Source of the DNA: Terriglobia bacterium
GTDB lineage: Bacteria; Pseudomonadota; Alphaproteobacteria; Acetobacterales; Acetobacteraceae
Direction: 5' to 3'
NCBI GenBank assembly: GCA_023511585.1
Contig: JAIMBF010000005.1
Span: 1 to 64,000, forward strand
DNA: 64,000 nucleotides
The translations under genes and the position numbers were made by a program. Of the stretch, positions 1 to 64,000 are shown piece by piece. Under the pieces are notes generated by a model. The model saw only the letters and a program-made list of their open reading frames with translations, was not told the origin of the DNA and made no database searches. Numbering within the stretch: position 1 is the stretch's first letter; every line of letters starts with the position of its first letter.

Positions 1-1798
1 AGCCTCCCGAAGTGTTCGGGAGGGCTGTATTCGGCAATGCTAAGACCTCACCCGGCGCGAAGTTTGCAATGGTGCCGTTGAAATTGGGGAGAGCGGAAAG
101 CGAAAGCGCGGCCAAGGTCTGGCCGAGGGTGATATTCGGCGCATTTCCCGCAAGAACCGGAGAGGCCGTGAGGCTTTCGAATACGATGGTTTGCGTGTTG
201 GCCACCGCGCTCGCGATGCTCAGGGAGCTATTTTGCGCGATTTCGATCGTGCCGGAGCCGTTTACCGTGCCCACCTGCCCGCTGAGCCCGAGCGTGCCGT
301 CGTTTTCCAGTGTGGCGATGTTTGCCGGCATTTGCCAAGCCGCGTTGGCGGGCACAATGGCAAGGTTAGCGACAAAATAGGCGTTCTGATTGGACAGACC
401 GCCCATGCCGCTCCCGCCGCCGAGGATGAAGAGCGTCCCCCCGGTGCTGACCGTGCCGGCGATGGTGGATTGGTCCGAAATGTCGACGACGCTTGCAGAG
501 TTGGGGAGCTGGGCGGCAAACCCGATGGAGGGCCCTCCGCTGCCGCTGAGCGTTGCGCCCGGTTCCACAAAGAGCGTGCTGGCACTGCCAAGGGAAACGC
601 CGATTTGCGCGCCTTGCACGTCGCCGTAGATTCTGACATTGCCGGTGCCGGGAATGGAAATCCCGATCCCGTTGCTCGCGGAAATAAGGCCGAAATCGGT
701 GATCGTGGCGTTTTGCGCATAAACGCCTGCGCTTGCGCCGCTGATCGTGCCGTTCCCGACTTGCAAACCGTTGACCAGTGTGAGCGTGCCTTGCGGCACC
801 GAAATACCCACGCCGCTTGCGGATTTTACCGTGCCGAGATTCGTGACACCGTAGTTTGTGCCGGGATATCCATAGATTCCGGCGCCGCTGCCGCTGTTTT
901 GGACGTAGGAGCCGGACGTGACGGTGGTGAGCGGGGAGAGCAGCGTCAGGCCGGCATGATAGATGGTTCCGGAAATATTATCGGCGACCGCAGCGGCAGC
1001 GCCGGCGACGTCGTAGCCGACGGCCTGCAAGGCAATGCCCTCCGGCGAGGTGGGGCTCACACTGGGGTTGCCGTTTCCAACCGCTTCCGTTTGCACATAA
1101 AACGGGGCGGGCGGGCTTGCTTCCCAATCCCCATAATCGCCGGACGGGTCTTGGTTGAAAGGAACGATCGGTGTCTGCCCGCCGTCGATGGAAAAGTAGC
1201 AATAGGCGGAGGGATCGGTGGTAAAACTTGCCGCATAGGGTGCGGAGTAACGAAAGAGATCCATCGGCCCGTAAACGCCCAAATAACCGCCGGGGCCATA
1301 TTGTTGGATCAGATTTAACACCGATCCGGAGCCGCCGATGCCGAGCACTTCATCGATTTCATGCTCCAGAACCGGCGTGGAAAAGGCGTTGACGTTCACG
1401 GTGACGACTCCGTCTAACGTACCGCCATAATTCCCATTAAGGGCAAGTTGTCCGGAAGCGCCAGCGAAGCCGAGCACGCGCAAATTCGCGGTGGTGGCTG
1501 CTATGGTTGTTGCCGATGCCCCGTTGCCATCCGGCAGGAAGTTGCATGCGGTGAGCTGAACGGAATCTTGGGTGGTTTTTGCGTTCGCATCCAGTGCGGA
1601 AACGTAACTTGCGTAGCTTGTTTCGTCGTAGCTGGAGAGGCTCTCACCCGCAAAGTTCGCGGAAGCGGATGCAATGCTGAATCCGATATTGATGGTAACG
1701 GGATTGGTAAAGATTTGATCGTAAAATTGTAGAATATTATCGATTGTTGATTGCTGGCTTGGGGAGACGGAACTGTCAAAAGTCGGCACAATATCCAT
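1..1798 (-). CDS. Large secreted-type metalloprotease with beta-helix-like repeats (5' part, cut by window edge)
   Basis: The frame is open without a stop from an ATG at 1798 to the window edge, about 599 residues. GAGGA lies 7 bases before the ATG. The N-terminus (MDIVPTFDSSVSPSQQ) has no signal peptide. Residues 146-156 read HEIDEVLGIGG, a zinc-metalloprotease-like HExxE motif. This layout resembles the family NCBI calls NF038122 metalloproteases, recalled rather than searched. From about residue 330 onward the protein is Gly/Ser/Thr/Asn-rich with repeated short units such as GVGISVPQGT and GIGISIPGTG, as in right-handed beta-helix or autotransporter passenger regions. The C-terminus is outside the window, so a translocator or secretion signal cannot be judged. 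Secretion is inferred; the absence of a Sec signal would fit type I export. Confidence 0.75.
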   Translation of the reverse strand, partial: MDIVPTFDSSVSPSQQSTIDNILQFYDQIFTNPVTINIGFSIASASANFAGESLSSYDETSYASYVSALDANAKTTQDSVQLTACNFLPDGNGASATTIAATTANLRVLGFAGASGQLALNGNYGGTLDGVVTVNVNAFSTPVLEHEIDEVLGIGGSGSVLNLIQQYGPGGYLGVYGPMDLFRYSAPYAASFTTDPSAYCYFSIDGGQTPIVPFNQDPSGDYGDWEASPPAPFYVQTEAVGNGNPSVSPTSPEGIALQAVGYDVAGAAAAVADNISGTIYHAGLTLLSPLTTVTSGSYVQNSGSGAGIYGYPGTNYGVTNLGTVKSASGVGISVPQGTLTLVNGLQVGNGTISGASAGVYAQNATITDFGLISASNGIGISIPGTGNVRIYGDVQGAQIGVSLGSASTLFVEPGATLSGSGGPSIGFAAQLPNSASVVDISDQSTIAGTVSTGGTLFILGGGSGMGGLSNQNAYFVANLAIVPANAAWQMPANIATLENDGTLGLSGQVGTVNGSGTIEIAQNSSLSIASAVANTQTIVFESLTASPVLAGNAPNITLGQTLAALSLSALPNFNGTIANFAPGEVLALPNTALPNTSGG

Positions 1799-1903
1799 GG
1801 GCAAGTCCTCGGACCGATCGACTGCAGCATCGATAACGGACGCATCCTACCTTGCCGAGCATGAAGAAAACGGTAAAGATTTTTTTGGAAAAGCCGAGAC
1901 GAT

Positions 1904-3226
1904 TTACGAGCGACGCTGACTGCGATGCACTGGCGTGGGTTCCGCCGGTTTCAACCCCGGCGGCGGATCTTTGGCCAATTGCATCTGTAGGCGCTGCTCG
2001 GGGCTGGTGACGATGCGCACGAGCTCGCCATCATAGAGCGCGGCGGAGGGCGTTGTGATCACGCGATCGGACGCTTTCAACCCGGCGACGATCAGGGCCT
2101 CCGGGCCAAGATCGCGGCCGATCTTCACGTTCTTCAGGCGCACCCGGTTGGATTCATCGACCGTTGCCACCTGCAAACCCCGATCCTGGAAAATCAGCGA
2201 AGTGGTGGGAATGACGAAAGCGTTCGGGTTCGGGGGAAGCTGGAAATAAACCTCGGCGTAGGTGCCGGGCATGAGCTCGCGCGTGGGATTAGGAGCCCAG
2301 AGTTCCACCAAGAGCGTTCGCGAATCCACGTTGATCGCGCGCGCGGTGGTGGCAACCTTGGCTTTGAAGATCCGGCCGGGGAATTGCGGGCAGTGTAAAT
2401 CGGCTTCCATGCCTTCCTTTATCTGCGCTGCGTAAATCTGCGGCACTTGCACAAACACCCGCATGGTATGGATATCGGCGACGCGGAAGAGTTCCGGTTG
2501 ATTGCCGATCCCGTTGGCTTTTACGAAAGCGCCGATATCGGTCTCGCGCGCGGTGACCACGCCGTCGAAGGGTGCGACGAGGCGTTTGAAGTCTTCCAGG
2601 GCTTGGAGCGAATCCACTTTGGCTTGGACCGCAAGCCGGCGCGCCACGGTTGCTTGATAACCGTAGGTTTTTTCATCCGAGGTTTGTTGCGAGACAGCCG
2701 TTGTCACAACCAACCGCTCCCACCGCTTGGCGGTGATCTCGGCAAGTTTTTCATCAGCCAGGGCCACTTTCAAATCCGCCAGCGCCTGGCGATATTCCTG
2801 ATCAAGCTGCGGCGTATCGATGGTGGCCAGCAAGTCGCCGGCTTTCACAAAGTCGCCGTAGTCTTTGTACCAATGGAGAATGTAACCGCTGACTTGCCCG
2901 TAAATCGGCGCTTCATACCAAGCGTCGATATCGCCCGGCAAAATCAGCGGCTGCGGTTTGCCTTGCGGTTTCGGAAAGAAGACGCTCACATTGGGGATTG
3001 CGGCTTCTTCCGCTTGCTTGCGCAAGTTGGCGACATTCTCTTTGCGCCATTCAATGCCATGAATTGCCAAACCGACCACCGCGACCCCGGCTAACAAAAA
3101 CATGACGCGCGAGAGCCAACGGCGCGAACGCGGGACTTTCTGCCGGTTTTTCCCCGGCAAATCCGGGGTGCCGGTCTCCGCACCTGTTGGGGTTTTCAGC
3201 CGGTGTTCCTCCACTTCGTCCCTCAT
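1904..3226 (-). CDS. RND efflux periplasmic adaptor subunit (HlyD/MFP family)
   Basis: This 440-residue protein links an inner-membrane RND pump to an outer-membrane channel. A single membrane anchor lies at about residues 40-56 after a basic cytoplasmic N-terminus. It is followed by a biotinyl-lipoyl-like half motif (GQVSGYILHWYKDYGDFVKAGDLLA), an alpha-hairpin rich in Ala, Leu and Lys, the second lipoyl half (VAPFDGVVTARETDIGAFV), and beta-barrel and membrane-proximal domains (LMPGTYAEVYF, VIPTTSLIF). Its ATG overlaps the stop of the upstream pump gene (ATGA), so translation is probably coupled. No outer-membrane factor gene is adjacent, so the pair would need one encoded elsewhere. Substrate unknown. 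Confidence 0.9.
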   Translation of the reverse strand: MRDEVEEHRLKTPTGAETGTPDLPGKNRQKVPRSRRWLSRVMFLLAGVAVVGLAIHGIEWRKENVANLRKQAEEAAIPNVSVFFPKPQGKPQPLILPGDIDAWYEAPIYGQVSGYILHWYKDYGDFVKAGDLLATIDTPQLDQEYRQALADLKVALADEKLAEITAKRWERLVVTTAVSQQTSDEKTYGYQATVARRLAVQAKVDSLQALEDFKRLVAPFDGVVTARETDIGAFVKANGIGNQPELFRVADIHTMRVFVQVPQIYAAQIKEGMEADLHCPQFPGRIFKAKVATTARAINVDSRTLLVELWAPNPTRELMPGTYAEVYFQLPPNPNAFVIPTTSLIFQDRGLQVATVDESNRVRLKNVKIGRDLGPEALIVAGLKASDRVITTPSAALYDGELVRIVTSPEQRLQMQLAKDPPPGLKPAEPTPVHRSQRRS

Positions 3227-6200
3227 GCGATGGCTTCCTGTTTGGTGTTGGCGCGGCGGTGCACAATGCTGAACACGGCCGGCACAAAGGTGAGCGTGGA
3301 AACGGTGGCGAACAGCAAACCGCCGATCACCGAGCGCCCGAGCGGGGCATTCTGCGGATCGGCCATGCCGGTGGCCATCGGCAGCATGCCGATAATCATG
3401 GCCCCTGCCGTCATGAGCACCGGGCGAATACGTGCCACGCCGGCTTCCAAAGCGGCTTCGAAGGCGTTCAGCCCCTGCGCCAAACGTTCACGCGCGAAGC
3501 TCACCACCAGAATGCTGTTGGCGCTGGCAACGCCCATCGCCATGATGGAGCCGGTCAGCGCAGGAACTGAAAGCGTGGTTCCGGTGACGAAAAGCATCCA
3601 GACAATTCCGGCCAAGGCGGCAGGCAGCGCGGTGATGATTACGAACGGATCCAGCCAGGACTGAAAGTTCACGCAGATCATCAAGTAAATAAGGATCAGC
3701 GAGCCGACCAACCCGATATAGAGTTCCGAGAACGTGTATGCCATGGTTTCCACCTGCCCGCGAACCATGACGCGAGAACCCGGCGGCCGATATTTTTCTG
3801 CGGCCTTTAGGATTTTTTCGATATCGCGGTTGATGCCACCGAGATCCCGCCCGGAATTACTGGCATAGATATCGACGACGGGCAACACATTGTAATGCGA
3901 GACCGCGGCGGCGGAGGGGACAGGTGTGATGGTGGCCAACGCGCCCAGAATCTGCTCCGGGTGGTAAGCTCCGGCCCCAGGCACGGCACCGGCGTGCAGC
4001 GGATGCGGCGGGCCGGGAGGGGGGACTCCTGCCCATTCTCCCGGCGACGCGCCCTTATTGGGTGTGAACCCGGTGATCGGCAAATTCTCGAGATCGCTCA
4101 ATTTATCGATGCGGTATTGTGGCATGAAAGTCTGCAAGTTGTAAGAGATGCCGTTTTCCGGATTGAGATAGAAGTTCGGTGCGACCTGGAAACTGCCGGA
4201 AAGCGTGTCTAACACGCTGTTTGCCACGTCGGCCTGGGTCAAGCCCACCAATTGTGCCAGCGAACGATCGACATTCACATAAAGTTCCGGGTAATCGTAT
4301 TGCTGCTGAATACGTGCATCCACAACGCCCGGCACCCGCGCAATTTGGTTCAGAATGCGGTTTGCGTAACGGGACGTGGCATTTTGATCCGGCCCCACGA
4401 CGGCGATATCGATCGGTGCCGGGGCGCCGAAATTCAAAATCTGCGTGCGAATATCGGCGGGCAAAAAGGCAAAGGTGACACCGGGGAATTTTTTCGGCAA
4501 TTCCCGACGAAGGATTTGCACGTATTCATCCGTAGGACGATGGTCTTTCGTCTCCTGAATTAAGATATCGACGTCTTCCGGCCCGATGGTCCCGGTATTG
4601 TTGTAGGCCATATCGATCACGCTATACGGAAGATCGATGTTATCCACAATCGTCTCGATATCATGTGCCGGGATGACGGTGCGAATATACTGTTCAATCT
4701 GGTCGGCAAGTCTTGCCGTAACCTCGATGCGCAGCCCGGTCGGACCGCGGACATGCAAAGCAATAGCGCCGCCGTCGACTTGCGGAAAGAAGTTTTCTCC
4801 AAGCCAAGGCATGAGCGCGACCAGGGACGCAATCACAAACAGAAGAAAGCCGGAAATATAAAGGACGGGAATGCCGAGGATGCGCTCCAAGACTCCGCGG
4901 TACCATTGCTGAAAGCGCCGGAATCCCGCATCGAACCGCTGTTGAAACCGCTTGAGAGGATTGCGCGAGCGCGGATGCGGCGCATGTCCGTGACCTTCAT
5001 GGCCTTCTTGGCGCATTTCGGCTTCATGCCCGCTTAACATGTATTTGGTCATCAGCGGGACGATGGTGATGGAGAGCAAAAATGCGCCCATCATGGCGTA
5101 GATCACGGCTTTGGCCAGAGGCAGAAACAAATACCCCGAGACTCCGCCGAGCTGGAACATCGGGACGAAAACCACGCAGATCGCAAGCAACGAGACGAAG
5201 GAGGGAAGCACGATCTGGGCCGCACCGTCCAAAATGGCGCTTTCGATATCCTTCCCCATTTCCAGATGGGTGCTGATGTTCTCCAGCGTTACAGTCGCGT
5301 TGTCCACCAAGAGGCCGACCGCAAGAGCAAAGCCGCCGAGCGTCATCACGTTGATCGTCTCGCCGGTGATTTGCAAGCCGACGAGGCCGACGAGAATCGA
5401 GAGCGGAATGGTAACGGTAATGATCACCGTCAGACGCCAGCTTCCCAGAAACATCAGCACCATCATGCCCGTCAGGATGGCTGCCAACGCGGCCTCTCGA
5501 ATCACGCTGACGACGGCGTCTATCACGAACTCCGATTGGTCGCCGACCGCGCTCATATGCATGCCGTTCGGCATCGCTTCTTTGAGCAGCGGCAAGAGGT
5601 CTTTGGTTTTTTGGATCACCTCGAGCGTGGAGACAGAGCCGGTTTTGATCACCGGCAACAGAATGGCCTCTTTCCCGTCAATGCGCACTTCATTGGTTTG
5701 CGGGGGTGCGCCGTCGTGCACGTAGGCGATGTCGCGCATGTAAATGACGGTGCCGTTGACTTTCTTAACCGGCATATCGTTGAGTTCGTCGATTGTGTAA
5801 GGCGCCGAATTCAGTTTGATATGCCACTCATAAGGGCCGATTTTCTGCGTGCCGGCGGGGATGATCAGGTTCTGATTCATCAGCGCTTGCGTCACGTCGC
5901 GCGGAGAAACGTGATTGGCTTGCATCGCCTGCAGATTGAGATCCGCTTCCACCGTGCGAACCAACCCGCCGTAGGGCCACGGAACTTCGCTGCCGGGGAC
6001 CGAGGCAAGCTGCGGACGGATAAAGTTCTGCGCAAAGTCGAAAAGCTGATAAGGGGGAATTTTATCGCCGGTCAGCGTGATCTGGATAACCGGCACCGAA
6101 GAGGCATTATAGGCAAGCACGTAAGGCGGCGTGGTGCCGGCGGGCATGAAGCGCAAGACGGCTTGCGCCGCGCCGGTCACCTGCGCGATGGCCTTGCTGA

Positions 6201-6504
6201 TATCAACGCCCGGTTGGAAATACATTTTGATGACGCCGTAGCCGATGACCGATTCCGACTCGATCGACTTGATGTCGGAGGTCATCAGCGGTACCGCGCG
6301 TTCGAAATAATAGACGATCCGGTCGGCCATTTCGTCCGGCAGCAAGCCGTTGTAAAGCCAGACCACGGCAACAACCGGAATGCGAATATCGGGGAACATG
6401 TCAATCGGCATTTGCAATGCCGCGCGAATGCCGAAGAGCAGGATCAGGATGATCATCACGATAATCGTAACAGGCTGACGCAGCGCCAGCTTAACGGCTA
6501 ACAT
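3223..6504 (-). CDS. RND family efflux pump, HAE1-like permease subunit
   Basis: At 1093 residues it has the usual length for an AcrB-type pump: TM1 at the N-terminus, a porter domain, TM2-6, a second porter domain and TM7-12. The TM4 segment reads VGLLVDNATVTLEN (residues 397-409), so the canonical Asp-Asp pair is Asp401-Asn402. In TM10, GVASANSILVVSFAR (991-1005) has Ala995 where AcrB has the relay lysine. A His-rich cytoplasmic stretch follows TM6 (493-510, several His in HEGHGHAPH). A Pro/Gly-rich insertion lies at about 818-850. It is the first gene of a two-gene operon with the adaptor. Family assignment is firm; substrate and coupling ion are unknown. Confidence 0.92.
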   Translation of the reverse strand: MLAVKLALRQPVTIIVMIILILLFGIRAALQMPIDMFPDIRIPVVAVVWLYNGLLPDEMADRIVYYFERAVPLMTSDIKSIESESVIGYGVIKMYFQPGVDISKAIAQVTGAAQAVLRFMPAGTTPPYVLAYNASSVPVIQITLTGDKIPPYQLFDFAQNFIRPQLASVPGSEVPWPYGGLVRTVEADLNLQAMQANHVSPRDVTQALMNQNLIIPAGTQKIGPYEWHIKLNSAPYTIDELNDMPVKKVNGTVIYMRDIAYVHDGAPPQTNEVRIDGKEAILLPVIKTGSVSTLEVIQKTKDLLPLLKEAMPNGMHMSAVGDQSEFVIDAVVSVIREAALAAILTGMMVLMFLGSWRLTVIITVTIPLSILVGLVGLQITGETINVMTLGGFALAVGLLVDNATVTLENISTHLEMGKDIESAILDGAAQIVLPSFVSLLAICVVFVPMFQLGGVSGYLFLPLAKAVIYAMMGAFLLSITIVPLMTKYMLSGHEAEMRQEGHEGHGHAPHPRSRNPLKRFQQRFDAGFRRFQQWYRGVLERILGIPVLYISGFLLFVIASLVALMPWLGENFFPQVDGGAIALHVRGPTGLRIEVTARLADQIEQYIRTVIPAHDIETIVDNIDLPYSVIDMAYNNTGTIGPEDVDILIQETKDHRPTDEYVQILRRELPKKFPGVTFAFLPADIRTQILNFGAPAPIDIAVVGPDQNATSRYANRILNQIARVPGVVDARIQQQYDYPELYVNVDRSLAQLVGLTQADVANSVLDTLSGSFQVAPNFYLNPENGISYNLQTFMPQYRIDKLSDLENLPITGFTPNKGASPGEWAGVPPPGPPHPLHAGAVPGAGAYHPEQILGALATITPVPSAAAVSHYNVLPVVDIYASNSGRDLGGINRDIEKILKAAEKYRPPGSRVMVRGQVETMAYTFSELYIGLVGSLILIYLMICVNFQSWLDPFVIITALPAALAGIVWMLFVTGTTLSVPALTGSIMAMGVASANSILVVSFARERLAQGLNAFEAALEAGVARIRPVLMTAGAMIIGMLPMATGMADPQNAPLGRSVIGGLLFATVSTLTFVPAVFSIVHRRANTKQEAIA

Positions 6505-6904
6505 GGCGACTCCCTATTCCGAGCGAGCGATGACAAATCGGTTGGCCTCACGCGGGCGCTTCAAGCCGAACCGGCATGATCACTCCACGATTTTATCAAA
6601 CGTGCCCGGTTTACGTTCTTTCTTGTGAATTTCGCCCCTGCCTTGACCTTCTCGCGTCGATAACAAATCGCCGAGCCTTGCATCCGACTTGTGGTTTCAA
6701 CGGGCATCGGGCGCCGTTGCCAGCACGCCGGCGCCGTGCTAATTCTCCAACCAATTTTCGTGACAAGAGCCATTTCCGCAATCTCGGGCGTAGATGTGAG
6801 ACACTGTTAATAAACGATACAATCAGTTACAATCGTGCGGCTGGAAATGCAAGCCTTGCTCGTGGAGGGTAGGGTGAGGAGTTAAGTTTCGGAGGAGTTA
6901 GAGG
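6505..6904. other. 400-bp divergent intergenic region
   Basis: This spacer separates the start of the RND pump gene on the minus strand from the GTG of the enoyl-CoA hydratase gene on the plus strand, so it must hold promoters for both. It is more AT-rich near 6805-6835 (TTAATAAACGATACAAT then TTACAAT), which could supply -10-like elements, but no well-spaced -35/-10 pair stands out. No conserved coding frame or RNA gene was recognised. A strong ribosome site GGAGGAG at 6891-6897 serves the plus-strand gene. Confidence 0.5.
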
Positions 6905-7690
6905 GTGCAACTCAGAGAAGAACTCGTCTTTCACACGAGCGAAGGGATCGGCCAAATTCTTTTCAATCGGCCGCACAAACTCCAGGCTTTTACGCGTACC
7001 ATGTACGAGCGGCTATTGGAAATCTGTCAAGAAATTCAGAAAACCGAAAGGGTCCGGGCGCTGGTATTGATGGGAGCGACCGAGGTTGCCTTCTCCGCCG
7101 GCACCGATATCGCCGAGTTCGCGGAATTGGAGACCGTCGAGGACGTGCTTGCCCTGGAAGACTTCACCGATTCCGTCTTGGACGCGCTGGAACGATTGCC
7201 GATCCCCACCATCGCCGCAATTGCCGGGGTATGCAGCGGCGGCGGGCTTAACCTTGCCGCCGCTTGCGATATCCGGATTGCGGCGCCGAACGCGCGCTTC
7301 AGCTTGCCCTATGGGCGCACCATGGCGAACTCTTTGAGCGCCGGCAGTTTCGAAAGGCTCCATGCGCTGATCGGTGCGGCCCATCTCCGGCGGCTGATGT
7401 TCGAGGGCCAGCCCATCGACGCCGCGCGCGCTCTGACCATCGGCCTTGTGGATGAGGTGGTGAATGATGTCGGGGCATTAGAAGGCAAGGCCGGTTACAT
7501 TGCGCGCCTTTCCATATCGCAAGCGCCGCTGACGCTTCGCGCAACCAAGGAGGCGTTGCTCTCTCTGCGCTCCAAGGTAGACCGAGCAAAAGTGAGAGAA
7601 TGGCAGGAGCGCTGTTACGCGAGCGCCGATTTCCGAGAAGCGATCGATGCATTTCTGAACAAGCGCACCCCCCATTTGCACGGCCGCTAG
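6905..7690 (+). CDS. Enoyl-CoA hydratase/isomerase (crotonase) family protein
   Basis: This 261-residue protein has a GTG start, supported by GGAGGAG seven bases upstream. Crotonase signatures are present: FSAGTDIAEF (CoA binding and first oxyanion-hole strand) and IAGVCSGGGLNLAAACDIRIAAPNA (second oxyanion-hole element). A short C-terminal helical region completes the fold. The position of the usual second catalytic Glu reads FSLPYGRTMANSL, with no Glu in the normal spot, so it may be an isomerase, thioesterase-like or other crotonase reaction rather than a classic hydratase. It sits 70 bases before an acyl-CoA synthetase on the same strand, which suggests a shared acyl-CoA pathway. The exact substrate cannot be read from the sequence. 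Confidence 0.85.
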   Translation: MQLREELVFHTSEGIGQILFNRPHKLQAFTRTMYERLLEICQEIQKTERVRALVLMGATEVAFSAGTDIAEFAELETVEDVLALEDFTDSVLDALERLPIPTIAAIAGVCSGGGLNLAAACDIRIAAPNARFSLPYGRTMANSLSAGSFERLHALIGAAHLRRLMFEGQPIDAARALTIGLVDEVVNDVGALEGKAGYIARLSISQAPLTLRATKEALLSLRSKVDRAKVREWQERCYASADFREAIDAFLNKRTPHLHGR

Positions 7691-7760
7691 CCGCTTACAT
7701 TGGCGCCGAGAGCGGATTAATATGGCCGGGCTGGATCGGGGGAACCGCAGGGAGGCGAAG

Positions 7761-9425
7761 ATGACCGAGGCCCGCACCATTTACGACCAGGATCTCGACC
7801 GTAACCCGGCGAATTATGTGCCGTTGACGCCGATTTCCTTCCTGCTGCGCAGCGCCCGGGTGTGGGGCAAACGCACGGCCGTCGTGCACGGCGAGCAGCA
7901 ATATACCTATGCCCAGATGCTGGAACGCTGTCGCCGGCTCGCTTCGGCCTTGGAGCGGGCCGGCGTGGGGCGGGGGCAGACGGTGGCGGTGATGGCCCCG
8001 AATGTGCCCGCTTTGCTGGAGGCGCATTACGGCGTGGCCATGGCGGGGCCGGGCGCGGTGCTCTGCGCGCTCAACACCCGGCTGGATGCGGCGGCGATCG
8101 CCTTCATGCTGCGCCACTCGGAAGCGAAGGTCTTGATCACCGACCGCGAATACTCCTCCGTGATCGGGGCAGCGCTCGCGCAGCTTGATCACAAACCCCT
8201 GGTGATCGACATCGATGATCCGATGACGCCGCCGCAAAACCGGGGCGCGCGGCTAGGTGAGATGGATTACGAGGCGTTTCTGGCAAGCGGAGCGCCGGAT
8301 CATCCGGTGCGGCTTGTTGCGGACGAGTGGTCTGCCATCGCGCTCGGCTATACCTCCGGCACCACCTCCGATCCCAAAGGCGTGGTGACCCACCATCGCG
8401 GCGCGCACCTGAATGCGGTGGCGATGGCGCTGGAATACGGGCTCAACCCGGAAGCGGTGTATCTCTGGACGCTGCCGATGTTCCACTGCAACGGCTGGAC
8501 CTACACCTGGGCGGTAACCCTTGCGGGCGGGATGCATATCTGCCTGCGCAAGGTGGATCCGGCGGTGATTTTCCCGCTGATCGAGCGCCATGGGGTAACG
8601 CATATGTGCGGCGCGCCGGTGGTGATGAATATGTTGATCAACGCCCCCGAAGATGTGCGCCGCCGGCCGGCACGGCGGGTTCACTTCATGACCGGAGGCG
8701 CCGCCCCGCCGCAAGCCGTGATCGAGGGGATGGAAGCGCTGGGCTTTGCCGTGCACCATCTTTATGGGCTGACCGAAACCTATGGCCCGGCCACCACCAA
8801 TGCCTGGCAGCCGGAGTTGGAGAGCATGGATTTGCCGCACAAGGCGGCGTTCATGGCGCGCCAGGGGGTGGAACACCCGATGCTGGAAGAAGTGACGGTG
8901 ATGAATCCCAACACCATGGAGCGCGTGCCGGCGGATGGCAAAACCATGGGCGAGATTATGATGCGCGGCAACACGGTGATGATGGGGTATCTAAAAAACC
9001 CAAAAGCAACCGCAGCCGCTTTTGCAGGCGGATGGTTCCATTCCGGCGATCTTGCCGTGCTGCATCCGGATGGTTACGTGGAAATCAAAGATCGTTCCAA
9101 AGATATTATTATCTCGGGCGGCGAGAATATCAGCTCGATCGAGGTGGAAGACGTGCTTTATCGTCATCCCGCGGTGTTGGAAGCGGCGGTGGTTGCGCAT
9201 CCGGATGAAAAATGGGGCGAGGTGCCGCATGCATTCGTGACCCTGAAAGAAGGCATGGCGGGGCGGGTGAGCGCGGCGGATATTATCGCCTTCTGCCGCG
9301 AAAATATGGCGCATTACAAATGCCCGCGTTATGTCAGCTTCGGGCCGTTGCCCAAGACCTCGACCGGCAAAATCCAGAAATTCGCTTTGCGCGAGATGGC
9401 AAAAACCAATGTCGCAGCGCAATGA
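7761..9425 (+). CDS. Acyl-CoA synthetase (AMP-forming, medium/long-chain type)
   Basis: This 554-residue member of the ANL adenylating superfamily activates a carboxylic acid through acyl-AMP to acyl-CoA. The P-loop-like motif is [18 protein letters not shown], followed by [13 protein letters not shown] (A5), [35 protein letters not shown] (A7-A8) and the C-terminal [13 protein letters not shown] carrying the catalytic lysine. A longer frame begins at 7722, but GGGAGG just before the ATG at 7761 and the usual family N-terminus favour 7761. It follows the crotonase gene and overlaps the macrodomain gene. It resembles AlkK-like acyl-CoA ligases; chain-length preference is not deducible. Confidence 0.9.
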
Positions 9426-9975
9426 ACCAAGCGTTTCGCCTTCTGACCCCCGCGCACGGATGGAGGTTTGCCGCGGCGATATCACTCGCCTGGCGGTGGA
9501 TGCGATTGTGAATGCGGCCAACACCACGCTGCTCGGCGGCGGCGGGGTAGACGGCGCCATCCATCGCGCCGCCGGCCCCGAATTGCTGGAAGAATGCCGC
9601 ACCCTCGGCGGTTGCCCGACGGGGCAGGCGCGCATCACCAAAGGCTATCGGCTGCCCGCGCGCTATGTGATTCATGCGGTCGGGCCCGTTTGGCACGGCG
9701 GCAAAAGGGGCGAGGCCGAGCTTTTGGCAAGCGCGTATCGCGAGAGCCTGAAGCTTGCGCAAGCGCACGGGCTGAAAACTCTTGCTTTTCCGGCGATCAG
9801 TTGTGGCGCGTATGGCTATCCGGTGCGCGAGGCGGCGAGAATTGCGGTTCGGGAAGTGGCCGCGTTTCTTGCCAAGGCGCCCGAGATTTCCCGGGTGATG
9901 TTCTGCTGCTTCAGCGACGACGTGGCAAAGGCTTACGAGGCCGCGCTTGCCGAGCTTGGCGCTTCCGGCGGGTAG
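9409..9975 (+). CDS. Macrodomain O-acetyl-ADP-ribose deacetylase / ADP-ribosyl hydrolase
   Basis: The protein has 188 residues if started at the ATG at 9409, which overlaps the acyl-CoA synthetase by 17 bases; an ATG at 9460 is possible. It is a YmdB/MacroD-type macrodomain. [34 protein letters not shown] is the classic ADP-ribose-binding block with the catalytic Asn and Asp. [27 protein letters not shown] and [17 protein letters not shown] complete the fold. Such enzymes hydrolyse O-acetyl-ADP-ribose and mono-ADP-ribose on Asp/Glu. Its last 43 bases overlap the end of the convergent EVE gene. Confidence 0.9.
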
Positions 9976-10376
9976 TTCGCAAGTTCGAGGATCCGCTGCC
10001 ATTGCGCCTTAGAAACGGGCAGCACGGAAAGCCGCGGCTGGCGCACCAAGAGAAAATCCTTGAAGGCCGGGTCTTTCTTGATCATGGCAAGGGAGACCGG
10101 CCTTGGCAGCGGCGCGATGGTTTTGACATCCACGGCAACCCAGTCTCCGCTTTCCGCCGTGGGATCCGGGTAGGCTTCGCGCACCACTTCCACAATCCCC
10201 ACGATCTCGCGCCCTTCCCCCGAGTGATAGAAAAACGCGCGATCGCCTAAGCGCATAGCCTTCAGATAGTTCTTCGCGGTGTGATTGCGCACACCGGTCC
10301 AGGGCTCCACGCCGTGGGCGACTTGCTCATCCCAGCTAAACGCGCCGGGCTCCGTTTTCACCAGCCAATAATTCAT
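9933..10376 (-). CDS. EVE domain-containing protein (thymocyte-nuclear-protein-1-like)
   Basis: This 147-residue protein is a single EVE domain of the PUA superfamily. It begins [18 protein letters not shown] and carries [26 protein letters not shown] and [14 protein letters not shown], all hallmark segments. EVE proteins bind modified bases in RNA or DNA; the physiological role of the stand-alone bacterial form is unsettled. It is convergent with, and overlaps the 3' end of, the macrodomain gene. In alphaproteobacteria such single-domain EVE proteins are common housekeeping neighbours, so this need not indicate a defence function. Confidence 0.9.
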
Positions 10377-10516
10377 GTCTTGATGCCGATCCGTGCGTTT
10401 GCGGCCGTGTCCTGACCCCGTTCAGCGAACACGGAGGGAAAATAAGCCCGCTGCCCCGTTTTCTTCAAGCGCGGGAGCGGAATCACCCGTTTTCGTATCG
10501 GAGTGCTTGCTCTCCC

Positions 10517-10546
10517 TTGCGTTAGGGTTATATCCGATTGTATATT
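10517..10546 (+). promoter_or_regulatory. Possible sigma-70-type promoter of the barrel-protein gene
   Basis: TTGCGT (10517-10522) and TATATT (10541-10546) are separated by 18 bases, about 75 bases before the ATG at 10621. The surrounding 244-bp gap has no other gene. Match quality is moderate and this is a prediction only. Confidence 0.3.
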
Positions 10547-10620
10547 GCGAGTCGCAAAAGCTACCGGGCTCAAGCTCCGGATAAAGCAACCAGACAAGAT
10601 ATTATCGCGAAGGAGGAAGG

Positions 10621-11601
10621 ATGCTACCGTATCGTCTTGGCCATCTTGGCCGGCTGCTTGCGGCCGGAGCAGTGTTCTGCGTACTCGCCGTTCGGGCGAA
10701 TGCCGAAACCCCCGGCACAACCCAGCCGTCAGATCAGAATTACCAGACAGCGCCGCTTCCCCAAACCAACCTCGACTACAATCCGGGCTATGACAGCATC
10801 AGCGATTATTTCACGCATTGGTTTGAACGCGTCGATCGCGCACAGGAAGAGCAGCCCCATTGGGTTACGCCGATTATTACGGTTACGCCACGGCTTGAGG
10901 AAGAGCTTCGTTATGACCAATACTGGCAGACTGCTGCCAACGGCGCGCATATCACGAATTATTGGGCGGGGAAGGGACTCGAGCTGATCCCGACCGAAAC
11001 GCAAGAAATTATTATTATCCCTCCACCGTATATAACGACCACCGGCATACGCCATCCGAGCTCGGGATGGGCGGACTGGCCGGCGTTTCTGTTCAAGCAG
11101 CGGCTGCTGACGGCAAACGAAGAAAACGGCAATTACATCCTGACGTTTTTCCTGGGCGGCTCGGTCCCGACCGGAAGCCCGCACTATACGCTGAACACCT
11201 ACGTGATCACGCCGACCATCGCCGGCGGCGTGGGATGGGGCGACCGCATCCGCGGCTTCGATATCCAGGCCACCATCGGCACGCCCTATGCCACGAATTA
11301 TCATGCCGCGACCGGCTCGCAGATCGTCACGAACGTTACGCTACAACCCTACTACGCACCGCTGCATCTCTATGGGGAGTTCAGCATCACGGATATCAAT
11401 TTCTTGGGTGGCGTGCGCCAGGGCAAGAATGAGATTTTTTTGTTTCCCGGGATTATCATTGGGCGCATTCCGCTCTATGATCGCCTGAAGCTGACCGCCG
11501 GCTTCGGCTATCAGTTCGCGGTTTCCCCGCATACCACGCTGGATCCGCTGACCCCGACCTATAACCACGCTTGGATTCTTTCGGTCAGGCTGCCGTTCTA
11601 G
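10621..11601 (+). CDS. Predicted outer-membrane beta-barrel protein (paralogue A)
   Basis: This 326-residue protein has an excellent ribosome site (GAAGGAGGAAGG directly before the ATG). A Sec signal peptide is clear: a hydrophobic stretch of about residues 10-24 ending in RANA, with cleavage near residue 28. The mature part alternates hydrophobic and polar residues in strand-like blocks and ends in a Phe (SVRLPF), as expected for a Bam-inserted barrel. A block near the N-terminus (DYFTHWFERVDRAQEEQP) and the segments FLFKQRLLTANEENGNYIL and PTYNHAWILSVRLPF recur in the protein at 22133-23104. No specific family name is known to me; the size resembles small channel or MetA-pathway-type barrel proteins. 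Function unknown. Confidence 0.75.
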   Translation: MLPYRLGHLGRLLAAGAVFCVLAVRANAETPGTTQPSDQNYQTAPLPQTNLDYNPGYDSISDYFTHWFERVDRAQEEQPHWVTPIITVTPRLEEELRYDQYWQTAANGAHITNYWAGKGLELIPTETQEIIIIPPPYITTTGIRHPSSGWADWPAFLFKQRLLTANEENGNYILTFFLGGSVPTGSPHYTLNTYVITPTIAGGVGWGDRIRGFDIQATIGTPYATNYHAATGSQIVTNVTLQPYYAPLHLYGEFSITDINFLGGVRQGKNEIFLFPGIIIGRIPLYDRLKLTAGFGYQFAVSPHTTLDPLTPTYNHAWILSVRLPF

Positions 11602-11727
11602 GCGGCGATGGCCCCGCGCTTTGCTGGATGAGGATTGACGCGTTGGTGATAAAAATCCAACCTCGGTTGGCCTTCACAAAGGTGGTGAAGTGGGGCAAAA
11701 CACGCGCATCAAAGGAGGGGGACGGAT

Positions 11728-12288
11728 ATGTCGGAAACGGCACAGAATGAGATACTGACGCAAAAGCAACCGGCAACGCTGCGTGAGGCGTTGCTGAAGA
11801 CCATCGAAAAAATCAAAGCGGACGCGCGCGCGGCCGAGGTTTCTTTCGGGGCGCAAACGTATCTTGAAGCCGGAACGCGCTGCATTGCCAAGGTTCGGCA
11901 ATTCGAAATTCCAATCGATGAGCCGGCGGAGCTCGGCGGAACGAACACCGCCATGAATCCGGTGGAGCTCGTGCTTTCCGCATTCGGCGCTTGCCAGGAA
12001 ATTATGTACGCGGCTTATGCGGCCGTGTTGGGGATCCCGATTACCAGTCTGGAGATCGACGTGCGGGGGGATCTCAATCTCAAGGGTTTGTTCGGGATGG
12101 ATGACGCCGTCCCGCCGGGATATCGGAAGGTGAGCTGGGAAACGCGCATCGAAAGCCCGGCCTCGGCAGAGCAAATTCGCGAATTGGTGGCGGTTGTGCA
12201 GAAAACCTGCCCGGTTTTGGATATCTTGCGCCGCCCGATCGACACGGAAAGCGAAGTGATGCTGAATGGGGCATCGCTCGCGCTTTAG
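11728..12288 (+). CDS. OsmC family protein
   Basis: This 186-residue protein is preceded by AAAGGAGGGGG. It has the OsmC/Ohr fold features: NPVELVLSAFGACQEIMYAAYA, with the first conserved Cys, and AVVQKTCPVLDILRRP, with the second. These two cysteines form the reactive pair in peroxide-reducing OsmC/Ohr enzymes. A non-homologous helical N-terminal stretch of about 35 residues precedes the core. It probably detoxifies organic hydroperoxides or acts on related thiols in the cytoplasm. It appears to be a single gene with gaps of more than 90 bases on both sides. Confidence 0.87.
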   Translation: MSETAQNEILTQKQPATLREALLKTIEKIKADARAAEVSFGAQTYLEAGTRCIAKVRQFEIPIDEPAELGGTNTAMNPVELVLSAFGACQEIMYAAYAAVLGIPITSLEIDVRGDLNLKGLFGMDDAVPPGYRKVSWETRIESPASAEQIRELVAVVQKTCPVLDILRRPIDTESEVMLNGASLAL

Positions 12289-12381
12289 AGGAATCCCGCC
12301 CGGAAATTCACGCTTCGCAGAAGGGTTTGCATCAACCGCCCGCTCTTTTGCCTCATTTACGAGAGGCTGCGCGGCCGCTCG

Positions 12382-12675
12382 TTATTCAAGCCACGCGCCG
12401 TCTTTCACCACAATCCGGGTGGCGCGTATTACCATGCTTTCAAACAAGCCCGCCTGTACGTAAGGATCGTTTGCCGCGAAGGCTTCCGCGGCGGCACGAT
12501 CGGGCGCTTCGATCACGAGCAGGCTGCCGATCGGCTGGCCTGCATCGTCGAGCAGGGGTCCGCCGTGCCGGACTTGGCGTTCATGCGCCTTGATATAGGC
12601 GAGATGCGCCGGCCGCGTTTGTTGACGTAGCGCAAAGCGCCCCGGCTTGTCCCAATACAAAAGAACAAACAGCAT
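12382..12675 (-). CDS. YciI family protein
   Basis: This 97-residue protein begins MLFVLLYWDKPG and contains RPAHLAYIKAHERQVRHGGPLLDDAGQPIGSLLVIEAPD, typical of the YciI/YCII ferredoxin-like fold with a conserved His and Asp. CGGGAGGAG precedes the ATG. YciI-like proteins are small, dimeric and of uncertain biochemical role, and often lie near ccm or septation genes. Here it is divergent from ccmC with an 89-bp gap. Confidence 0.88.
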   Translation of the reverse strand: MLFVLLYWDKPGRFALRQQTRPAHLAYIKAHERQVRHGGPLLDDAGQPIGSLLVIEAPDRAAAEAFAANDPYVQAGLFESMVIRATRIVVKDGAWLE

Positions 12676-12764
12676 GTTGCGCTCCTCCCGTTTTGTTTCT
12701 GCTCTACCGATTAGCCGCCAACCGGCCGGGTTGAAAAGCCCTCGGTTTTGGCTATGTTGAGCCC

Positions 12765-13601
12765 GTGCAAGTGTCCCCCTCGTCCGTAAAAGCTATAGCC
12801 GAGCCGCGCGGAGCCCCTCGCCGGGGTTGGCACCGTTTCGCCAACCCGGGAAGATTCCTGCGCGCCGCATCCAAAGTGCAACCGTGGCTGACGGCGTTCG
12901 GCGTGGTGCTGACCGCCGTCGGGCTCATATGGGGCCTCTTCTTTGCTCCGGCCGACTGGCAGCAAGGCGATGCGGTACGTATTATGTATATTCATGTGCC
13001 GGCGGCATGGCTTGCTTCCGCCGGCTATCTGATGCTGGCGCTGTGCTCGGCGGCGTCTTTGGTTTGGCGCCACCCGTTGGCGGACCTTGCGGCCGCGGAA
13101 ATCGGCCCAATTGGGGCGGGTTTTACGGCGCTTTGCCTGGCCACCGGCAGCCTATGGGGCAAACCGATGTGGGGCGCCTGGTGGGTGTGGGACGCGCGGC
13201 TGACCTCCGTGCTCGTGCTTTTCTTTCTGTATCTGGGCCATATCACCTTGGTGCGCGCTTTTGACGACCCCACGCGCGGCTACCGGGCCGGCGCGATTCT
13301 GGCCCTGCTCGGCGTGGTCAATCTCCCGATTATCAAGTTCAGCGTGGATTGGTGGAACACCTTGCACCAGCCCGCAACCATTTCTTTGACCGGCGCGCCC
13401 AGCATGTATATCGGCATGCTTTGGCCGTTGGCGTTTTCCGCCGTGGGCTATGCGTGTGTGTTTGCTGCGCTGGCCTTGGCCGGCACGCGCGCGGCGGTGA
13501 TGGAGCGGCGTATCCGCGCCCTTCTCTTGGCAGAGGCTGCCCGGGCCGAGGATTCCGTACCCGGGGCCGCCGATGCGTTGGAAACGCAGGTTCCGGCATG
13601 A
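12765..13601 (+). CDS. ccmC: Haem exporter / CcmC, cytochrome c maturation
   Basis: This 278-residue inner-membrane protein with six predicted transmembrane helices is the first gene of ccmCDEFGHI. CcmC presents haem to the chaperone CcmE. The tryptophan-rich WGxWWxWD motif is at 136-143 (WGAWWVWD). The conserved periplasmic histidines are His77 (MYIHVPAAW) and His201 (WWNTLHQPA). The start is a GTG at 12765; another GTG at 12771 is equally possible, and no ATG lies upstream of the conserved region. The N-terminus of about 40 residues and the Ala/Glu-rich C-tail are not conserved. Its stop overlaps the ccmD start (ATGA). Confidence 0.95.
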   Translation: MQVSPSSVKAIAEPRGAPRRGWHRFANPGRFLRAASKVQPWLTAFGVVLTAVGLIWGLFFAPADWQQGDAVRIMYIHVPAAWLASAGYLMLALCSAASLVWRHPLADLAAAEIGPIGAGFTALCLATGSLWGKPMWGAWWVWDARLTSVLVLFFLYLGHITLVRAFDDPTRGYRAGAILALLGVVNLPIIKFSVDWWNTLHQPATISLTGAPSMYIGMLWPLAFSAVGYACVFAALALAGTRAAVMERRIRALLLAEAARAEDSVPGAADALETQVPA

Positions 13602-13756
13602 CGCATCTGCCGTTTATCGCCGCATCCTACGCCTTAGCCGTGCTCGTGCCGGCAGCTTTCGGCCTGAACGCTTATCAGCGCCTCCGCCGCGCGCGCCGAC
13701 GGCTGGCGGCCCTTTCCGGCCATGGCCATAAAGCGAGGAGTGCCGGCAATCCTTAA
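13598..13756 (+). CDS. ccmD: Haem exporter protein CcmD
   Basis: This small gene encodes 52 residues. Its ATG overlaps the ccmC stop by four bases. The product has one N-terminal transmembrane helix (FIAASYALAVLVPAAFGL) followed by a basic cytoplasmic tail with YQRLRRARRRL. This is the standard CcmD topology and size. CcmD helps release holo-CcmE from the CcmABC complex. The 3' end overlaps ccmE by 35 bases, so the two are probably translationally coupled. Confidence 0.9.
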   Translation: MTHLPFIAASYALAVLVPAAFGLNAYQRLRRARRRLAALSGHGHKARSAGNP

Positions 13757-14303
13757 ACGCAAACATCGCCGCTTGATTCTTCTGCTCGCATGCGGGCTGG
13801 GGCTGGGCAGCGCGACCGCGCTGGTGCTTTCGGCCTTTCGGCAGAACCTGGTTTTCTTTGTGCTGCCTTCCGACCTGGCTGCCCAGCACCCTTCACCTGA
13901 GCGCACGTTGCGTTTGGGGGGCTTGGTCGAGACAGGCAGCGTGCACCGCAGCACCAAGGGCAAAGAGGTGGATGTGCGCTTTCGTATTACCGATGGGCAT
14001 ACCGCCGTGCCGGTGACTTTTAACGGCGTTCTGCCCGACCTTTTCCGCGAGGGGCAGGGGGTGGTGGCGCTCGGCACGCTCGGGGCGGACGGCACGTTTC
14101 ATGCGAGCGAGGTGCTTGCCAAGCATGATGAAACCTATATGCCGAAGGATGTCGCCGAGGCGCTGAAGCGCAAGGGCCTTTGGAATCCCGCGAAAGGCCC
14201 GCCTCCGCCGGCAAGCACCTGGAATACGCTGACCGTTCCGGTGACGACCCCTGCCGCAGCCGCTCCGACCGCCTCCGCGGGCGAGCGGCAAACCGGGTAT
14301 TAG
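13722..14303 (+). CDS. ccmE: Cytochrome c-type biogenesis haem chaperone CcmE
   Basis: This 193-residue protein has an N-terminal membrane anchor (about residues 16-38) and a periplasmic OB-fold. The haem-binding motif VLAKHDETYMPK places the covalent haem ligand at His135 and the axial tyrosine at Tyr139. It accepts haem from CcmC and passes it to CcmF. The C-terminal tail after residue 160 is Pro/Ala/Thr-rich and disordered, as usual. It starts inside ccmD and ends 10 bases before ccmF. Confidence 0.95.
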   Translation: MAIKRGVPAILKRKHRRLILLLACGLGLGSATALVLSAFRQNLVFFVLPSDLAAQHPSPERTLRLGGLVETGSVHRSTKGKEVDVRFRITDGHTAVPVTFNGVLPDLFREGQGVVALGTLGADGTFHASEVLAKHDETYMPKDVAEALKRKGLWNPAKGPPPPASTWNTLTVPVTTPAAAAPTASAGERQTGY

Positions 14304-14313
14304 GCAAAAAGCG

Positions 14314-16272
14314 ATGAATCCCGAACTCGGCCATTTTGCGCTCGCGCTTGCGGTTTGCCTGGCAGCCGCACAGGGGATTTTTGGGCTCATGGGTGCCCAG
14401 GCGCGGCGAGAGCCGCTCATGGCTGCCACGCCCGCGCTTGCCGTGGGCCAGTTGATCGCGCTTGGCACCGCGTTTTTCACGCTGGTTTGGTGCAACGTGG
14501 TTTCAGACTTTTCGGTGCTGAACGTGGTGCAGAACAGCCAAGCCGCGAAGCCCCTGCTTTATAAAATTACCGGGACTTGGGGTAATCACGAGGGCTCCAT
14601 CCTGCTGTGGTGTTTCATCCTGGCGCTTTGCGGGGCCGCCGTGGCCGCGTTCGGGCAGGACTTGCCGAGCAGCCTGCGCGCGCGGGTGATCGGCGTGCTG
14701 GGGGCCACCTCGGCAGGGTTTCTGCTTTTCGCACTCACCGAAAGCAACCCGTTTCTGCGCGTTTGGCCGCCTCCGCCGGATGGCCAAGGCATGAACCCGC
14801 TGTTGGAAGACCCGGGGCTCGCGCTGCACCCGCCCATTCTCTATGCGGGCTATGTCGGGTTTGCCATCCCCTTCGCTTTCGGGGTGGCGGCGCTGATCGA
14901 GGGGCGCATCGATGCGCTATGGGGGCGCTGGGTGCGGCCCTGGGCGCTCGGGGCTTGGTGTTTTTTGACCGGCGGGATCGCGCTCGGTTCCTGGTGGGCC
15001 TATTACGAGCTGGGCTGGGGCGGTTTTTGGTTTTGGGATCCAGTAGAAAACGCCTCGCTTTTGCCGTGGCTCACGGGCACCGCGCTGGTGCATTCGGCAA
15101 TCGTGGTGGAGAAACGCGAGGCGCTGAAGGTCTGGACCGTGCTGCTGGCCATTGCCACCTTTTCGCTTTCGCTGTCCGGGACGTTTCTGGTGCGTTCCGG
15201 GATCCTCAACAGCGTTCACGCTTTTGCCAACGATCCTGCCCGCGGCATTTTCATTCTGGCCTTGCTGGGCTTGGTGATCGGCTCGGCCTTGGTGTTGTTC
15301 GCGCTGCGCGCGCCGGCTCTGGCTCCCGGAGGGTTGTTTTCCCCGATTTCGCGCGAAGGCGCTTTGGTGTTCAACAACATCATGCTCTGCGCGATTGCCG
15401 CGGTTGTGTTCACCGGCACCACCTATCCCATGTTCGTGAACCTGTTGACGGGCGAGCAGATCAGCGTCGGCAAACCGTTCTTTGACGCAACCGTGTTGCC
15501 GCTGACCATTCCGCTGTTTGCGGCAATGACCGTGGGGCCCATGTTGCCTTGGAAGCGCGCTGCCTTGGGGCCTGTGTTGCAGCGGTTGTGGTGGGCGGCG
15601 CTTGCGGCTTTGTGTGTGGGCTTTCTTGTCGGGTTCGGGGTTCGCGACGGGCTGGTTGGGCTGGCCTTCGGCGGCGCCGTCTGGCTGGCGCTCGGCGCAT
15701 TTGCGGACATTGTCGAGCGCGTGCGCCTCTTCCGCCTGCCGCTTCGCGAGAGCCTTGCCCGCGCGGCGGGGCTGCCGCGTGCGGCATGGGGCGCGACGGT
15801 GGCGCATCTGGGCATGGGCATCACGGTTGCCGGAATCGCCGGCATGGCGCTGGCCACGCACGTGATTGTCGCCCTCCATCCGGGCGAGGGTGTGGATTTT
15901 GCCGGCTACCATTGGCAATTGGAGCGGCTTTATGATGCGCCTGGGCCGAACTATACCGCGCGGGTTGCGGAAATTGCGGTGGAAAAGGACGGGCGCCGGG
16001 TGGCGCTGCTGACCCCTTCGCGCCGAAGCTATCCCGTTCAGCGCAATACCGTTACGGATACGGCGATCCGCACCAATCTCTTCCGCGACCTCTACGCGGC
16101 GGTGGGCGAGGAGCAGAACGGTAAAGTGGTGTTGCGGCTGCATCGGAACCCGCTGGCGCCCTGGATTTGGCTCGGCGCCCTGGTGATGGCGGCGGGCGGC
16201 GCGCTTTCGCTGAGCGATCGGCGCCTGCGCGTGGGCGCGCCGCTGAAGGCTGCGGCCATGGCAAAAGCTTAA
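14314..16272 (+). CDS. ccmF: Haem lyase CcmF
   Basis: This 652-residue polytopic membrane protein matches CcmF length. The WWD-type motif WGGFWFWDPVEN lies at about 235-246, after conserved TWGNHEGSILLW (88-99) and LHPPILYAGYVGF. CcmF ligates reduced haem from CcmE to apocytochrome c at the periplasmic face with CcmH. It is the longest gene of the ccm operon, 12 bases upstream of ccmG. Confidence 0.96.
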   Translation: MNPELGHFALALAVCLAAAQGIFGLMGAQARREPLMAATPALAVGQLIALGTAFFTLVWCNVVSDFSVLNVVQNSQAAKPLLYKITGTWGNHEGSILLWCFILALCGAAVAAFGQDLPSSLRARVIGVLGATSAGFLLFALTESNPFLRVWPPPPDGQGMNPLLEDPGLALHPPILYAGYVGFAIPFAFGVAALIEGRIDALWGRWVRPWALGAWCFLTGGIALGSWWAYYELGWGGFWFWDPVENASLLPWLTGTALVHSAIVVEKREALKVWTVLLAIATFSLSLSGTFLVRSGILNSVHAFANDPARGIFILALLGLVIGSALVLFALRAPALAPGGLFSPISREGALVFNNIMLCAIAAVVFTGTTYPMFVNLLTGEQISVGKPFFDATVLPLTIPLFAAMTVGPMLPWKRAALGPVLQRLWWAALAALCVGFLVGFGVRDGLVGLAFGGAVWLALGAFADIVERVRLFRLPLRESLARAAGLPRAAWGATVAHLGMGITVAGIAGMALATHVIVALHPGEGVDFAGYHWQLERLYDAPGPNYTARVAEIAVEKDGRRVALLTPSRRSYPVQRNTVTDTAIRTNLFRDLYAAVGEEQNGKVVLRLHRNPLAPWIWLGALVMAAGGALSLSDRRLRVGAPLKAAAMAKA

Positions 16273-16284
16273 AAGGCGCATTCC

Positions 16285-16863
16285 ATGGCCTGGCTTGGAT
16301 CTTCTCTCGGCCGACGGTTGCTCCTCACCCTGCCGGTGGCCGCGGCGGCGGCAGGCGGGGCCGCGTTTCTGGCCTTGCTGGAACGCATGAAGCACGGCAC
16401 TTATGACCCGCACGCCGTGCCGAGCCCCTTGATCGGCAAGCCCGTGCCGAATTTTACCCTGCCGGCGCAGCCGCCCGCCACGGCGGGAATTTCCAGCGCG
16501 GATCTTGTCGCCGCCAAACGCTGGGTTCTGGTGAATTTCTTCGCTTCTTGGTGCGTGCCTTGCCAGATCGAGCACCCTGTGCTGACGGAACTTGCCGCGG
16601 CAGGACTGCCGATTTGGGGCATTGCCTATAAGGATACGGTTGATGCGGCAAAGCGGTTTCTGACCGAAAGGGGCAACCCCTATACGCGCCTGGCGCGCGA
16701 TGAAACCGGCCGGGTTGGCATCGATTTCGGCGTCTATGGCGTGCCGGAGACCTTTTTGATCGACCCGCACGGTATTATCCGCTGGCGTTGGGCGGGAGCG
16801 CTCAGCGACGATGTGGTGCGCGATCAGCTCTTTCCTTTGCTGCGAGGCGGCAGCGGCGCATGA
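16285..16863 (+). CDS. ccmG: Thiol:disulfide oxidoreductase CcmG/DsbE
   Basis: This 192-residue membrane-anchored periplasmic thioredoxin has one N-terminal helix (about 10-30). The active site is WCVPC (Cys90, Cys93), followed by the cis-Pro region YGVPETFLID characteristic of CcmG. It keeps the CxxCH cysteines of apocytochrome c, or those of CcmH, reduced. Its stop overlaps the ccmH start (ATGA). Confidence 0.95.
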   Translation: MAWLGSSLGRRLLLTLPVAAAAAGGAAFLALLERMKHGTYDPHAVPSPLIGKPVPNFTLPAQPPATAGISSADLVAAKRWVLVNFFASWCVPCQIEHPVLTELAAAGLPIWGIAYKDTVDAAKRFLTERGNPYTRLARDETGRVGIDFGVYGVPETFLIDPHGIIRWRWAGALSDDVVRDQLFPLLRGGSGA

Positions 16864-17375
16864 GGAGGAAACGGATCCCATCGGCGCGCGCTCAACCGAT
16901 CGGCGCCTTGTGTTTGCTGGCAGTGCTGCTTGCCGCGGCTCCCTTTCATGCGGCCCGCGCGGTGAGCAATCCGGCCGAAATGCTGCCCGACCGAGCACAG
17001 GAATTGCGCGCCGAGGCGATCGGGCAGGAGCTTCGCTGCCTGGTCTGCCAAAACGAGAGCATTGAGGAATCCGATGCCGACCTCGCGCGCGATCTTCGTG
17101 CGGAAATCCGCAAGCGCGTCGCGGCCGGCGAATCGGACAAAGAGGTGATTGCCTGGATGGTCGCGCGCTACGGCGATTTTGTGCGGCTCAAACCGCCGTT
17201 TCGTATGGCGACGCTCTTCTTGTGGTTTTCCCCGGCGGTTGCGCTTGCGGTGGGAGGGATTGTCGTTTGGTTTGGCCTGCGCCGAAGGCCCGCCCCGCCG
17301 CAACCGCTGTCGGCGGCCGAAGAGGCACGGCTGAAGCGGCTTTTGCGCGAGGGATTGGGGAATCCCCGCTCATGA
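16860..17375 (+). CDS. ccmH: Cytochrome c-type biogenesis protein CcmH
   Basis: This 171-residue protein starts at the ATG overlapping the ccmG stop; the longer upstream frame from 16788 is not supported. A signal/anchor segment lies at about 12-35. The redox motif LRCLVCQNESIEES has Cys60 and Cys63. A second transmembrane helix (LFLWFSPAVALAVGGIVVWF) precedes a short cytoplasmic tail. CcmH reduces or holds apocytochrome c for CcmF. It is followed by ccmI with an ATGA overlap. Confidence 0.95.
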   Translation: MRRKRIPSARAQPIGALCLLAVLLAAAPFHAARAVSNPAEMLPDRAQELRAEAIGQELRCLVCQNESIEESDADLARDLRAEIRKRVAAGESDKEVIAWMVARYGDFVRLKPPFRMATLFLWFSPAVALAVGGIVVWFGLRRRPAPPQPLSAAEEARLKRLLREGLGNPRS

Positions 17376-18076
17376 TCTGGCTTGTGCTTGCCGCCTTGGC
17401 CGTTGCCGCGATGGCGCCGCTGGCCTTTTCGCTCTTGCGCCATGCGTCGCTAAAGAAGCGCAAAGGCGCCGCGCTGGCGCTTTACCAGGCCCAGCTGGCC
17501 GAGCTTGAGCTGGAGCGCGAGCAGGGGCATCTGACCGCGGCGGAGTATGAGGCGGCTCAGGTAGAGATCAAGCGTCGGTTGCTGGCTGCGGCCGAAACAG
17601 CCGACCCGCCGGTGGCTGCCAAGGGCCGCGGTTTGGTGCTGGCGGCCCTCGCTGTTGTGCCCGCCGCGGCGATGGCGCTGTATCTTGTCGGCGGAACGCC
17701 ATGGCTTCCGGCCATGCCTTTGGCGGAGCAACAGGCAAAGGCGCGGGAAGAAGAAGCCTTGCTCCAGGCTTTGCGGGCGCGGCTGGCTACCATGGATCCC
17801 CATTCGCCCCGTGCACGGGAAGGTTTCGTGCTGCTCGGCAACGCGGAAAGCGCGCGGGAACACTATGCGGCGGCGGCGGACGCCTATCAGCATGCGTTGA
17901 TCTCCGGCTTTGACCCCACCCTCGCGGCGATGGCGGCGGAAGCCTTAGCGCGGGCCGAAGGCCGCGTGACGCCGCAAGCGGCTTCTTTGTTCCGCCAGGC
18001 ACTTGCGCAAGCCCCCACGGATGCGCCCTGGCGCAAGCTTGCCGAGGAACGGTTGCGCGAAGCTGCAACGCCATAG
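17372..18076 (+). CDS. ccmI: Cytochrome c-type biogenesis protein CcmI (TPR)
   Basis: This 234-residue protein starts at the ATG overlapping the ccmH stop. It has the CcmI-1 domain layout: an N-terminal transmembrane helix, a cytoplasmic loop with a leucine-zipper-like heptad region (YQAQLAELELEREQGHLTAAEY), a second helix (LVLAALAVVPAAAMALYLVG) and a C-terminal TPR-like periplasmic part (about 150-230). CcmI chaperones apocytochrome c to the lyase. It ends the ccm operon; ccmA and ccmB are not in the window. Confidence 0.92.
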   Translation: MIWLVLAALAVAAMAPLAFSLLRHASLKKRKGAALALYQAQLAELELEREQGHLTAAEYEAAQVEIKRRLLAAAETADPPVAAKGRGLVLAALAVVPAAAMALYLVGGTPWLPAMPLAEQQAKAREEEALLQALRARLATMDPHSPRAREGFVLLGNAESAREHYAAAADAYQHALISGFDPTLAAMAAEALARAEGRVTPQAASLFRQALAQAPTDAPWRKLAEERLREAATP

Positions 18077-18157
18077 ACTTTCCGGCTCTGATCGCCGAAC
18101 ATCGTTGGGACGCGCGCATGGAACGGAGCGCGCGGCGCAAAGTATGGGGAGGAAAGC

Positions 18158-19351
18158 ATGAGCGAAGGGGCATCCCGAAGAGACGTGTTGGCCACGGCAG
18201 GCATCGGCGCGCTGTTTGCGGCCGCGGCAGGCAGCCAAAGCCAGGCAGCCGATTACGAGAGGGCGGCGCCGGCGGGCGCGCCGGGCGCTAACAAATCCGT
18301 GGAATTTTATCCGCCGGCCACGGACCACGGCAACCTCGGCGCGCTGCGCTTCTCTTTCGAGGACGCTTATACGCGCCGCACGGAAGCGGGCTGGGCGCGC
18401 GAAGTCACGATCCGCCAGTTTCCTATTGCGAAAACGGTTGCCGGAGTGAATATGCGCCTGCCCAAAGGGGCGGTGCGCGAATTGCACTGGCACAAGCAGG
18501 CGGAATGGGCCTTTATGCTTTCCGGCAAGGCGCGCATTACCGCGGTGGATCAAGAGGCGCGGACGTTTATCGACGATGTTGAAGCCGGCGATTTGTGGTT
18601 TTTCCCCGGCGGTATTCCGCATTCGATTCAGGGGTTGGGGGACGACGGCTGCGAGTTCCTGCTTGCTTTCGACGACGGGGCGTTTTCCGAAGACAGCACG
18701 TTCTTGATCACCGATTGGCTTGCGCATACGCCGCGCGACGTGCTTGCCAAAAATTTTGGCGTCGATGCTTCGGTATTCGACCATATTCCCCCGCACGAGC
18801 TTTATATTTTCAACGCGCCCTTGCCGAAACCTCTTGCCGCGGAACGGGCGGAAAGCTCGCGCCCCGACGTTCCCAACAGCTTCAGTTTCAAATTCATGCA
18901 ACAGCCGCCCATCAAAACCCGCGGCGGATCCGTGCGCATTGCCGATCGCAACAATTTCAAGGCATCGCAGACGATGTCGGCGGCTTTCGTAGAAGTGAAC
19001 CCGGGCGGGATGCGCGAGCTGCATTGGCACCCGCTTGCCGATGAGTGGCAGTATTACATTTCCGGCCGGGCGCGCATGACGGTGTTTGCCAGCAGAGGCG
19101 AAGCCAATACCGTGGATTTCCGCCCGCGCGATGTGGGATACGTGCCGCGGGCCATGGGTCATTACATCGAAAATATCGGTGACGAGCCGCTGCGGTTTCT
19201 GGAAATTTTCGCCAACGGGCAATATTCCGACGTTTCGCTTTCGAGCTGGATCGCAAATACGCCGCATACGCTGGTTGCGGCCCACCTTGGGCTGGATGCG
19301 GCGATGCTTGCGCGGATCCCGCAAACCAAAACTCCGGTGGTGCCGGTATAA
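18158..19351 (+). CDS. oxdC: Bicupin oxalate decarboxylase with Tat-type leader
   Basis: This 397-residue protein catalyses oxalate to formate plus CO2 with Mn. Cupin 1 ligands are His110, His112, Glu116 and His155 (RELHWHKQAEW, GIPHS). Cupin 2 ligands are His289, His291, Glu296 and His335 (RELHWHPLADEW, MGHYIEN). The lid motif is SEDS (177-180), close to the decarboxylase SENS lid, with Glu178 as the likely proton donor; oxidases lack this Glu. The N-terminus SRRDVLATAGIGALFAAAAG is a Tat-like leader, so the enzyme is probably periplasmic. A clear terminator follows at 19415. Confidence 0.92.
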   Translation: MSEGASRRDVLATAGIGALFAAAAGSQSQAADYERAAPAGAPGANKSVEFYPPATDHGNLGALRFSFEDAYTRRTEAGWAREVTIRQFPIAKTVAGVNMRLPKGAVRELHWHKQAEWAFMLSGKARITAVDQEARTFIDDVEAGDLWFFPGGIPHSIQGLGDDGCEFLLAFDDGAFSEDSTFLITDWLAHTPRDVLAKNFGVDASVFDHIPPHELYIFNAPLPKPLAAERAESSRPDVPNSFSFKFMQQPPIKTRGGSVRIADRNNFKASQTMSAAFVEVNPGGMRELHWHPLADEWQYYISGRARMTVFASRGEANTVDFRPRDVGYVPRAMGHYIENIGDEPLRFLEIFANGQYSDVSLSSWIANTPHTLVAAHLGLDAAMLARIPQTKTPVVPV

Positions 19352-19414
19352 CCGCTGTTCGGGCGAAGGGGCTACCTGTCGGTTTGCGTGATGGCAAGCC
19401 GATGCCGTTCAGAG

Positions 19415-19447
19415 AGCGCAGAAGAGGCAAACCCCTTCTGCGCTTTT
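19415..19447 (+). terminator. Rho-independent terminator after oxdC
   Basis: A perfect 10-bp stem (AGCGCAGAAG at 19415-19424 with CTTCTGCGCT at 19435-19444) has a 10-base loop, and its 3' arm runs into TTTT. It lies 63 bases after the oxdC stop and before the convergent phasin gene. Confidence 0.75.
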
Positions 19448-19470
19448 GCAAAGGTTGGGATTGGGCCGCG

Positions 19471-19935
19471 TTACTCGGCGGCGGCCGTCTCTTTCCCGGT
19501 CTGGGCGGCGCGGGCGGCAGGGCGCGCAAACGAAGACGCAGTTTTCCCGCCGGTTTCGCTTGCCGATTTGGACGCTTCTTTGCCCGGAAGCGAGAGCGCC
19601 GCGGTTTCAAAGCAGCAGGCATAGACCTCATCGGCCATTTTGCGCATGCCTTTGATGATTTGGTCCATTCGCTGGCGCATCTGGCCGAGTTGCGCTTCCA
19701 GCAAATCCTCAGGCCGACGCGAGGAGCCGTAGATGTTGAAGCCGGCAAGCCCCCCTTCGATCAGCGTCCGGGAGAGTTCGGCCTGCTCTCGCGCGATATT
19801 CAGCATCCCTTGCATCCAACGATCCGAGACTTGGCTCCAATTGGCGAACCAATTTTGCCCTTGCGCAAAGAATTCCGCCAGGCGGAAAGGATCCTCTGTT
19901 GGTGCTTTTGTTGGTGCTTTGATGGTTTCGTCCAT
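19471..19935 (-). CDS. Phasin family protein (polyhydroxyalkanoate granule-associated)
   Basis: This protein has 154 residues from the ATG at 19935, chosen because GGGAG lies six bases upstream; a longer frame exists. The central part is amphipathic and helical (FFAQGQNWFANWSQVSDRWMQGMLNIAREQAELSRTLIEGG, QLGQMRQRMDQIIKGMRKMADEVY). The C-terminal tail is Ala/Lys/Glu/Ser-rich and low-complexity. This composition and layout is typical of phasins, which coat polyhydroxybutyrate granules. No PHA synthase is in the window. The assignment rests on architecture rather than a strict motif. Confidence 0.7.
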   Translation of the reverse strand: MDETIKAPTKAPTEDPFRLAEFFAQGQNWFANWSQVSDRWMQGMLNIAREQAELSRTLIEGGLAGFNIYGSSRRPEDLLEAQLGQMRQRMDQIIKGMRKMADEVYACCFETAALSLPGKEASKSASETGGKTASSFARPAARAAQTGKETAAAE

Positions 19936-20127
19936 CGGCATCTCCCTAGGCCTATACGCTTTTGCTTCCTCCTGGCCCGGACCTTGCTTGGTCCTTGGGG
20001 CCACACGCTATGAAGCAATGGATGAGCTCTATCGTGCGGCAGTGCGACTGTCACGTGAATTTACTGTGTGCAGTTCGCACGGAGGTATGCATGCCCTGTG
20101 AGCATAGCTTTGGCGGGGAGAGTTTTG

Positions 20128-20141
20128 CATACGATTGTATG
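20128..20141. promoter_or_regulatory. Inverted repeat CATAC-N4-GTATG, possible operator
   Basis: A perfect dyad CATAC GATT GTATG lies 88 bases before the DUF3311 start, in the gap between the divergent phasin and transporter genes. Symmetry and position fit a repressor or activator site. The cognate regulator is unknown and no regulator gene is adjacent. Confidence 0.35.
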
Positions 20142-20228
20142 ATAATAATGATGTGCTCGGTCCCCATGCCCCTTTTCTCGTGTCGCCACAAACGCTAAGC
20201 GAAGATATGCAAAACAGGGGAGGAAGAC

Positions 20229-20465
20229 ATGCGTGCGCCGCCGCAATCGGAACCGCCGCCGGAGGGACATCCGCGTGGATCGAAGCTTTGGGTTCGACTG
20301 CTCTTGCTGGTCCCGTTCATCGCGACGCTTTGGGTGGGCTTCTATAATCGGTCAACCCCCTCGTTCTTCGGCATTCCTTTTTTCTACTGGTATCAATTGC
20401 TCTGGATTCCGCTCGGCTCGGTTTTCATCGGCATCGTGTATTGGCATGAGCACGCGAAGTCATGA
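20229..20465 (+). CDS. DUF3311 small membrane protein, partner of the following symporter
   Basis: This 78-residue protein has two predicted helices (VRLLLLVPFIATLWVGFY and YWYQLLWIPLGSVFIGIVYW) separated by a short loop with the family-typical P..FGIPFFYWYQ segment. GGGGAGGAAG precedes the ATG. DUF3311 proteins are encoded immediately upstream of SSS-family symporters and are regarded as accessory subunits. That arrangement is present here, with 25 bases to the next gene. Confidence 0.85.
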   Translation: MRAPPQSEPPPEGHPRGSKLWVRLLLLVPFIATLWVGFYNRSTPSFFGIPFFYWYQLLWIPLGSVFIGIVYWHEHAKS

Positions 20466-20490
20466 GCTCGCGAGGTAAGGAACGCCGGAG

Positions 20491-22026
20491 ATGAATTGGA
20501 CTGCAACCGCAATTTTCGTTGCTCTGTTTCTTTTTATTACGTTGCTCGGATTTTTTGCCGCACACTGGCGCAAAGGCGACTTGGACCTGTTGCACGAATG
20601 GGGCTTGGGCGGGCGGCGCTTCGGCACCTGGGTGGCTTGGTTTCTTTTGGGCGGCGATCTGTATACAGCATACACGTTCATTGCGGTTCCGGCGCTGATG
20701 TTCGGGGCCGGCGCCATCGGATTTTTTGCCGTGCCTTACACGATTCTGGCCTATCCTATTCTCTATGTCGTCTTTCCAAGGCTTTGGACGGTTGCACATC
20801 GGCATGGTTATGTCACCGCCGCGGATTTCGTGCGGGGGCGCTTCGGCAATCGCTGGCTTGCCTTGGCGATTGCAGCCACGGGCCTTGTGGCCACTATGCC
20901 TTACATTGCCTTGCAATTGGTGGGGCTTGAGGTGGTGATCGGCGCCTTGGGCTTTCCTGCAACCGGGCCGAGTGCGGAACTTCCGCTGATTCTGGCTTTC
21001 CTGATTTTGGCCGCTTTTACTTACACGAGCGGCCTGCGCGCGCCGGCAATGATTGCGGTTGTGAAAGATACGCTCATTTACATCACCGTGATCGCCGCCA
21101 TTATTGTGGTACCGCTTGAGCTTGGCGGATACGACAAGATTTTTGCCGCCGTACCCGCACCCAAATTGTTATTGCCGCAACCCCCGCCCAATTCGCTCGG
21201 GAGTTACAGCGGCTATGCTACGTTGGCGTTGGGCTCGGCGTTTGCGTTGTTTCTTTACCCGCACTCGGTTACCGGAATTCTTTCGGCGAGCAGTGCGCGC
21301 GTGATCCGTCGCAATGCCACAATTCTGCCGGCGTATTCCTTGATGCTGGGTTTGCTTGCTTTGGTGGGCTTCATGGCGCTTGCGCTTGGGGTTGCGCAAA
21401 AGCCGGAATTTGCCGCCGGCTTTCGCCAATTTGGAACGAATTTTTCCGTCCCCGCCTTATTCTTGGCGGCATTTCCGAATTGGTTTGTCGGCATCGCTTT
21501 TGCTGCAATCGGCGTCGGCGCGTTGGTGCCGGCTGCGGTGATGTCGATTGCCACGGCGAATATTTTTACTCGGAACATATGGCGCGATTTTCTCAAGCCC
21601 GCATGCACCGATGCCGAAGAGGCGCAAGTGGCCAAGATCGTCTCTTTGGTCGTGAAAGCAGGGGCGCTTTTCTTCGTGATTTTTCTGCCGCAGCAATATG
21701 CGATTCAACTGCAGCTCTTGGGCGGCATTTGGATGATCCAGACGGCGCCCGCGGTAATGTTGAGCCTTTTTACCCGCTATTTTAACGGTTGGGCCCTGTT
21801 GGCGGGCTGGCTTGTGGGTATCGGCAGCGGTACCTATATGGCGGCCGCGCTTGGGTTTAAAGGATCGGTCTATCCGCTGCATATCTTCGGCTTCACCGTG
21901 CCGGGCTATGCGGCGCTTTATTCGGTGCTGTTGAACCTTGCGGTGGCTTTCGTGCTCACACCGGTGTTCCGTGCGCTTGCGCCCGATCTGCACCGGGATG
22001 CCACGGTTGCCGCGGATTATGTTTAG
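20491..22026 (+). CDS. mctP: Sodium:solute symporter, MctP-like monocarboxylate transporter
   Basis: This 511-residue SSS-family transporter has about 13 predicted transmembrane helices. Conserved features are GGRRFGTWVAWFLLGGDLYTAYTFIAVPA near the N-terminus and IAFAAIGVGALVPAAVMSIATANIFTRNIW in the central region. Paired with DUF3311, it resembles the MctP monocarboxylate (lactate, pyruvate, acetate) permease of rhizobia. It lies close to oxalate decarboxylase and phasin genes, so it may supply small organic acids. The exact substrate is inferred from family similarity. Confidence 0.85.
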   Translation: MNWTATAIFVALFLFITLLGFFAAHWRKGDLDLLHEWGLGGRRFGTWVAWFLLGGDLYTAYTFIAVPALMFGAGAIGFFAVPYTILAYPILYVVFPRLWTVAHRHGYVTAADFVRGRFGNRWLALAIAATGLVATMPYIALQLVGLEVVIGALGFPATGPSAELPLILAFLILAAFTYTSGLRAPAMIAVVKDTLIYITVIAAIIVVPLELGGYDKIFAAVPAPKLLLPQPPPNSLGSYSGYATLALGSAFALFLYPHSVTGILSASSARVIRRNATILPAYSLMLGLLALVGFMALALGVAQKPEFAAGFRQFGTNFSVPALFLAAFPNWFVGIAFAAIGVGALVPAAVMSIATANIFTRNIWRDFLKPACTDAEEAQVAKIVSLVVKAGALFFVIFLPQQYAIQLQLLGGIWMIQTAPAVMLSLFTRYFNGWALLAGWLVGIGSGTYMAAALGFKGSVYPLHIFGFTVPGYAALYSVLLNLAVAFVLTPVFRALAPDLHRDATVAADYV

Positions 22027-22132
22027 CCGGTAAAAGAATGCATGTCCCGGATGGTTGATCGGTGGCGTGCGCGCACGAAGCTCTCGAAAAAAGGAACGCG
22101 AGAGGCATAGAGGCACTCACGAGGCAGATCGG

Positions 22133-23104
22133 CTAGTAGTTTAATCGCACGGAACCGATCCAGGCGTGGTTGTAAAGGGGCAATAGAGGCGAGGCCCGAA
22201 ACGGCGGCGCGAGTGCGGCTTGATAGCCGAGACCGAACGTGAACCTGAGCGTATCGGTGAGATGAAAACGGCCAACCACGACGCCGGTGGTTAGAAAAAC
22301 CTGATTGGCACCGCTTCTTACGCCGCCTTGAAAGTTTGTCCAGTTCACTTCGATTTCAGGCCAGAACATACGGTCGATGCGGTATTGAAAGGCAACGTTG
22401 CCGACGATTTGAATGCCGAGCGTGCTTTGATAAGCGGTCGGGATCACGGCGCCGATGGAGCTTTGGATCACGAAATTTCCGAATCCCTTGCCGAATGCCA
22501 AAGTCGGCAGAAGTGTGTAGGCATTGTTGCTGAACGCGGAAATCCCCGTGGGCACCTGCAGCCCGAACAAAACCGAAAGAACGTAATTGCCTTCACTCTC
22601 GGGGCTGGAGGCCAGCCGCTGTTTCAGACGCAAAAAAGGCCAATCACCGATGCCCGAGGGGTTGGTTTGGCCGGACGGCGTGAAGCGCATGAAATAGGGC
22701 ACGGCCCCGATTTCTAACTCTTCGGTGTCTCCCACGATCAACTGCAGACCGCTCCGTATATTGGGTAAAGCCCATGTGCTGTTTCCGTTGCCGGCATATT
22801 GATACCCGGCATCGATTCGAAGGCGTTCTTCTAACAACGCTGTGGTCGTCACAAGCGGGCTGCTCCACGGCGGTTGTGTGGCGCGCGCTCTGGCGACGCG
22901 GTTTGCCCACTGCGCAAAATAATCGGATAGCACGTCTTGAGAGGGGTCAGAAGGATCCGTGAGCGATACCGTTGTTTCCGAATCTTGGTTGCCGGATTCC
23001 GGCATGGATGCGGGTCCCGCCTGTGCCCATGCATGGCGCAGAGGCGATGGAATGAGGGAAAATAAGATCGCGAAACCAATCGGGCAAAATCGAGAGCTCG
23101 TCAT
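22133..23104 (-). CDS. Predicted outer-membrane beta-barrel protein (paralogue B)
   Basis: This protein has 323 residues from the ATG at 23104, chosen because a signal peptide (FCPIGFAILFSLIPSPLRHAWAQA) then sits at the N-terminus; a frame 39 residues longer opens at 23221. The mature region matches the protein at 10621-11601 in order: LSDYFAQWANRVARARATQP, LEERLRIDAGYQY, FLRLKQRLASSPESEGNYVL, FQGGVRSGANQVFL and LPLYNHAWIGSVRLNY. The terminal aromatic residue (Tyr) fits a barrel. Function is unknown; the two may be differentially expressed isoforms of one porin-like protein. Confidence 0.75.
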   Translation of the reverse strand: MTSSRFCPIGFAILFSLIPSPLRHAWAQAGPASMPESGNQDSETTVSLTDPSDPSQDVLSDYFAQWANRVARARATQPPWSSPLVTTTALLEERLRIDAGYQYAGNGNSTWALPNIRSGLQLIVGDTEELEIGAVPYFMRFTPSGQTNPSGIGDWPFLRLKQRLASSPESEGNYVLSVLFGLQVPTGISAFSNNAYTLLPTLAFGKGFGNFVIQSSIGAVIPTAYQSTLGIQIVGNVAFQYRIDRMFWPEIEVNWTNFQGGVRSGANQVFLTTGVVVGRFHLTDTLRFTFGLGYQAALAPPFRASPLLPLYNHAWIGSVRLNY

Positions 23105-23446
23105 TCGGTATGACCGGAGATCATGGGATAGGGTTTTCTCTGACGCGCCAAGACGGAAGCAGGCACAAACGGTAGCCTTAATCGATTTGAATTTGCAACA
23201 GGAGAGGTTTTCGATCGGCAAGTTCCGTCAGGAAACGATGGGTTAATCTTTCGTGATGAGAAATAACCGACGCGGCCGGAAAAAACGATGGCCCGAACCG
23301 CTTTCCCCGTTGCCTCTCCGCTTTCTCATGAGGTGAAACCCGGGCATGGAGGGGTTGTTGCGGATTCTTGCTCCGAGAGGGGTATTGCTCTTGCGCACGG
23401 CCTGCCTAAACTCTTGAGCAAACGTGCCGAAGCGGAGGAGGCCGCC
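23105..23446. other. 342-bp divergent intergenic region
   Basis: The region lies between the start of barrel paralogue B (minus) and the likely GTG start of the Sel1 protein (plus). It should hold both promoters, but no well-spaced promoter pair or palindrome was convincing. Frames that read into it from either gene lack ribosome sites. Confidence 0.45.
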
Positions 23447-24745
23447 GTGCTGCCCAAAATCCGCATGCTATCCGTGCTTGTGCTGGCTCTCACCAGCCTG
23501 CAATGTACTTTGCCTAATCCGTCCACCTTGCCGCAATCGCGCCAGGGGGATTCTCCTTCGGTGAATTCTCCGCTCAACCCAAGCCCCACGGCAGAGCGCG
23601 AGTTGGAAAAAATCGCTGCAAGCCTGCGCCCGGCGGCCGATGCAGGCGATACCAAAGCCCAAGTTGCCATGGGCGTGCTTTTGCTGAACGGCTGGGGGGT
23701 GCCCCGGGACGAGACCGGCGCCGCGGAATTGTTCCGCAAAGCCGCGCAGGCCGGCTCTGTTCCTGCGGCCTATAATCTGGGGCTGCTTTACGAAGAGGGG
23801 CGGGGGGTGCCGCAGAGCGCAAGCGAGGCGGCGGCGTGGTATCGCAAGGCGGCAGATGCCGGCGATGCGGCTGCGGCAGGCAGACTTGGTTATCTCTACT
23901 CACTCGGCATCGGAGTGGATGCCAACCCCGCCTTGGCTGTGCGTTATCTGCGCATGGCCGCGGAGAAAGGCGAGCCCGCTGCAGCCTACGATCTTGCCGT
24001 GCAGTACCGGGAGGGGCGAGGCGTGGACCCGGACCTGGATAAGGCCCGGGAGTGGTACGAAAAAGCCGCCAATGCCGGCGTGCCCGAAGCGGAGCTGAGC
24101 CTGGGCTTAATGTATGCCAAAGGGGAGGGGGTTACGAAGGATCCGGCCGCAGCCGCCCAATGGTTCCGGAAAGCGGCAGACGCTGGTAACCCGGCAGCGG
24201 AGTATGAGCTCGGCGTGCTCTACTCCCAAGGGCAAGGGGTGGAGCGGAACGCCGCGGAAGCGGTGCTGTTATGGCAGAAAGCCGCTGCACAAGGAGTTGT
24301 GCCTGCGGAATATCAAGTCGGCTGGGCCTATGCCAAGGGTGAAGGCGTGCCGCAGGACTATGCGCAAGCGGCGGCGTGGTACCAAAGGGCTGCCTTGCAC
24401 GATTATCCTCCGGCCGAAAACAGCTTGGGCATGCTCTTCGAGCAAGGCGAAGGCGTCCCGCAGGACTTTGCCGAAGCCGTTCGGTGGCTTCGGAAGGCGG
24501 CCGAACAGGGCTACGCTCCGGCGCAGTACAATATGGGGGCGATGACGCTGCGCAAAATGCCCTCGGCCAAGACGCTGGTGACGGCTTATGTTTGGTTCAA
24601 TCTGGCGGCCGCTCGGCTGGCGCCGTCCGACCCGCTGCGCCAGCAGGCCGTGCGGGCGCGGGATCGGTTGGCTGCGATGCTGCCGCCCTACCAGCTTGTG
24701 GAAGCACAGCGGACGGCACGCGAGTGGAAGCCCGGCGAAGAATAA
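23447..24745 (+). CDS. Secreted Sel1-repeat (TPR-like) protein
   Basis: The likely start is the GTG at 23447, preceded by GGAGGAG, giving 432 residues; the open frame extends to 23288. The N-terminus is a short basic segment and a hydrophobic stretch (MLSVLVLALTSLQC), a Sec or weak lipoprotein signal. About nine Sel1 units follow, with recurring LGxLYxxGxGVxxDxxxAxxWYRKAAxxG motifs from about residue 70 to 380, the last being degenerate. Sel1 proteins act as periplasmic or cell-surface scaffolds in signalling or envelope stress. No enzymatic domain is present, and partners cannot be inferred from the neighbours. Confidence 0.88.
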   Translation: MLPKIRMLSVLVLALTSLQCTLPNPSTLPQSRQGDSPSVNSPLNPSPTAERELEKIAASLRPAADAGDTKAQVAMGVLLLNGWGVPRDETGAAELFRKAAQAGSVPAAYNLGLLYEEGRGVPQSASEAAAWYRKAADAGDAAAAGRLGYLYSLGIGVDANPALAVRYLRMAAEKGEPAAAYDLAVQYREGRGVDPDLDKAREWYEKAANAGVPEAELSLGLMYAKGEGVTKDPAAAAQWFRKAADAGNPAAEYELGVLYSQGQGVERNAAEAVLLWQKAAAQGVVPAEYQVGWAYAKGEGVPQDYAQAAAWYQRAALHDYPPAENSLGMLFEQGEGVPQDFAEAVRWLRKAAEQGYAPAQYNMGAMTLRKMPSAKTLVTAYVWFNLAAARLAPSDPLRQQAVRARDRLAAMLPPYQLVEAQRTAREWKPGEE

Positions 24746-24883
24746 ATCCGCGCTTACTTGGTATCGCGCGGCGTCGCGCAAGGGTTTCGGGGCGATTGGG
24801 CCTTGGCCGGAAATGCCGGAGAAGTCAAGAGTAGCGCTTTCGCGCCGATCCGGCGCAAAGCGCGTGAAAAGAGAGAGCACCCC

Positions 24884-26401
24884 ATGGCCCAAATTATTCC
24901 GGTGCAGCCGTTTGACGGCGTTGTCTTCGGCGCTAATGGCGATCTGAGCTTGCGGAAGCTGATGCCGGCGCTGCTGCGCCGTTTCCGCGACGGGCAAATC
25001 CCCCTCGAGAGCCGCATTATCGGCGCGGCGCGCACGGAAATGGATCGCGCGGCATTTCACGCCCGCGTGCACGCCGCCCTAGAAGCCGCGCTCGGCCCGG
25101 AAGAATGCACGCCGGAGGCGCTCAGCCTTTTCTTTTCTCGGCTTTTTTACGTTTCTCTGAATGCCGAAGTCCCCGGCCCGGGCTGGACCGAGCTTGCCAC
25201 GATGCTGGGCAGCGCACCCGAGCGCATCCGGGTTTTTTACCTCGCCACCGCGCCCAACCTCTATGGCCCGATTTGCCGCAACCTCGCCGATTTCGGGCTG
25301 GTGAGCGGCGCCGCACGGGTGGTGGTGGAGAAACCGATCGGGCATGATCTTGCCTCGGCCCGCGCGATCAATGACGAGATCGGCAGCATTTTTGCCGAGC
25401 GGCAGATTTTCCGCATCGATCATTTCCTCGGCAAGGAAACGGTTCAGAACCTTATGGCCTTGCGCTTTGCCAACAGCATTTTCGAGAGGCTTTGGACCGC
25501 GGATGTTGTCGATCACGTGCAAATCACGGTTGCCGAAAGCGTCGGCATCGAAGGGCGTACGGACTATTACGATCGGGCCGGCGCCCTTCGCGATATGGTG
25601 CAGAACCATTTGCTGCAGCTGCTTTGCCTCTTGGCGATGGAACCGCCGATTTCGCTGGATGCCGATGCGGTACGAGATGAAAAATTGAAAGTTTTACGGG
25701 CGTTGCGCCCGTTCGACGTGCATGAGGTCGGCCAACGGGTCGTCCGCGGCCAGTATACCCAAGGCGTCGTGGAAGGGCGGATGGTGCCCGGCTATCAAAC
25801 CGAAATCGGCAGGCAAAGTCGCACGGAGACATTTGTGGCGCTGAAAGCCGAGCTGCGTTCTTGGCGTTGGGCCGGCGTGCCGTTTTACTTGCGCACCGGC
25901 AAGCGCATGCCGCACAAGGTTTCCGAAGTCGTGGTGCAATTCCGCGATGTTCCATTTTCGTTATTTCCTCGTGAATCAGGTGCGCTCTTGCCGAATAAGC
26001 TCATTGTGCGGCTGCAACCGAACGAGGGTATGCATTTGTATTTAATGACCAAGGATCCCGGCCCCGGCGGCATGCGCCTGCGACCCGTGAAGTTAAACAT
26101 CAGCTTCGCCGAAGCCTTTGGTATGCGTTATCCGGACGCGTATGAACGGCTGCTGATGGATGCCGTCCGCGGCAACACCACATTGTTCATGCGCCGCGAC
26201 GAAGTGGAAGCGGCTTGGGCATGGGTTGAACCGATTCTCTCGGCTTGGGAGGAAAATCCTGATCCGCCGCGCGCTTATCCTGCGGGAAGCTGGGGGCCGA
26301 CGGCGGCCATTGCGTTGATCGAACGCGACGGACGGACTTGGAACGAGGACTGGGAAGAGCAAAGTGCCGCGCCGAGCCCGATCATCGCGAAACACCCCTA
26401 G
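24884..26401 (+). CDS. zwf: Glucose-6-phosphate 1-dehydrogenase
   Basis: This protein has 505 residues from the ATG at 24884; the frame opens earlier at 24758, but the conserved N-terminus begins here. The nucleotide-binding motif is VFGANGDLSLRKLMPAL, with Asn in place of the common Ser of GASGDL. The active-site motif is RIDHFLGKETVQN, containing the catalytic base region. The C-terminal domain carries FYLRTGKRM and PDAYERLLMDAVRGNTTLFMRRDEVEAAW. It oxidises glucose-6-phosphate to 6-phosphogluconolactone. No edd, eda, pgl or gnd gene is beside it, which is unusual for zwf. Confidence 0.95.
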   Translation: MAQIIPVQPFDGVVFGANGDLSLRKLMPALLRRFRDGQIPLESRIIGAARTEMDRAAFHARVHAALEAALGPEECTPEALSLFFSRLFYVSLNAEVPGPGWTELATMLGSAPERIRVFYLATAPNLYGPICRNLADFGLVSGAARVVVEKPIGHDLASARAINDEIGSIFAERQIFRIDHFLGKETVQNLMALRFANSIFERLWTADVVDHVQITVAESVGIEGRTDYYDRAGALRDMVQNHLLQLLCLLAMEPPISLDADAVRDEKLKVLRALRPFDVHEVGQRVVRGQYTQGVVEGRMVPGYQTEIGRQSRTETFVALKAELRSWRWAGVPFYLRTGKRMPHKVSEVVVQFRDVPFSLFPRESGALLPNKLIVRLQPNEGMHLYLMTKDPGPGGMRLRPVKLNISFAEAFGMRYPDAYERLLMDAVRGNTTLFMRRDEVEAAWAWVEPILSAWEENPDPPRAYPAGSWGPTAAIALIERDGRTWNEDWEEQSAAPSPIIAKHP

Positions 26402-26461
26402 CGGGGCGCTCAACGCGTTCTCGGAATAGTCCCGGGCTCTTTCGGCTGGAGCGACTTGCGG

Positions 26462-26510
26462 GGCCGGTGCGCGCATCGCCTTTTTCGTCCGTTATCGCTT
26501 CGCACCGGCC
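26462..26510. other. Long-stem inverted repeat between zwf and the RpfF-like gene
   Basis: GGCCGGTGCG (26462-26471) pairs perfectly with CGCACCGGCC (26501-26510) around a 29-base loop. There is no T-tract after it on either strand, so it is not a standard terminator. It lies in the 251-bp gap, 142 bases before the ATG of the RpfF-like gene, and could be an mRNA leader structure or an operator. Confidence 0.4.
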
Positions 26511-26652
26511 GGCATAGCAAAGGCCGGATGGGGCCGAAAATTTCCTCTGCCAATTCTCGGATATTCGCCATAAGATTTGCAGCCGCAAACGTCACCCGGC
26601 GAAATTACGCTGCCTGTGCCGGTTCACCGTTTTTGCCCGAAGGAGAAGACCG

Positions 26653-27642
26653 ATGACCTATCTTGCTAAGCCCTACCAAAACCTGCACCAGGAAAGAGCA
26701 ACCGCATTCGGCACTTTCCGATCTTTCTCGAAACCCGGCCATGAAAAGCCTTTCGATCTCGGCAAAGCCCGAGACCAGAGCGCGCTTTGGAGCGAGATCG
26801 AGATTGATCTTGACCCGGAAGTGGCCACCTATTGGTGCTTTATGAAGCCGCAAGGGCGCCCGAGTTTTTCGGTCAAACTGCTGTCCGATATTATCGGGAT
26901 GCAGCGTAGCATCGAAGAAGAATACGGACAGCGTGCACGCAATGGCATGACACAGATCAAATATTTCGTGTTGGGATCCAAACATCCTGGCGTGTTTAGT
27001 CTGGGTGGGGATCTTCCTCTGTTTGTGGAAAAGATCCGCGCGCAAGATCGGACGGCGTTGCGGCATTATGCGCGGCTTTGCGTTGAGGCGGTCTATAACA
27101 ACGCCGTCAGCTTCCATTTGCCGATCGTCACCATCGCTTTGGTGCAGGGCGACGCCCTTGGAGGCGGTTTCGAAGCCGCTCTGGCCTGCAACATGATTGT
27201 TGCCGAACGCAGCGCAAAATTCGGTTTGCCCGAAGTGCTGTTCAATCTCTTTCCCGGCATGGGCGCTTACAGCTTTCTTTCGCGCCGCTTGGATGGGGTG
27301 CGTGCCGAGCGCATTATTTTCAGCGGCCGCACATATAGCGCCGAAGAGCTTTACGAAATGGGGCTGGTGGATCTGGTGGCGGAAGACGGCCAGGGCGAGC
27401 ACGCTGTTCGCGAATTGATCGAACGCCAGCGGCGGCGCCACAATGCCTATGAAGCAGTCTTTCAAGCGCGCCGGCGCGTGCAGCCGGTCACGCTCGAAGA
27501 GCTGCTCGACATCACCGAGATTTGGGTGGACGCGGCGCTCCGGCTGGAGGAGGCGGATCTCAAGCGGATGCTGCGCTTGGCGGCCGCGCAAGAGCGGCGC
27601 AAGCCGGCTTCCCAAACGCCGCAGCTTGTGGCAGCGGAATAA
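26653..27642 (+). CDS. rpfF: RpfF-like crotonase, putative diffusible signal factor (DSF) synthase
   Basis: This 329-residue protein is preceded by GAAGGAGAAG. Crotonase core: FSLGGDLPLF (CoA/oxyanion region), VQGDALGGGFEAALACN and GLPEVLFNLFPGMGAYSFLSRRL. Glu174 and Glu194 are 20 residues apart, matching the catalytic Glu141/Glu161 pair of Xanthomonas RpfF. The ALGGGFEAAL, LPEVLF and FPGMGAYSF blocks are characteristic of RpfF rather than of hydratases. RpfF makes cis-2-unsaturated fatty acid signals from acyl-ACP. No rpfC, rpfG or rpfR homologue is in the window. A strong bidirectional-looking hairpin follows at 27688. Confidence 0.8.
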   Translation: MTYLAKPYQNLHQERATAFGTFRSFSKPGHEKPFDLGKARDQSALWSEIEIDLDPEVATYWCFMKPQGRPSFSVKLLSDIIGMQRSIEEEYGQRARNGMTQIKYFVLGSKHPGVFSLGGDLPLFVEKIRAQDRTALRHYARLCVEAVYNNAVSFHLPIVTIALVQGDALGGGFEAALACNMIVAERSAKFGLPEVLFNLFPGMGAYSFLSRRLDGVRAERIIFSGRTYSAEELYEMGLVDLVAEDGQGEHAVRELIERQRRRHNAYEAVFQARRRVQPVTLEELLDITEIWVDAALRLEEADLKRMLRLAAAQERRKPASQTPQLVAAE

Positions 27643-27687
27643 TTTCCGAACGGAGCAAGCTCTTTCGGCGATGGCGGAATTTCTCGC

Positions 27688-27724
27688 GGGGGCCTGAGAA
27701 AATCCTCCGATTTTCGCGGCCCCC
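27688..27724. terminator. GC-rich hairpin between convergent genes
   Basis: GGGGGCC at 27688-27694 pairs with GGCCCCC at 27718-27724. The inner arms GAAAATC/GATTTTC close a four-base CTCC loop, with a small bulge. It lies midway between the stops of the RpfF-like gene (27642, plus) and the flavin reductase (27785, minus). There is no T-tract, but the position suggests a bidirectional transcription stop. Confidence 0.5.
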
Positions 27725-27784
27725 CAAGAGAGTGCGCGGCGCCGGTCGGTTTTCCGTTATCGGTTGGATGCCGGGGGGCTGCCT

Positions 27785-28423
27785 TTAATCGGTATTCCGG
27801 AGTTGCCAGTCTTCCACCGGAATGCGCGGCATTTCGAACTGGTCGCGCGTGCGCGTATAAAACCCGCGGCCGTGCATGCGCCCGATGAGATCCAGTTTCG
27901 GCGTATCGATGTAACATTTGGCGGCATCGATAACGGCATCGTCGCGAATGTGCATCAGCAATACCTTACCGAGCACGAGTGCGCGCTCGTTGCCGAGTTC
28001 GATCGTCATCAATCGTTCACATTCCATCGAAACCGGACTTTCGGCAATGCGCGGGGGTTTGACGCGAACGGAGGGGATTGGCGTTAACCCCGCTTCGGCC
28101 AATTCATCGACCTCGGGGCCGAACTCAATGGCGGTGATGTTCATTTGTTCGGCATTGGCGAAGGAGACGAGGTTCACGACAAACTCGCCCGTGACCCGGA
28201 TATTGTTGCCGGTGTCTTTCACGTCTCCGGGGTGCCTGCCGCCGATGCCGATGCACACTACCGGAGGATCTTGCGAAAACGCATTGAAGAACGAGAAGGG
28301 GGCGGCGTTGAGCTTGCCGGCGGCATCCAAGCTGACGACCCATGCAATCGGCCGCGGAACAATCGTGGAAACCAAGAGCTTATATCGCTGGCTCGCGCTG
28401 AGCGTGGTAAAATCAAATTCCAT
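27785..28423 (-). CDS. Flavin reductase family (FMN-binding split-barrel) protein
   Basis: This 212-residue protein belongs to the DIM6/NTAB flavin-reductase-like family. STIVPRPIAWVVSLDAAGKLNAAPFSFFNAFSQDPPVVCIGI is the diagnostic FMN-binding block. NNIRVTGEFVVNLVSF and HGRGFYTRTRDQFEMPR follow. It begins nine bases after the hydroxyacid dehydrogenase stop, with AAGAGGA before the ATG, so the two form an operon. It could reduce flavin for a partner monooxygenase or be a flavoprotein itself. Substrate is unknown. Confidence 0.88.
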   Translation of the reverse strand: MEFDFTTLSASQRYKLLVSTIVPRPIAWVVSLDAAGKLNAAPFSFFNAFSQDPPVVCIGIGGRHPGDVKDTGNNIRVTGEFVVNLVSFANAEQMNITAIEFGPEVDELAEAGLTPIPSVRVKPPRIAESPVSMECERLMTIELGNERALVLGKVLLMHIRDDAVIDAAKCYIDTPKLDLIGRMHGRGFYTRTRDQFEMPRIPVEDWQLRNTD

Positions 28424-28432
28424 AGAGTCCTC

Positions 28433-29395
28433 TTACGGCACCAAATTGCGCGGGGTTTTGCCGCTCAAAACGGCATCAATGCCATCAAGCGCGAGAAAGC
28501 CCATGGCATCGCGCGTCTCAACGGTGGCGCTGCCCAGGTGCGGCAGCAAAAATACGTTCTCGAGCGTGCGGTATTCCGGATTGAGATCGGGCTCGCCTTC
28601 ATAGACGTCAAGCCCGGCCGCGGCAACCTGCCCGGTTTTGAGCGCGGCAATCAAGGCCGCATCGTCGATCAGCGACCCGCGCGCGGCATTCACCACCACC
28701 GCTCCGCGCGGCAGGCGTGCGATGCGCTCGGCGTTCAGCCATTTGCGCGTGGCCTCACCGCCTGGGGCGTTGAGCGAAAGGAACTGGCAAAGCGGGAGAA
28801 AACTCTCATCGGAGGCATGATAGACGGCGCCTTGCGCGAGTGCCTCCGGCAACGGTGCTACGTCGCGGTAATGCACCTCCATCTGAAAGCCGCGGGCGAT
28901 TCGGGCAAGCTCGCGCCCGATTCGGCCCATGCCGAAAATGCCCAGACGTTTGCCGGAAACCTGCGTGCCCAAGAGCTGGGTGGGCGCCCAGCCTGTCCAG
29001 CGCCCTGCGCGCACCAAGCGCTCGCCCTCGCCGGCGCGGCGGGCTGCCGCCAGAATCAGCAGCATGGCAAGCTCGGCCGTTGCGACCGAAAGCACATCGG
29101 GGGTGTGGCAAACCGGAATGCCGCGGGCGCGGGCGGCTGCGATATCGATGTGATCGAAGCCGACGCTGAAGGTTGCAATGACTTTGACGCTTTGTGGGAG
29201 CCGAGCGATGAGGTCCGCATCCAGCCGGTCCCCCGGTGCGCAGAGGATCGCATCCGCGCCCTCGGCGTTGCGGAGAATCTCGGCGGCGCTCAGCAGCCGA
29301 TCGTCCGAATTTTGGCGGACTTCGTAGTCGCGCCGTGCACGGGCCTCCACGGCGGGCGGCAACCGGCGGGTCATCAGCAAGACGGGTTTGGGCAT
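28433..29395 (-). CDS. D-2-hydroxyacid dehydrogenase (glyoxylate/hydroxypyruvate reductase-like)
   Basis: This 320-residue NAD(P)-dependent enzyme has the Rossmann motif LGIFGMGRIGRELARIARGF. The catalytic residues are an Arg in VVNAARGSLIDD, a Glu in DVYEGEPDLNPEY and a His in FLLPHLGSATVETRDAM. The N-terminal catalytic domain has TFSVGFDHIDIAAARARGI, and the middle loop has ELAMLLILAAARR. The family includes glyoxylate and hydroxypyruvate reductases. Its place just downstream of the cbb operon suggests disposal of glyoxylate from RuBisCO oxygenation; this is inference. GAGGAAAG precedes the ATG. Confidence 0.88.
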   Translation of the reverse strand: MPKPVLLMTRRLPPAVEARARRDYEVRQNSDDRLLSAAEILRNAEGADAILCAPGDRLDADLIARLPQSVKVIATFSVGFDHIDIAAARARGIPVCHTPDVLSVATAELAMLLILAAARRAGEGERLVRAGRWTGWAPTQLLGTQVSGKRLGIFGMGRIGRELARIARGFQMEVHYRDVAPLPEALAQGAVYHASDESFLPLCQFLSLNAPGGEATRKWLNAERIARLPRGAVVVNAARGSLIDDAALIAALKTGQVAAAGLDVYEGEPDLNPEYRTLENVFLLPHLGSATVETRDAMGFLALDGIDAVLSGKTPRNLVP

Positions 29396-29566
29396 CGCAC
29401 TTTCCTCCTCAGAGCCTGCATCATGGCCTCCCTTCCCGCGCGGCGGAAGAGGGGGCGATGCGTGTTGCGATGCAGCAAGGACCAGGTTCGCGAGCGGCTT
29501 TCAGGGGAACCCACGCCGGCGGCGTTCGCGGGGATTTCTCAGGCGTGACCCGGGCATCGGGCCCTG

Positions 29567-30220
29567 TCAGCCGGCCCCGCGCAGCGCACGGATGGCTTGC
29601 TCATAGGGAGGAGCGCGGAAAACAGCCGAGCCGGCGACCAAGACATCGGCGCCTGCGGCAACCACAAGCGGCGCCGTTTCGGGGGTGATTCCGCCATCCA
29701 CCTCGATGTGGATCGGGCGGTTTCCGATCATTTGGCGAAGCCGGGCGATTTTTTCCAGAACGGCGGGAATGAAGCTTTGCCCGCCAAAGCCGGGATTGAC
29801 GCTCATCACCAGGACGAGATCGATGCGATCGAGCACGTAAGCAACGGCGCTTTCCGGCGTTGCCGGATTTAACGCCACCCCCGCCGATTTGCCGAGATTG
29901 GCAATGCTCTGCAAGGTGCGGTCCAAATGCGTAGACGCTTCAGCGTGCACGATGATCCGGTCAGCCCCGGCAGCGGCGAAAGCCTCGAGATAAGGGTCAA
30001 CGGGGGAGATCATCAAGTGCGTGTCGAAACATTTTCTGCTGTGGGGGCGGATGGCACGCACCACTTCCGGCCCGAAGGTGAGGTTCGGCACGAAATGCCC
30101 GTCCATGACATCGAGATGAATCCAATCGGCCCCTGCGGCGTCGACCGCTTCGACTTCCGCACCCAAGCGGGCGAAATCGGCGGAGAGGATCGAGGGTGCA
30201 ACCAGAATGTCTTGGACCAT
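29567..30220 (-). CDS. rpe: Ribulose-phosphate 3-epimerase
   Basis: This 217-residue TIM-barrel enzyme interconverts ribulose-5-phosphate and xylulose-5-phosphate in the regenerative phase of the Calvin cycle. Conserved blocks are [45 protein letters not shown] and [13 protein letters not shown], carrying the metal-binding His/Asp residues. Its ATG overlaps the cbbX stop (TAATG), so it is the last gene of the cbb operon (cbbE). Confidence 0.95.
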
Positions 30221-31131
30221 TATTCGGCCTCTACGCGTTCGGCGCGCGTGGCGGTTGGAACTTGAGCAAAAACGCGGCTTTGGCGAATATCCTCTTCGGT
30301 GATGATGAGAAGATCCTGTACGGTCTTCGTCCCGTCATGAGCTTCCAGCAAGCGCACGGCCTGGCGGAGGCGCGCACGATCCAAGGCGTTGCGAATCGAA
30401 CGCGCATTGGCGAAATGCGGCTGCCGGCGGCGCGCTTGGATATACTCCAGAAACGCTGCCGCTGCCGGCTTATCGAAACGGTAGTGTTGCTTTTCTAACA
30501 TTTTTTCGGCGATTTGGAAGAGTTCCTCATCCGTATAATCAGGAAAGTCGATATGGTGGGCGACACGCGAACGAAACCCCGGGTTCGCCGTAAAAAATCG
30601 CTCCATCCGATCGGCGTATCCTGCCAAAATGACCACCAAATCATCGCGCTTGGTTTCCATCACTTGGAGCAGAATCTCGATGGCTTCCTGCCCGTAATCC
30701 CGCTCGTTTTCCGGGCGATAAAGATAGTATGCCTCATCGATGAAGAGCACGCCACCCATGGCCTTTTTCAGCACTTCTTTCGTCTTGGGTGCGGTATGCC
30801 CGATATATTGGCCGACCAAGTCATCGCGGGTGACGGAAATCAGTTGGCCGGTGCGAATATAGCCGAGGCGGTGGAGAATCTCGGCCATGCGCAGCGCCAC
30901 CGTGGTTTTTCCGGTGCCGGGATTTCCGGTAAACGACATATGCAAAGTCGGGGGTTCGCTGCCGAGACCGTGTTCCCGCCGCAGCTTTTCCACCAGCAGC
31001 AAGGCCGCAATTTCGCGAATGCGGCGTTTGACAGGCTTTAGCCCGACCAGCTCGCGATCGAGTGTGGTGATGACCTCGCTTACGCCGGAGTTGGCAAACG
31101 CGGCTTGCAGATCGATGCGTTCCGTTGCCAT
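30220..31131 (-). CDS. cbbX: RuBisCO activase CbbX (AAA+ ATPase)
   Basis: This protein has 303 residues from the ATG at 31131; a longer frame opens at 31227 but lacks the conserved start. Walker A is GNPGTGKT (69-76) and Walker B is [25 protein letters not shown] is a CbbX pore-loop region, and [17 protein letters not shown] is the sensor-2 block. Red-type CbbX forms RuBP-stimulated hexamers that pull the large-subunit C-terminus to release inhibitory sugar phosphates. It lies downstream of cbbS after a 114-bp gap holding a strong hairpin. Confidence 0.95.
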
Positions 31132-31192
31132 GGAGAGATCCGAAGAAGCGCTCAAAGCACAAGCCCTTTCAGATGTATGCCGCAAGCATGCG

Positions 31193-31225
31193 AAAAAATG
31201 CGCCGGTTGCCCGTAGGCAACCGGC
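31193..31225 (-). terminator. Terminator-like hairpin between cbbS and cbbX
   Basis: Read on the minus strand, a perfect 10-bp stem (GCCGGTTGCC with GGCAACCGGC, plus-strand 31202-31211 and 31216-31225) with a 4-base loop is followed, after GCA, by six T (plus-strand A run 31193-31198). This has the form of a rho-independent terminator inside an otherwise collinear operon. It would lower cbbX-rpe expression relative to cbbLS. Confidence 0.65.
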
Positions 31226-31245
31226 AAGTTGGGGAGAGCAACGAG

Positions 31246-31665
31246 CTAATAGCGCATTCCTTCCGGTCGGTCCGTCGCGTAGGCGTGCGTGGTGTAGGCG
31301 ATGTGGCGATCTTCGAGTTCTTGACGCTCGAGCCGGAAACCTGGCTCTTCGGCCGGGCGATCGGTAATGAAGGAAAGGCGGAGCGATTCCCATCCCGCCG
31401 TGGCATCGAAAGCGGAGAGGCGGATATAGGCGCGTTTGCCGTAGACTTTGCGACATTCCTCCAAGGCGTACATAACCCCTGCGGGATCTTTCAAATCGAA
31501 CATCGGCAAACCCCACATTTCCCAATACGTGTTTCGCGGGTGGGGGTCATCGGTGAATTCGATGTTCACGGCCCAACCGTGATCCAGGCAATATTTCACC
31601 TGGGCCTTGATCTGCTCGTCGGTAAGGTCGGGTAGAAAACTGAATGTTCCTTGCGTGATTCGCAT
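31246..31665 (-). CDS. cbbS: RuBisCO small subunit, red-type form IC
   Basis: At 139 residues it is longer than green-type small subunits because of the C-terminal extension ending [14 protein letters not shown], which builds the central beta-barrel of red-type RuBisCO. The N-terminus [19 protein letters not shown] and the [15 protein letters not shown] block are typical. It partners with CbbL in an L8S8 holoenzyme in the cytoplasm. It lies 12 bases downstream of cbbL. Confidence 0.97.
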
Positions 31666-31677
31666 CGTTTTGCTCCT

Positions 31678-33162
<1,485 letters not shown>

Positions 33163-34245
33163 TCAGGCGGCATAAACGGGCGAGACAACCCGCACCGAGA
33201 ACGCGCCGCTGCGATAACGGCGTGCCATTTCCGCGAGCGGCAACGGCTTGATGCTCGCGGCATGCCCGGCGGTGCCGAACTCTTCAAAGCGCTGCGCGCA
33301 AAGCGCTTCCAGTGCCGCCATCGCGGGCTTGAGAAATGCCCGCGGGTCGAATTCCGCGGGATGCTGTTGGGCAATTCTGCGAATTTGCCCGACCATGGCG
33401 ATTCGGCAATCGGTATCGATATTGATTTTCCGCACGCCAAAGCGAATTCCCTGTTGAATTTCCTCAACCGGGACGCCCCAAGTTTGCGGCATGGCGCCGC
33501 CGTAGGCATTGAAAATGTCCTGCAACTCTTGGGGAACGGAAGAGGAACCATGCATCACGAGGTGCGTATCCGGCAAGCGCGCGTGGATTGCCTTCACAAC
33601 ATCCATGGCGAGGATATCGCCCGTGGGCTTTCGCTTAAACTTGTAGGCGCCGTGGCTTGTGCCGATTGCCACCGCGAGCGCATCCACCCCGGTGAGGCGG
33701 ACGAAATCGGCCGCTTGGTCCGGATCCGTAAGCAATTGCTCGCGCGATAGCGCTCCGGTTGCACCATGCCCGTCCTCGGCTTCGCCCGAGCCGGTTTCCA
33801 GCGAGCCAAGACAGCCAAGTTCGCCTTCGACGGAAACCCCGACTGCATGAGCCATTTCCGCTACCCGCGACGTAACGGAGACGTTATAGTTATAGTCGGC
33901 GGGGGTTTTGCCGTCTTCCTTGAGGGAGCCGTCCATCATCACCGAAGTGAAGCCGTTCTGGATTGCGGAGAGGCAGGTCGCCATGCTTTCGCCGTGATCT
34001 TGGTGAACACAAACCGGGATCTCGGGATAGGTTTCGAGGACCGCAAGAATCATGTGTCGCAGCATCGCATCGCCGGCATAAGAACGTGCGCCGCGGCTCG
34101 CCTGCAAAATAACCGGCGAGGCGGTTTTACGCGCCGCGTTCATAATGGCGAGAACCTGCTCCATATTGTTGATGTTGAACGCCGGCACGCCGTAGCCGTG
34201 TTCGGCCGCGTGATCGAGCAACTGACGCAGTGTGACCAAGGGCAT
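33163..34245 (-). CDS. cbbA: Class II fructose-1,6-bisphosphate aldolase
   Basis: This 360-residue Zn-dependent aldolase is of the Calvin-cycle subtype. Metal and substrate motifs are [36 protein letters not shown] and [25 protein letters not shown] is the phosphate-binding block. It makes fructose-1,6- and sedoheptulose-1,7-bisphosphate from triose phosphates and aldoses. It lies 39 bases after cbbT and 30 before cbbL. Confidence 0.96.
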
Positions 34246-34284
34246 GGTTTCAAGCTCCGAACAGAGTATAAGAACGCACGTTCA

Positions 34285-36291
34285 TCAGGCTGCCTTCGCA
34301 GTCGCCAGCAACATACGCGCTTTCGCGAGAATTGCTTCAACCGTGAGGCCGAAATGTTTGTACAAATCTTCGGCCGGGGCAGAGGCGCCGAAAGTCGATA
34401 TGCTCAGAGTATGAGATTCGCTTTCGACATAACGCGTCCAGCCGAAAGGCGTTGCCGCTTCGATGGCAAGCCGCGGGGCCGAGCCGAGCGTGGCTTCGCG
34501 ATAAGCCGGGTCTTGCTCTTCGAAAAGCTCGAAACACGGCATGGAAACAACGGCCACCGGCAAACCTTCTTTCGCCAACTCTTCGCGAGCCTTAAGCGCA
34601 AGATGCACTTCCGAACCGGTTGCGAGAAGGGTAAGCGCGCGCGGCTTATGCGCTTCCGCAACGACGTAAGCGCCGCGTGCACAGAGATTCTCTTCGGTTG
34701 CCTCGGTGCGGATAAAGGGTAATGACTGGCGAGAAAGCGTAAGCACGCTCGGCCGATTTTGGTTTTTGAGCGCGAGTTCCCAGCACTCTGCCGTCTCTAC
34801 CGCATCCGCCGGGCGAAACACCAAGATGTTGGGCATCGCGCGAAGGCTTGCCAAATGCTCGATGGGTTGATGGGTGGGGCCGTCTTCGCCAAGGCCGATG
34901 GAATCGTGCGTCATGACGTAGATGACGCGGAGACCCATGAGTGCGGAGAGCCTGATTGCCGGGCGGCAATAATCGGAAAATACCAAGAACGTGCCGCCGT
35001 AGGGGATGAAGCCCCGATGCAGAGCGAGCCCGTTCATGATAGCGGCCATGGCATGTTCGCGCACGCCGAAATGAATATAACGGCCCGAGAAGTCACCCCT
35101 CTCAATCGCCCGCATGCATTTGGCGAGAGTGTTGTTGGAATGCGTGAGATCGGCCGAACCGCCGATGAGTTCCGGCAGCGAAGGCGCAATGGCATTCAAA
35201 GTTTCTTCGCTTGCCTTGCGTGTTGCCAGCGCGGGTTTACGGGTGACCAATTCCGCTTTGAACGAGCGAATTGCGTGAGAGAAACTGTCTGGGAGGTGCC
35301 CTTCCAGAGTGCGCAAAAATTCTTCGCGAAGCGCCGGATCGGTCGTTGCAAGAGAGCGTTCCCAGGCTCTCCGAACCGGTTTGCCGCGCAGCCCGATGTG
35401 CCGCCAAACATTGCGGATTTCCGGAGGCACCGTAAAGGGCGGCGCTTTCCACCCAAGCTCGGCGCGCGTTGCTGCAACCTCTTCCGGGCCGAGCGGTGCG
35501 CCATGAACGGCAGCCTGCCCTTGTTTGTTCGGTGCGCCGAAACCGATGATGGTGCGGCAGGCAATCAGCGAGGGGCGCGGATCCAGCCGCGCCGCTTCGA
35601 TCGCACGGGCAATCGCTTCCGGATCATGGCCGTTCACCGCCTGTATGTGCCAGCCATAGGCGGTAAAACGCAGCAGCGTATCGTCGGAGCAAGCAAGGCG
35701 TGTCGGGCCATCGATGGTAATGGCGTTGTCATCGTAAAGCACAATGAGCCTGCCCAACCCCAGATGGCCGGCGAGAGAGGCGGCCTCATGCGAAATGCCT
35801 TCCATCAGACAGCCGTCGCCGGCGATGACATAGGTTCGATGATCGACAAGCCTCCGCGAGAACCGCTCGGCTAACAATTTTTCGGCGAGTGCCATGCCGA
35901 CGGCAGCGGCAAATCCTTGCCCAAGCGGGCCTGTTGTTGTTTCCACACCCGGTGTGTGGCCGTATTCCGGATGCCCGGGGGTAAGCGAACCCAATTGGCG
36001 GAAATGGCGTATCTCTTCGATGGTGACCGCTGCAAAGCCAGTAAGATGCAGCAGCGCGTAAAGCAGCATCGAACCGTGGCCTGCGGAAAGCACGAACCGA
36101 TCGCGATCCGGCCAGTCAGGGCACTCGGGGTCGAATTTCAGGAAGCGGCTCCAGAGCACGGTTGCGGCGTCCGCCATTCCCATCGGCATGCCGGGATGAC
36201 CGGACTTTGCGCGCTCCACGGCATCCACCGCCAGCATACGCACGGCATTTGCAAGATCATGATGAGAAATCGCACGGTCGAGATGAGCCAT
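34285..36291 (-). CDS. cbbT: Transketolase
   Basis: This 668-residue ThDP enzyme has [38 protein letters not shown] as the ThDP-binding motif (GDG...N). [28 protein letters not shown] contains the catalytic Glu of the Pyr domain, and [20 protein letters not shown] the substrate-binding His. It transfers two-carbon units between sugar phosphates in the regenerative phase. It lies 13 bases downstream of cbbP. Confidence 0.97.
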
Positions 36292-36304
36292 GGTGCACTT
36301 CCCT

Positions 36305-37180
36305 TTATAGAACCCGGCGGCTGCGTTCTACCAACTGCAAAATCAACGGCGTGAGGATAAGCTGCATGGCAAGATCGAGTTTGTTTCCAGGAATAACGAT
36401 GGAATTCGCACGCGACATGAAACTGTTTTGAATCATCGTGACCAAATAGGGAAAGTCGATTCCGCGCGGATTGGCAAAACGAATGACGACCATAGATTCA
36501 TCCGGCGTAGGGATCCAGCGGGCGACGAAAGGATTGGAGGTATCAACCGTCGGCACGCGCTGAAAATTGATGTCGGTTTGCGTGAACTGCGGGCAGATGT
36601 AGTGCACGTAATCATGCATGCGGCGAAGGATGGTGTTCATCACTTCTTCCGTGGAATAACCGCGTGTTGTGCGATCGCGATGGATTTTCTGTATCCACTC
36701 TAAATTGATGACGGGGACTACGCCGATTTTGAGATCGGCATGCCGTGCGACGTTGACGGTTTCCGTTACCACCGCGCCGTGCAAGCCTTCGTAGAAAAGC
36801 AGATCCGTGCCGGAAGGAAGCTCTTCCCAAGGCGTGAAAGTTCCCGGCGGGGCGCCGTAGAGTTCTGCTTCTTTCTCATCGTGCACGTAGTGACGCGTCC
36901 GGCCCGAGCCGTTCATGCCGTATTGGGCGAAAAGCGCTTCCAACTCTTCAAACAGATTTGCTTCCGGCCCGAAATGGCTGAAATGATGGTTGCCGAGTTT
37001 CTCCTGCTCGCGCATGGCCGCTTTCATTCCTTCCCGGTCGTAGCGGTGAAAAGCATCGCCCTCGATGAAAGCGGCGTTAATCTTTTCGCGTCGAAATATT
37101 TGCTCGAAGGTGTGCTTGACCGTCGTTGTTCCAGCGCCCGAAGAGCCGGTGACGGAAATGATCGGGTGCTTCAGCGACAT
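36305..37180 (-). CDS. cbbP: Phosphoribulokinase
   Basis: This 291-residue class I (proteobacterial) phosphoribulokinase phosphorylates ribulose-5-phosphate to the RuBisCO substrate. The P-loop is GSSGAGTTT (12-20), followed by [19 protein letters not shown], with the catalytic Asp, and YEGLHGAVV. Its start lies inside the last 10 bases of cbbF, so the two are translationally coupled. Confidence 0.97.
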
Positions 37181-38229
37181 CCGGGAAAGCCCTCTTCGCT
37201 ACGGAATAAACTGCGCCGACCGAAGAGGGGCGAGCGCTCTCCAACGGCCAGCTTGCTGGAATAATAGGCGACGAGCCGCGCCACCTCGTCGGCCGAGCCG
37301 AAAACGAGCGGCGTGCGCTGATGGAGCCCGACGGGTTCAAGCTCCATAATGCGCGTGAGCCCGTTGGTGGCGGCGCCATGGGCCTGCTCAATGACGAAGG
37401 CCAAGGGGTTGGCCTCGTAAAGGAGGCGCAGCCGGCCTTGCGCGTATCCCGGCCGGTGATCGGCAGGATAGAGGTAAATGCCCCCGCGGATGAGGATCCG
37501 GAAGGCTTCCGCAACAACGGAAGCGAGCCAGCGCATGTTGTAATCGACGCCGTTGGGGCCGTCGCGTCCGGCCAGACAATCTTCGATAAAGGCACGCACT
37601 CGCTTATCCCAATGGCGGAAATTCGAGGCGTTGATCGCAAATTCCTGGCTATTTTGGGGGATGGAGAGATTTTCTTTGGCTAAAAGAAAGTCCCCGGACG
37701 CGGGGTGAAGCACAAAAAGATGGGTTCCCTCGCCAAGGGTAAGAACCAGAGCGACCTGCGGCCCGTAGAGAAAAAATCCGGCAGCGAGCTGCCGGGAGCC
37801 CGCTTGCAGAAGCGATTGCTCTGCTCCTTTCTCGGCAAGGGAGGGCAGAATGGAAAAAATCGTCCCGACGGAGAGGTTGGTTTCAATGTTGGAAGAGCCG
37901 TCCAACGGGTCGATCGCGACCACCAAAGGCGCTGTGGTGTCGCATTCCATGGCGTGATCTTCTTCCTCGGAAGCGATCGCCGCGACAGGGGCGCTGCGGA
38001 GTGCATCCACACATATTTGGTGGGCCAAGACGTCGAGCTTTTTTTGCTCATCACGTCCGGCGTTGACGCTGACCGTTGCACCGAGGGAACCTGCCAAGGG
38101 ACCCAAAGCCAAAAGGCCGGCGATTTGCTTTGCTGCCTCGGCTAAGGCGAGAACGGTTTGAGCAACCGCATGACGCGGCGGGGCTTTTGCGGCCCAAGCA
38201 TGTAACGAGTCTGCCAAAGTTTGGCGCAT
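37171..38229 (-). CDS. cbbF: Class I fructose-1,6-bisphosphatase
   Basis: This protein has 352 residues from the ATG at 38229; a GTG three bases upstream is closer to the GGAGGGG ribosome site than is usual. Metal sites are ASEEEDHAM and VVAIDPLDGSSNIETN, the FBPase hallmark; LYPADHRPGYAQGRLRLLYEANPLAF is the C-terminal block with a catalytic Glu. It is the first gene of the cbb operon, divergent from cbbR. Confidence 0.96.
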   Translation of the reverse strand: MRQTLADSLHAWAAKAPPRHAVAQTVLALAEAAKQIAGLLALGPLAGSLGATVSVNAGRDEQKKLDVLAHQICVDALRSAPVAAIASEEEDHAMECDTTAPLVVAIDPLDGSSNIETNLSVGTIFSILPSLAEKGAEQSLLQAGSRQLAAGFFLYGPQVALVLTLGEGTHLFVLHPASGDFLLAKENLSIPQNSQEFAINASNFRHWDKRVRAFIEDCLAGRDGPNGVDYNMRWLASVVAEAFRILIRGGIYLYPADHRPGYAQGRLRLLYEANPLAFVIEQAHGAATNGLTRIMELEPVGLHQRTPLVFGSADEVARLVAYYSSKLAVGERSPLFGRRSLFRSEEGFPGCR

Positions 38230-38303
38230 CACGTCCCCTCCATACTCGGATTCTTTGAGGGCCGGCGTGTCGGTTGGAGGCCGCTCCCCGTAGGAGCCGA
38301 GTG

Positions 38304-38333
38304 ATAACGGTTATTGCCGGTATTGCTCGGCAA
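38304..38333. promoter_or_regulatory. Tandem inverted repeats in the cbbF-cbbR spacer, candidate CbbR operators
   Basis: Two adjacent dyads lie in the 129-bp divergent spacer: ATAAC-G-GTTAT (38304-38314) and TTGCCG-N8-CGGCAA (38314-38333). The position close to cbbR and 72 to 100 bases before cbbF fits a LysR-type regulator controlling both directions. They do not fit the textbook T-N11-A spacing exactly. Assignment to CbbR is inferred. Confidence 0.45.
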
Positions 38334-38358
38334 AACAATTTTTATTATTTTTTACTCG

Positions 38359-39333
38359 ATGAAAGATTCTCTTAAACGTATGGTGCAACGCCTGACGCTC
38401 AAGCAGCTTCGTGCGGTAGCGGCCATTGCGGAGGCCGGCACGATCAGCGGCGCGGCCGCCCGGATAGGGCTTACGCCGCCTGCGCTGCTGCAGCAGATGA
38501 AGCTGTTGGAGGAGACATTGCGCGTGCCGCTCTTGGAGCGGCGGGCGGGCCTTGCGGTTCCGACCGAAGCCGGGCGAGAGGTGCTGGCGGCGGCTGCCCA
38601 GATCGAGGGGATTCTCGGCGATTGCGTGGAAGCGATCACCGCATTGCGCAACAATGAAAGCGGGCAGGTGGCGGTCGCCGTGATCAGCACGGCGAAATAT
38701 TTCGCCCCGGCAGCGTTGGCGGCGTTTCAGCGGGCGCACCCGAATATCGAGCTTCGCCTGCAGGTGGCCAATCGGCGCGATACTATTGCGGCATTGGAAA
38801 AATACGAGGTGGATTTCGCGTTGATGGGGCGTCCGCCGCAGGACTTTCCCGTTATGGCAGCGGCGATCGGAGAGCATCCGCATGTCATCATTGCGCCTTG
38901 GGACCACCCGTTCGCGGGGGTACCGCGTATTCCTCTCAGCGCTTTGCAAAACGAGACCTTTCTCTCACGCGAAAAAGGATCGGGCACCCGCCTTCTGGAA
39001 GAGAAGCTTTTTGCGGAAGCGGGGGTAAAGCCGAAAGCCGCCGTCGAGCTCGGCAGTAACGAGACAATCAAACAAGCCGTTATCGCCGGGATGGGGGTTG
39101 CCTTACTCTCCGCCCATACCATCGCGGCGGAATATGCCAGCCATCGCCTAGCCATTCTCGATGTGGTGGGCACCCCGATCGTGCGACAATGGTTTGTCGT
39201 GAAGCGGCAGGAGAAGCGGCTGCTGCCGGCCGCCCAATCGCTTTGGGATCATTTCGTGCGGGAAGGGCATAGGTTTTTGCCGGACATCAAGCTTGACGCG
39301 CACGCACCAGCCGCGCCTCCTGTGTCTTCTTAA
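38359..39333 (+). CDS. cbbR: LysR-type transcriptional regulator of the cbb operon
   Basis: This protein has 324 residues from the ATG at 38359; an in-frame ATG at 38380 would also retain the domain. Neither start has a good ribosome site. The N-terminal winged helix reads LTLKQLRAVAAIAEAGTISGAAARIGLTPPALLQQMKLLEETL, followed by a periplasmic-binding-protein-like effector domain (GQVAVAVISTAKYFAP..., KQAVIAGMGVALLSAHTI). CbbR senses metabolites such as RuBP or NADPH and activates cbb genes. Divergent position beside cbbF supports the role. Confidence 0.92.
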   Translation: MKDSLKRMVQRLTLKQLRAVAAIAEAGTISGAAARIGLTPPALLQQMKLLEETLRVPLLERRAGLAVPTEAGREVLAAAAQIEGILGDCVEAITALRNNESGQVAVAVISTAKYFAPAALAAFQRAHPNIELRLQVANRRDTIAALEKYEVDFALMGRPPQDFPVMAAAIGEHPHVIIAPWDHPFAGVPRIPLSALQNETFLSREKGSGTRLLEEKLFAEAGVKPKAAVELGSNETIKQAVIAGMGVALLSAHTIAAEYASHRLAILDVVGTPIVRQWFVVKRQEKRLLPAAQSLWDHFVREGHRFLPDIKLDAHAPAAPPVSS

Positions 39334-39417
39334 GAATAAAAGTACAAGCTTCGACCGCGTTGCGCGCCAAGCGTGGCTTTCCGAAACCGGGCGGCCTTTG
39401 CGGATGTGCCGAGGCCG

Positions 39418-40335
39418 TTATACGGTTTGCTCTTCCGGCACGGGCTTTCCCACCGGGGATCCTTGGCCGCTTGGGAGCGGGACCACGAGTTTGCGATAAA
39501 GGTGCCAGCTCGCGTGCCCCAAAACCGGCATGACCACTGCAAGCCCCACGAAGAAGGGGATGGAGCCGAGCAGCAATCCCACCGCGACGATCAAGCCCCA
39601 GAGCCCGACAGGGAGCGGATTGCGGAAGCTTGCCCGGAGCGACGTGAACAAGGCGGTGCCGACATCGGCGTTCCGATCGAGCAGCAGCGGAAAGGCCACC
39701 ACGCTGCAAACCAGCACAATGAGGGCAAAGATAAAGCCGACCCCCATGCCGACCCCAATCATTGTCCAGCCGGCGGACGTGCGGAAGACATCGTGCAAGA
39801 ACGCGGACAGCGAAGCCGGCCGGCCGGGGCCGAGCGTCAGGTGATAAATCTCCGCCGCTGCCGCAAGCCAAAGGAGGAAAATAACCGCAAGCATCAAGCC
39901 ATAGACGACAATGGCGCCAAGATTGGGCGCTTTCAGCACCGCGAAAGCATCCTGCCAGCCGCTATCTTCGCCCCGTTCGCGCAGGCGGCTCATTTCCATA
40001 AGGCCCACCCCGGCAAAAGGACCGATCAATGCGAACCCGGCCCCAAGGGGAAAGAGCAGTTGCCAAGCCCCTTGCCCAACGGCGAGGCGTGCGAGAAGCA
40101 AGCCGGCGATGGGGTAGATGAGGCAAAGAAAAATCACATCGGTGCGGTGATCGGCAAAATCTTCGATCCCCTCTCTCAGGGCTTGCCAGACATCGGCAAA
40201 AGTGATCCGACGCACCTCCGGAGGCGCGAAAGCCGCAGCTTTCCCGGCGGAAATTTCCTCTCTTTGCTTTCGGCGTGTGAGCGCGCGAAGCTGATCCCAC
40301 CCCCATTCCACGGGGCTTCGGATATAAACACTCAT
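39418..40335 (-). CDS. DUF2189 family integral membrane protein
   Basis: This 305-residue protein starts after GGAGG eight bases upstream. At least six hydrophobic helices are visible, for example VIFLCLIYPIAGLLLARLAV, LLFPLGAGFALIGPFAGVGLMEMSR, IGVGMGVGFIFALIVLVCSVVAFPLLL and GLIVAVGLLLGSIPFFVGLAVVMPVLGHASWHLYRKLV. These segments match the DUF2189 family, of unknown role and common in alphaproteobacteria. It is convergent with cbbR and divergent from the NDUFA9-like gene. Confidence 0.82.
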   Translation of the reverse strand: MSVYIRSPVEWGWDQLRALTRRKQREEISAGKAAAFAPPEVRRITFADVWQALREGIEDFADHRTDVIFLCLIYPIAGLLLARLAVGQGAWQLLFPLGAGFALIGPFAGVGLMEMSRLRERGEDSGWQDAFAVLKAPNLGAIVVYGLMLAVIFLLWLAAAAEIYHLTLGPGRPASLSAFLHDVFRTSAGWTMIGVGMGVGFIFALIVLVCSVVAFPLLLDRNADVGTALFTSLRASFRNPLPVGLWGLIVAVGLLLGSIPFFVGLAVVMPVLGHASWHLYRKLVVPLPSGQGSPVGKPVPEEQTV

Positions 40336-40528
40336 CCCTGCATCCTCCGACTCTCAGGTTCTACCGGATGGCAAGGGCGGCCACGCAGCGCAAAGAGCCA
40401 CGGCATGACCGTCTCTTTCGCCACTTATGCTTGACTTCAATATAGGGTGGTATCGGCGCGCTTGTGAGAGATCGCGCTCGCATTTATCAAGGCGCCGGAG
40501 AAAACCGAAGGATCAAGGATAACATTTC

Positions 40529-41479
40529 ATGCCAACACGCAACGTTGCCGCCGTCTTCGGCGGCTCGGGCTTCATCGGGCGTTATGTGGTCAAGCGCTTG
40601 GCGCAGGCGCACTATATCGTGCGGGTGGCGGTGCGAGACCCGGAAACGGCCCGATTTCTGAAACCCATGGGAGCGGTCGGGCAGATCGTGCCGCTGGCAT
40701 GCCCCATTACGGAGGAAGCCGCGGTCGGCCGCGCCCTTGCGGGAGCGGATATCGCCGTGAATTTGGTGGGGATTTTGGCCGAGCGGCGGGCAGGGGACTT
40801 TATGCGCATTCATGCCGAAGGCGCGGGGCGGGTGGCCCGCCTTGCCCGTGCGACAGGGGTTAAAAAGCTGGTGCATATCTCGGCCATCGGCGCGGATCCT
40901 GCAAGCGAGAGCGGTTACGCGAAAAGCAAGGCGGTGGGCGAAGAGCAAGTGCGGGCGGCGTTTCCAGAGGCCGCCATTCTCCGCCCTTCCGTCGTCTTCG
41001 GCCCGGAGGATCAATTTTTCAACCGGTTTGCGAAAGCCGCGATGCTTTCGCCGATCATGCCCGTTATTGCCGGAGCCACCCGCTTTCAGCCGGTCTATGT
41101 GGGCGATGTGGCGGATGCGGTGATGGCCGCGCTGCACCAACAGGAGGCCGAAGGGCAAATCTACGAACTGGGCGGGCCGCGGATCTATTCGTTCCGCGAA
41201 TTGCTGGCTTATGTGCTGGCCGAAACCCAGAGGCGCCGGCTGTTGATCGATGTGCCGATGCCTCTGGCGCGCCTGCTGGCACGCGTGATGGAGCTGCTTC
41301 CCGGCAAACCGCTAACGCGAGACCAGCTGTTGCTGTTGCAGCGCGATAATGTGGTGCACGAGGGGATGCCCGGTTTGCACGAATTGGGGCTGGCGCCGAC
41401 CCCGCTGGAATTGGTGGTTCCGGAGTATTTGCGTGCTTACCGGCGGGGCGGGGCCTTGGGGAGCCTTGTTTTGGCCTGA
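40529..41479 (+). CDS. NDUFA9-like NAD(P)-binding reductase (atypical SDR)
   Basis: This 316-residue protein has a Rossmann motif VFGGSGFIGRYVVKRL at the N-terminus and the atypical-SDR pattern LVHISAIGADPASESGYAKSKAVGEEQVRAAFPEAAILRPSVVFGPEDQFFNRFA. It matches alphaproteobacterial homologues of the mitochondrial complex I accessory subunit NDUFA9, predicted to bind NADPH. No nuo genes are present here, so a link to complex I rests on family similarity. It precedes gltD by 216 bp. Confidence 0.87.
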   Translation: MPTRNVAAVFGGSGFIGRYVVKRLAQAHYIVRVAVRDPETARFLKPMGAVGQIVPLACPITEEAAVGRALAGADIAVNLVGILAERRAGDFMRIHAEGAGRVARLARATGVKKLVHISAIGADPASESGYAKSKAVGEEQVRAAFPEAAILRPSVVFGPEDQFFNRFAKAAMLSPIMPVIAGATRFQPVYVGDVADAVMAALHQQEAEGQIYELGGPRIYSFRELLAYVLAETQRRRLLIDVPMPLARLLARVMELLPGKPLTRDQLLLLQRDNVVHEGMPGLHELGLAPTPLELVVPEYLRAYRRGGALGSLVLA

Positions 41480-41683
41480 AGGCAGAAAGGACCGAAACGG
41501 CCTTACTTATAAGAAATCCCATTCGGCTTGCAAACATTGCAGGGCTGATGGGAGGTAGAAATGGAAGCATTTCTGTCTTATCCGGCGATTTCGGCCTCGC
41601 TTCTTGTGGTAAAGTCCGCTATAAAGAGAACGGGGCGGTGGCATTTGCCCACGGCCTGAATGTGCGCCGGAGCATTCGGCGAA

Positions 41684-41690
41684 AAGGAGG
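41684..41690 (+). promoter_or_regulatory. Ribosome binding site that decides a TTG start for gltD
   Basis: AAGGAGG is five bases before an in-frame TTG (41696) and 17 before the next in-frame ATG (41708). The TTG gives the N-terminus MPERMLQFV, which matches the usual GltD start. A farther ATG at 41660 lies upstream of the site. Confidence 0.7.
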
Positions 41691-41695
41691 TTCTC

Positions 41696-43132
41696 TTGCC
41701 CGAGCGGATGCTGCAATTTGTCCACTTGCCTCAGCAAATGCCGGAAAAGCGGAATGTGCTCCGCCGCCGCACCGATTTTGACGAGATTTATCGGCAGTTT
41801 GAACCGGATGAGGCGGCGCGCCAGGCCAGCCGGTGCAGCCAGTGCGGCGTGCCGTTTTGTTTGATTCATTGCCCCTTGCACAACAACATTCCGGATTGGC
41901 TGAAGCTTGCTGCCGAAGGAAGGCTGGAAGACGCTTACGAAATTTCTTCCGCCACTAACAATTTCCCGGAAATTTGCGGCCGCATCTGCCCGCAAGATCG
42001 GCTGTGCGAGGGCAACTGCGTGCTGGAGAAAGGCCACGGGGCGGTTACCATCGGCGCGGTCGAACGTTTTATTACCGATACGGCATTCGAACGCGGTTGG
42101 GTGAAGCCCATCCGCCCGCATCGGGAGCTTGCGCTTTCCGTCGGCATCGTCGGGGCCGGCCCGGCGGGGCTGGCGGCGGCGGAAGAGTTGCGCCGGCAGG
42201 GTTATGCGGTGGATGTCTATGACCGCTACGACCGCGTGGGCGGGCTGCTGATTTATGGAATTCCGAATTTCAAACTGGAAAAAGAGGTGGTCCTACGCCG
42301 CTGGCGGCTGTTGGAGGAAAGCGGCGTTCGTTTTCATCTCAATACGACATTGGGAAAGGATATCTCGCTTGAGACCCTGCGCCAACGGCATGCCGCGGTC
42401 TTGATTGCCACCGGCGTTTACAAACCGCGTGAGCTCGGCGGCCCGGGCGTGGGGTTGGAAGGCATTGTGCCGGCGCTGGACTATTTGATTGCTTCCAACC
42501 GCAAGGGTTTAGGGGATCCGGTGCCGGCATTCGAGAGCGGCCTGCTGAATGCCGCGGGCAAGCAGGTGGTGGTGATCGGCGGCGGCGATACCGCGATGGA
42601 TTGCGTGCGCACCGCCGTGCGCCAGGGGGCAACCTCGGTGAAATGCCTCTATCGGCGCGACCGGGCCAATATGCCGGGCTCCATGCGCGAAGTGAAGAAT
42701 GCCGAGGAAGAAGGTGTGGAGTTTGTATGGCTTGCGGCACCGGAAGCATTTTTCGGCGAAGGATCGGTACGTGCCGTGCGCGCGGTGCGCATGCGCCTCG
42801 GCATGCCGGATGCTTCCGGCCGGCAATCCGTGCACCCGGAGGAAGGCGGGCATTTCATGGTGCCTGCGGATCTGGTGATCAAGGCGCTTGGCTTTGATCC
42901 CGAGCCGCTGCCGGTGCTGTGGAACGAGCCGCAACTGGAAGTGACGCGGCACGGCATGGTGAAGATCAACCATCGCACGTTCATGACCTCGCTTCCGGGC
43001 GTATTTGCGGCGGGAGACATTGTTCGCGGAGCAAGCCTTGTGGTGTGGGCAATCCGCGACGGGCGCGATGCGGCAGCGCAGATCCATAGTTATATACAAC
43101 AAAGCGCGCAACTTGCGGAAGCGGCGGATTGA
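41696..43132 (+). CDS. gltD: Glutamate synthase (NADPH) small subunit
   Basis: This protein has 478 residues from the TTG at 41696. N-terminal iron-sulfur cysteine motifs CSQCGVPFCLIHCPLHN and CGRICPQDRLCEGNC precede FAD and NADPH Rossmann folds (GIVGAGPAGLAAAEELRRQGYAVDVYD; VVVIGGGDTAMDCVRTAVRQGA). The C-terminal FAD block is GVFAAGDIVRGASLVVWAIRDGRDAA. It passes electrons from NADPH to GltB for glutamate formation from glutamine and 2-oxoglutarate. gltB follows after 43 bases, in reverse of the common gltB-gltD order. Confidence 0.95.
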   Translation: MPERMLQFVHLPQQMPEKRNVLRRRTDFDEIYRQFEPDEAARQASRCSQCGVPFCLIHCPLHNNIPDWLKLAAEGRLEDAYEISSATNNFPEICGRICPQDRLCEGNCVLEKGHGAVTIGAVERFITDTAFERGWVKPIRPHRELALSVGIVGAGPAGLAAAEELRRQGYAVDVYDRYDRVGGLLIYGIPNFKLEKEVVLRRWRLLEESGVRFHLNTTLGKDISLETLRQRHAAVLIATGVYKPRELGGPGVGLEGIVPALDYLIASNRKGLGDPVPAFESGLLNAAGKQVVVIGGGDTAMDCVRTAVRQGATSVKCLYRRDRANMPGSMREVKNAEEEGVEFVWLAAPEAFFGEGSVRAVRAVRMRLGMPDASGRQSVHPEEGGHFMVPADLVIKALGFDPEPLPVLWNEPQLEVTRHGMVKINHRTFMTSLPGVFAAGDIVRGASLVVWAIRDGRDAAAQIHSYIQQSAQLAEAAD

Positions 43133-43175
43133 GCATGATAACCGAGCGAGATGCCGGCGGCACGAAGGAGCGGAT

Positions 43176-47717
<4,542 letters not shown>

Positions 47718-47722
47718 GCGGA

Positions 47723-47760
47723 GGCAGCGTTCCGGGCAGCCCCGGCCTCAAGACGCTGCC
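47723..47760 (+). terminator. Compound hairpin after gltB, possible terminator
   Basis: GGCAGCGT (47723-47730) pairs with ACGCTGCC (47753-47760), and an inner CCGGG/CCCGG hairpin lies at 47732-47745. It starts five bases after the gltB stop and overlaps the 3' end of convergent hemY. There is no T-tract, so function is uncertain. Confidence 0.4.
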
Positions 47761-49022
47761 ACGGTTTCGGCAACCGCGGGAGCGCGCATCGGGCTCGTCC
47801 ACGCCAACCGGCCAAAGGCATGGCAATTGAGGCATACCGGGCGCCAGCTTCGATACGTTGCTCCGCAGGACGCACAGCACCAGGTGGGATCGGGTTCGGC
47901 GAGTGCGGCTTGGCGCAAATCTTCCTGCAAGGCTTGGGTTGAACCGCCTTCCGCTGCTTCGATATCGGCAAGCAAAAGCCATACGCGCCGTTGATTGAGC
48001 CGCTCGCGCGCCGCTTCCGCGTAACGGCGCGCTTCGCCGAGAAGGCCCGCGGCCAACGCAACGCGCGCCAACAGCAGCAGGGCTTCCGGATTTTTTTCTC
48101 CGTTCGCGTCCACAAAGCGTTTTGCCGCGCGCCAACGTTCCAGCGGCGTGGTGAGAGGCTGGAGCGCTGCCTCGGCGAGATCGGGATGCGGCGTCTTTTG
48201 CCACGTGCGCTGCAACACGGAAAGCGCTTGGCGGGAATGACCGGAAGCACGCAACCGCTCGGCGTAGATCAGCGCGGCAGGAACGAATTCGGGATTTTCT
48301 TCCCACGCACGCCGGGCAAGCCGAAGCGCCTCCTTGGGGTTTTTTTCTTCCTGGGCGGCGGCGGTCAACAACACATGCCGCGGCGTTTCCGCTGTGGCGA
48401 GTGAAGCCGCTTCCTTCCAATTGCCTGCTTGGATGGCGAGTTGCAGGCGCTCGGCGCGAAGCCATGCGGCACCGGGATGGCTTGCTTCCGCCTTGCGGGC
48501 AAGCTCTGCCGCGGTTTTCCAATCCCCCTTGGAGACGGCCTGCTGCAAGAGGCCGCGAAAGCCGAGAAAAGCGGCTTCCGCGTGATTCGTAAGGAGCTCA
48601 TAGAGCCGTTCCGCTTCGTCTTCCTTTCCGGCCAGCCGGGCGGCTTGCGCGGCTAGAAGAACGGTTTGCGGCGTATCTCCCAGAAACCGCCTTGCGCGCG
48701 CGCTTTCTCGACGGGCTGCGGCGGCGTCACCGGCTGCAAGCGCGACCAGCGCGCGGGTAACGGCTTTCTCACCATGGATGCGCGAACGCCGCGCTTGCCA
48801 TTGCCGCCATCTTCTGGGGATGCTCCAGATCAGGCCGAGGCCGCGAAAGACAAAATACGTGAGAGCCACCAGCAGAACCAAGCCGAGCACAGCCACGGGC
48901 GTACGCGCCGCGATATGCCACGTGCCGATTTGGGCGCTGATCAGCCCGGGCAGGTGTGCGACTTCCCAAACAAGCCCCACCACAATGCTCGCAACGAGCA
49001 GAATCAACACAACCCGGCGCAT
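47748..49022 (-). CDS. hemY: HemY-like TPR membrane protein with C-terminal zinc ribbon
   Basis: This protein has 424 residues from the ATG at 49022, which overlaps the stop of the mitofilin-like gene (TGATG); a GTG three bases earlier is possible. Two N-terminal helices (VVLILLVASIVVGLVW and TPVAVLGLVLLVALTYFVFRGL) match the HemY N domain. TPR repeats fill about 90-370. The C-terminal end has CCASCGATYRSWRPVCLNC, a rubredoxin-like zinc ribbon. HemY proteins are linked to haem synthesis by gene neighbourhood; the molecular role is not established. Confidence 0.85.
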   Translation of the reverse strand: MRRVVLILLVASIVVGLVWEVAHLPGLISAQIGTWHIAARTPVAVLGLVLLVALTYFVFRGLGLIWSIPRRWRQWQARRSRIHGEKAVTRALVALAAGDAAAARRESARARRFLGDTPQTVLLAAQAARLAGKEDEAERLYELLTNHAEAAFLGFRGLLQQAVSKGDWKTAAELARKAEASHPGAAWLRAERLQLAIQAGNWKEAASLATAETPRHVLLTAAAQEEKNPKEALRLARRAWEENPEFVPAALIYAERLRASGHSRQALSVLQRTWQKTPHPDLAEAALQPLTTPLERWRAAKRFVDANGEKNPEALLLLARVALAAGLLGEARRYAEAARERLNQRRVWLLLADIEAAEGGSTQALQEDLRQAALAEPDPTWCCASCGATYRSWRPVCLNCHAFGRLAWTSPMRAPAVAETVAAS

Positions 49023-50131
49023 CACGCACCTGCAGCCATGCCGGAGAGTGCCTCACGCGCGGCAAGGAGGGCCTCGGCTTGGGCGCGCCACGCCGCAAAG
49101 GCCTCGGCGGGCGGCCCTTGCAAGGACTGCACGAGCTTCAGCGCTTGCGCGAGATCCCCGGCCATCAGTGCGGCCTCGGCGTCGGCGATGATGGCCTCTG
49201 TCGGATCGCCCAAAATCACCCGCCCGCCTTGGCGAACCGTGACCCATGCGCCGAGGCGCTGCCAGAGCTGCTGCCAGAACGAACGCGCTGCCGCAGGTCC
49301 GGGGGCGTGCGAAGCGGCCTCTTGGGCGGCGCGGGCCGCTTGCACGAAGGAAGCCCGAAGCGCCGCTTCCGTCGGCGGCGGCGAGGCGGCAAAGCGTGCG
49401 AGCGCCGGCGGTGCGCCGGGGATTTCGCCCAAAGGCAGGCCCAATTGCAGCGCCACACCGGCCGCGGCGATGCGCGCCATGCGCAAGGCGCGGTCCGCCT
49501 CAATGGCATTTTGCTTTTGCTTGGCCAAAGCTTGGCCGACCTGCTCTGCCGCGGCCAGGCGCGATTCCACCGAATCGAGGCGCTGGTTGAACGCCGAAGA
49601 CATTGCCGCAAGCTCATCGGCAAGCGTCTTTTGCTGCCGTTCGAGCGCTTCCAGCCGTGCGGTGAGCGCCTGCAGCATTTTGGCCGAAGCTTGCTCGCCG
49701 CCGCTGACCACGGCGGGCACCTCGGTGGCGCGCTGCTCTAATGCGGCAATGCGCGATTCCAAGTTATGCGTATCCGCCGCTTCGGGAGGAGTGCGGTGCT
49801 CCACCGCTTCCAACCGCCGGCTGAGCGCCTGCAGGCGCGCATCGATGTCCGAGATCTCCGAGGGAGGCTGAGCGGGCTGCACCGCGGCAGGGGCCGTTGC
49901 GCTCGGGCTTTGAGGTTGCGGGCGCTGCAACGGGTGCTGCCAAAGATAAACGACAGCAGCAAGCAGCACGATGACACCCAGCCCAAACAACAGCGGCAAC
50001 GGATCCCAGGATTTGGTCTCCTTCGCCGGTTTCGTCCGCCCCTCGGGGGTTTGTTGCTGCTCGGGGCGAGCTTCTTTCTCCGGGAGGGCCGGGAGACGCT
50101 CTGCCTCGTCTGGCTCGTTTGTTTCTGTCAT
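49022..50131 (-). CDS. Mitofilin-like inner-membrane coiled-coil protein (COG4223)
   Basis: This 369-residue protein has a disordered Pro/Glu-rich cytoplasmic N-terminus, a single helix (PLLFGLGVIVLLAAVVYLW) at about 46-64, then a long periplasmic Ala/Glu/Arg-rich coiled coil (LQALSRRLEAVEH, RLEALERQQKTLADELAAM). A C-terminal domain (about 220-360) resembles the mitofilin signature. Alphaproteobacterial Mic60 homologues lie between hemD and hemY and shape cytoplasmic membranes. It overlaps hemD by four bases. Confidence 0.85.
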   Translation of the reverse strand: MTETNEPDEAERLPALPEKEARPEQQQTPEGRTKPAKETKSWDPLPLLFGLGVIVLLAAVVYLWQHPLQRPQPQSPSATAPAAVQPAQPPSEISDIDARLQALSRRLEAVEHRTPPEAADTHNLESRIAALEQRATEVPAVVSGGEQASAKMLQALTARLEALERQQKTLADELAAMSSAFNQRLDSVESRLAAAEQVGQALAKQKQNAIEADRALRMARIAAAGVALQLGLPLGEIPGAPPALARFAASPPPTEAALRASFVQAARAAQEAASHAPGPAAARSFWQQLWQRLGAWVTVRQGGRVILGDPTEAIIADAEAALMAGDLAQALKLVQSLQGPPAEAFAAWRAQAEALLAAREALSGMAAGA

Positions 50132-50844
50132 GCAAGTAATCCCAGCAATGCGGCCTGGGTCGGATGAGAAGAGACACGAACGCGCCGCCAGGGCAATAGG
50201 GCGAGCTCTTCAGCAACTTTTGCGCTGATTGCCAACGCCTCAACCTGAGTAAGCATCGCGGCGCTTGCTTCCGAATGAATCAGGCGGACGAAGATGCGTG
50301 CGGTCTCCGGCGAAAAAAACAGCGCGGCTTTCAGCGTATTTTCGGCCAAGGCCTCGCGCGCCGATTCCGGAAGGGAAGGCACGGGGCGGACGGCGTAAAC
50401 GGCAACGCGAATGACACGAAAGCCCTTTGCGGACAAAGCCTGTTCGAGCGCTTCGCCGTATCCTTCTCCTGTTGGCAGCAGGAGCGGAAGCCCATTCGGA
50501 TCGCAGCGGCGGGCGGCAAGCGCGGCGAGGCTTTCGGCGTCACCCTCGGCGCTTTCCACGTGCCGGTGGCCCTGACGCTTCGCGCGCGCCGCCGTCGCGT
50601 TGCCGACCGCAAGCAGCGGCAGCCCGCGATAAGCAGGAGGAAGCGCCGCCAGCGCATGCCCGCTGGTGATGAGAACGGCCTGAAGGGTTTCGGCCACCGG
50701 CAGCGCTGCTTGCAGCGGTTGCACGGAAAACAGCGGCGCAATCACGGGGCGATAGCCCAGCGCTTGGACTTCGCGTGCCGTCTGCTCAGCCAAGGATTGC
50801 GGCCTTGTGATCAGCACGCCGGCGCGCTCAGGCGAAGATATCAT
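50128..50844 (-). CDS. hemD: Uroporphyrinogen-III synthase
   Basis: This 238-residue protein has the two-lobed HemD layout with low overall conservation: an N-terminal GVLITRPQSLAEQTAREVQALGYRPVIAPLFSV, a central LITSGHALAALP block and FFSPETARIFVRLI near the C-terminus. It closes the hydroxymethylbilane made by HemC. It overlaps hemC by 17 bases and the mitofilin-like gene by four. Confidence 0.9.
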   Translation of the reverse strand: MISSPERAGVLITRPQSLAEQTAREVQALGYRPVIAPLFSVQPLQAALPVAETLQAVLITSGHALAALPPAYRGLPLLAVGNATAARAKRQGHRHVESAEGDAESLAALAARRCDPNGLPLLLPTGEGYGEALEQALSAKGFRVIRVAVYAVRPVPSLPESAREALAENTLKAALFFSPETARIFVRLIHSEASAAMLTQVEALAISAKVAEELALLPWRRVRVSSHPTQAALLGLLA

Positions 50845-51838
50845 CGGGGCTGTCGGCTCTCAGCGCATTGCCGAGTTCCCTGCCGATGGCGGCAGCCTCG
50901 CTTGCCGGCCCCTGCACGCTTCGGCGCAACAAAAAAGAACCATCGGCCCGCGCGACCATGCCGATCAGGGAAAGCTCCCCATTCGGCAAAAGCCTGGCAT
51001 AGCCGCCGATGGGAGTGCGGCAGGACCCGTCCAGACTTGCCAGCATCGCGCGTTCGGCCGTGGCCACCGCCCTTGCTTCCGGGTCTTCAATCGCGGCGAG
51101 AAGCTCGCGCAGCTCGGTATCATCGGCGCGAACCGTAATGCCGATAATCCCCTGTCCGGCTGCCGGCACCATGATTTCGGGTTCCAGCACGATGCGCCGG
51201 TAGGTATCTGCCAAGGCAAGCCGGCGCAGCCCGGCAAGGGCCAGCAAGGTCGCATCGCAAACCCCGGCGGTGAGTTTATCGAGTCGGGTTTGGATATTGC
51301 CGCGCAGCGTGACCACGCGAAGATCCGGGCGCATATGCAGCAACTGCGCTTGCCTGCGCACCGAGGAGGTGCCCAAGACGGCGTTCCAAGGCAGAGCGGA
51401 GATAGGATCCGCCGCATCCGAGGCAGCGCAGCGCGGCCCGAGAATCAGCACGTCTCGCGCATCCTCTCGCGGCAGCGTGCAGCCGAGGACAATGCCGTCC
51501 GGCAGGTGAGTTTCCAAATCTTTCAGGCTATGCACGGCGAAGTCGATCCGGCCGTCGGCCAGCGCTTCATGAATCTCTTTCGCGAAAAGCCCCTTGCCGC
51601 CGATATCGGCGAGCCGCCGGTCCTGCACCAGATCTCCGGTGGTGCGGATGGCGTGTTCCTCAAATACGTCGAGCGTGCGAAGCACCGGGCAGAACGTGCG
51701 CAACTGGTTCAGAAAGAAGCGCGTTTGTGCCAAGGCGAGCGGAGAGCCGCGCGTGCCGACCCGCAAGGGCAATTCGCGGCTATGGGGTTTTACCGCGATC
51801 GCGCGGCTGCCTATGGAGGGGGGCAAGGGCTTGTTCAT
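50828..51838 (-). CDS. hemC: Hydroxymethylbilane synthase (porphobilinogen deaminase)
   Basis: This 336-residue protein has the N-terminal block LRVGTRGSPLALAQT, a RIDFAVHSLKDLETHLPDG catalytic Asp region, GTSSVRRQAQLLHMRPDL and RGNIQTRLDKL. The cofactor-anchoring Cys is in DGSCRTPIGGYA. It polymerises four porphobilinogen units. It is the first gene of hemC-hemD-mitofilin-hemY and divergent from tsaD with a 44-bp spacer. Confidence 0.96.
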   Translation of the reverse strand: MNKPLPPSIGSRAIAVKPHSRELPLRVGTRGSPLALAQTRFFLNQLRTFCPVLRTLDVFEEHAIRTTGDLVQDRRLADIGGKGLFAKEIHEALADGRIDFAVHSLKDLETHLPDGIVLGCTLPREDARDVLILGPRCAASDAADPISALPWNAVLGTSSVRRQAQLLHMRPDLRVVTLRGNIQTRLDKLTAGVCDATLLALAGLRRLALADTYRRIVLEPEIMVPAAGQGIIGITVRADDTELRELLAAIEDPEARAVATAERAMLASLDGSCRTPIGGYARLLPNGELSLIGMVARADGSFLLRRSVQGPASEAAAIGRELGNALRADSPDDIFA

Positions 51839-51882
51839 CGGGGCCTCGTAATCCTACATGCGGGGAAAGGAAAGAGAAAACC

Positions 51883-52980
51883 ATGCATTTCCACTATCTT
51901 CCCCGCGCGGAAGGGCCGGTGCTCGGCATTGAAACCTCCTGCGATGAGACCGCTGCGGCAGTTCTGGACAGTGCAGGCAAGGTCCTTGCGGAAGCGGTGC
52001 TGAGCCAGCTTGCCGAGCACGCTCCGCATGGGGGCGTGGTGCCCGAGATTGCTGCACGCGCACATTTGCACCATCTGCCGGAATTGGTGAAACGGGTCAT
52101 GGGTGAAGCGGGGCTGCGCTTTGGGGATCTCGCCGGCGTTGCCGCGACCTCGGGCCCCGGCCTCATCGGCGGATTGATTGTAGGCTCGAGCTTTGCCAAG
52201 GGAATTGCGCTGGCGCAAAAAAAGCCCTTTGTGGCGATCAATCATCTGGAGGCGCACGCATTGAGCCCGCGCCTGCCGGGTTTGTTCCCCGAAGAAGTGC
52301 CGTTTCCCTACCTTCTGATGCTGCTTTCCGGAGGACACTGCCAATGCGTGGCCGTTTTGGGCGTTGGCAACTACCGAAGGCTTGGCGGCACGTTGGACGA
52401 TGCGGTAGGGGAGGCGTTTGACAAAGTCGCAAAGCTTCTCGGCCTGCCCTGGCCGGGGGGGCCTTACTTGGAACGCTTGGCTGCCTCGGGCGATCCTTTT
52501 GCGTTTCCCCTCCCTCGACCGCTTCTGGGCAGGCCGGGCTGCGATTTCAGCTTTTCCGGACTGAAGACCGCGGTGGCACAGCTTGTGGCAAGCAAGCCCC
52601 CGGGACCGCTTGCCCGATCGTTTGCGGCCGATGTCGCGGCTTCCTTTCAGCAGGCGGTGGCGGAGGTTTTGGCCGATCGCGCCGCCCATGCCATGGCGGC
52701 CTTTCGCGCCTATTCGCCGGGCGCTTGCAACTTGGTGATGGCCGGGGGCGTGGCTGCGAACCAGACGATTCGGGCTGCAGTGGCCGAACAGACCAAAGCG
52801 CTCGGGTTCGGTTTCTTCGTTCCGCCGCCTTCGCTATGCACCGACAATGCGGTGATGGTGGCGTGGGCGGGAGTCGAGCGGCTTCGGCTGGGGCTTAGCG
52901 ATGGGCTGGATTTTTCCCCGCGCCCGCGCTGGCCGCTTGAGGCATTGTCCACCAGCGCCGAATCCTTGCCGGCACCTTGA
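51883..52980 (+). CDS. tsaD: tRNA threonylcarbamoyladenosine (t6A) transferase subunit TsaD
   Basis: This protein has 365 residues from the ATG at 51883; the frame opens upstream at 51727, inside hemC. The ASKHA-type fold is marked by LGIETSCDETAAAVLD, TSGPGLIGGLIVGSSFAKGIAL, the metal-binding NHLEAHA motif (His121, His125), LLLSGGHCQ, DDAVGEAFDKVAKLLGLPWPGG and AGGVAANQTIR. It transfers threonylcarbamoyl to A37 of ANN-reading tRNAs with TsaB and TsaE. It is followed one base later by rlmJ. Confidence 0.97.
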   Translation: MHFHYLPRAEGPVLGIETSCDETAAAVLDSAGKVLAEAVLSQLAEHAPHGGVVPEIAARAHLHHLPELVKRVMGEAGLRFGDLAGVAATSGPGLIGGLIVGSSFAKGIALAQKKPFVAINHLEAHALSPRLPGLFPEEVPFPYLLMLLSGGHCQCVAVLGVGNYRRLGGTLDDAVGEAFDKVAKLLGLPWPGGPYLERLAASGDPFAFPLPRPLLGRPGCDFSFSGLKTAVAQLVASKPPGPLARSFAADVAASFQQAVAEVLADRAAHAMAAFRAYSPGACNLVMAGGVAANQTIRAAVAEQTKALGFGFFVPPPSLCTDNAVMVAWAGVERLRLGLSDGLDFSPRPRWPLEALSTSAESLPAP

Positions 52981-52981
52981 G

Positions 52982-53800
52982 ATGAATTATCGGCACGCTT
53001 TTCATGCCGGCAATTTTGCAGATTGCATGAAGCACGCGCTGCTCGTGTGGCTTTTGCGTGCTTTCGCTCGCAAGCAAAGCCCCTTCTTTGTCTTGGATAC
53101 GCATGCCGGCGCCGGTGCCTATGCGCTGGAGGAGGGTCCGGCGAAGCTGACGGGGGAGTGGCGGCGCGGCATTGGCTTGCTGCTTGCGAATCCTCCGCCG
53201 GCTTTGGCCGATTATCTCGGGCTCGTGCAGCGGCTGGGGCTCTATCCGGGTTCGCCGCTTTTAATTCGCGCCTGCCTACGGGAGGGGGATCGGCTGGCTT
53301 GTTGCGAACTCCATCCCGAAGATGTGGCTTTGCTGCGCGCGCGCTTTGTCCGTGATCGGCAGGTAGGCGTGCACGCTCGCGACGGCTATGAGGCTTTGCG
53401 CGCGCTGCTGCCGCCGCGCGAGGGGCGGGGGCTGGTGCTGATTGATCCGCCCTTCGAAGACCCCGAGGAGTATGACCATTTGTTGAAAGCCTTACGCGGC
53501 ACGTTCAAGCGCTTTCGCCACGGCGTGTATGCCGTATGGTACCCCATCAAGCATCGTGCCCCTGTGCGGGCGTTTCATACCATGTTGGCCGAAAGCGGGA
53601 TACGCGACATTCTGGCGGCGGAGCTCGTGCTGCGCGAACCTACCGACCCTACGCGCCTCAACGGCTCCGGCCTTGTGGTGATCAACCCGCCGTTCCGATT
53701 CGAAGAGGAGGTTCGGGCGATTCTCTCGGCGTTGTTGGAAAGGCTCGGGACGGGCCAAGCAGGTGCGGGGGTGCGGCTGGTGCGACTCGCCGATGAGTGA
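52982..53800 (+). CDS. rlmJ: 23S rRNA (adenine(2030)-N(6))-methyltransferase RlmJ
   Basis: This protein has 272 residues from the ATG one base after the tsaD stop. The start MNYRHAFHAGNFADCMKHA is the RlmJ signature. SAM-binding DTHAGAGAY and the catalytic DPPF in GLVLIDPPFEDPEEY support an N6-adenine methyltransferase. AVWYPIKHRAPVRAFH and SGLVVINPPF follow. It overlaps gpsA by eight bases, so tsaD-rlmJ-gpsA form one unit. Confidence 0.93.
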   Translation: MNYRHAFHAGNFADCMKHALLVWLLRAFARKQSPFFVLDTHAGAGAYALEEGPAKLTGEWRRGIGLLLANPPPALADYLGLVQRLGLYPGSPLLIRACLREGDRLACCELHPEDVALLRARFVRDRQVGVHARDGYEALRALLPPREGRGLVLIDPPFEDPEEYDHLLKALRGTFKRFRHGVYAVWYPIKHRAPVRAFHTMLAESGIRDILAAELVLREPTDPTRLNGSGLVVINPPFRFEEEVRAILSALLERLGTGQAGAGVRLVRLADE

Positions 53801-54755
53801 CATTGCCGTGATCGGCGCCGGCGCGTGGGGTAGCGCGCTGGCTTTGCAATGCGCCCGCGCCGGCAACCGCGTGCGCCTTTGGGTGCGCGACCCCGAGCGC
53901 GCTGCCGCCATCGCCCGCACACGGGAGAACCCGCGCCTTCCGGGTTTTCCATTGCCGGAGGAGATCGTCGTTACCGCGCGCATGCCCGCTCAGGCGGAGC
54001 TTTTTGTGCTGGCCGTGCCGATGCAATATTTGCGCGCCGTTGCGGCCATGGTGCCGCGGGGGCCGGCGCTCGTTTGTGCCAAAGGTCTGGAGGCCGAGAC
54101 GCTGGCTTTGCCGTTGGAAGTGATGGCCGCGCTGGATCCCCGGCGCCCCCTCGCGGTTCTCACCGGGCCGAACTTCGCGCACGAAATTGCCGCGGGTTTG
54201 CCGGCGGCCTCGGTGGTGGCGGGGTATGATCGGGCTTTGCGCACCGAGATTGCCGCGCGCCTCGGCACGGCCCGATTTCGCCTCTACGGCAATGATGACC
54301 CCGTGGGCGCCCAGCTGGGCGGTGCGGCCAAAAACGTCATTGCCATTGCGGCGGGAGCGGTGATCGGGGCCGGGCTTGGGGAAAACGCCCGCGCGGCGCT
54401 GATGACCAGAGGCCTTGCCGAAATTGCACGACTGACCGTTGCCCTGGGCGGGCGGGCAGAGACGGTGGCCGGGCTTTCGGGCTTGGGGGATTTGCTGTTG
54501 ACCTCTACAGGACTTGCCAGCCGCAATTACAGCCTGGGCTATGCCCTAGGCCGGGGCGAGCGGCTGGAAGAGATTCTTGCCGCCCGCACCACCGTTACGG
54601 AGGGGGTGACCACTGCCCCGGCTTTGGTGGCGCGCGCGGCAAAGGCGGGGTTGGAACTGCCTATTGCCGCTGCCGTTGCCGATCTTCTCGCCGGGCGGAT
54701 TTCTCTGCAGCAAGCCATGACCTCCCTACTTTCTCGCCCGCTGCGCGAAGAATAG
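53793..54755 (+). CDS. gpsA: Glycerol-3-phosphate dehydrogenase (NAD(P)+)
   Basis: This protein has 320 residues from the ATG at 53793. GAGAWGSALA (8-17) is the nucleotide-binding loop. VLTGPNFAHEIAAGLPAASVVA, the catalytic-Lys region GGAAKNVIAIAAGAVIGAGLGENARAALMTRGLAEI and GLSGLGDLLLTSTGLASRNYSLGYALGRG are all GpsA-typical. It makes sn-glycerol-3-phosphate for phospholipids. It is the last gene of the tsaD unit. Confidence 0.96.
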   Translation: MSDIAVIGAGAWGSALALQCARAGNRVRLWVRDPERAAAIARTRENPRLPGFPLPEEIVVTARMPAQAELFVLAVPMQYLRAVAAMVPRGPALVCAKGLEAETLALPLEVMAALDPRRPLAVLTGPNFAHEIAAGLPAASVVAGYDRALRTEIAARLGTARFRLYGNDDPVGAQLGGAAKNVIAIAAGAVIGAGLGENARAALMTRGLAEIARLTVALGGRAETVAGLSGLGDLLLTSTGLASRNYSLGYALGRGERLEEILAARTTVTEGVTTAPALVARAAKAGLELPIAAAVADLLAGRISLQQAMTSLLSRPLREE

Positions 54756-54780
54756 GCCAGCCGTTTTGCTTTTCTCGGCC

Positions 54781-55239
54781 TTAGCGGAGGGCGAAGACAC
54801 GATAGATCGGCCCGTTCGGCTCTCGCCGGCCGAGACCCACCCCGACCAGATCATTGAGCCAAGCGTAGCGCGCATCGCCGGTTTCGAAGAGGAGTATGGT
54901 GCGAAAGTAGTAGTCCGACGGGTCAACGGTTTCCCCCCGCGCCAGCCGTTGGAGCACTGCTTCCGGGCCGCTGCGCACCCCTCGGTATTGCAGGAAAATC
55001 GCCGCGCCGTCGTGCGTTTGCAAAGCTAGCCGAACATCCAACAAGGTGCGTCCGTTGGGATGGATGACCAGCGCATCGCTGCCGCCCGGCAAAACTACCC
55101 CGCGCAGCTTCGGGCCTTCAAAACTGCCGTCGGTGACGGCCGCGAAACGGCGGACATTGCCGCCCACTGTCCCTACATCCACGGGCGCGATTACGTTCAG
55201 GCGCATTTCAAACAGAAACTCGGTGGCAACTTCGCTCAT
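54781..55239 (-). CDS. DUF3237 family protein
   Basis: This protein has 152 residues from the ATG at 55239, which has GGGAGGACG upstream; a longer frame (55644) would run through the neighbouring gene and is rejected. The family pattern is visible: GGNVRRFAAVTDGSFEGPKLRGVVLPGGSDALVIHPNGRTLLDVRLALQTHDGAAIFLQYRGV and SDYYFRTILLFETGDARYAWLNDLVGVGLGRR. DUF3237 proteins are lipocalin-like beta-barrels of unknown function. It is divergent from the isobutyryl-CoA dehydrogenase gene. Confidence 0.88.
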   Translation of the reverse strand: MSEVATEFLFEMRLNVIAPVDVGTVGGNVRRFAAVTDGSFEGPKLRGVVLPGGSDALVIHPNGRTLLDVRLALQTHDGAAIFLQYRGVRSGPEAVLQRLARGETVDPSDYYFRTILLFETGDARYAWLNDLVGVGLGRREPNGPIYRVFALR

Positions 55240-55374
55240 TTCCGTCCTCCCTCTATGCCGGAAAGCCAAGTCTTGCCGGAGCGTGGGTAGCTCGGCAAGT
55301 TCCGCCCGAGGGGGGCCTACGCAGCGGGCCCGAGCTGGGCTAGAAAGCTTGGCACAAGGACAAGGAAACGCGTG

Positions 55375-56517
55375 ATGGATTTTCAACTTTCCGAAGAGCA
55401 ACGGGCCATCCAGGAAGTGGCCCGAAAATTTGCCGGAGAAGAGTTGCTGCCGCATGCGGCGCGCTGGGATGAAGAGAAAATTTTTCCCGTGGAGACGCTG
55501 CGCGCGGCCGCAGATCTTGGTTTTGCCGGTATTTATGTCAGCGAAGAGCATGGCGGCTCGGGGCTCGGCCGTCTGGAGGCGGCGCTGATCTTTGAGGAAT
55601 TGGCGGCAGCAGATCCCTCGACCGCGGCATACCTTTCCATCCACAATATGGTGGCGTGGATGATTGCGCGTTTCGGCACCGAAGCGCAGCGAGAGCGCTA
55701 TCTTCCTTCGCTTTTGCGGGGGGAAAAGCTTGCGAGTTATTGCCTCACGGAGCCCAATTCGGGTTCCGATGCCGCAAGCCTTCGCACGCGCGCCGTCCGC
55801 ACCGGCGAGACTTATGTGCTCTCAGGTACCAAAGCATTTATTTCCGGTGCGGGGGCAACGGATCTTTATGCCGTGATGGTGCGCACCGGGGCGGAAGGCC
55901 CGCACGGCATTTCCTGCTTACTCGTGGAAAAGGGCTCGCCCGGCCTTTCCTTCGGCAAGCCCGAACGCAAGATGGGATGGAATTCGCAGCCGACCGCGCA
56001 AGTGGAGTTTGCAGACTGCAGGGTACCGGTGACGAACCGATTGGGCGCGGAAGGCGAAGGTTTCCGTATCGCAATGATGGGGCTTGATGGCGGGCGGGTG
56101 AACATCGCGGCCTGCTCGCTCGGCGGGGCACGGGCGGCCTTGGAAGCGGCGCGGAATTACATGCGCGAGCGGCGGCAATTCGGCCGGCCTTTGGCGGATT
56201 TTCAAGCGCTGCAGTTTATGCTTGCCGATATGGCAACGGAATTGGAGGCGGCGCGGTTGATGGTGCATCGCGCCGCTGCGGCGCTGGATGCGGGGGAAGC
56301 CGATGCGACCATGCGCTGCGCCATGGCAAAGCGTTTCGCTACGGATCTTTGCTTTCGCATCTGCGACCAGGCGCTGCAGCTTCACGGCGGATACGGATAT
56401 ATCAAGGAATTCCAGATCGAGCGGTATTTGCGCGACCTTCGGGTGCACCGCATCCTTGAAGGAACGAATGAAATTATGCGCGTCATTATTGCCAGACGCC
56501 TGCTGCAAGAAAACTAA
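55375..56517 (+). CDS. Acyl-CoA dehydrogenase, isobutyryl-CoA dehydrogenase-like
   Basis: This protein has 380 residues from the ATG at 55375 (AAGGA upstream); a GTG three bases earlier is possible. FAD/acyl-CoA dehydrogenase blocks are [63 protein letters not shown] and [40 protein letters not shown] with the catalytic Glu region. The next gene is 3-hydroxyisobutyrate dehydrogenase, so valine degradation (isobutyryl-CoA to methacrylyl-CoA) is the likely role; sequence alone would also allow a short-branched-chain enzyme. Confidence 0.88.
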
Positions 56518-56536
56518 CGTAGCCGGAGACTTAACA

Positions 56537-57457
56537 ATGACGAAAATCGCTTTTATCGGCCTTGGCAAAATGGGCCAGCCAATGGCGGCGAATCTGCTGA
56601 AGGCCGGGCATGACGTGATCGGTTATGATATCATTTCGGAAGCGATGGCAAAACACCGCGCGGCCGGCGGACGCACGGCGGAGACGGCCGCAACGGCCGC
56701 GAAAGAGGCCGAGGTGATTATCTCCATGTTGCCGGCCGGGGATGACGTTCGCGCGTTGTATTTGGGCCCGCAAGGTTTGATTGCCGCTCTTGGCGAACAC
56801 CGCGCTTTGTTCATCGACTCTTCCACCATTGACGTGGAGACGGCGCGGACGGTCGCCGCCGCGGCGGAAAAAGCCGGGCATGAGATGCTGGATGCACCGG
56901 TTTCCGGCGGGGTGGGCGGGGCGACGGCCGGCACGCTCACCTTCATGGTCGGCGGCAGCGAAGCGGCATTCGAACGGGCCAAACCTGTGCTTGCCGCAAT
57001 GGGCAGCACCATCGTCCATACGGGCGGAGCCGGCACAGGCCAGGCGGCAAAAATCTGTAACAACATGATTCTCGGAGTCAGTATGCTGGCCGTGTGCGAA
57101 GCCTTCGTATTGGCCGACAAGTTGGGGCTGGCGCGAGAGAAGCTCTTTGCGGTTGCTTCAAAGTCTTCCGGCCAATGCTGGTCGCTCACAAGCTATTGCC
57201 CCGTGCCGGGCCCTGTTCCTTCCGCACCTTCGAACCGCGACTACGAGGCCGGTTTCACGGCGGCATTGATGTTGAAGGATTTGCGGCTTTCGCAGCTTGC
57301 TGCCGCACAGAGCGATGCGCCGACCCCGCTTGGCGCACATGCCGCCATGCTTTATCAGCGCCTGGCCGAAAGCGGCCTTGCGGAGAAGGATTTTTCGGTT
57401 GCTTTCCGTTGGCTTTCCGGGCAAAGCCGCAGCGGCTTGGTTCCCGAGCAAGCCTGA
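56537..57457 (+). CDS. mmsB: 3-hydroxyisobutyrate dehydrogenase
   Basis: This protein has 306 residues from the ATG at 56537. The N-terminal NAD motif is FIGLGKMGQPMAANLLKAGHDVIGYD. DAPVSGGVGGATAGTLTFMVGG carries the substrate-binding signature, and GTGQAAKICNNMILG contains the catalytic Lys. SSGQCWSLTSYCPVPGPVPSAPSNRDYEAGFTAALMLKDLRLS is specific to the MmsB branch. It oxidises 3-hydroxyisobutyrate to methylmalonate semialdehyde in valine catabolism. It lies 19 bases after the acyl-CoA dehydrogenase stop. Confidence 0.95.
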   Translation: MTKIAFIGLGKMGQPMAANLLKAGHDVIGYDIISEAMAKHRAAGGRTAETAATAAKEAEVIISMLPAGDDVRALYLGPQGLIAALGEHRALFIDSSTIDVETARTVAAAAEKAGHEMLDAPVSGGVGGATAGTLTFMVGGSEAAFERAKPVLAAMGSTIVHTGGAGTGQAAKICNNMILGVSMLAVCEAFVLADKLGLAREKLFAVASKSSGQCWSLTSYCPVPGPVPSAPSNRDYEAGFTAALMLKDLRLSQLAAAQSDAPTPLGAHAAMLYQRLAESGLAEKDFSVAFRWLSGQSRSGLVPEQA

Positions 57458-57601
57458 TGCCGGCGGGCGTATTCCGGCAGGACCGCGATCATTGGCGCGC
57501 CCGTTACCAAAACAAAGCCGCGCCGAGGGTGTTAGGAAAATGAAAATTGGCGGGGGAAATTCCAAGAACTCGGCGAAACCCTATGAATGAAAGGCCGCTT
57601 T

Positions 57602-58225
57602 ATGGAGCCCTTTTATCGCCGCCGGCTGATCCGGTATGTTTGTGGCGGGACGCTGCTTGCAATAGCGCCGCTGCGCCGCGGGCTGCAGGCAGCCGGCCCG
57701 AGCGAGACAAAAGGAAAAGCGAAAGCGGGAACGTCTGCGGAGGTGTTGGCGCGAAGTCGCGCGCTTTTCGAAGAGCTCTCGCATTACGGTTTTTCCACCT
57801 CGCAAGATCGAAAAGCCAACCCGCCGCGTTGCGATGTGCGATTGACGCAAGAAGTTTATCTTGGCCATTTGAGCGAGTTACGCGAACTTGGCATGATCAA
57901 CGCGCGGATCTCGCCGATGTATATATTGCTGCATCTCTATTCCGTCGGCTTTTCACTGTTGATCGACTACATGCCGATTGTCATCAATGTTATTTTCGGT
58001 AGCCAGGATGCACCCGAAAAGATGCACTTTTCCGGCTATCTGCGGTATCCGAGCGGAAATGGAACGGAGAAGGAGCAAATTGCCGTTTCTTTCGATTTTA
58101 GCAAGGCATTGGCACGAAAGATCAACTGGGCAAACTTTCCTCCTTATCAACTTATTCATACGGCTCCGAACTTCGTCATCGAGCCTTGGCTGAAAGAGAA
58201 AATGGCGGAAGAAGGAAAGACGTGA
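57602..58225 (+). CDS. Conserved-looking protein of unknown function with possible Tat/Sec leader
   Basis: This protein has 207 residues from the ATG at 57602, chosen because AAAGG lies seven bases upstream; the frame opens at 57587. The N-terminus YRRRLIRYVCGGTLLAIAPL is a twin-arginine-like or Sec leader. The rest is soluble and mixed, with a hydrophobic central stretch MYILLHLYSVGFSLLIDYMPIVINVIFG and a strand-rich C-terminal half. I do not recognise a family. It sits between a valine module and a leucine module, with gaps of 144 and 45 bases, so any role in amino-acid catabolism is unproven. Confidence 0.65.
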   Translation: MEPFYRRRLIRYVCGGTLLAIAPLRRGLQAAGPSETKGKAKAGTSAEVLARSRALFEELSHYGFSTSQDRKANPPRCDVRLTQEVYLGHLSELRELGMINARISPMYILLHLYSVGFSLLIDYMPIVINVIFGSQDAPEKMHFSGYLRYPSGNGTEKEQIAVSFDFSKALARKINWANFPPYQLIHTAPNFVIEPWLKEKMAEEGKT

Positions 58226-58270
58226 TTGGGAGCGCTGATCGGCAAAGCCTTCAAAACGGAGAGATGACCC

Positions 58271-59446
58271 ATGGGGTTGAATAATCGTTTCCCGGGACTT
58301 GATTTTCAATTGGGCGAAGCCGTCGATGCCTTACGCGAAACGGTGGCGCGGTTTGCTTCTGCCGAGATTGCGCCGCGTGCTGCGGAAATCGACCGGAGCA
58401 ATAATTTTCCCCCCGATCTCTGGCGCAAACTCGGGGCGCTGGGCGTGCTGGGCATTACCGTGGAAGAGGAATACGGCGGAGCAGGGCTTGGTTATCTTGA
58501 ACATTGCGTGGTGATGGAAGAGATCAGCCGCGCTTCGGCTTCTGTCGGGCTTTCTTACGGGGCGCATTCCAATCTTTGTGTGAATCAGATCCGCCGCAAC
58601 GGCACCGAGCAACAAAAGCGCCGCTATTTGCCCAAACTCATCAGCGGTGAGCACGTAGGCGCGCTGGCGATGAGTGAGGCGAATGCCGGCTCCGATGTCG
58701 TATCAATGCAATTGCGTGCCGAACGGCGTGGTGATCGTTACATTCTGAACGGCACCAAGATGTGGATTACAAACGGTCCGGACGCCGACGTCTTGGTGGT
58801 TTATGCCAAGACCGACATCAAAGCCGGGCCGCGCGGTATCACGGCTTTTATTGTCGAACGGGGGTTTCCCGGTTTTTCCTCTTCGCCGAAGCTTGATAAG
58901 CTCGGCATGCGCGGGTCCAACACCTGTGAGCTTGTGTTCGAGAATTGTGAGGTGCCGGCGGAGAATGTTTTGGGCCTTGAAGGGGAAGGCGTGCGCGTGC
59001 TCATGAGCGGTCTGGATTACGAGCGGGTTGTGTTGTCCGCCGGCCCGCTCGGCATCATGCAAGCCTGCCTTGATGTTGTGATCCCTTACATTCACGAACG
59101 CCGGCAATTTGGCCAACCCATCGGCGAGTTTCAGCTCATACAGGCGAAACTTGCCGATATGTACACAACATTGAACGCTGCTCGCGCGTATGTTTACGCC
59201 GTTGCGCGCGCATGCGATGCCGGAGGTGCAACCCGCAAGGACGCAGCGGGTGTTATTCTCTTCGCTGCCGAGCGGGCGACATGGATGGCGCTGGAAGCCA
59301 TCCAGTGTCTCGGCGGCAACGGCTATATCAACGACTACCCGGCCGGGCGGCTTTTACGCGATGCCAAATTATACGAGATCGGCGCGGGGACTTCGGAAAT
59401 CCGGCGTATGCTGATCGGTCGTGAATTATTTAAAGAGACGGCCTAG
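58271..59446 (+). CDS. ivd: Isovaleryl-CoA dehydrogenase
   Basis: This 391-residue acyl-CoA dehydrogenase has [41 protein letters not shown], an Ivd-typical block, [39 protein letters not shown] and [24 protein letters not shown]. The Glu in the last segment ([14 protein letters not shown]) is the position of the isovaleryl-CoA dehydrogenase catalytic base. It converts isovaleryl-CoA to 3-methylcrotonyl-CoA in leucine degradation. The two carboxylase subunits follow after 3 and 6 bases. Confidence 0.96.
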
Positions 59447-59449
59447 CGC

Positions 59450-61054
59450 ATGCAATTGCTTTCCGGAATTGATACACGGTCGGAGACATTCCGCCGCAAC
59501 AGAGAAACCATGCAGACGCTGGTTGCGGATTTGCGCGCTTTGGTTGCGCGGATCAGCGAAGGGGGCGGCGCGCAGGCGCGGGAGCGGCATCTTTCACGCG
59601 GCAAGATGTTACCGCGCGAGCGAGTGCGCCGATTGCTGGATCCGGGCACGCCCTTTCTGGAGCTTTCGCAGCTTGCGGCCTACGGCGTTTATGATGAAGA
59701 AGTGCCCGCGGCCGGCATTATTACCGGTATCGGCTCGGTTTCCGGGCGGGAGTGCGTCATCGTTGCGAACGATGCAACGGTGAAGGGGGGAACATATTAT
59801 CCTCTGACCGTCAAGAAACATCTCCGCGCGCAGGAAATTGCTTGGCAAAATCGGTTACCCTGCATTTATCTTGTCGATTCGGGCGGGGCGAATTTGCCGA
59901 ATCAGGATGAAGTCTTTCCGGATCGGGATCATTTCGGCCGAATTTTTTACAATCAGGCACGTCTTTCTGCCGAGGGAATCCCGCAAATCGCCGTTGTTAT
60001 GGGTTCTTGCACAGCCGGAGGGGCGTATGTACCGGCTATGTCGGACGAGACGATCATCGTTCGTAATCAAGGAACGATTTTTCTTGGCGGCCCGCCTTTA
60101 GTGAAGGCGGCAACCGGAGAAGTGGTCTCGGCGGAAGAGCTCGGCGGCGCCGACGTACACGCGCGCATTTCCGGCGTTGCCGATCATTACGCAGAAAACG
60201 ATGCGCATGCCTTAAGCCTTGCGCGGCGCATTGTGGCGACACTGAACCCCGGCAAAAAGACGCAACTGGATTTGCTGCCGCCACGCCCGCCGCGTTATGA
60301 TCCGGAAGAAATATACGGCGTTGTGCCGGAAAATCTCCGTCAGCCCTTCGAAGTGCGAGAAATTATAGCGCGGATTGTCGACGATAGCTGGCTTGACGAG
60401 TTCAAACGCCTTTACGGCACCACCTTGGTGACGGGGTTTGCCCGTATATGGGGTTATCCTGTAGGGATTGTTGCCAATAACGGCATTCTGTTTTCGGAGA
60501 GCGCGCAAAAAGGCGCGCATTTTATTGAACTCTGTGCGCAGCGGGGTATTCCGCTTGTGTTTTTGCAAAACATCACCGGTTTTATGGTGGGGCGGAAATA
60601 TGAAGCGGGCGGGATTGCCAAAGACGGAGCAAAAATGGTCACCGCGGTTGCGACCGCGGAAGTGCCGAAATTCACCGTAATTATCGGCGGGAGTTTCGGG
60701 GCGGGCAATTACGCCATGTGCGGGCGCGCCTATAGTCCGCGCTTTCTTTGGATGTGGCCGAATGCGCGCATCAGTGTGATGGGCGGCGAGCAGGCAGCTT
60801 CGGTTTTGGCGCAAGTGCGACGCGACAACATCGAAGCGCGGGGAGAGACTTGGCCGGCGGAGCAAGAGGAGGCATTTAAGGCACCGATCCGCGCGCAATA
60901 CGAGCGGCAGGGACATCCGTATTATGCTTCGGCCCGGCTTTGGGATGACGGCGTCATCGATCCGAAAGAGACGCGGCGCGTGCTTGGGCTTGCCATCTCG
61001 GCGGCGTTGAACGCGCCGATCGGGGCAACGCGTTTCGGCGTCTTCCGAATGTGA
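59450..61054 (+). CDS. mccB: Methylcrotonyl-CoA carboxylase carboxyltransferase (beta) subunit
   Basis: This 534-residue biotin-dependent carboxyltransferase has the pattern [84 protein letters not shown] and [37 protein letters not shown]. It carboxylates 3-methylcrotonyl-CoA to 3-methylglutaconyl-CoA with MccA. It starts three bases after ivd and ends six before mccA. Confidence 0.96.
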
Positions 61055-61060
61055 GAGGAC

Positions 61061-63058
61061 ATGTTTCGTAAAATCTTGATTGCCAATCGCGGCGAAATCG
61101 CAGTGCGCATCATCCGCACGGCGCGTAAGCTCGGCATCTCGCCGATTGCCGTTTATTCCGACGCGGACGCGAAAGCCCAACATGTGGCCTTGGCCGATGC
61201 GGCGTATCGGATTGGACCTGCTCCTTCCCGCGAAAGCTATTTGAATATTGCCGCCGTTCTTGATGCCGCGCGCCGATCCGGAGCGGAAGCCATCCACCCC
61301 GGATACGGCTTTCTCTCCGAAAATCCCGATTTTGCAGAAGCCTGCGTTGCGGCCGGCATTGTGTTTATCGGTCCTCCGGCTGCAGCGATCCGTGCGATGG
61401 GTTCAAAAGCCGCTGCCAAAGAGCTGATGAGAAAGGCAGGCGTGCCGTTGATTCCGGGCTATCACGGCGAAGCCCAGGACACCAAGAGCTTGGCGGCTGA
61501 GGCGGCGCGGCTTCGTTACCCGATTATGATCAAAGCCTCTGCCGGCGGCGGCGGCAAAGGCATGCGGCTGGTGGAACGGGCCGAGGAATTTGAGGCGGCA
61601 TTGGCCGGCGCCAAACGGGAAGCCTTAGCGGCGTTCGGCGACGATACCGTTCTTTTGGAGAAATATTTGCCGCACGCCCGGCATGTTGAAGTGCAGATAT
61701 TCTCCGACACATACGGCAATGCCGTCTATCTCTTCGAACGCGATTGTTCGATCCAGCGGCGACATCAGAAAATTATCGAGGAAGCGCCGGCCCCGGGTGT
61801 GGGCCCTTCCGATCGACGCGCCATGGGTGAAGCAGCCGTCGCCGCCGCACGAGCGGTTGGCTATGTCGGTGCCGGTACCGTGGAGTTTCTCCGCGCCGAT
61901 AGTGAATTTTACTTTATGGAGATGAATACCCGCTTACAGGTCGAACACCCTGTCACCGAAATGATCACGGGGCAGGATTTGGTGGAATGGCAGTTGCGGG
62001 TCGCTGCCGGGGAAAAACTGCCGCTGCAACAAGAAGAATTGCGTTGCTCGGGGCACGCGATTGAGGCACGTATTTATGCTGAAGATCCTGCGCGCGATTT
62101 TCTGCCGTCCATCGGCACCATTACGCATCTCCGTCTGCCCGAACCGAGTCCCGCAGTGCGGGTGGACTGCGGCGTGCGAGCCGGCGATGCCGTGCGGGTA
62201 GAGTATGATCCGATGATTGCCAAACTGATTGTGCATGGCGAGACGCGCGCCGCGGCACTGAGACGTTTGGCAACGGCTTTGGCGCAGTGCGAAGTTGCCG
62301 GTGTGGAAACCAATCTCGATTTGTTGCGCGCGATTGCCGAACATCCCGAGTTTGCCGAGGGCGGCGTCGATACGAACTTTCTGGAACGCCACCCGGAAAT
62401 GCTGCGCCCCGATGCGGAAATTCCGGAGTTTGCCATTGCGGCCATCGTTTTCCGGGAACTGGAAATGCGCAAAAAAATCGCCGCGGAAAACGCGCGGGCC
62501 AGGGAAGACCCTTATTCTCCTTGGGCCGAGACGGATGCGTGGGCGCTCAATCTGCCGAACTGCCATGAGATTGTCCTTGCCGGCCATGGAAAGGTTTACG
62601 AGGTGCGCGCATTTCCGCTGGAGGCGGGGCGATGGCGGCTTCAGATGGAAAGCGGTGAGCACATCGTCAGCGGCGAATGGGACGGGGGTTTGCTTCAGCT
62701 TTGCCTGGACGAAACGCAGCGCGTAGTCTCGATTGTGCAAGCAGGCGATGTCTATACGACCTTTTTCGACGGCAAACGCTATGCGCTTTCCCGCCGCGAT
62801 CCCTCTCGCCCGGAAGAAGGCGAGGCGGCCGGAGAGGACCGCGTCCGCGCGCCCATTCCGGGTTACGTGCGGCGCGTGTTTGCGGAGGAGGGGCAGCTTG
62901 TCGAGCGGGGAGCGGCGTTAGTGGTGCTGGAAGCGATGAAAATGGAACTGACCCTTACCGCGCCGATTGCCGGCCGGGTTGAGACGGTAGCGGTTGCGGT
63001 CGGGGAAATGGTGCAGGAGGGGCAGGACCTGGTCGCTCTTACCCCCGCGGCCGGTTAG
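61061..63058 (+). CDS. mccA: Methylcrotonyl-CoA carboxylase biotin-carboxylase (alpha) subunit
   Basis: This 665-residue protein has an N-terminal biotin carboxylase domain (KILIANRGEIAVRIIRTARKLGI, the ATP-grasp KASAGGGGKGMRLV, CSIQRRHQKIIEEAP, EMNTRLQVEHPVTEMITGQDLVEWQLRVAAGE) and a C-terminal biotinyl domain with the acceptor Lys627 in VLEAMKMELT. It provides carboxybiotin to MccB. It ends the ivd-mccB-mccA unit. Confidence 0.95.
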   Translation: MFRKILIANRGEIAVRIIRTARKLGISPIAVYSDADAKAQHVALADAAYRIGPAPSRESYLNIAAVLDAARRSGAEAIHPGYGFLSENPDFAEACVAAGIVFIGPPAAAIRAMGSKAAAKELMRKAGVPLIPGYHGEAQDTKSLAAEAARLRYPIMIKASAGGGGKGMRLVERAEEFEAALAGAKREALAAFGDDTVLLEKYLPHARHVEVQIFSDTYGNAVYLFERDCSIQRRHQKIIEEAPAPGVGPSDRRAMGEAAVAAARAVGYVGAGTVEFLRADSEFYFMEMNTRLQVEHPVTEMITGQDLVEWQLRVAAGEKLPLQQEELRCSGHAIEARIYAEDPARDFLPSIGTITHLRLPEPSPAVRVDCGVRAGDAVRVEYDPMIAKLIVHGETRAAALRRLATALAQCEVAGVETNLDLLRAIAEHPEFAEGGVDTNFLERHPEMLRPDAEIPEFAIAAIVFRELEMRKKIAAENARAREDPYSPWAETDAWALNLPNCHEIVLAGHGKVYEVRAFPLEAGRWRLQMESGEHIVSGEWDGGLLQLCLDETQRVVSIVQAGDVYTTFFDGKRYALSRRDPSRPEEGEAAGEDRVRAPIPGYVRRVFAEEGQLVERGAALVVLEAMKMELTLTAPIAGRVETVAVAVGEMVQEGQDLVALTPAAG

Positions 63059-63096
63059 GAAAATCAGCCCATCGTTTGCCATCGGCGGCGGTTTGC

Positions 63097-63127
63097 GGTA
63101 AAACCGGGCGTTAACCGGTTGTTTACC
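63097..63127 (+). terminator. Hairpin downstream of mccA
   Basis: GGTAAA (63097-63102) plus ACCGG (63103-63107) pairs with CCGGT (63115-63119) and TTTACC (63122-63127) around a 7-base loop and a 2-base bulge. There is no T-run. Its position 39 bases after the mccA stop is consistent with transcription termination of the leucine operon. Confidence 0.4.
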
Positions 63128-63128
63128 A

Positions 63129-63380
63129 ATGCGTATCACCATCATGCGCATGATTGCGCACAACGTTCTCGCCGGGTTCAGCACTCACGCCGCGGCAGGC
63201 AGTGCGGCGGCGACATCTCCTATACGCCCGATCCGGGATGAGAAAGCTGTTGCGCGCTCTTCACCCGCATCAACCCGCTCGACCGATCAACCGCCGCCGA
63301 CATTTCCCACCAAACCGCCAATTTCCGTGCAACCGGGGACGGTTCTCCCGCGGGGCTCATTGCTGGACCTTTCGGTCTGA
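63129..63380 (+). CDS. Possible small protein of unknown function
   Basis: This 83-residue frame begins MRITIMRMIAHNVL and ends PGTVLPRGSLLDLSV. The middle is Ala/Ser/Thr/Pro-rich and probably disordered. No ribosome site is visible. The ordered-looking ends and the tail RGSLLDLSV make it more likely coding than a random frame, but no family is recognised. Confidence 0.35.
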   Translation: MRITIMRMIAHNVLAGFSTHAAAGSAAATSPIRPIRDEKAVARSSPASTRSTDQPPPTFPTKPPISVQPGTVLPRGSLLDLSV

Positions 63381-63622
63381 GCACGCCGCGCAAGGCGGAA
63401 AAGCCTACGTGCGGTGACTTCGCAGGCAAAGGGTGCGGTTTCCAAAAAAGCGCGAGATTATAAAAGTTATAAACCGGCCGTCGTTTATCCGGCTTTCTCC
63501 TAGATTCGTTTGGGAGTAGTCCGAATTTCGCGAAAAGTCGAAGGCAGGCAAGGGGCGCCGTTGCCCTTTTTCAAAAAGCCGCCCGGGCCCGTTCCAAACC
63601 CCGTGCTTCGCCCAGAAATGAA

Positions 63623-63657
63623 AGCGGTTTCAGCGTAAGGCAAACACCGAAACCGCT
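63623..63657 (-). terminator. Inverted repeat downstream of the glycosyltransferase gene
   Basis: AGCGGTTTC (63623-63631) pairs with GAAACCGCT (63649-63657), a perfect 9-bp stem with a 17-base loop, 33 bases beyond the minus-strand stop. A T-rich TTTCATTTC follows in the minus-strand direction. Plausible terminator. Confidence 0.4.
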
Positions 63658-63689
63658 CCAAACAAGAGGCCGCGCCGGCGGCGTGCTCT

Positions 63690-64000
63690 TCAGGCGATAA
63701 CCCGCAACCGGGGCTGATGTTCCTCGGCGAGGAGCTCTTGGTAAAGAGCAACGTAGTCCTCGGCCATGCGGCGCGCGGTGAAACGCGCCTCAAAACGCCG
63801 GCGCACCTGGGCGCGATCAATCTCATCCAGCCGTGCAAGGGCGGCAACCGCGGATTGCTCATCATTGACGATGAAACCCGTGACGCCGTCTTCCATGACT
63901 TCGGGCACCGAGCCGCAATTGAACGCGATCACCGGGGTGCCGCAGGCCATTGCCTCGATCATCACCAAACCAAAAGGTTCCGGCCAATCAATAGGCATCA
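63690..64000 (-). CDS. Glycosyltransferase family 4 protein (3' part, cut by window edge)
   Basis: The visible part is 103 residues with the GT-B C-terminal donor-binding motif PEPFGLVMIEAMACGTPVIAFNCGSVPEVMEDGVTGFIV, the E-x7-E region of retaining GT4 enzymes, then a short C-terminal helix (ARRMAEDYVALYQELLAEE). The frame has no stop before the window edge, so the ATG at 63998 is internal and not the start. Nothing shows the acceptor; such enzymes build surface polysaccharides or glycolipids. Confidence 0.88.
   Translation of the reverse strand, partial: MPIDWPEPFGLVMIEAMACGTPVIAFNCGSVPEVMEDGVTGFIVNDEQSAVAALARLDEIDRAQVRRRFEARFTARRMAEDYVALYQELLAEEHQPRLRVIA

Follow-up and report, generated by a model that had tools for sequence, protein, structure and literature searches.

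A conserved terminator-like hairpin between cbbS and cbbX in one clade of Alphaproteobacteria

Overview

We identified a short GC-rich hairpin followed by a T tract between cbbS and cbbX of a cbb operon that is encoded on the minus strand in the order cbbF-cbbP-cbbT-cbbA-cbbL-cbbS-cbbX-cbbE (rpe). This element is likely to be a constitutive intrinsic terminator of partial efficiency. RNA polymerase leaving cbbS would transcribe the hairpin with its U tract and release the transcript there in a fixed fraction of passes, and the remaining polymerases would read through into cbbX and rpe, with the outcome that activase and epimerase would be dosed below the products of the six genes upstream. Short transcripts would carry the hairpin at their 3' end, which would additionally shield them against 3'-5' exonucleases. 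Termination, its partial nature and its role in gene dosage are all inferred from the sequence. The initial annotation had proposed a stoichiometry-setting device that makes RuBisCO mRNA abundant and the activase and rpe messages rarer. Because cbbF, cbbP, cbbT and cbbA precede cbbLS, termination after cbbS would lower only cbbX and rpe relative to the six upstream genes; the second part of the proposal is retained, and a specific rise of RuBisCO mRNA is not.

The element and its operon

The gap between cbbS and cbbX was 114 nt long and corresponded exactly to positions 31132-31245 of the window (the whole 64-kb stretch of DNA that was analysed), with the cbbS stop codon (TAG) at 31248-31246 on the minus strand and the cbbX ATG at 31131. 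Alternatively, cbbX may start at a TTG (31155), for which GAAAGGG lies at 31170-31164. Read on the minus strand, the hairpin begins 20 nt after the cbbS stop and has the sequence GCCGGTTGCC-TACG-GGCAACCGGC (31225-31202), forming 10 perfect Watson-Crick pairs, with an 11th pair (T-G) possible, and a folding energy of -19.7 kcal/mol in isolation. A perfect 10-bp, terminator-like hairpin with T6 on the operon strand had been described at this place, and the sequence bears this out; the description had omitted a 3-nt spacer, GCA (31201-31199), between the stem and T6. An intrinsic terminator calls for a stem of at least about five GC-rich pairs with a short loop and for a U tract closely after it; here, there are 10 pairs, a 4-nt loop and T6 past the spacer. 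No T run follows the stem on the opposite strand, and the signal is thus one-directional, along the operon. The strongest terminators have fewer than 3 nt between stem and U tract, which counts against the terminator reading; the 3-nt spacer would fit partial efficiency. Coordinates of the element and of the cbb genes are given in Table 1.

Table 1. Predicted element and cbb genes in the window
Feature	Position	Strand	Basis
cbbR-like LysR regulator, divergent	38314..39333	+	NCBIfam CbbR model is best match, below its cut-off
cbbF, fructose-bisphosphatase, first operon gene	37171..38232	-	
cbbP, phosphoribulokinase, upstream in operon	36305..37180	-	
cbbT, transketolase, upstream in operon	34285..36291	-	
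cbbA, class II fructose-bisphosphate aldolase, upstream in operon	33163..34245	-	
cbbL, RuBisCO large subunit	31678..33132	-	NCBIfam PRK04208 above cut-off
cbbS, RuBisCO small subunit	31246..31665	-	ORF, collinear homologues; no match among NCBIfam models
Putative terminator hairpin, GC-rich perfect 10-bp stem, TACG loop	31202..31225	-	Sequence, rarity in window, covariation in 7 distinct loci
T6 (U6) tract	31193..31198	-	Sequence; T4-T7 in 7/7 clade members
cbbX, RuBisCO activase	30220..31131	-	NCBIfam TIGR02880 above cut-off
cbbE (rpe), start overlaps cbbX stop	29567..30220	-	NCBIfam TIGR01163

The site was the only one on either strand of the whole window with a perfect stem of at least 8 bp and T4 within 3 nt. 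Based on 200 dinucleotide shuffles, 0.245, 0.10 and 0.02 such sites per window were expected for stems of 8, 9 and 10 bp, respectively. A looser terminator scan had the cbbS-cbbX site as its top-listed match, but its count, 25 terminator-like sites in 16 kb versus 22.0 expected, is uninformative alone and was given no weight as separate evidence. The second-listed site of the scanned region (37778-37795, minus strand), a 7-bp hairpin followed by ATTTTTT, lies inside cbbF coding sequence and is chance-like. In 459,831 bases of the same genome (the window and 40 further stretches), five sites had a perfect stem of at least 8 bp and T4, the window's site included, and only one of the others, L135:2935-2960 (minus strand), had a stem longer than 8 bp. 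This 11-bp stem, followed by T5 with no spacer, is located 31 nt past the end of a gene, and the neighbouring gene points towards it; it looks like a textbook intrinsic terminator between two gene ends and may serve as a useful positive control. Near the cbb region, we also observed a crotonase-fold protein (26653-27642, plus strand); one of its NCBIfam matches is RpfF, a diffusible signal factor synthase, at 255.7 bits against a cut-off of 550.

Conservation within one clade

In a sample of 397 genomes of the family, cbbS was detected in 46 at an E-value of 1e-20 or better, and 45 remained after L005, which is cut by a contig end, was set aside. In 42 of these 45 genomes cbbX was found no more than 1.5 kb downstream of cbbS, directly next to it in 33 and with a gene between in 9. 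When the 33 gaps were read by eye, a strong hairpin followed by T4-T7 was present at this place in seven. Besides the window itself, the carriers were five species that belong to a single genus and one species from a third genus. Within the genus with five carriers, all five genomes having cbbS (six genomes were searched) carried both hairpin and T tract. In a tree of 113 CbbS+CbbX rows, the seven distinct carrier loci (the window, L088, L089, L090, L091, L094 and L100, from three genera) formed one clade with a support of 99, with L008 and L009 standing for the identical L090 and L088. The sister group of this clade comprised 15 rows, none of which carried a site of this kind close to the stop codon of cbbS; in two of them, L014 and L068, weaker T-followed hairpins occurred far from cbbS. 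The initial annotation had regarded loss of the stem beside a collinear cbbX as evidence against its reading; the stem is kept throughout the clade, but such evidence does exist outside it, where most collinear relatives lack the stem.

Stem letters vary between species within the clade, and the place of the stem and the T tract are constant. An alignment of the seven hairpins had 97.4% of its 77 cells paired and 2 of 77 unpaired. Five of the 11 stem pairs were invariant and are thus uninformative on structure; four had changed on both sides, and compensatory changes were found across the seven loci, which is the covariation in related cbb operons that had been suggested as a check. Among 500 shuffles of the alignment, 0, 13, 1, 9 and 1 reached the five observed measures, including none for cells paired and one for the covariation score. 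Related rows may exceed shuffles without any structure, yet slid registers of the same alignment, which retain the relatedness, paired at only 34 to 58%, far below the observed value. RNAalifold recovered the same stem unprompted.

Downstream of the T tract, a Shine-Dalgarno-like GGAG or AAGGG precedes the cbbX ATG in L089, L090, L094 and L100. In all six clade loci with enough downstream sequence, rpe lies close behind cbbX, overlapping or abutting it in five and about 40 nt away in L091. An additional feature of the whole clade is C-rich sequence immediately before the stem (CCCC to CCCCCC followed by GACTG or AACT), at 31226-31245 in the window and at the same place in L088-L091, L094 and L100.

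Comparison with known systems

Termination inside a cbb operon after cbbS is an already known kind of device. In Ralstonia eutropha (Cupriavidus necator) H16, Schaeferjohann, Bednarski and Bowien (J Bacteriol 1996) reportedly mapped 3' ends past a stem-loop downstream of cbbS, and their deletions are said to have shown that this stem-loop terminates transcription prematurely, before cbbX. The initial annotation knew of no standard description of such an element for cbbX; the reported R. eutropha case is one. As in the R. eutropha cbb operons, the hairpin directly follows cbbS and precedes cbbX and further distal cbb genes of one operon. However, cbbLS come first in R. eutropha, so that termination there sets RuBisCO apart from all other enzymes, whereas cbbF, cbbP, cbbT and cbbA also lie upstream in our operon and only cbbX and rpe downstream. 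In the R. eutropha pHG1 locus, a 156-nt gap separates the annotated cbbS from cbbX, and the prediction places a long, imperfect stem rich in GC right after cbbS; T4 does not follow this stem, in contrast to the short, perfect stem with T6 described here, and no sequence relation between the two stems was seen. The two elements probably work alike, but since stems and gene orders differ, no kinship is claimed.

With intrinsic (Rho-independent) terminators in general, the element shares a GC-rich stem, a short loop and a U tract on the RNA strand; it differs from the typical form in its location within an operon, in its 3-nt spacer and in being presumably leaky. In the Rhodobacter puf operon, likewise alphaproteobacterial, an intercistronic hairpin lies between the abundant and the scarcer parts of the operon and acts via RNA decay; the conserved U tract here points instead to termination. 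A search of the available literature found no paper describing a terminator that follows cbbS and precedes cbbX, and the available parts of PMC2942843, PMC5506194, PMC9833100 and PMC2864759 do not describe the cbbS-cbbX site.

Given the covariation, an alphaproteobacterial lineage in which only activase and epimerase can drop very likely also has a terminator after cbbS like the one reported for Ralstonia. The mechanism itself would be ordinary; it would offer a clean natural test of the amount of CbbX needed by a red-type RuBisCO, which would be useful for moving such RuBisCOs into plants.

Alternative explanations

It is unlikely that the hairpin acts mainly as an RNA stability element, at which exonucleases would be halted on transcripts cut or nibbled from the 3' side, so that the upstream part would persist, as in the puf operon of Rhodobacter. 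In sequence, a hairpin for stabilisation or processing would look much like a terminator, and strong GC hairpins, mostly without T4 (21 of 26), were found after cbbS in many other Alphaproteobacteria. However, a stability hairpin needs no T tract, and T4-T7 was kept in all seven clade members; the stem deletions in R. eutropha reportedly favoured termination over stability as well.

We consider it improbable that a complete terminator ends the operon and that cbbX and rpe are expressed from a promoter of their own. In favour of it, the 157-nt gap of L091 could hold one, and our promoter scan covered only sigma-70-like types. Against it, no sigma-70-like site was found on the minus strand in the cbbS-cbbX gap, and in L089, L090, L094 and L100 the cbbX ATG lies only 14-17 nt past the T tract, which leaves almost no room for a separate promoter unless it overlapped the hairpin. 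The retention of cbbX in these loci, with rpe close behind, suggests that cbbX is expressed, probably by read-through, which would make the terminator leaky.

The element had also been termed an attenuator. Regulated attenuation, in which a signal (translation of the cbbS end, a metabolite or a protein) would decide whether the RNA folds as terminator or as antiterminator, has a very low probability. The C-rich stretch before the stem might be taken as a hint of such control. Nevertheless, predictions with 150 nt of cbbS plus the gap as context gave the stem a pairing probability of ~0.99 and no competing fold in any of the seven loci, suggesting a fixed rather than a switched signal. In addition, the cbbS stop, 20 nt ahead of the stem, is probably outside the ribosome footprint, and no Rfam family was matched in the window. 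No antiterminator, leader peptide or known RNA family was seen, the upstream reading frame being cbbS itself.

Chance, or a repeated palindrome with no role in expression, is the least credible origin; repeat-like palindromes do occur at the same place in the Rhodopila gaps L014, L056 and L068, but the single match in the window's own genome, the expectation of 0.02 per window, the covariation, and stem letters that vary between species at a constant place with a constant T tract all speak against it. A REP-like repeat was rejected in particular, as several copies are required and the genome has one match. The degenerate pattern GCCGG..CCGGC..TTTT occurred at 1 to 13 places per genome in seven genomes versus 1 to 7 for the reversed control, a count that is uninformative.

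Hairpins after cbbS in other lineages

We further compared cbbS-cbbX gaps more widely. The 121 collinear loci gave 113 distinct gaps, including 15 shorter than 30 nt, 9 with a gene between and 89 that were tested for stems; exclusion of the gene-between cases left 104 distinct collinear loci. L005 (contig end) and L006 and L007 (remote) were left out of the gap counts, L001 and L002 represented the window, cbbX was absent downstream in L073, L121, L126 and L129, and L075 had no cbbS. Perfect stems of at least 8 bp were present in 26 of the 89 gaps compared with 1.58 expected from shuffles. T4 followed the stem in 5 of 89, which is a lower count because the longest-perfect-stem method misses L008, L089, L091 and L100 (wobble, bulge or mismatch). 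Three other stretches served as controls: cbbL-cbbS gaps of at least 30 nt (stems in 10 of 22, 0.55 expected), 110 nt after cbbX (5 of 102, 2.20 expected) and 110 nt of cbbS coding sequence (10 of 104, 2.37 expected), with T4 in 0/22, 0/102 and 0/104, respectively. Thus, among the four types of stretch, the combination of stem and T tract was confined to the cbbS-cbbX gap, and plain hairpins also occurred in long cbbL-cbbS gaps. An energy-based scan of L003 to L087 and the window detected further T-tract cases in other lineages (L020, L053, L064 and L087; weaker ones in L014 and L068).

Outside the carrier clade, most collinear relatives had short gaps with no such hairpin, and in many of them (e.g., L010, L103, L106 and L107) cbbS and cbbX overlap or nearly so, which indicates that the terminator is dispensable across the group. 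Judged from these loci, the putative device is a lineage-specific setting and no general requirement for CbbX or for a working cbbLSX operon. A more speculative idea, which we hold only tentatively, is that Alphaproteobacteria with red-type RuBisCO acquired hairpins 3' of cbbS several times independently, as a convergent setting of the RuBisCO:activase ratio that would operate by termination or by RNA stability depending on the lineage, and elsewhere by gene overlap and translation. The stems in the 26 gaps bear on this idea in that their sequences are unrelated and only some have a U tract; however, the enrichment in cbbL-cbbS gaps as well suggests that hairpins may be common in such spacers generally, which weakens it.

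Several other arrangements were observed in these spacers. Rhodobacterales loci, including L017, L062, L069, L074, L079 and L082, had short GC hairpins (GGGGGC...GCCCCC type, then C-rich) right after cbbS with no T tract; a genome-wide repeat was rejected as their source, as the strict pattern had only 0 to 3 matches per genome in five genomes. Perfect stems of 8 to 12 bp were found in the long cbbL-cbbS gaps of L025, L031, L042, L053, L059, L062, L064, L066, L069 and L079. The palindromes of the three Rhodopila loci, which fill the cbbS-cbbX gap, were of the GTCATGGCCGGGC or GTCATGGCGGGCG type. In L123, most of the 185-nt gap between cbbS and cbbX is taken up by a long, imperfect inverted repeat whose ends carry GTTCTTTTCTGAAG.
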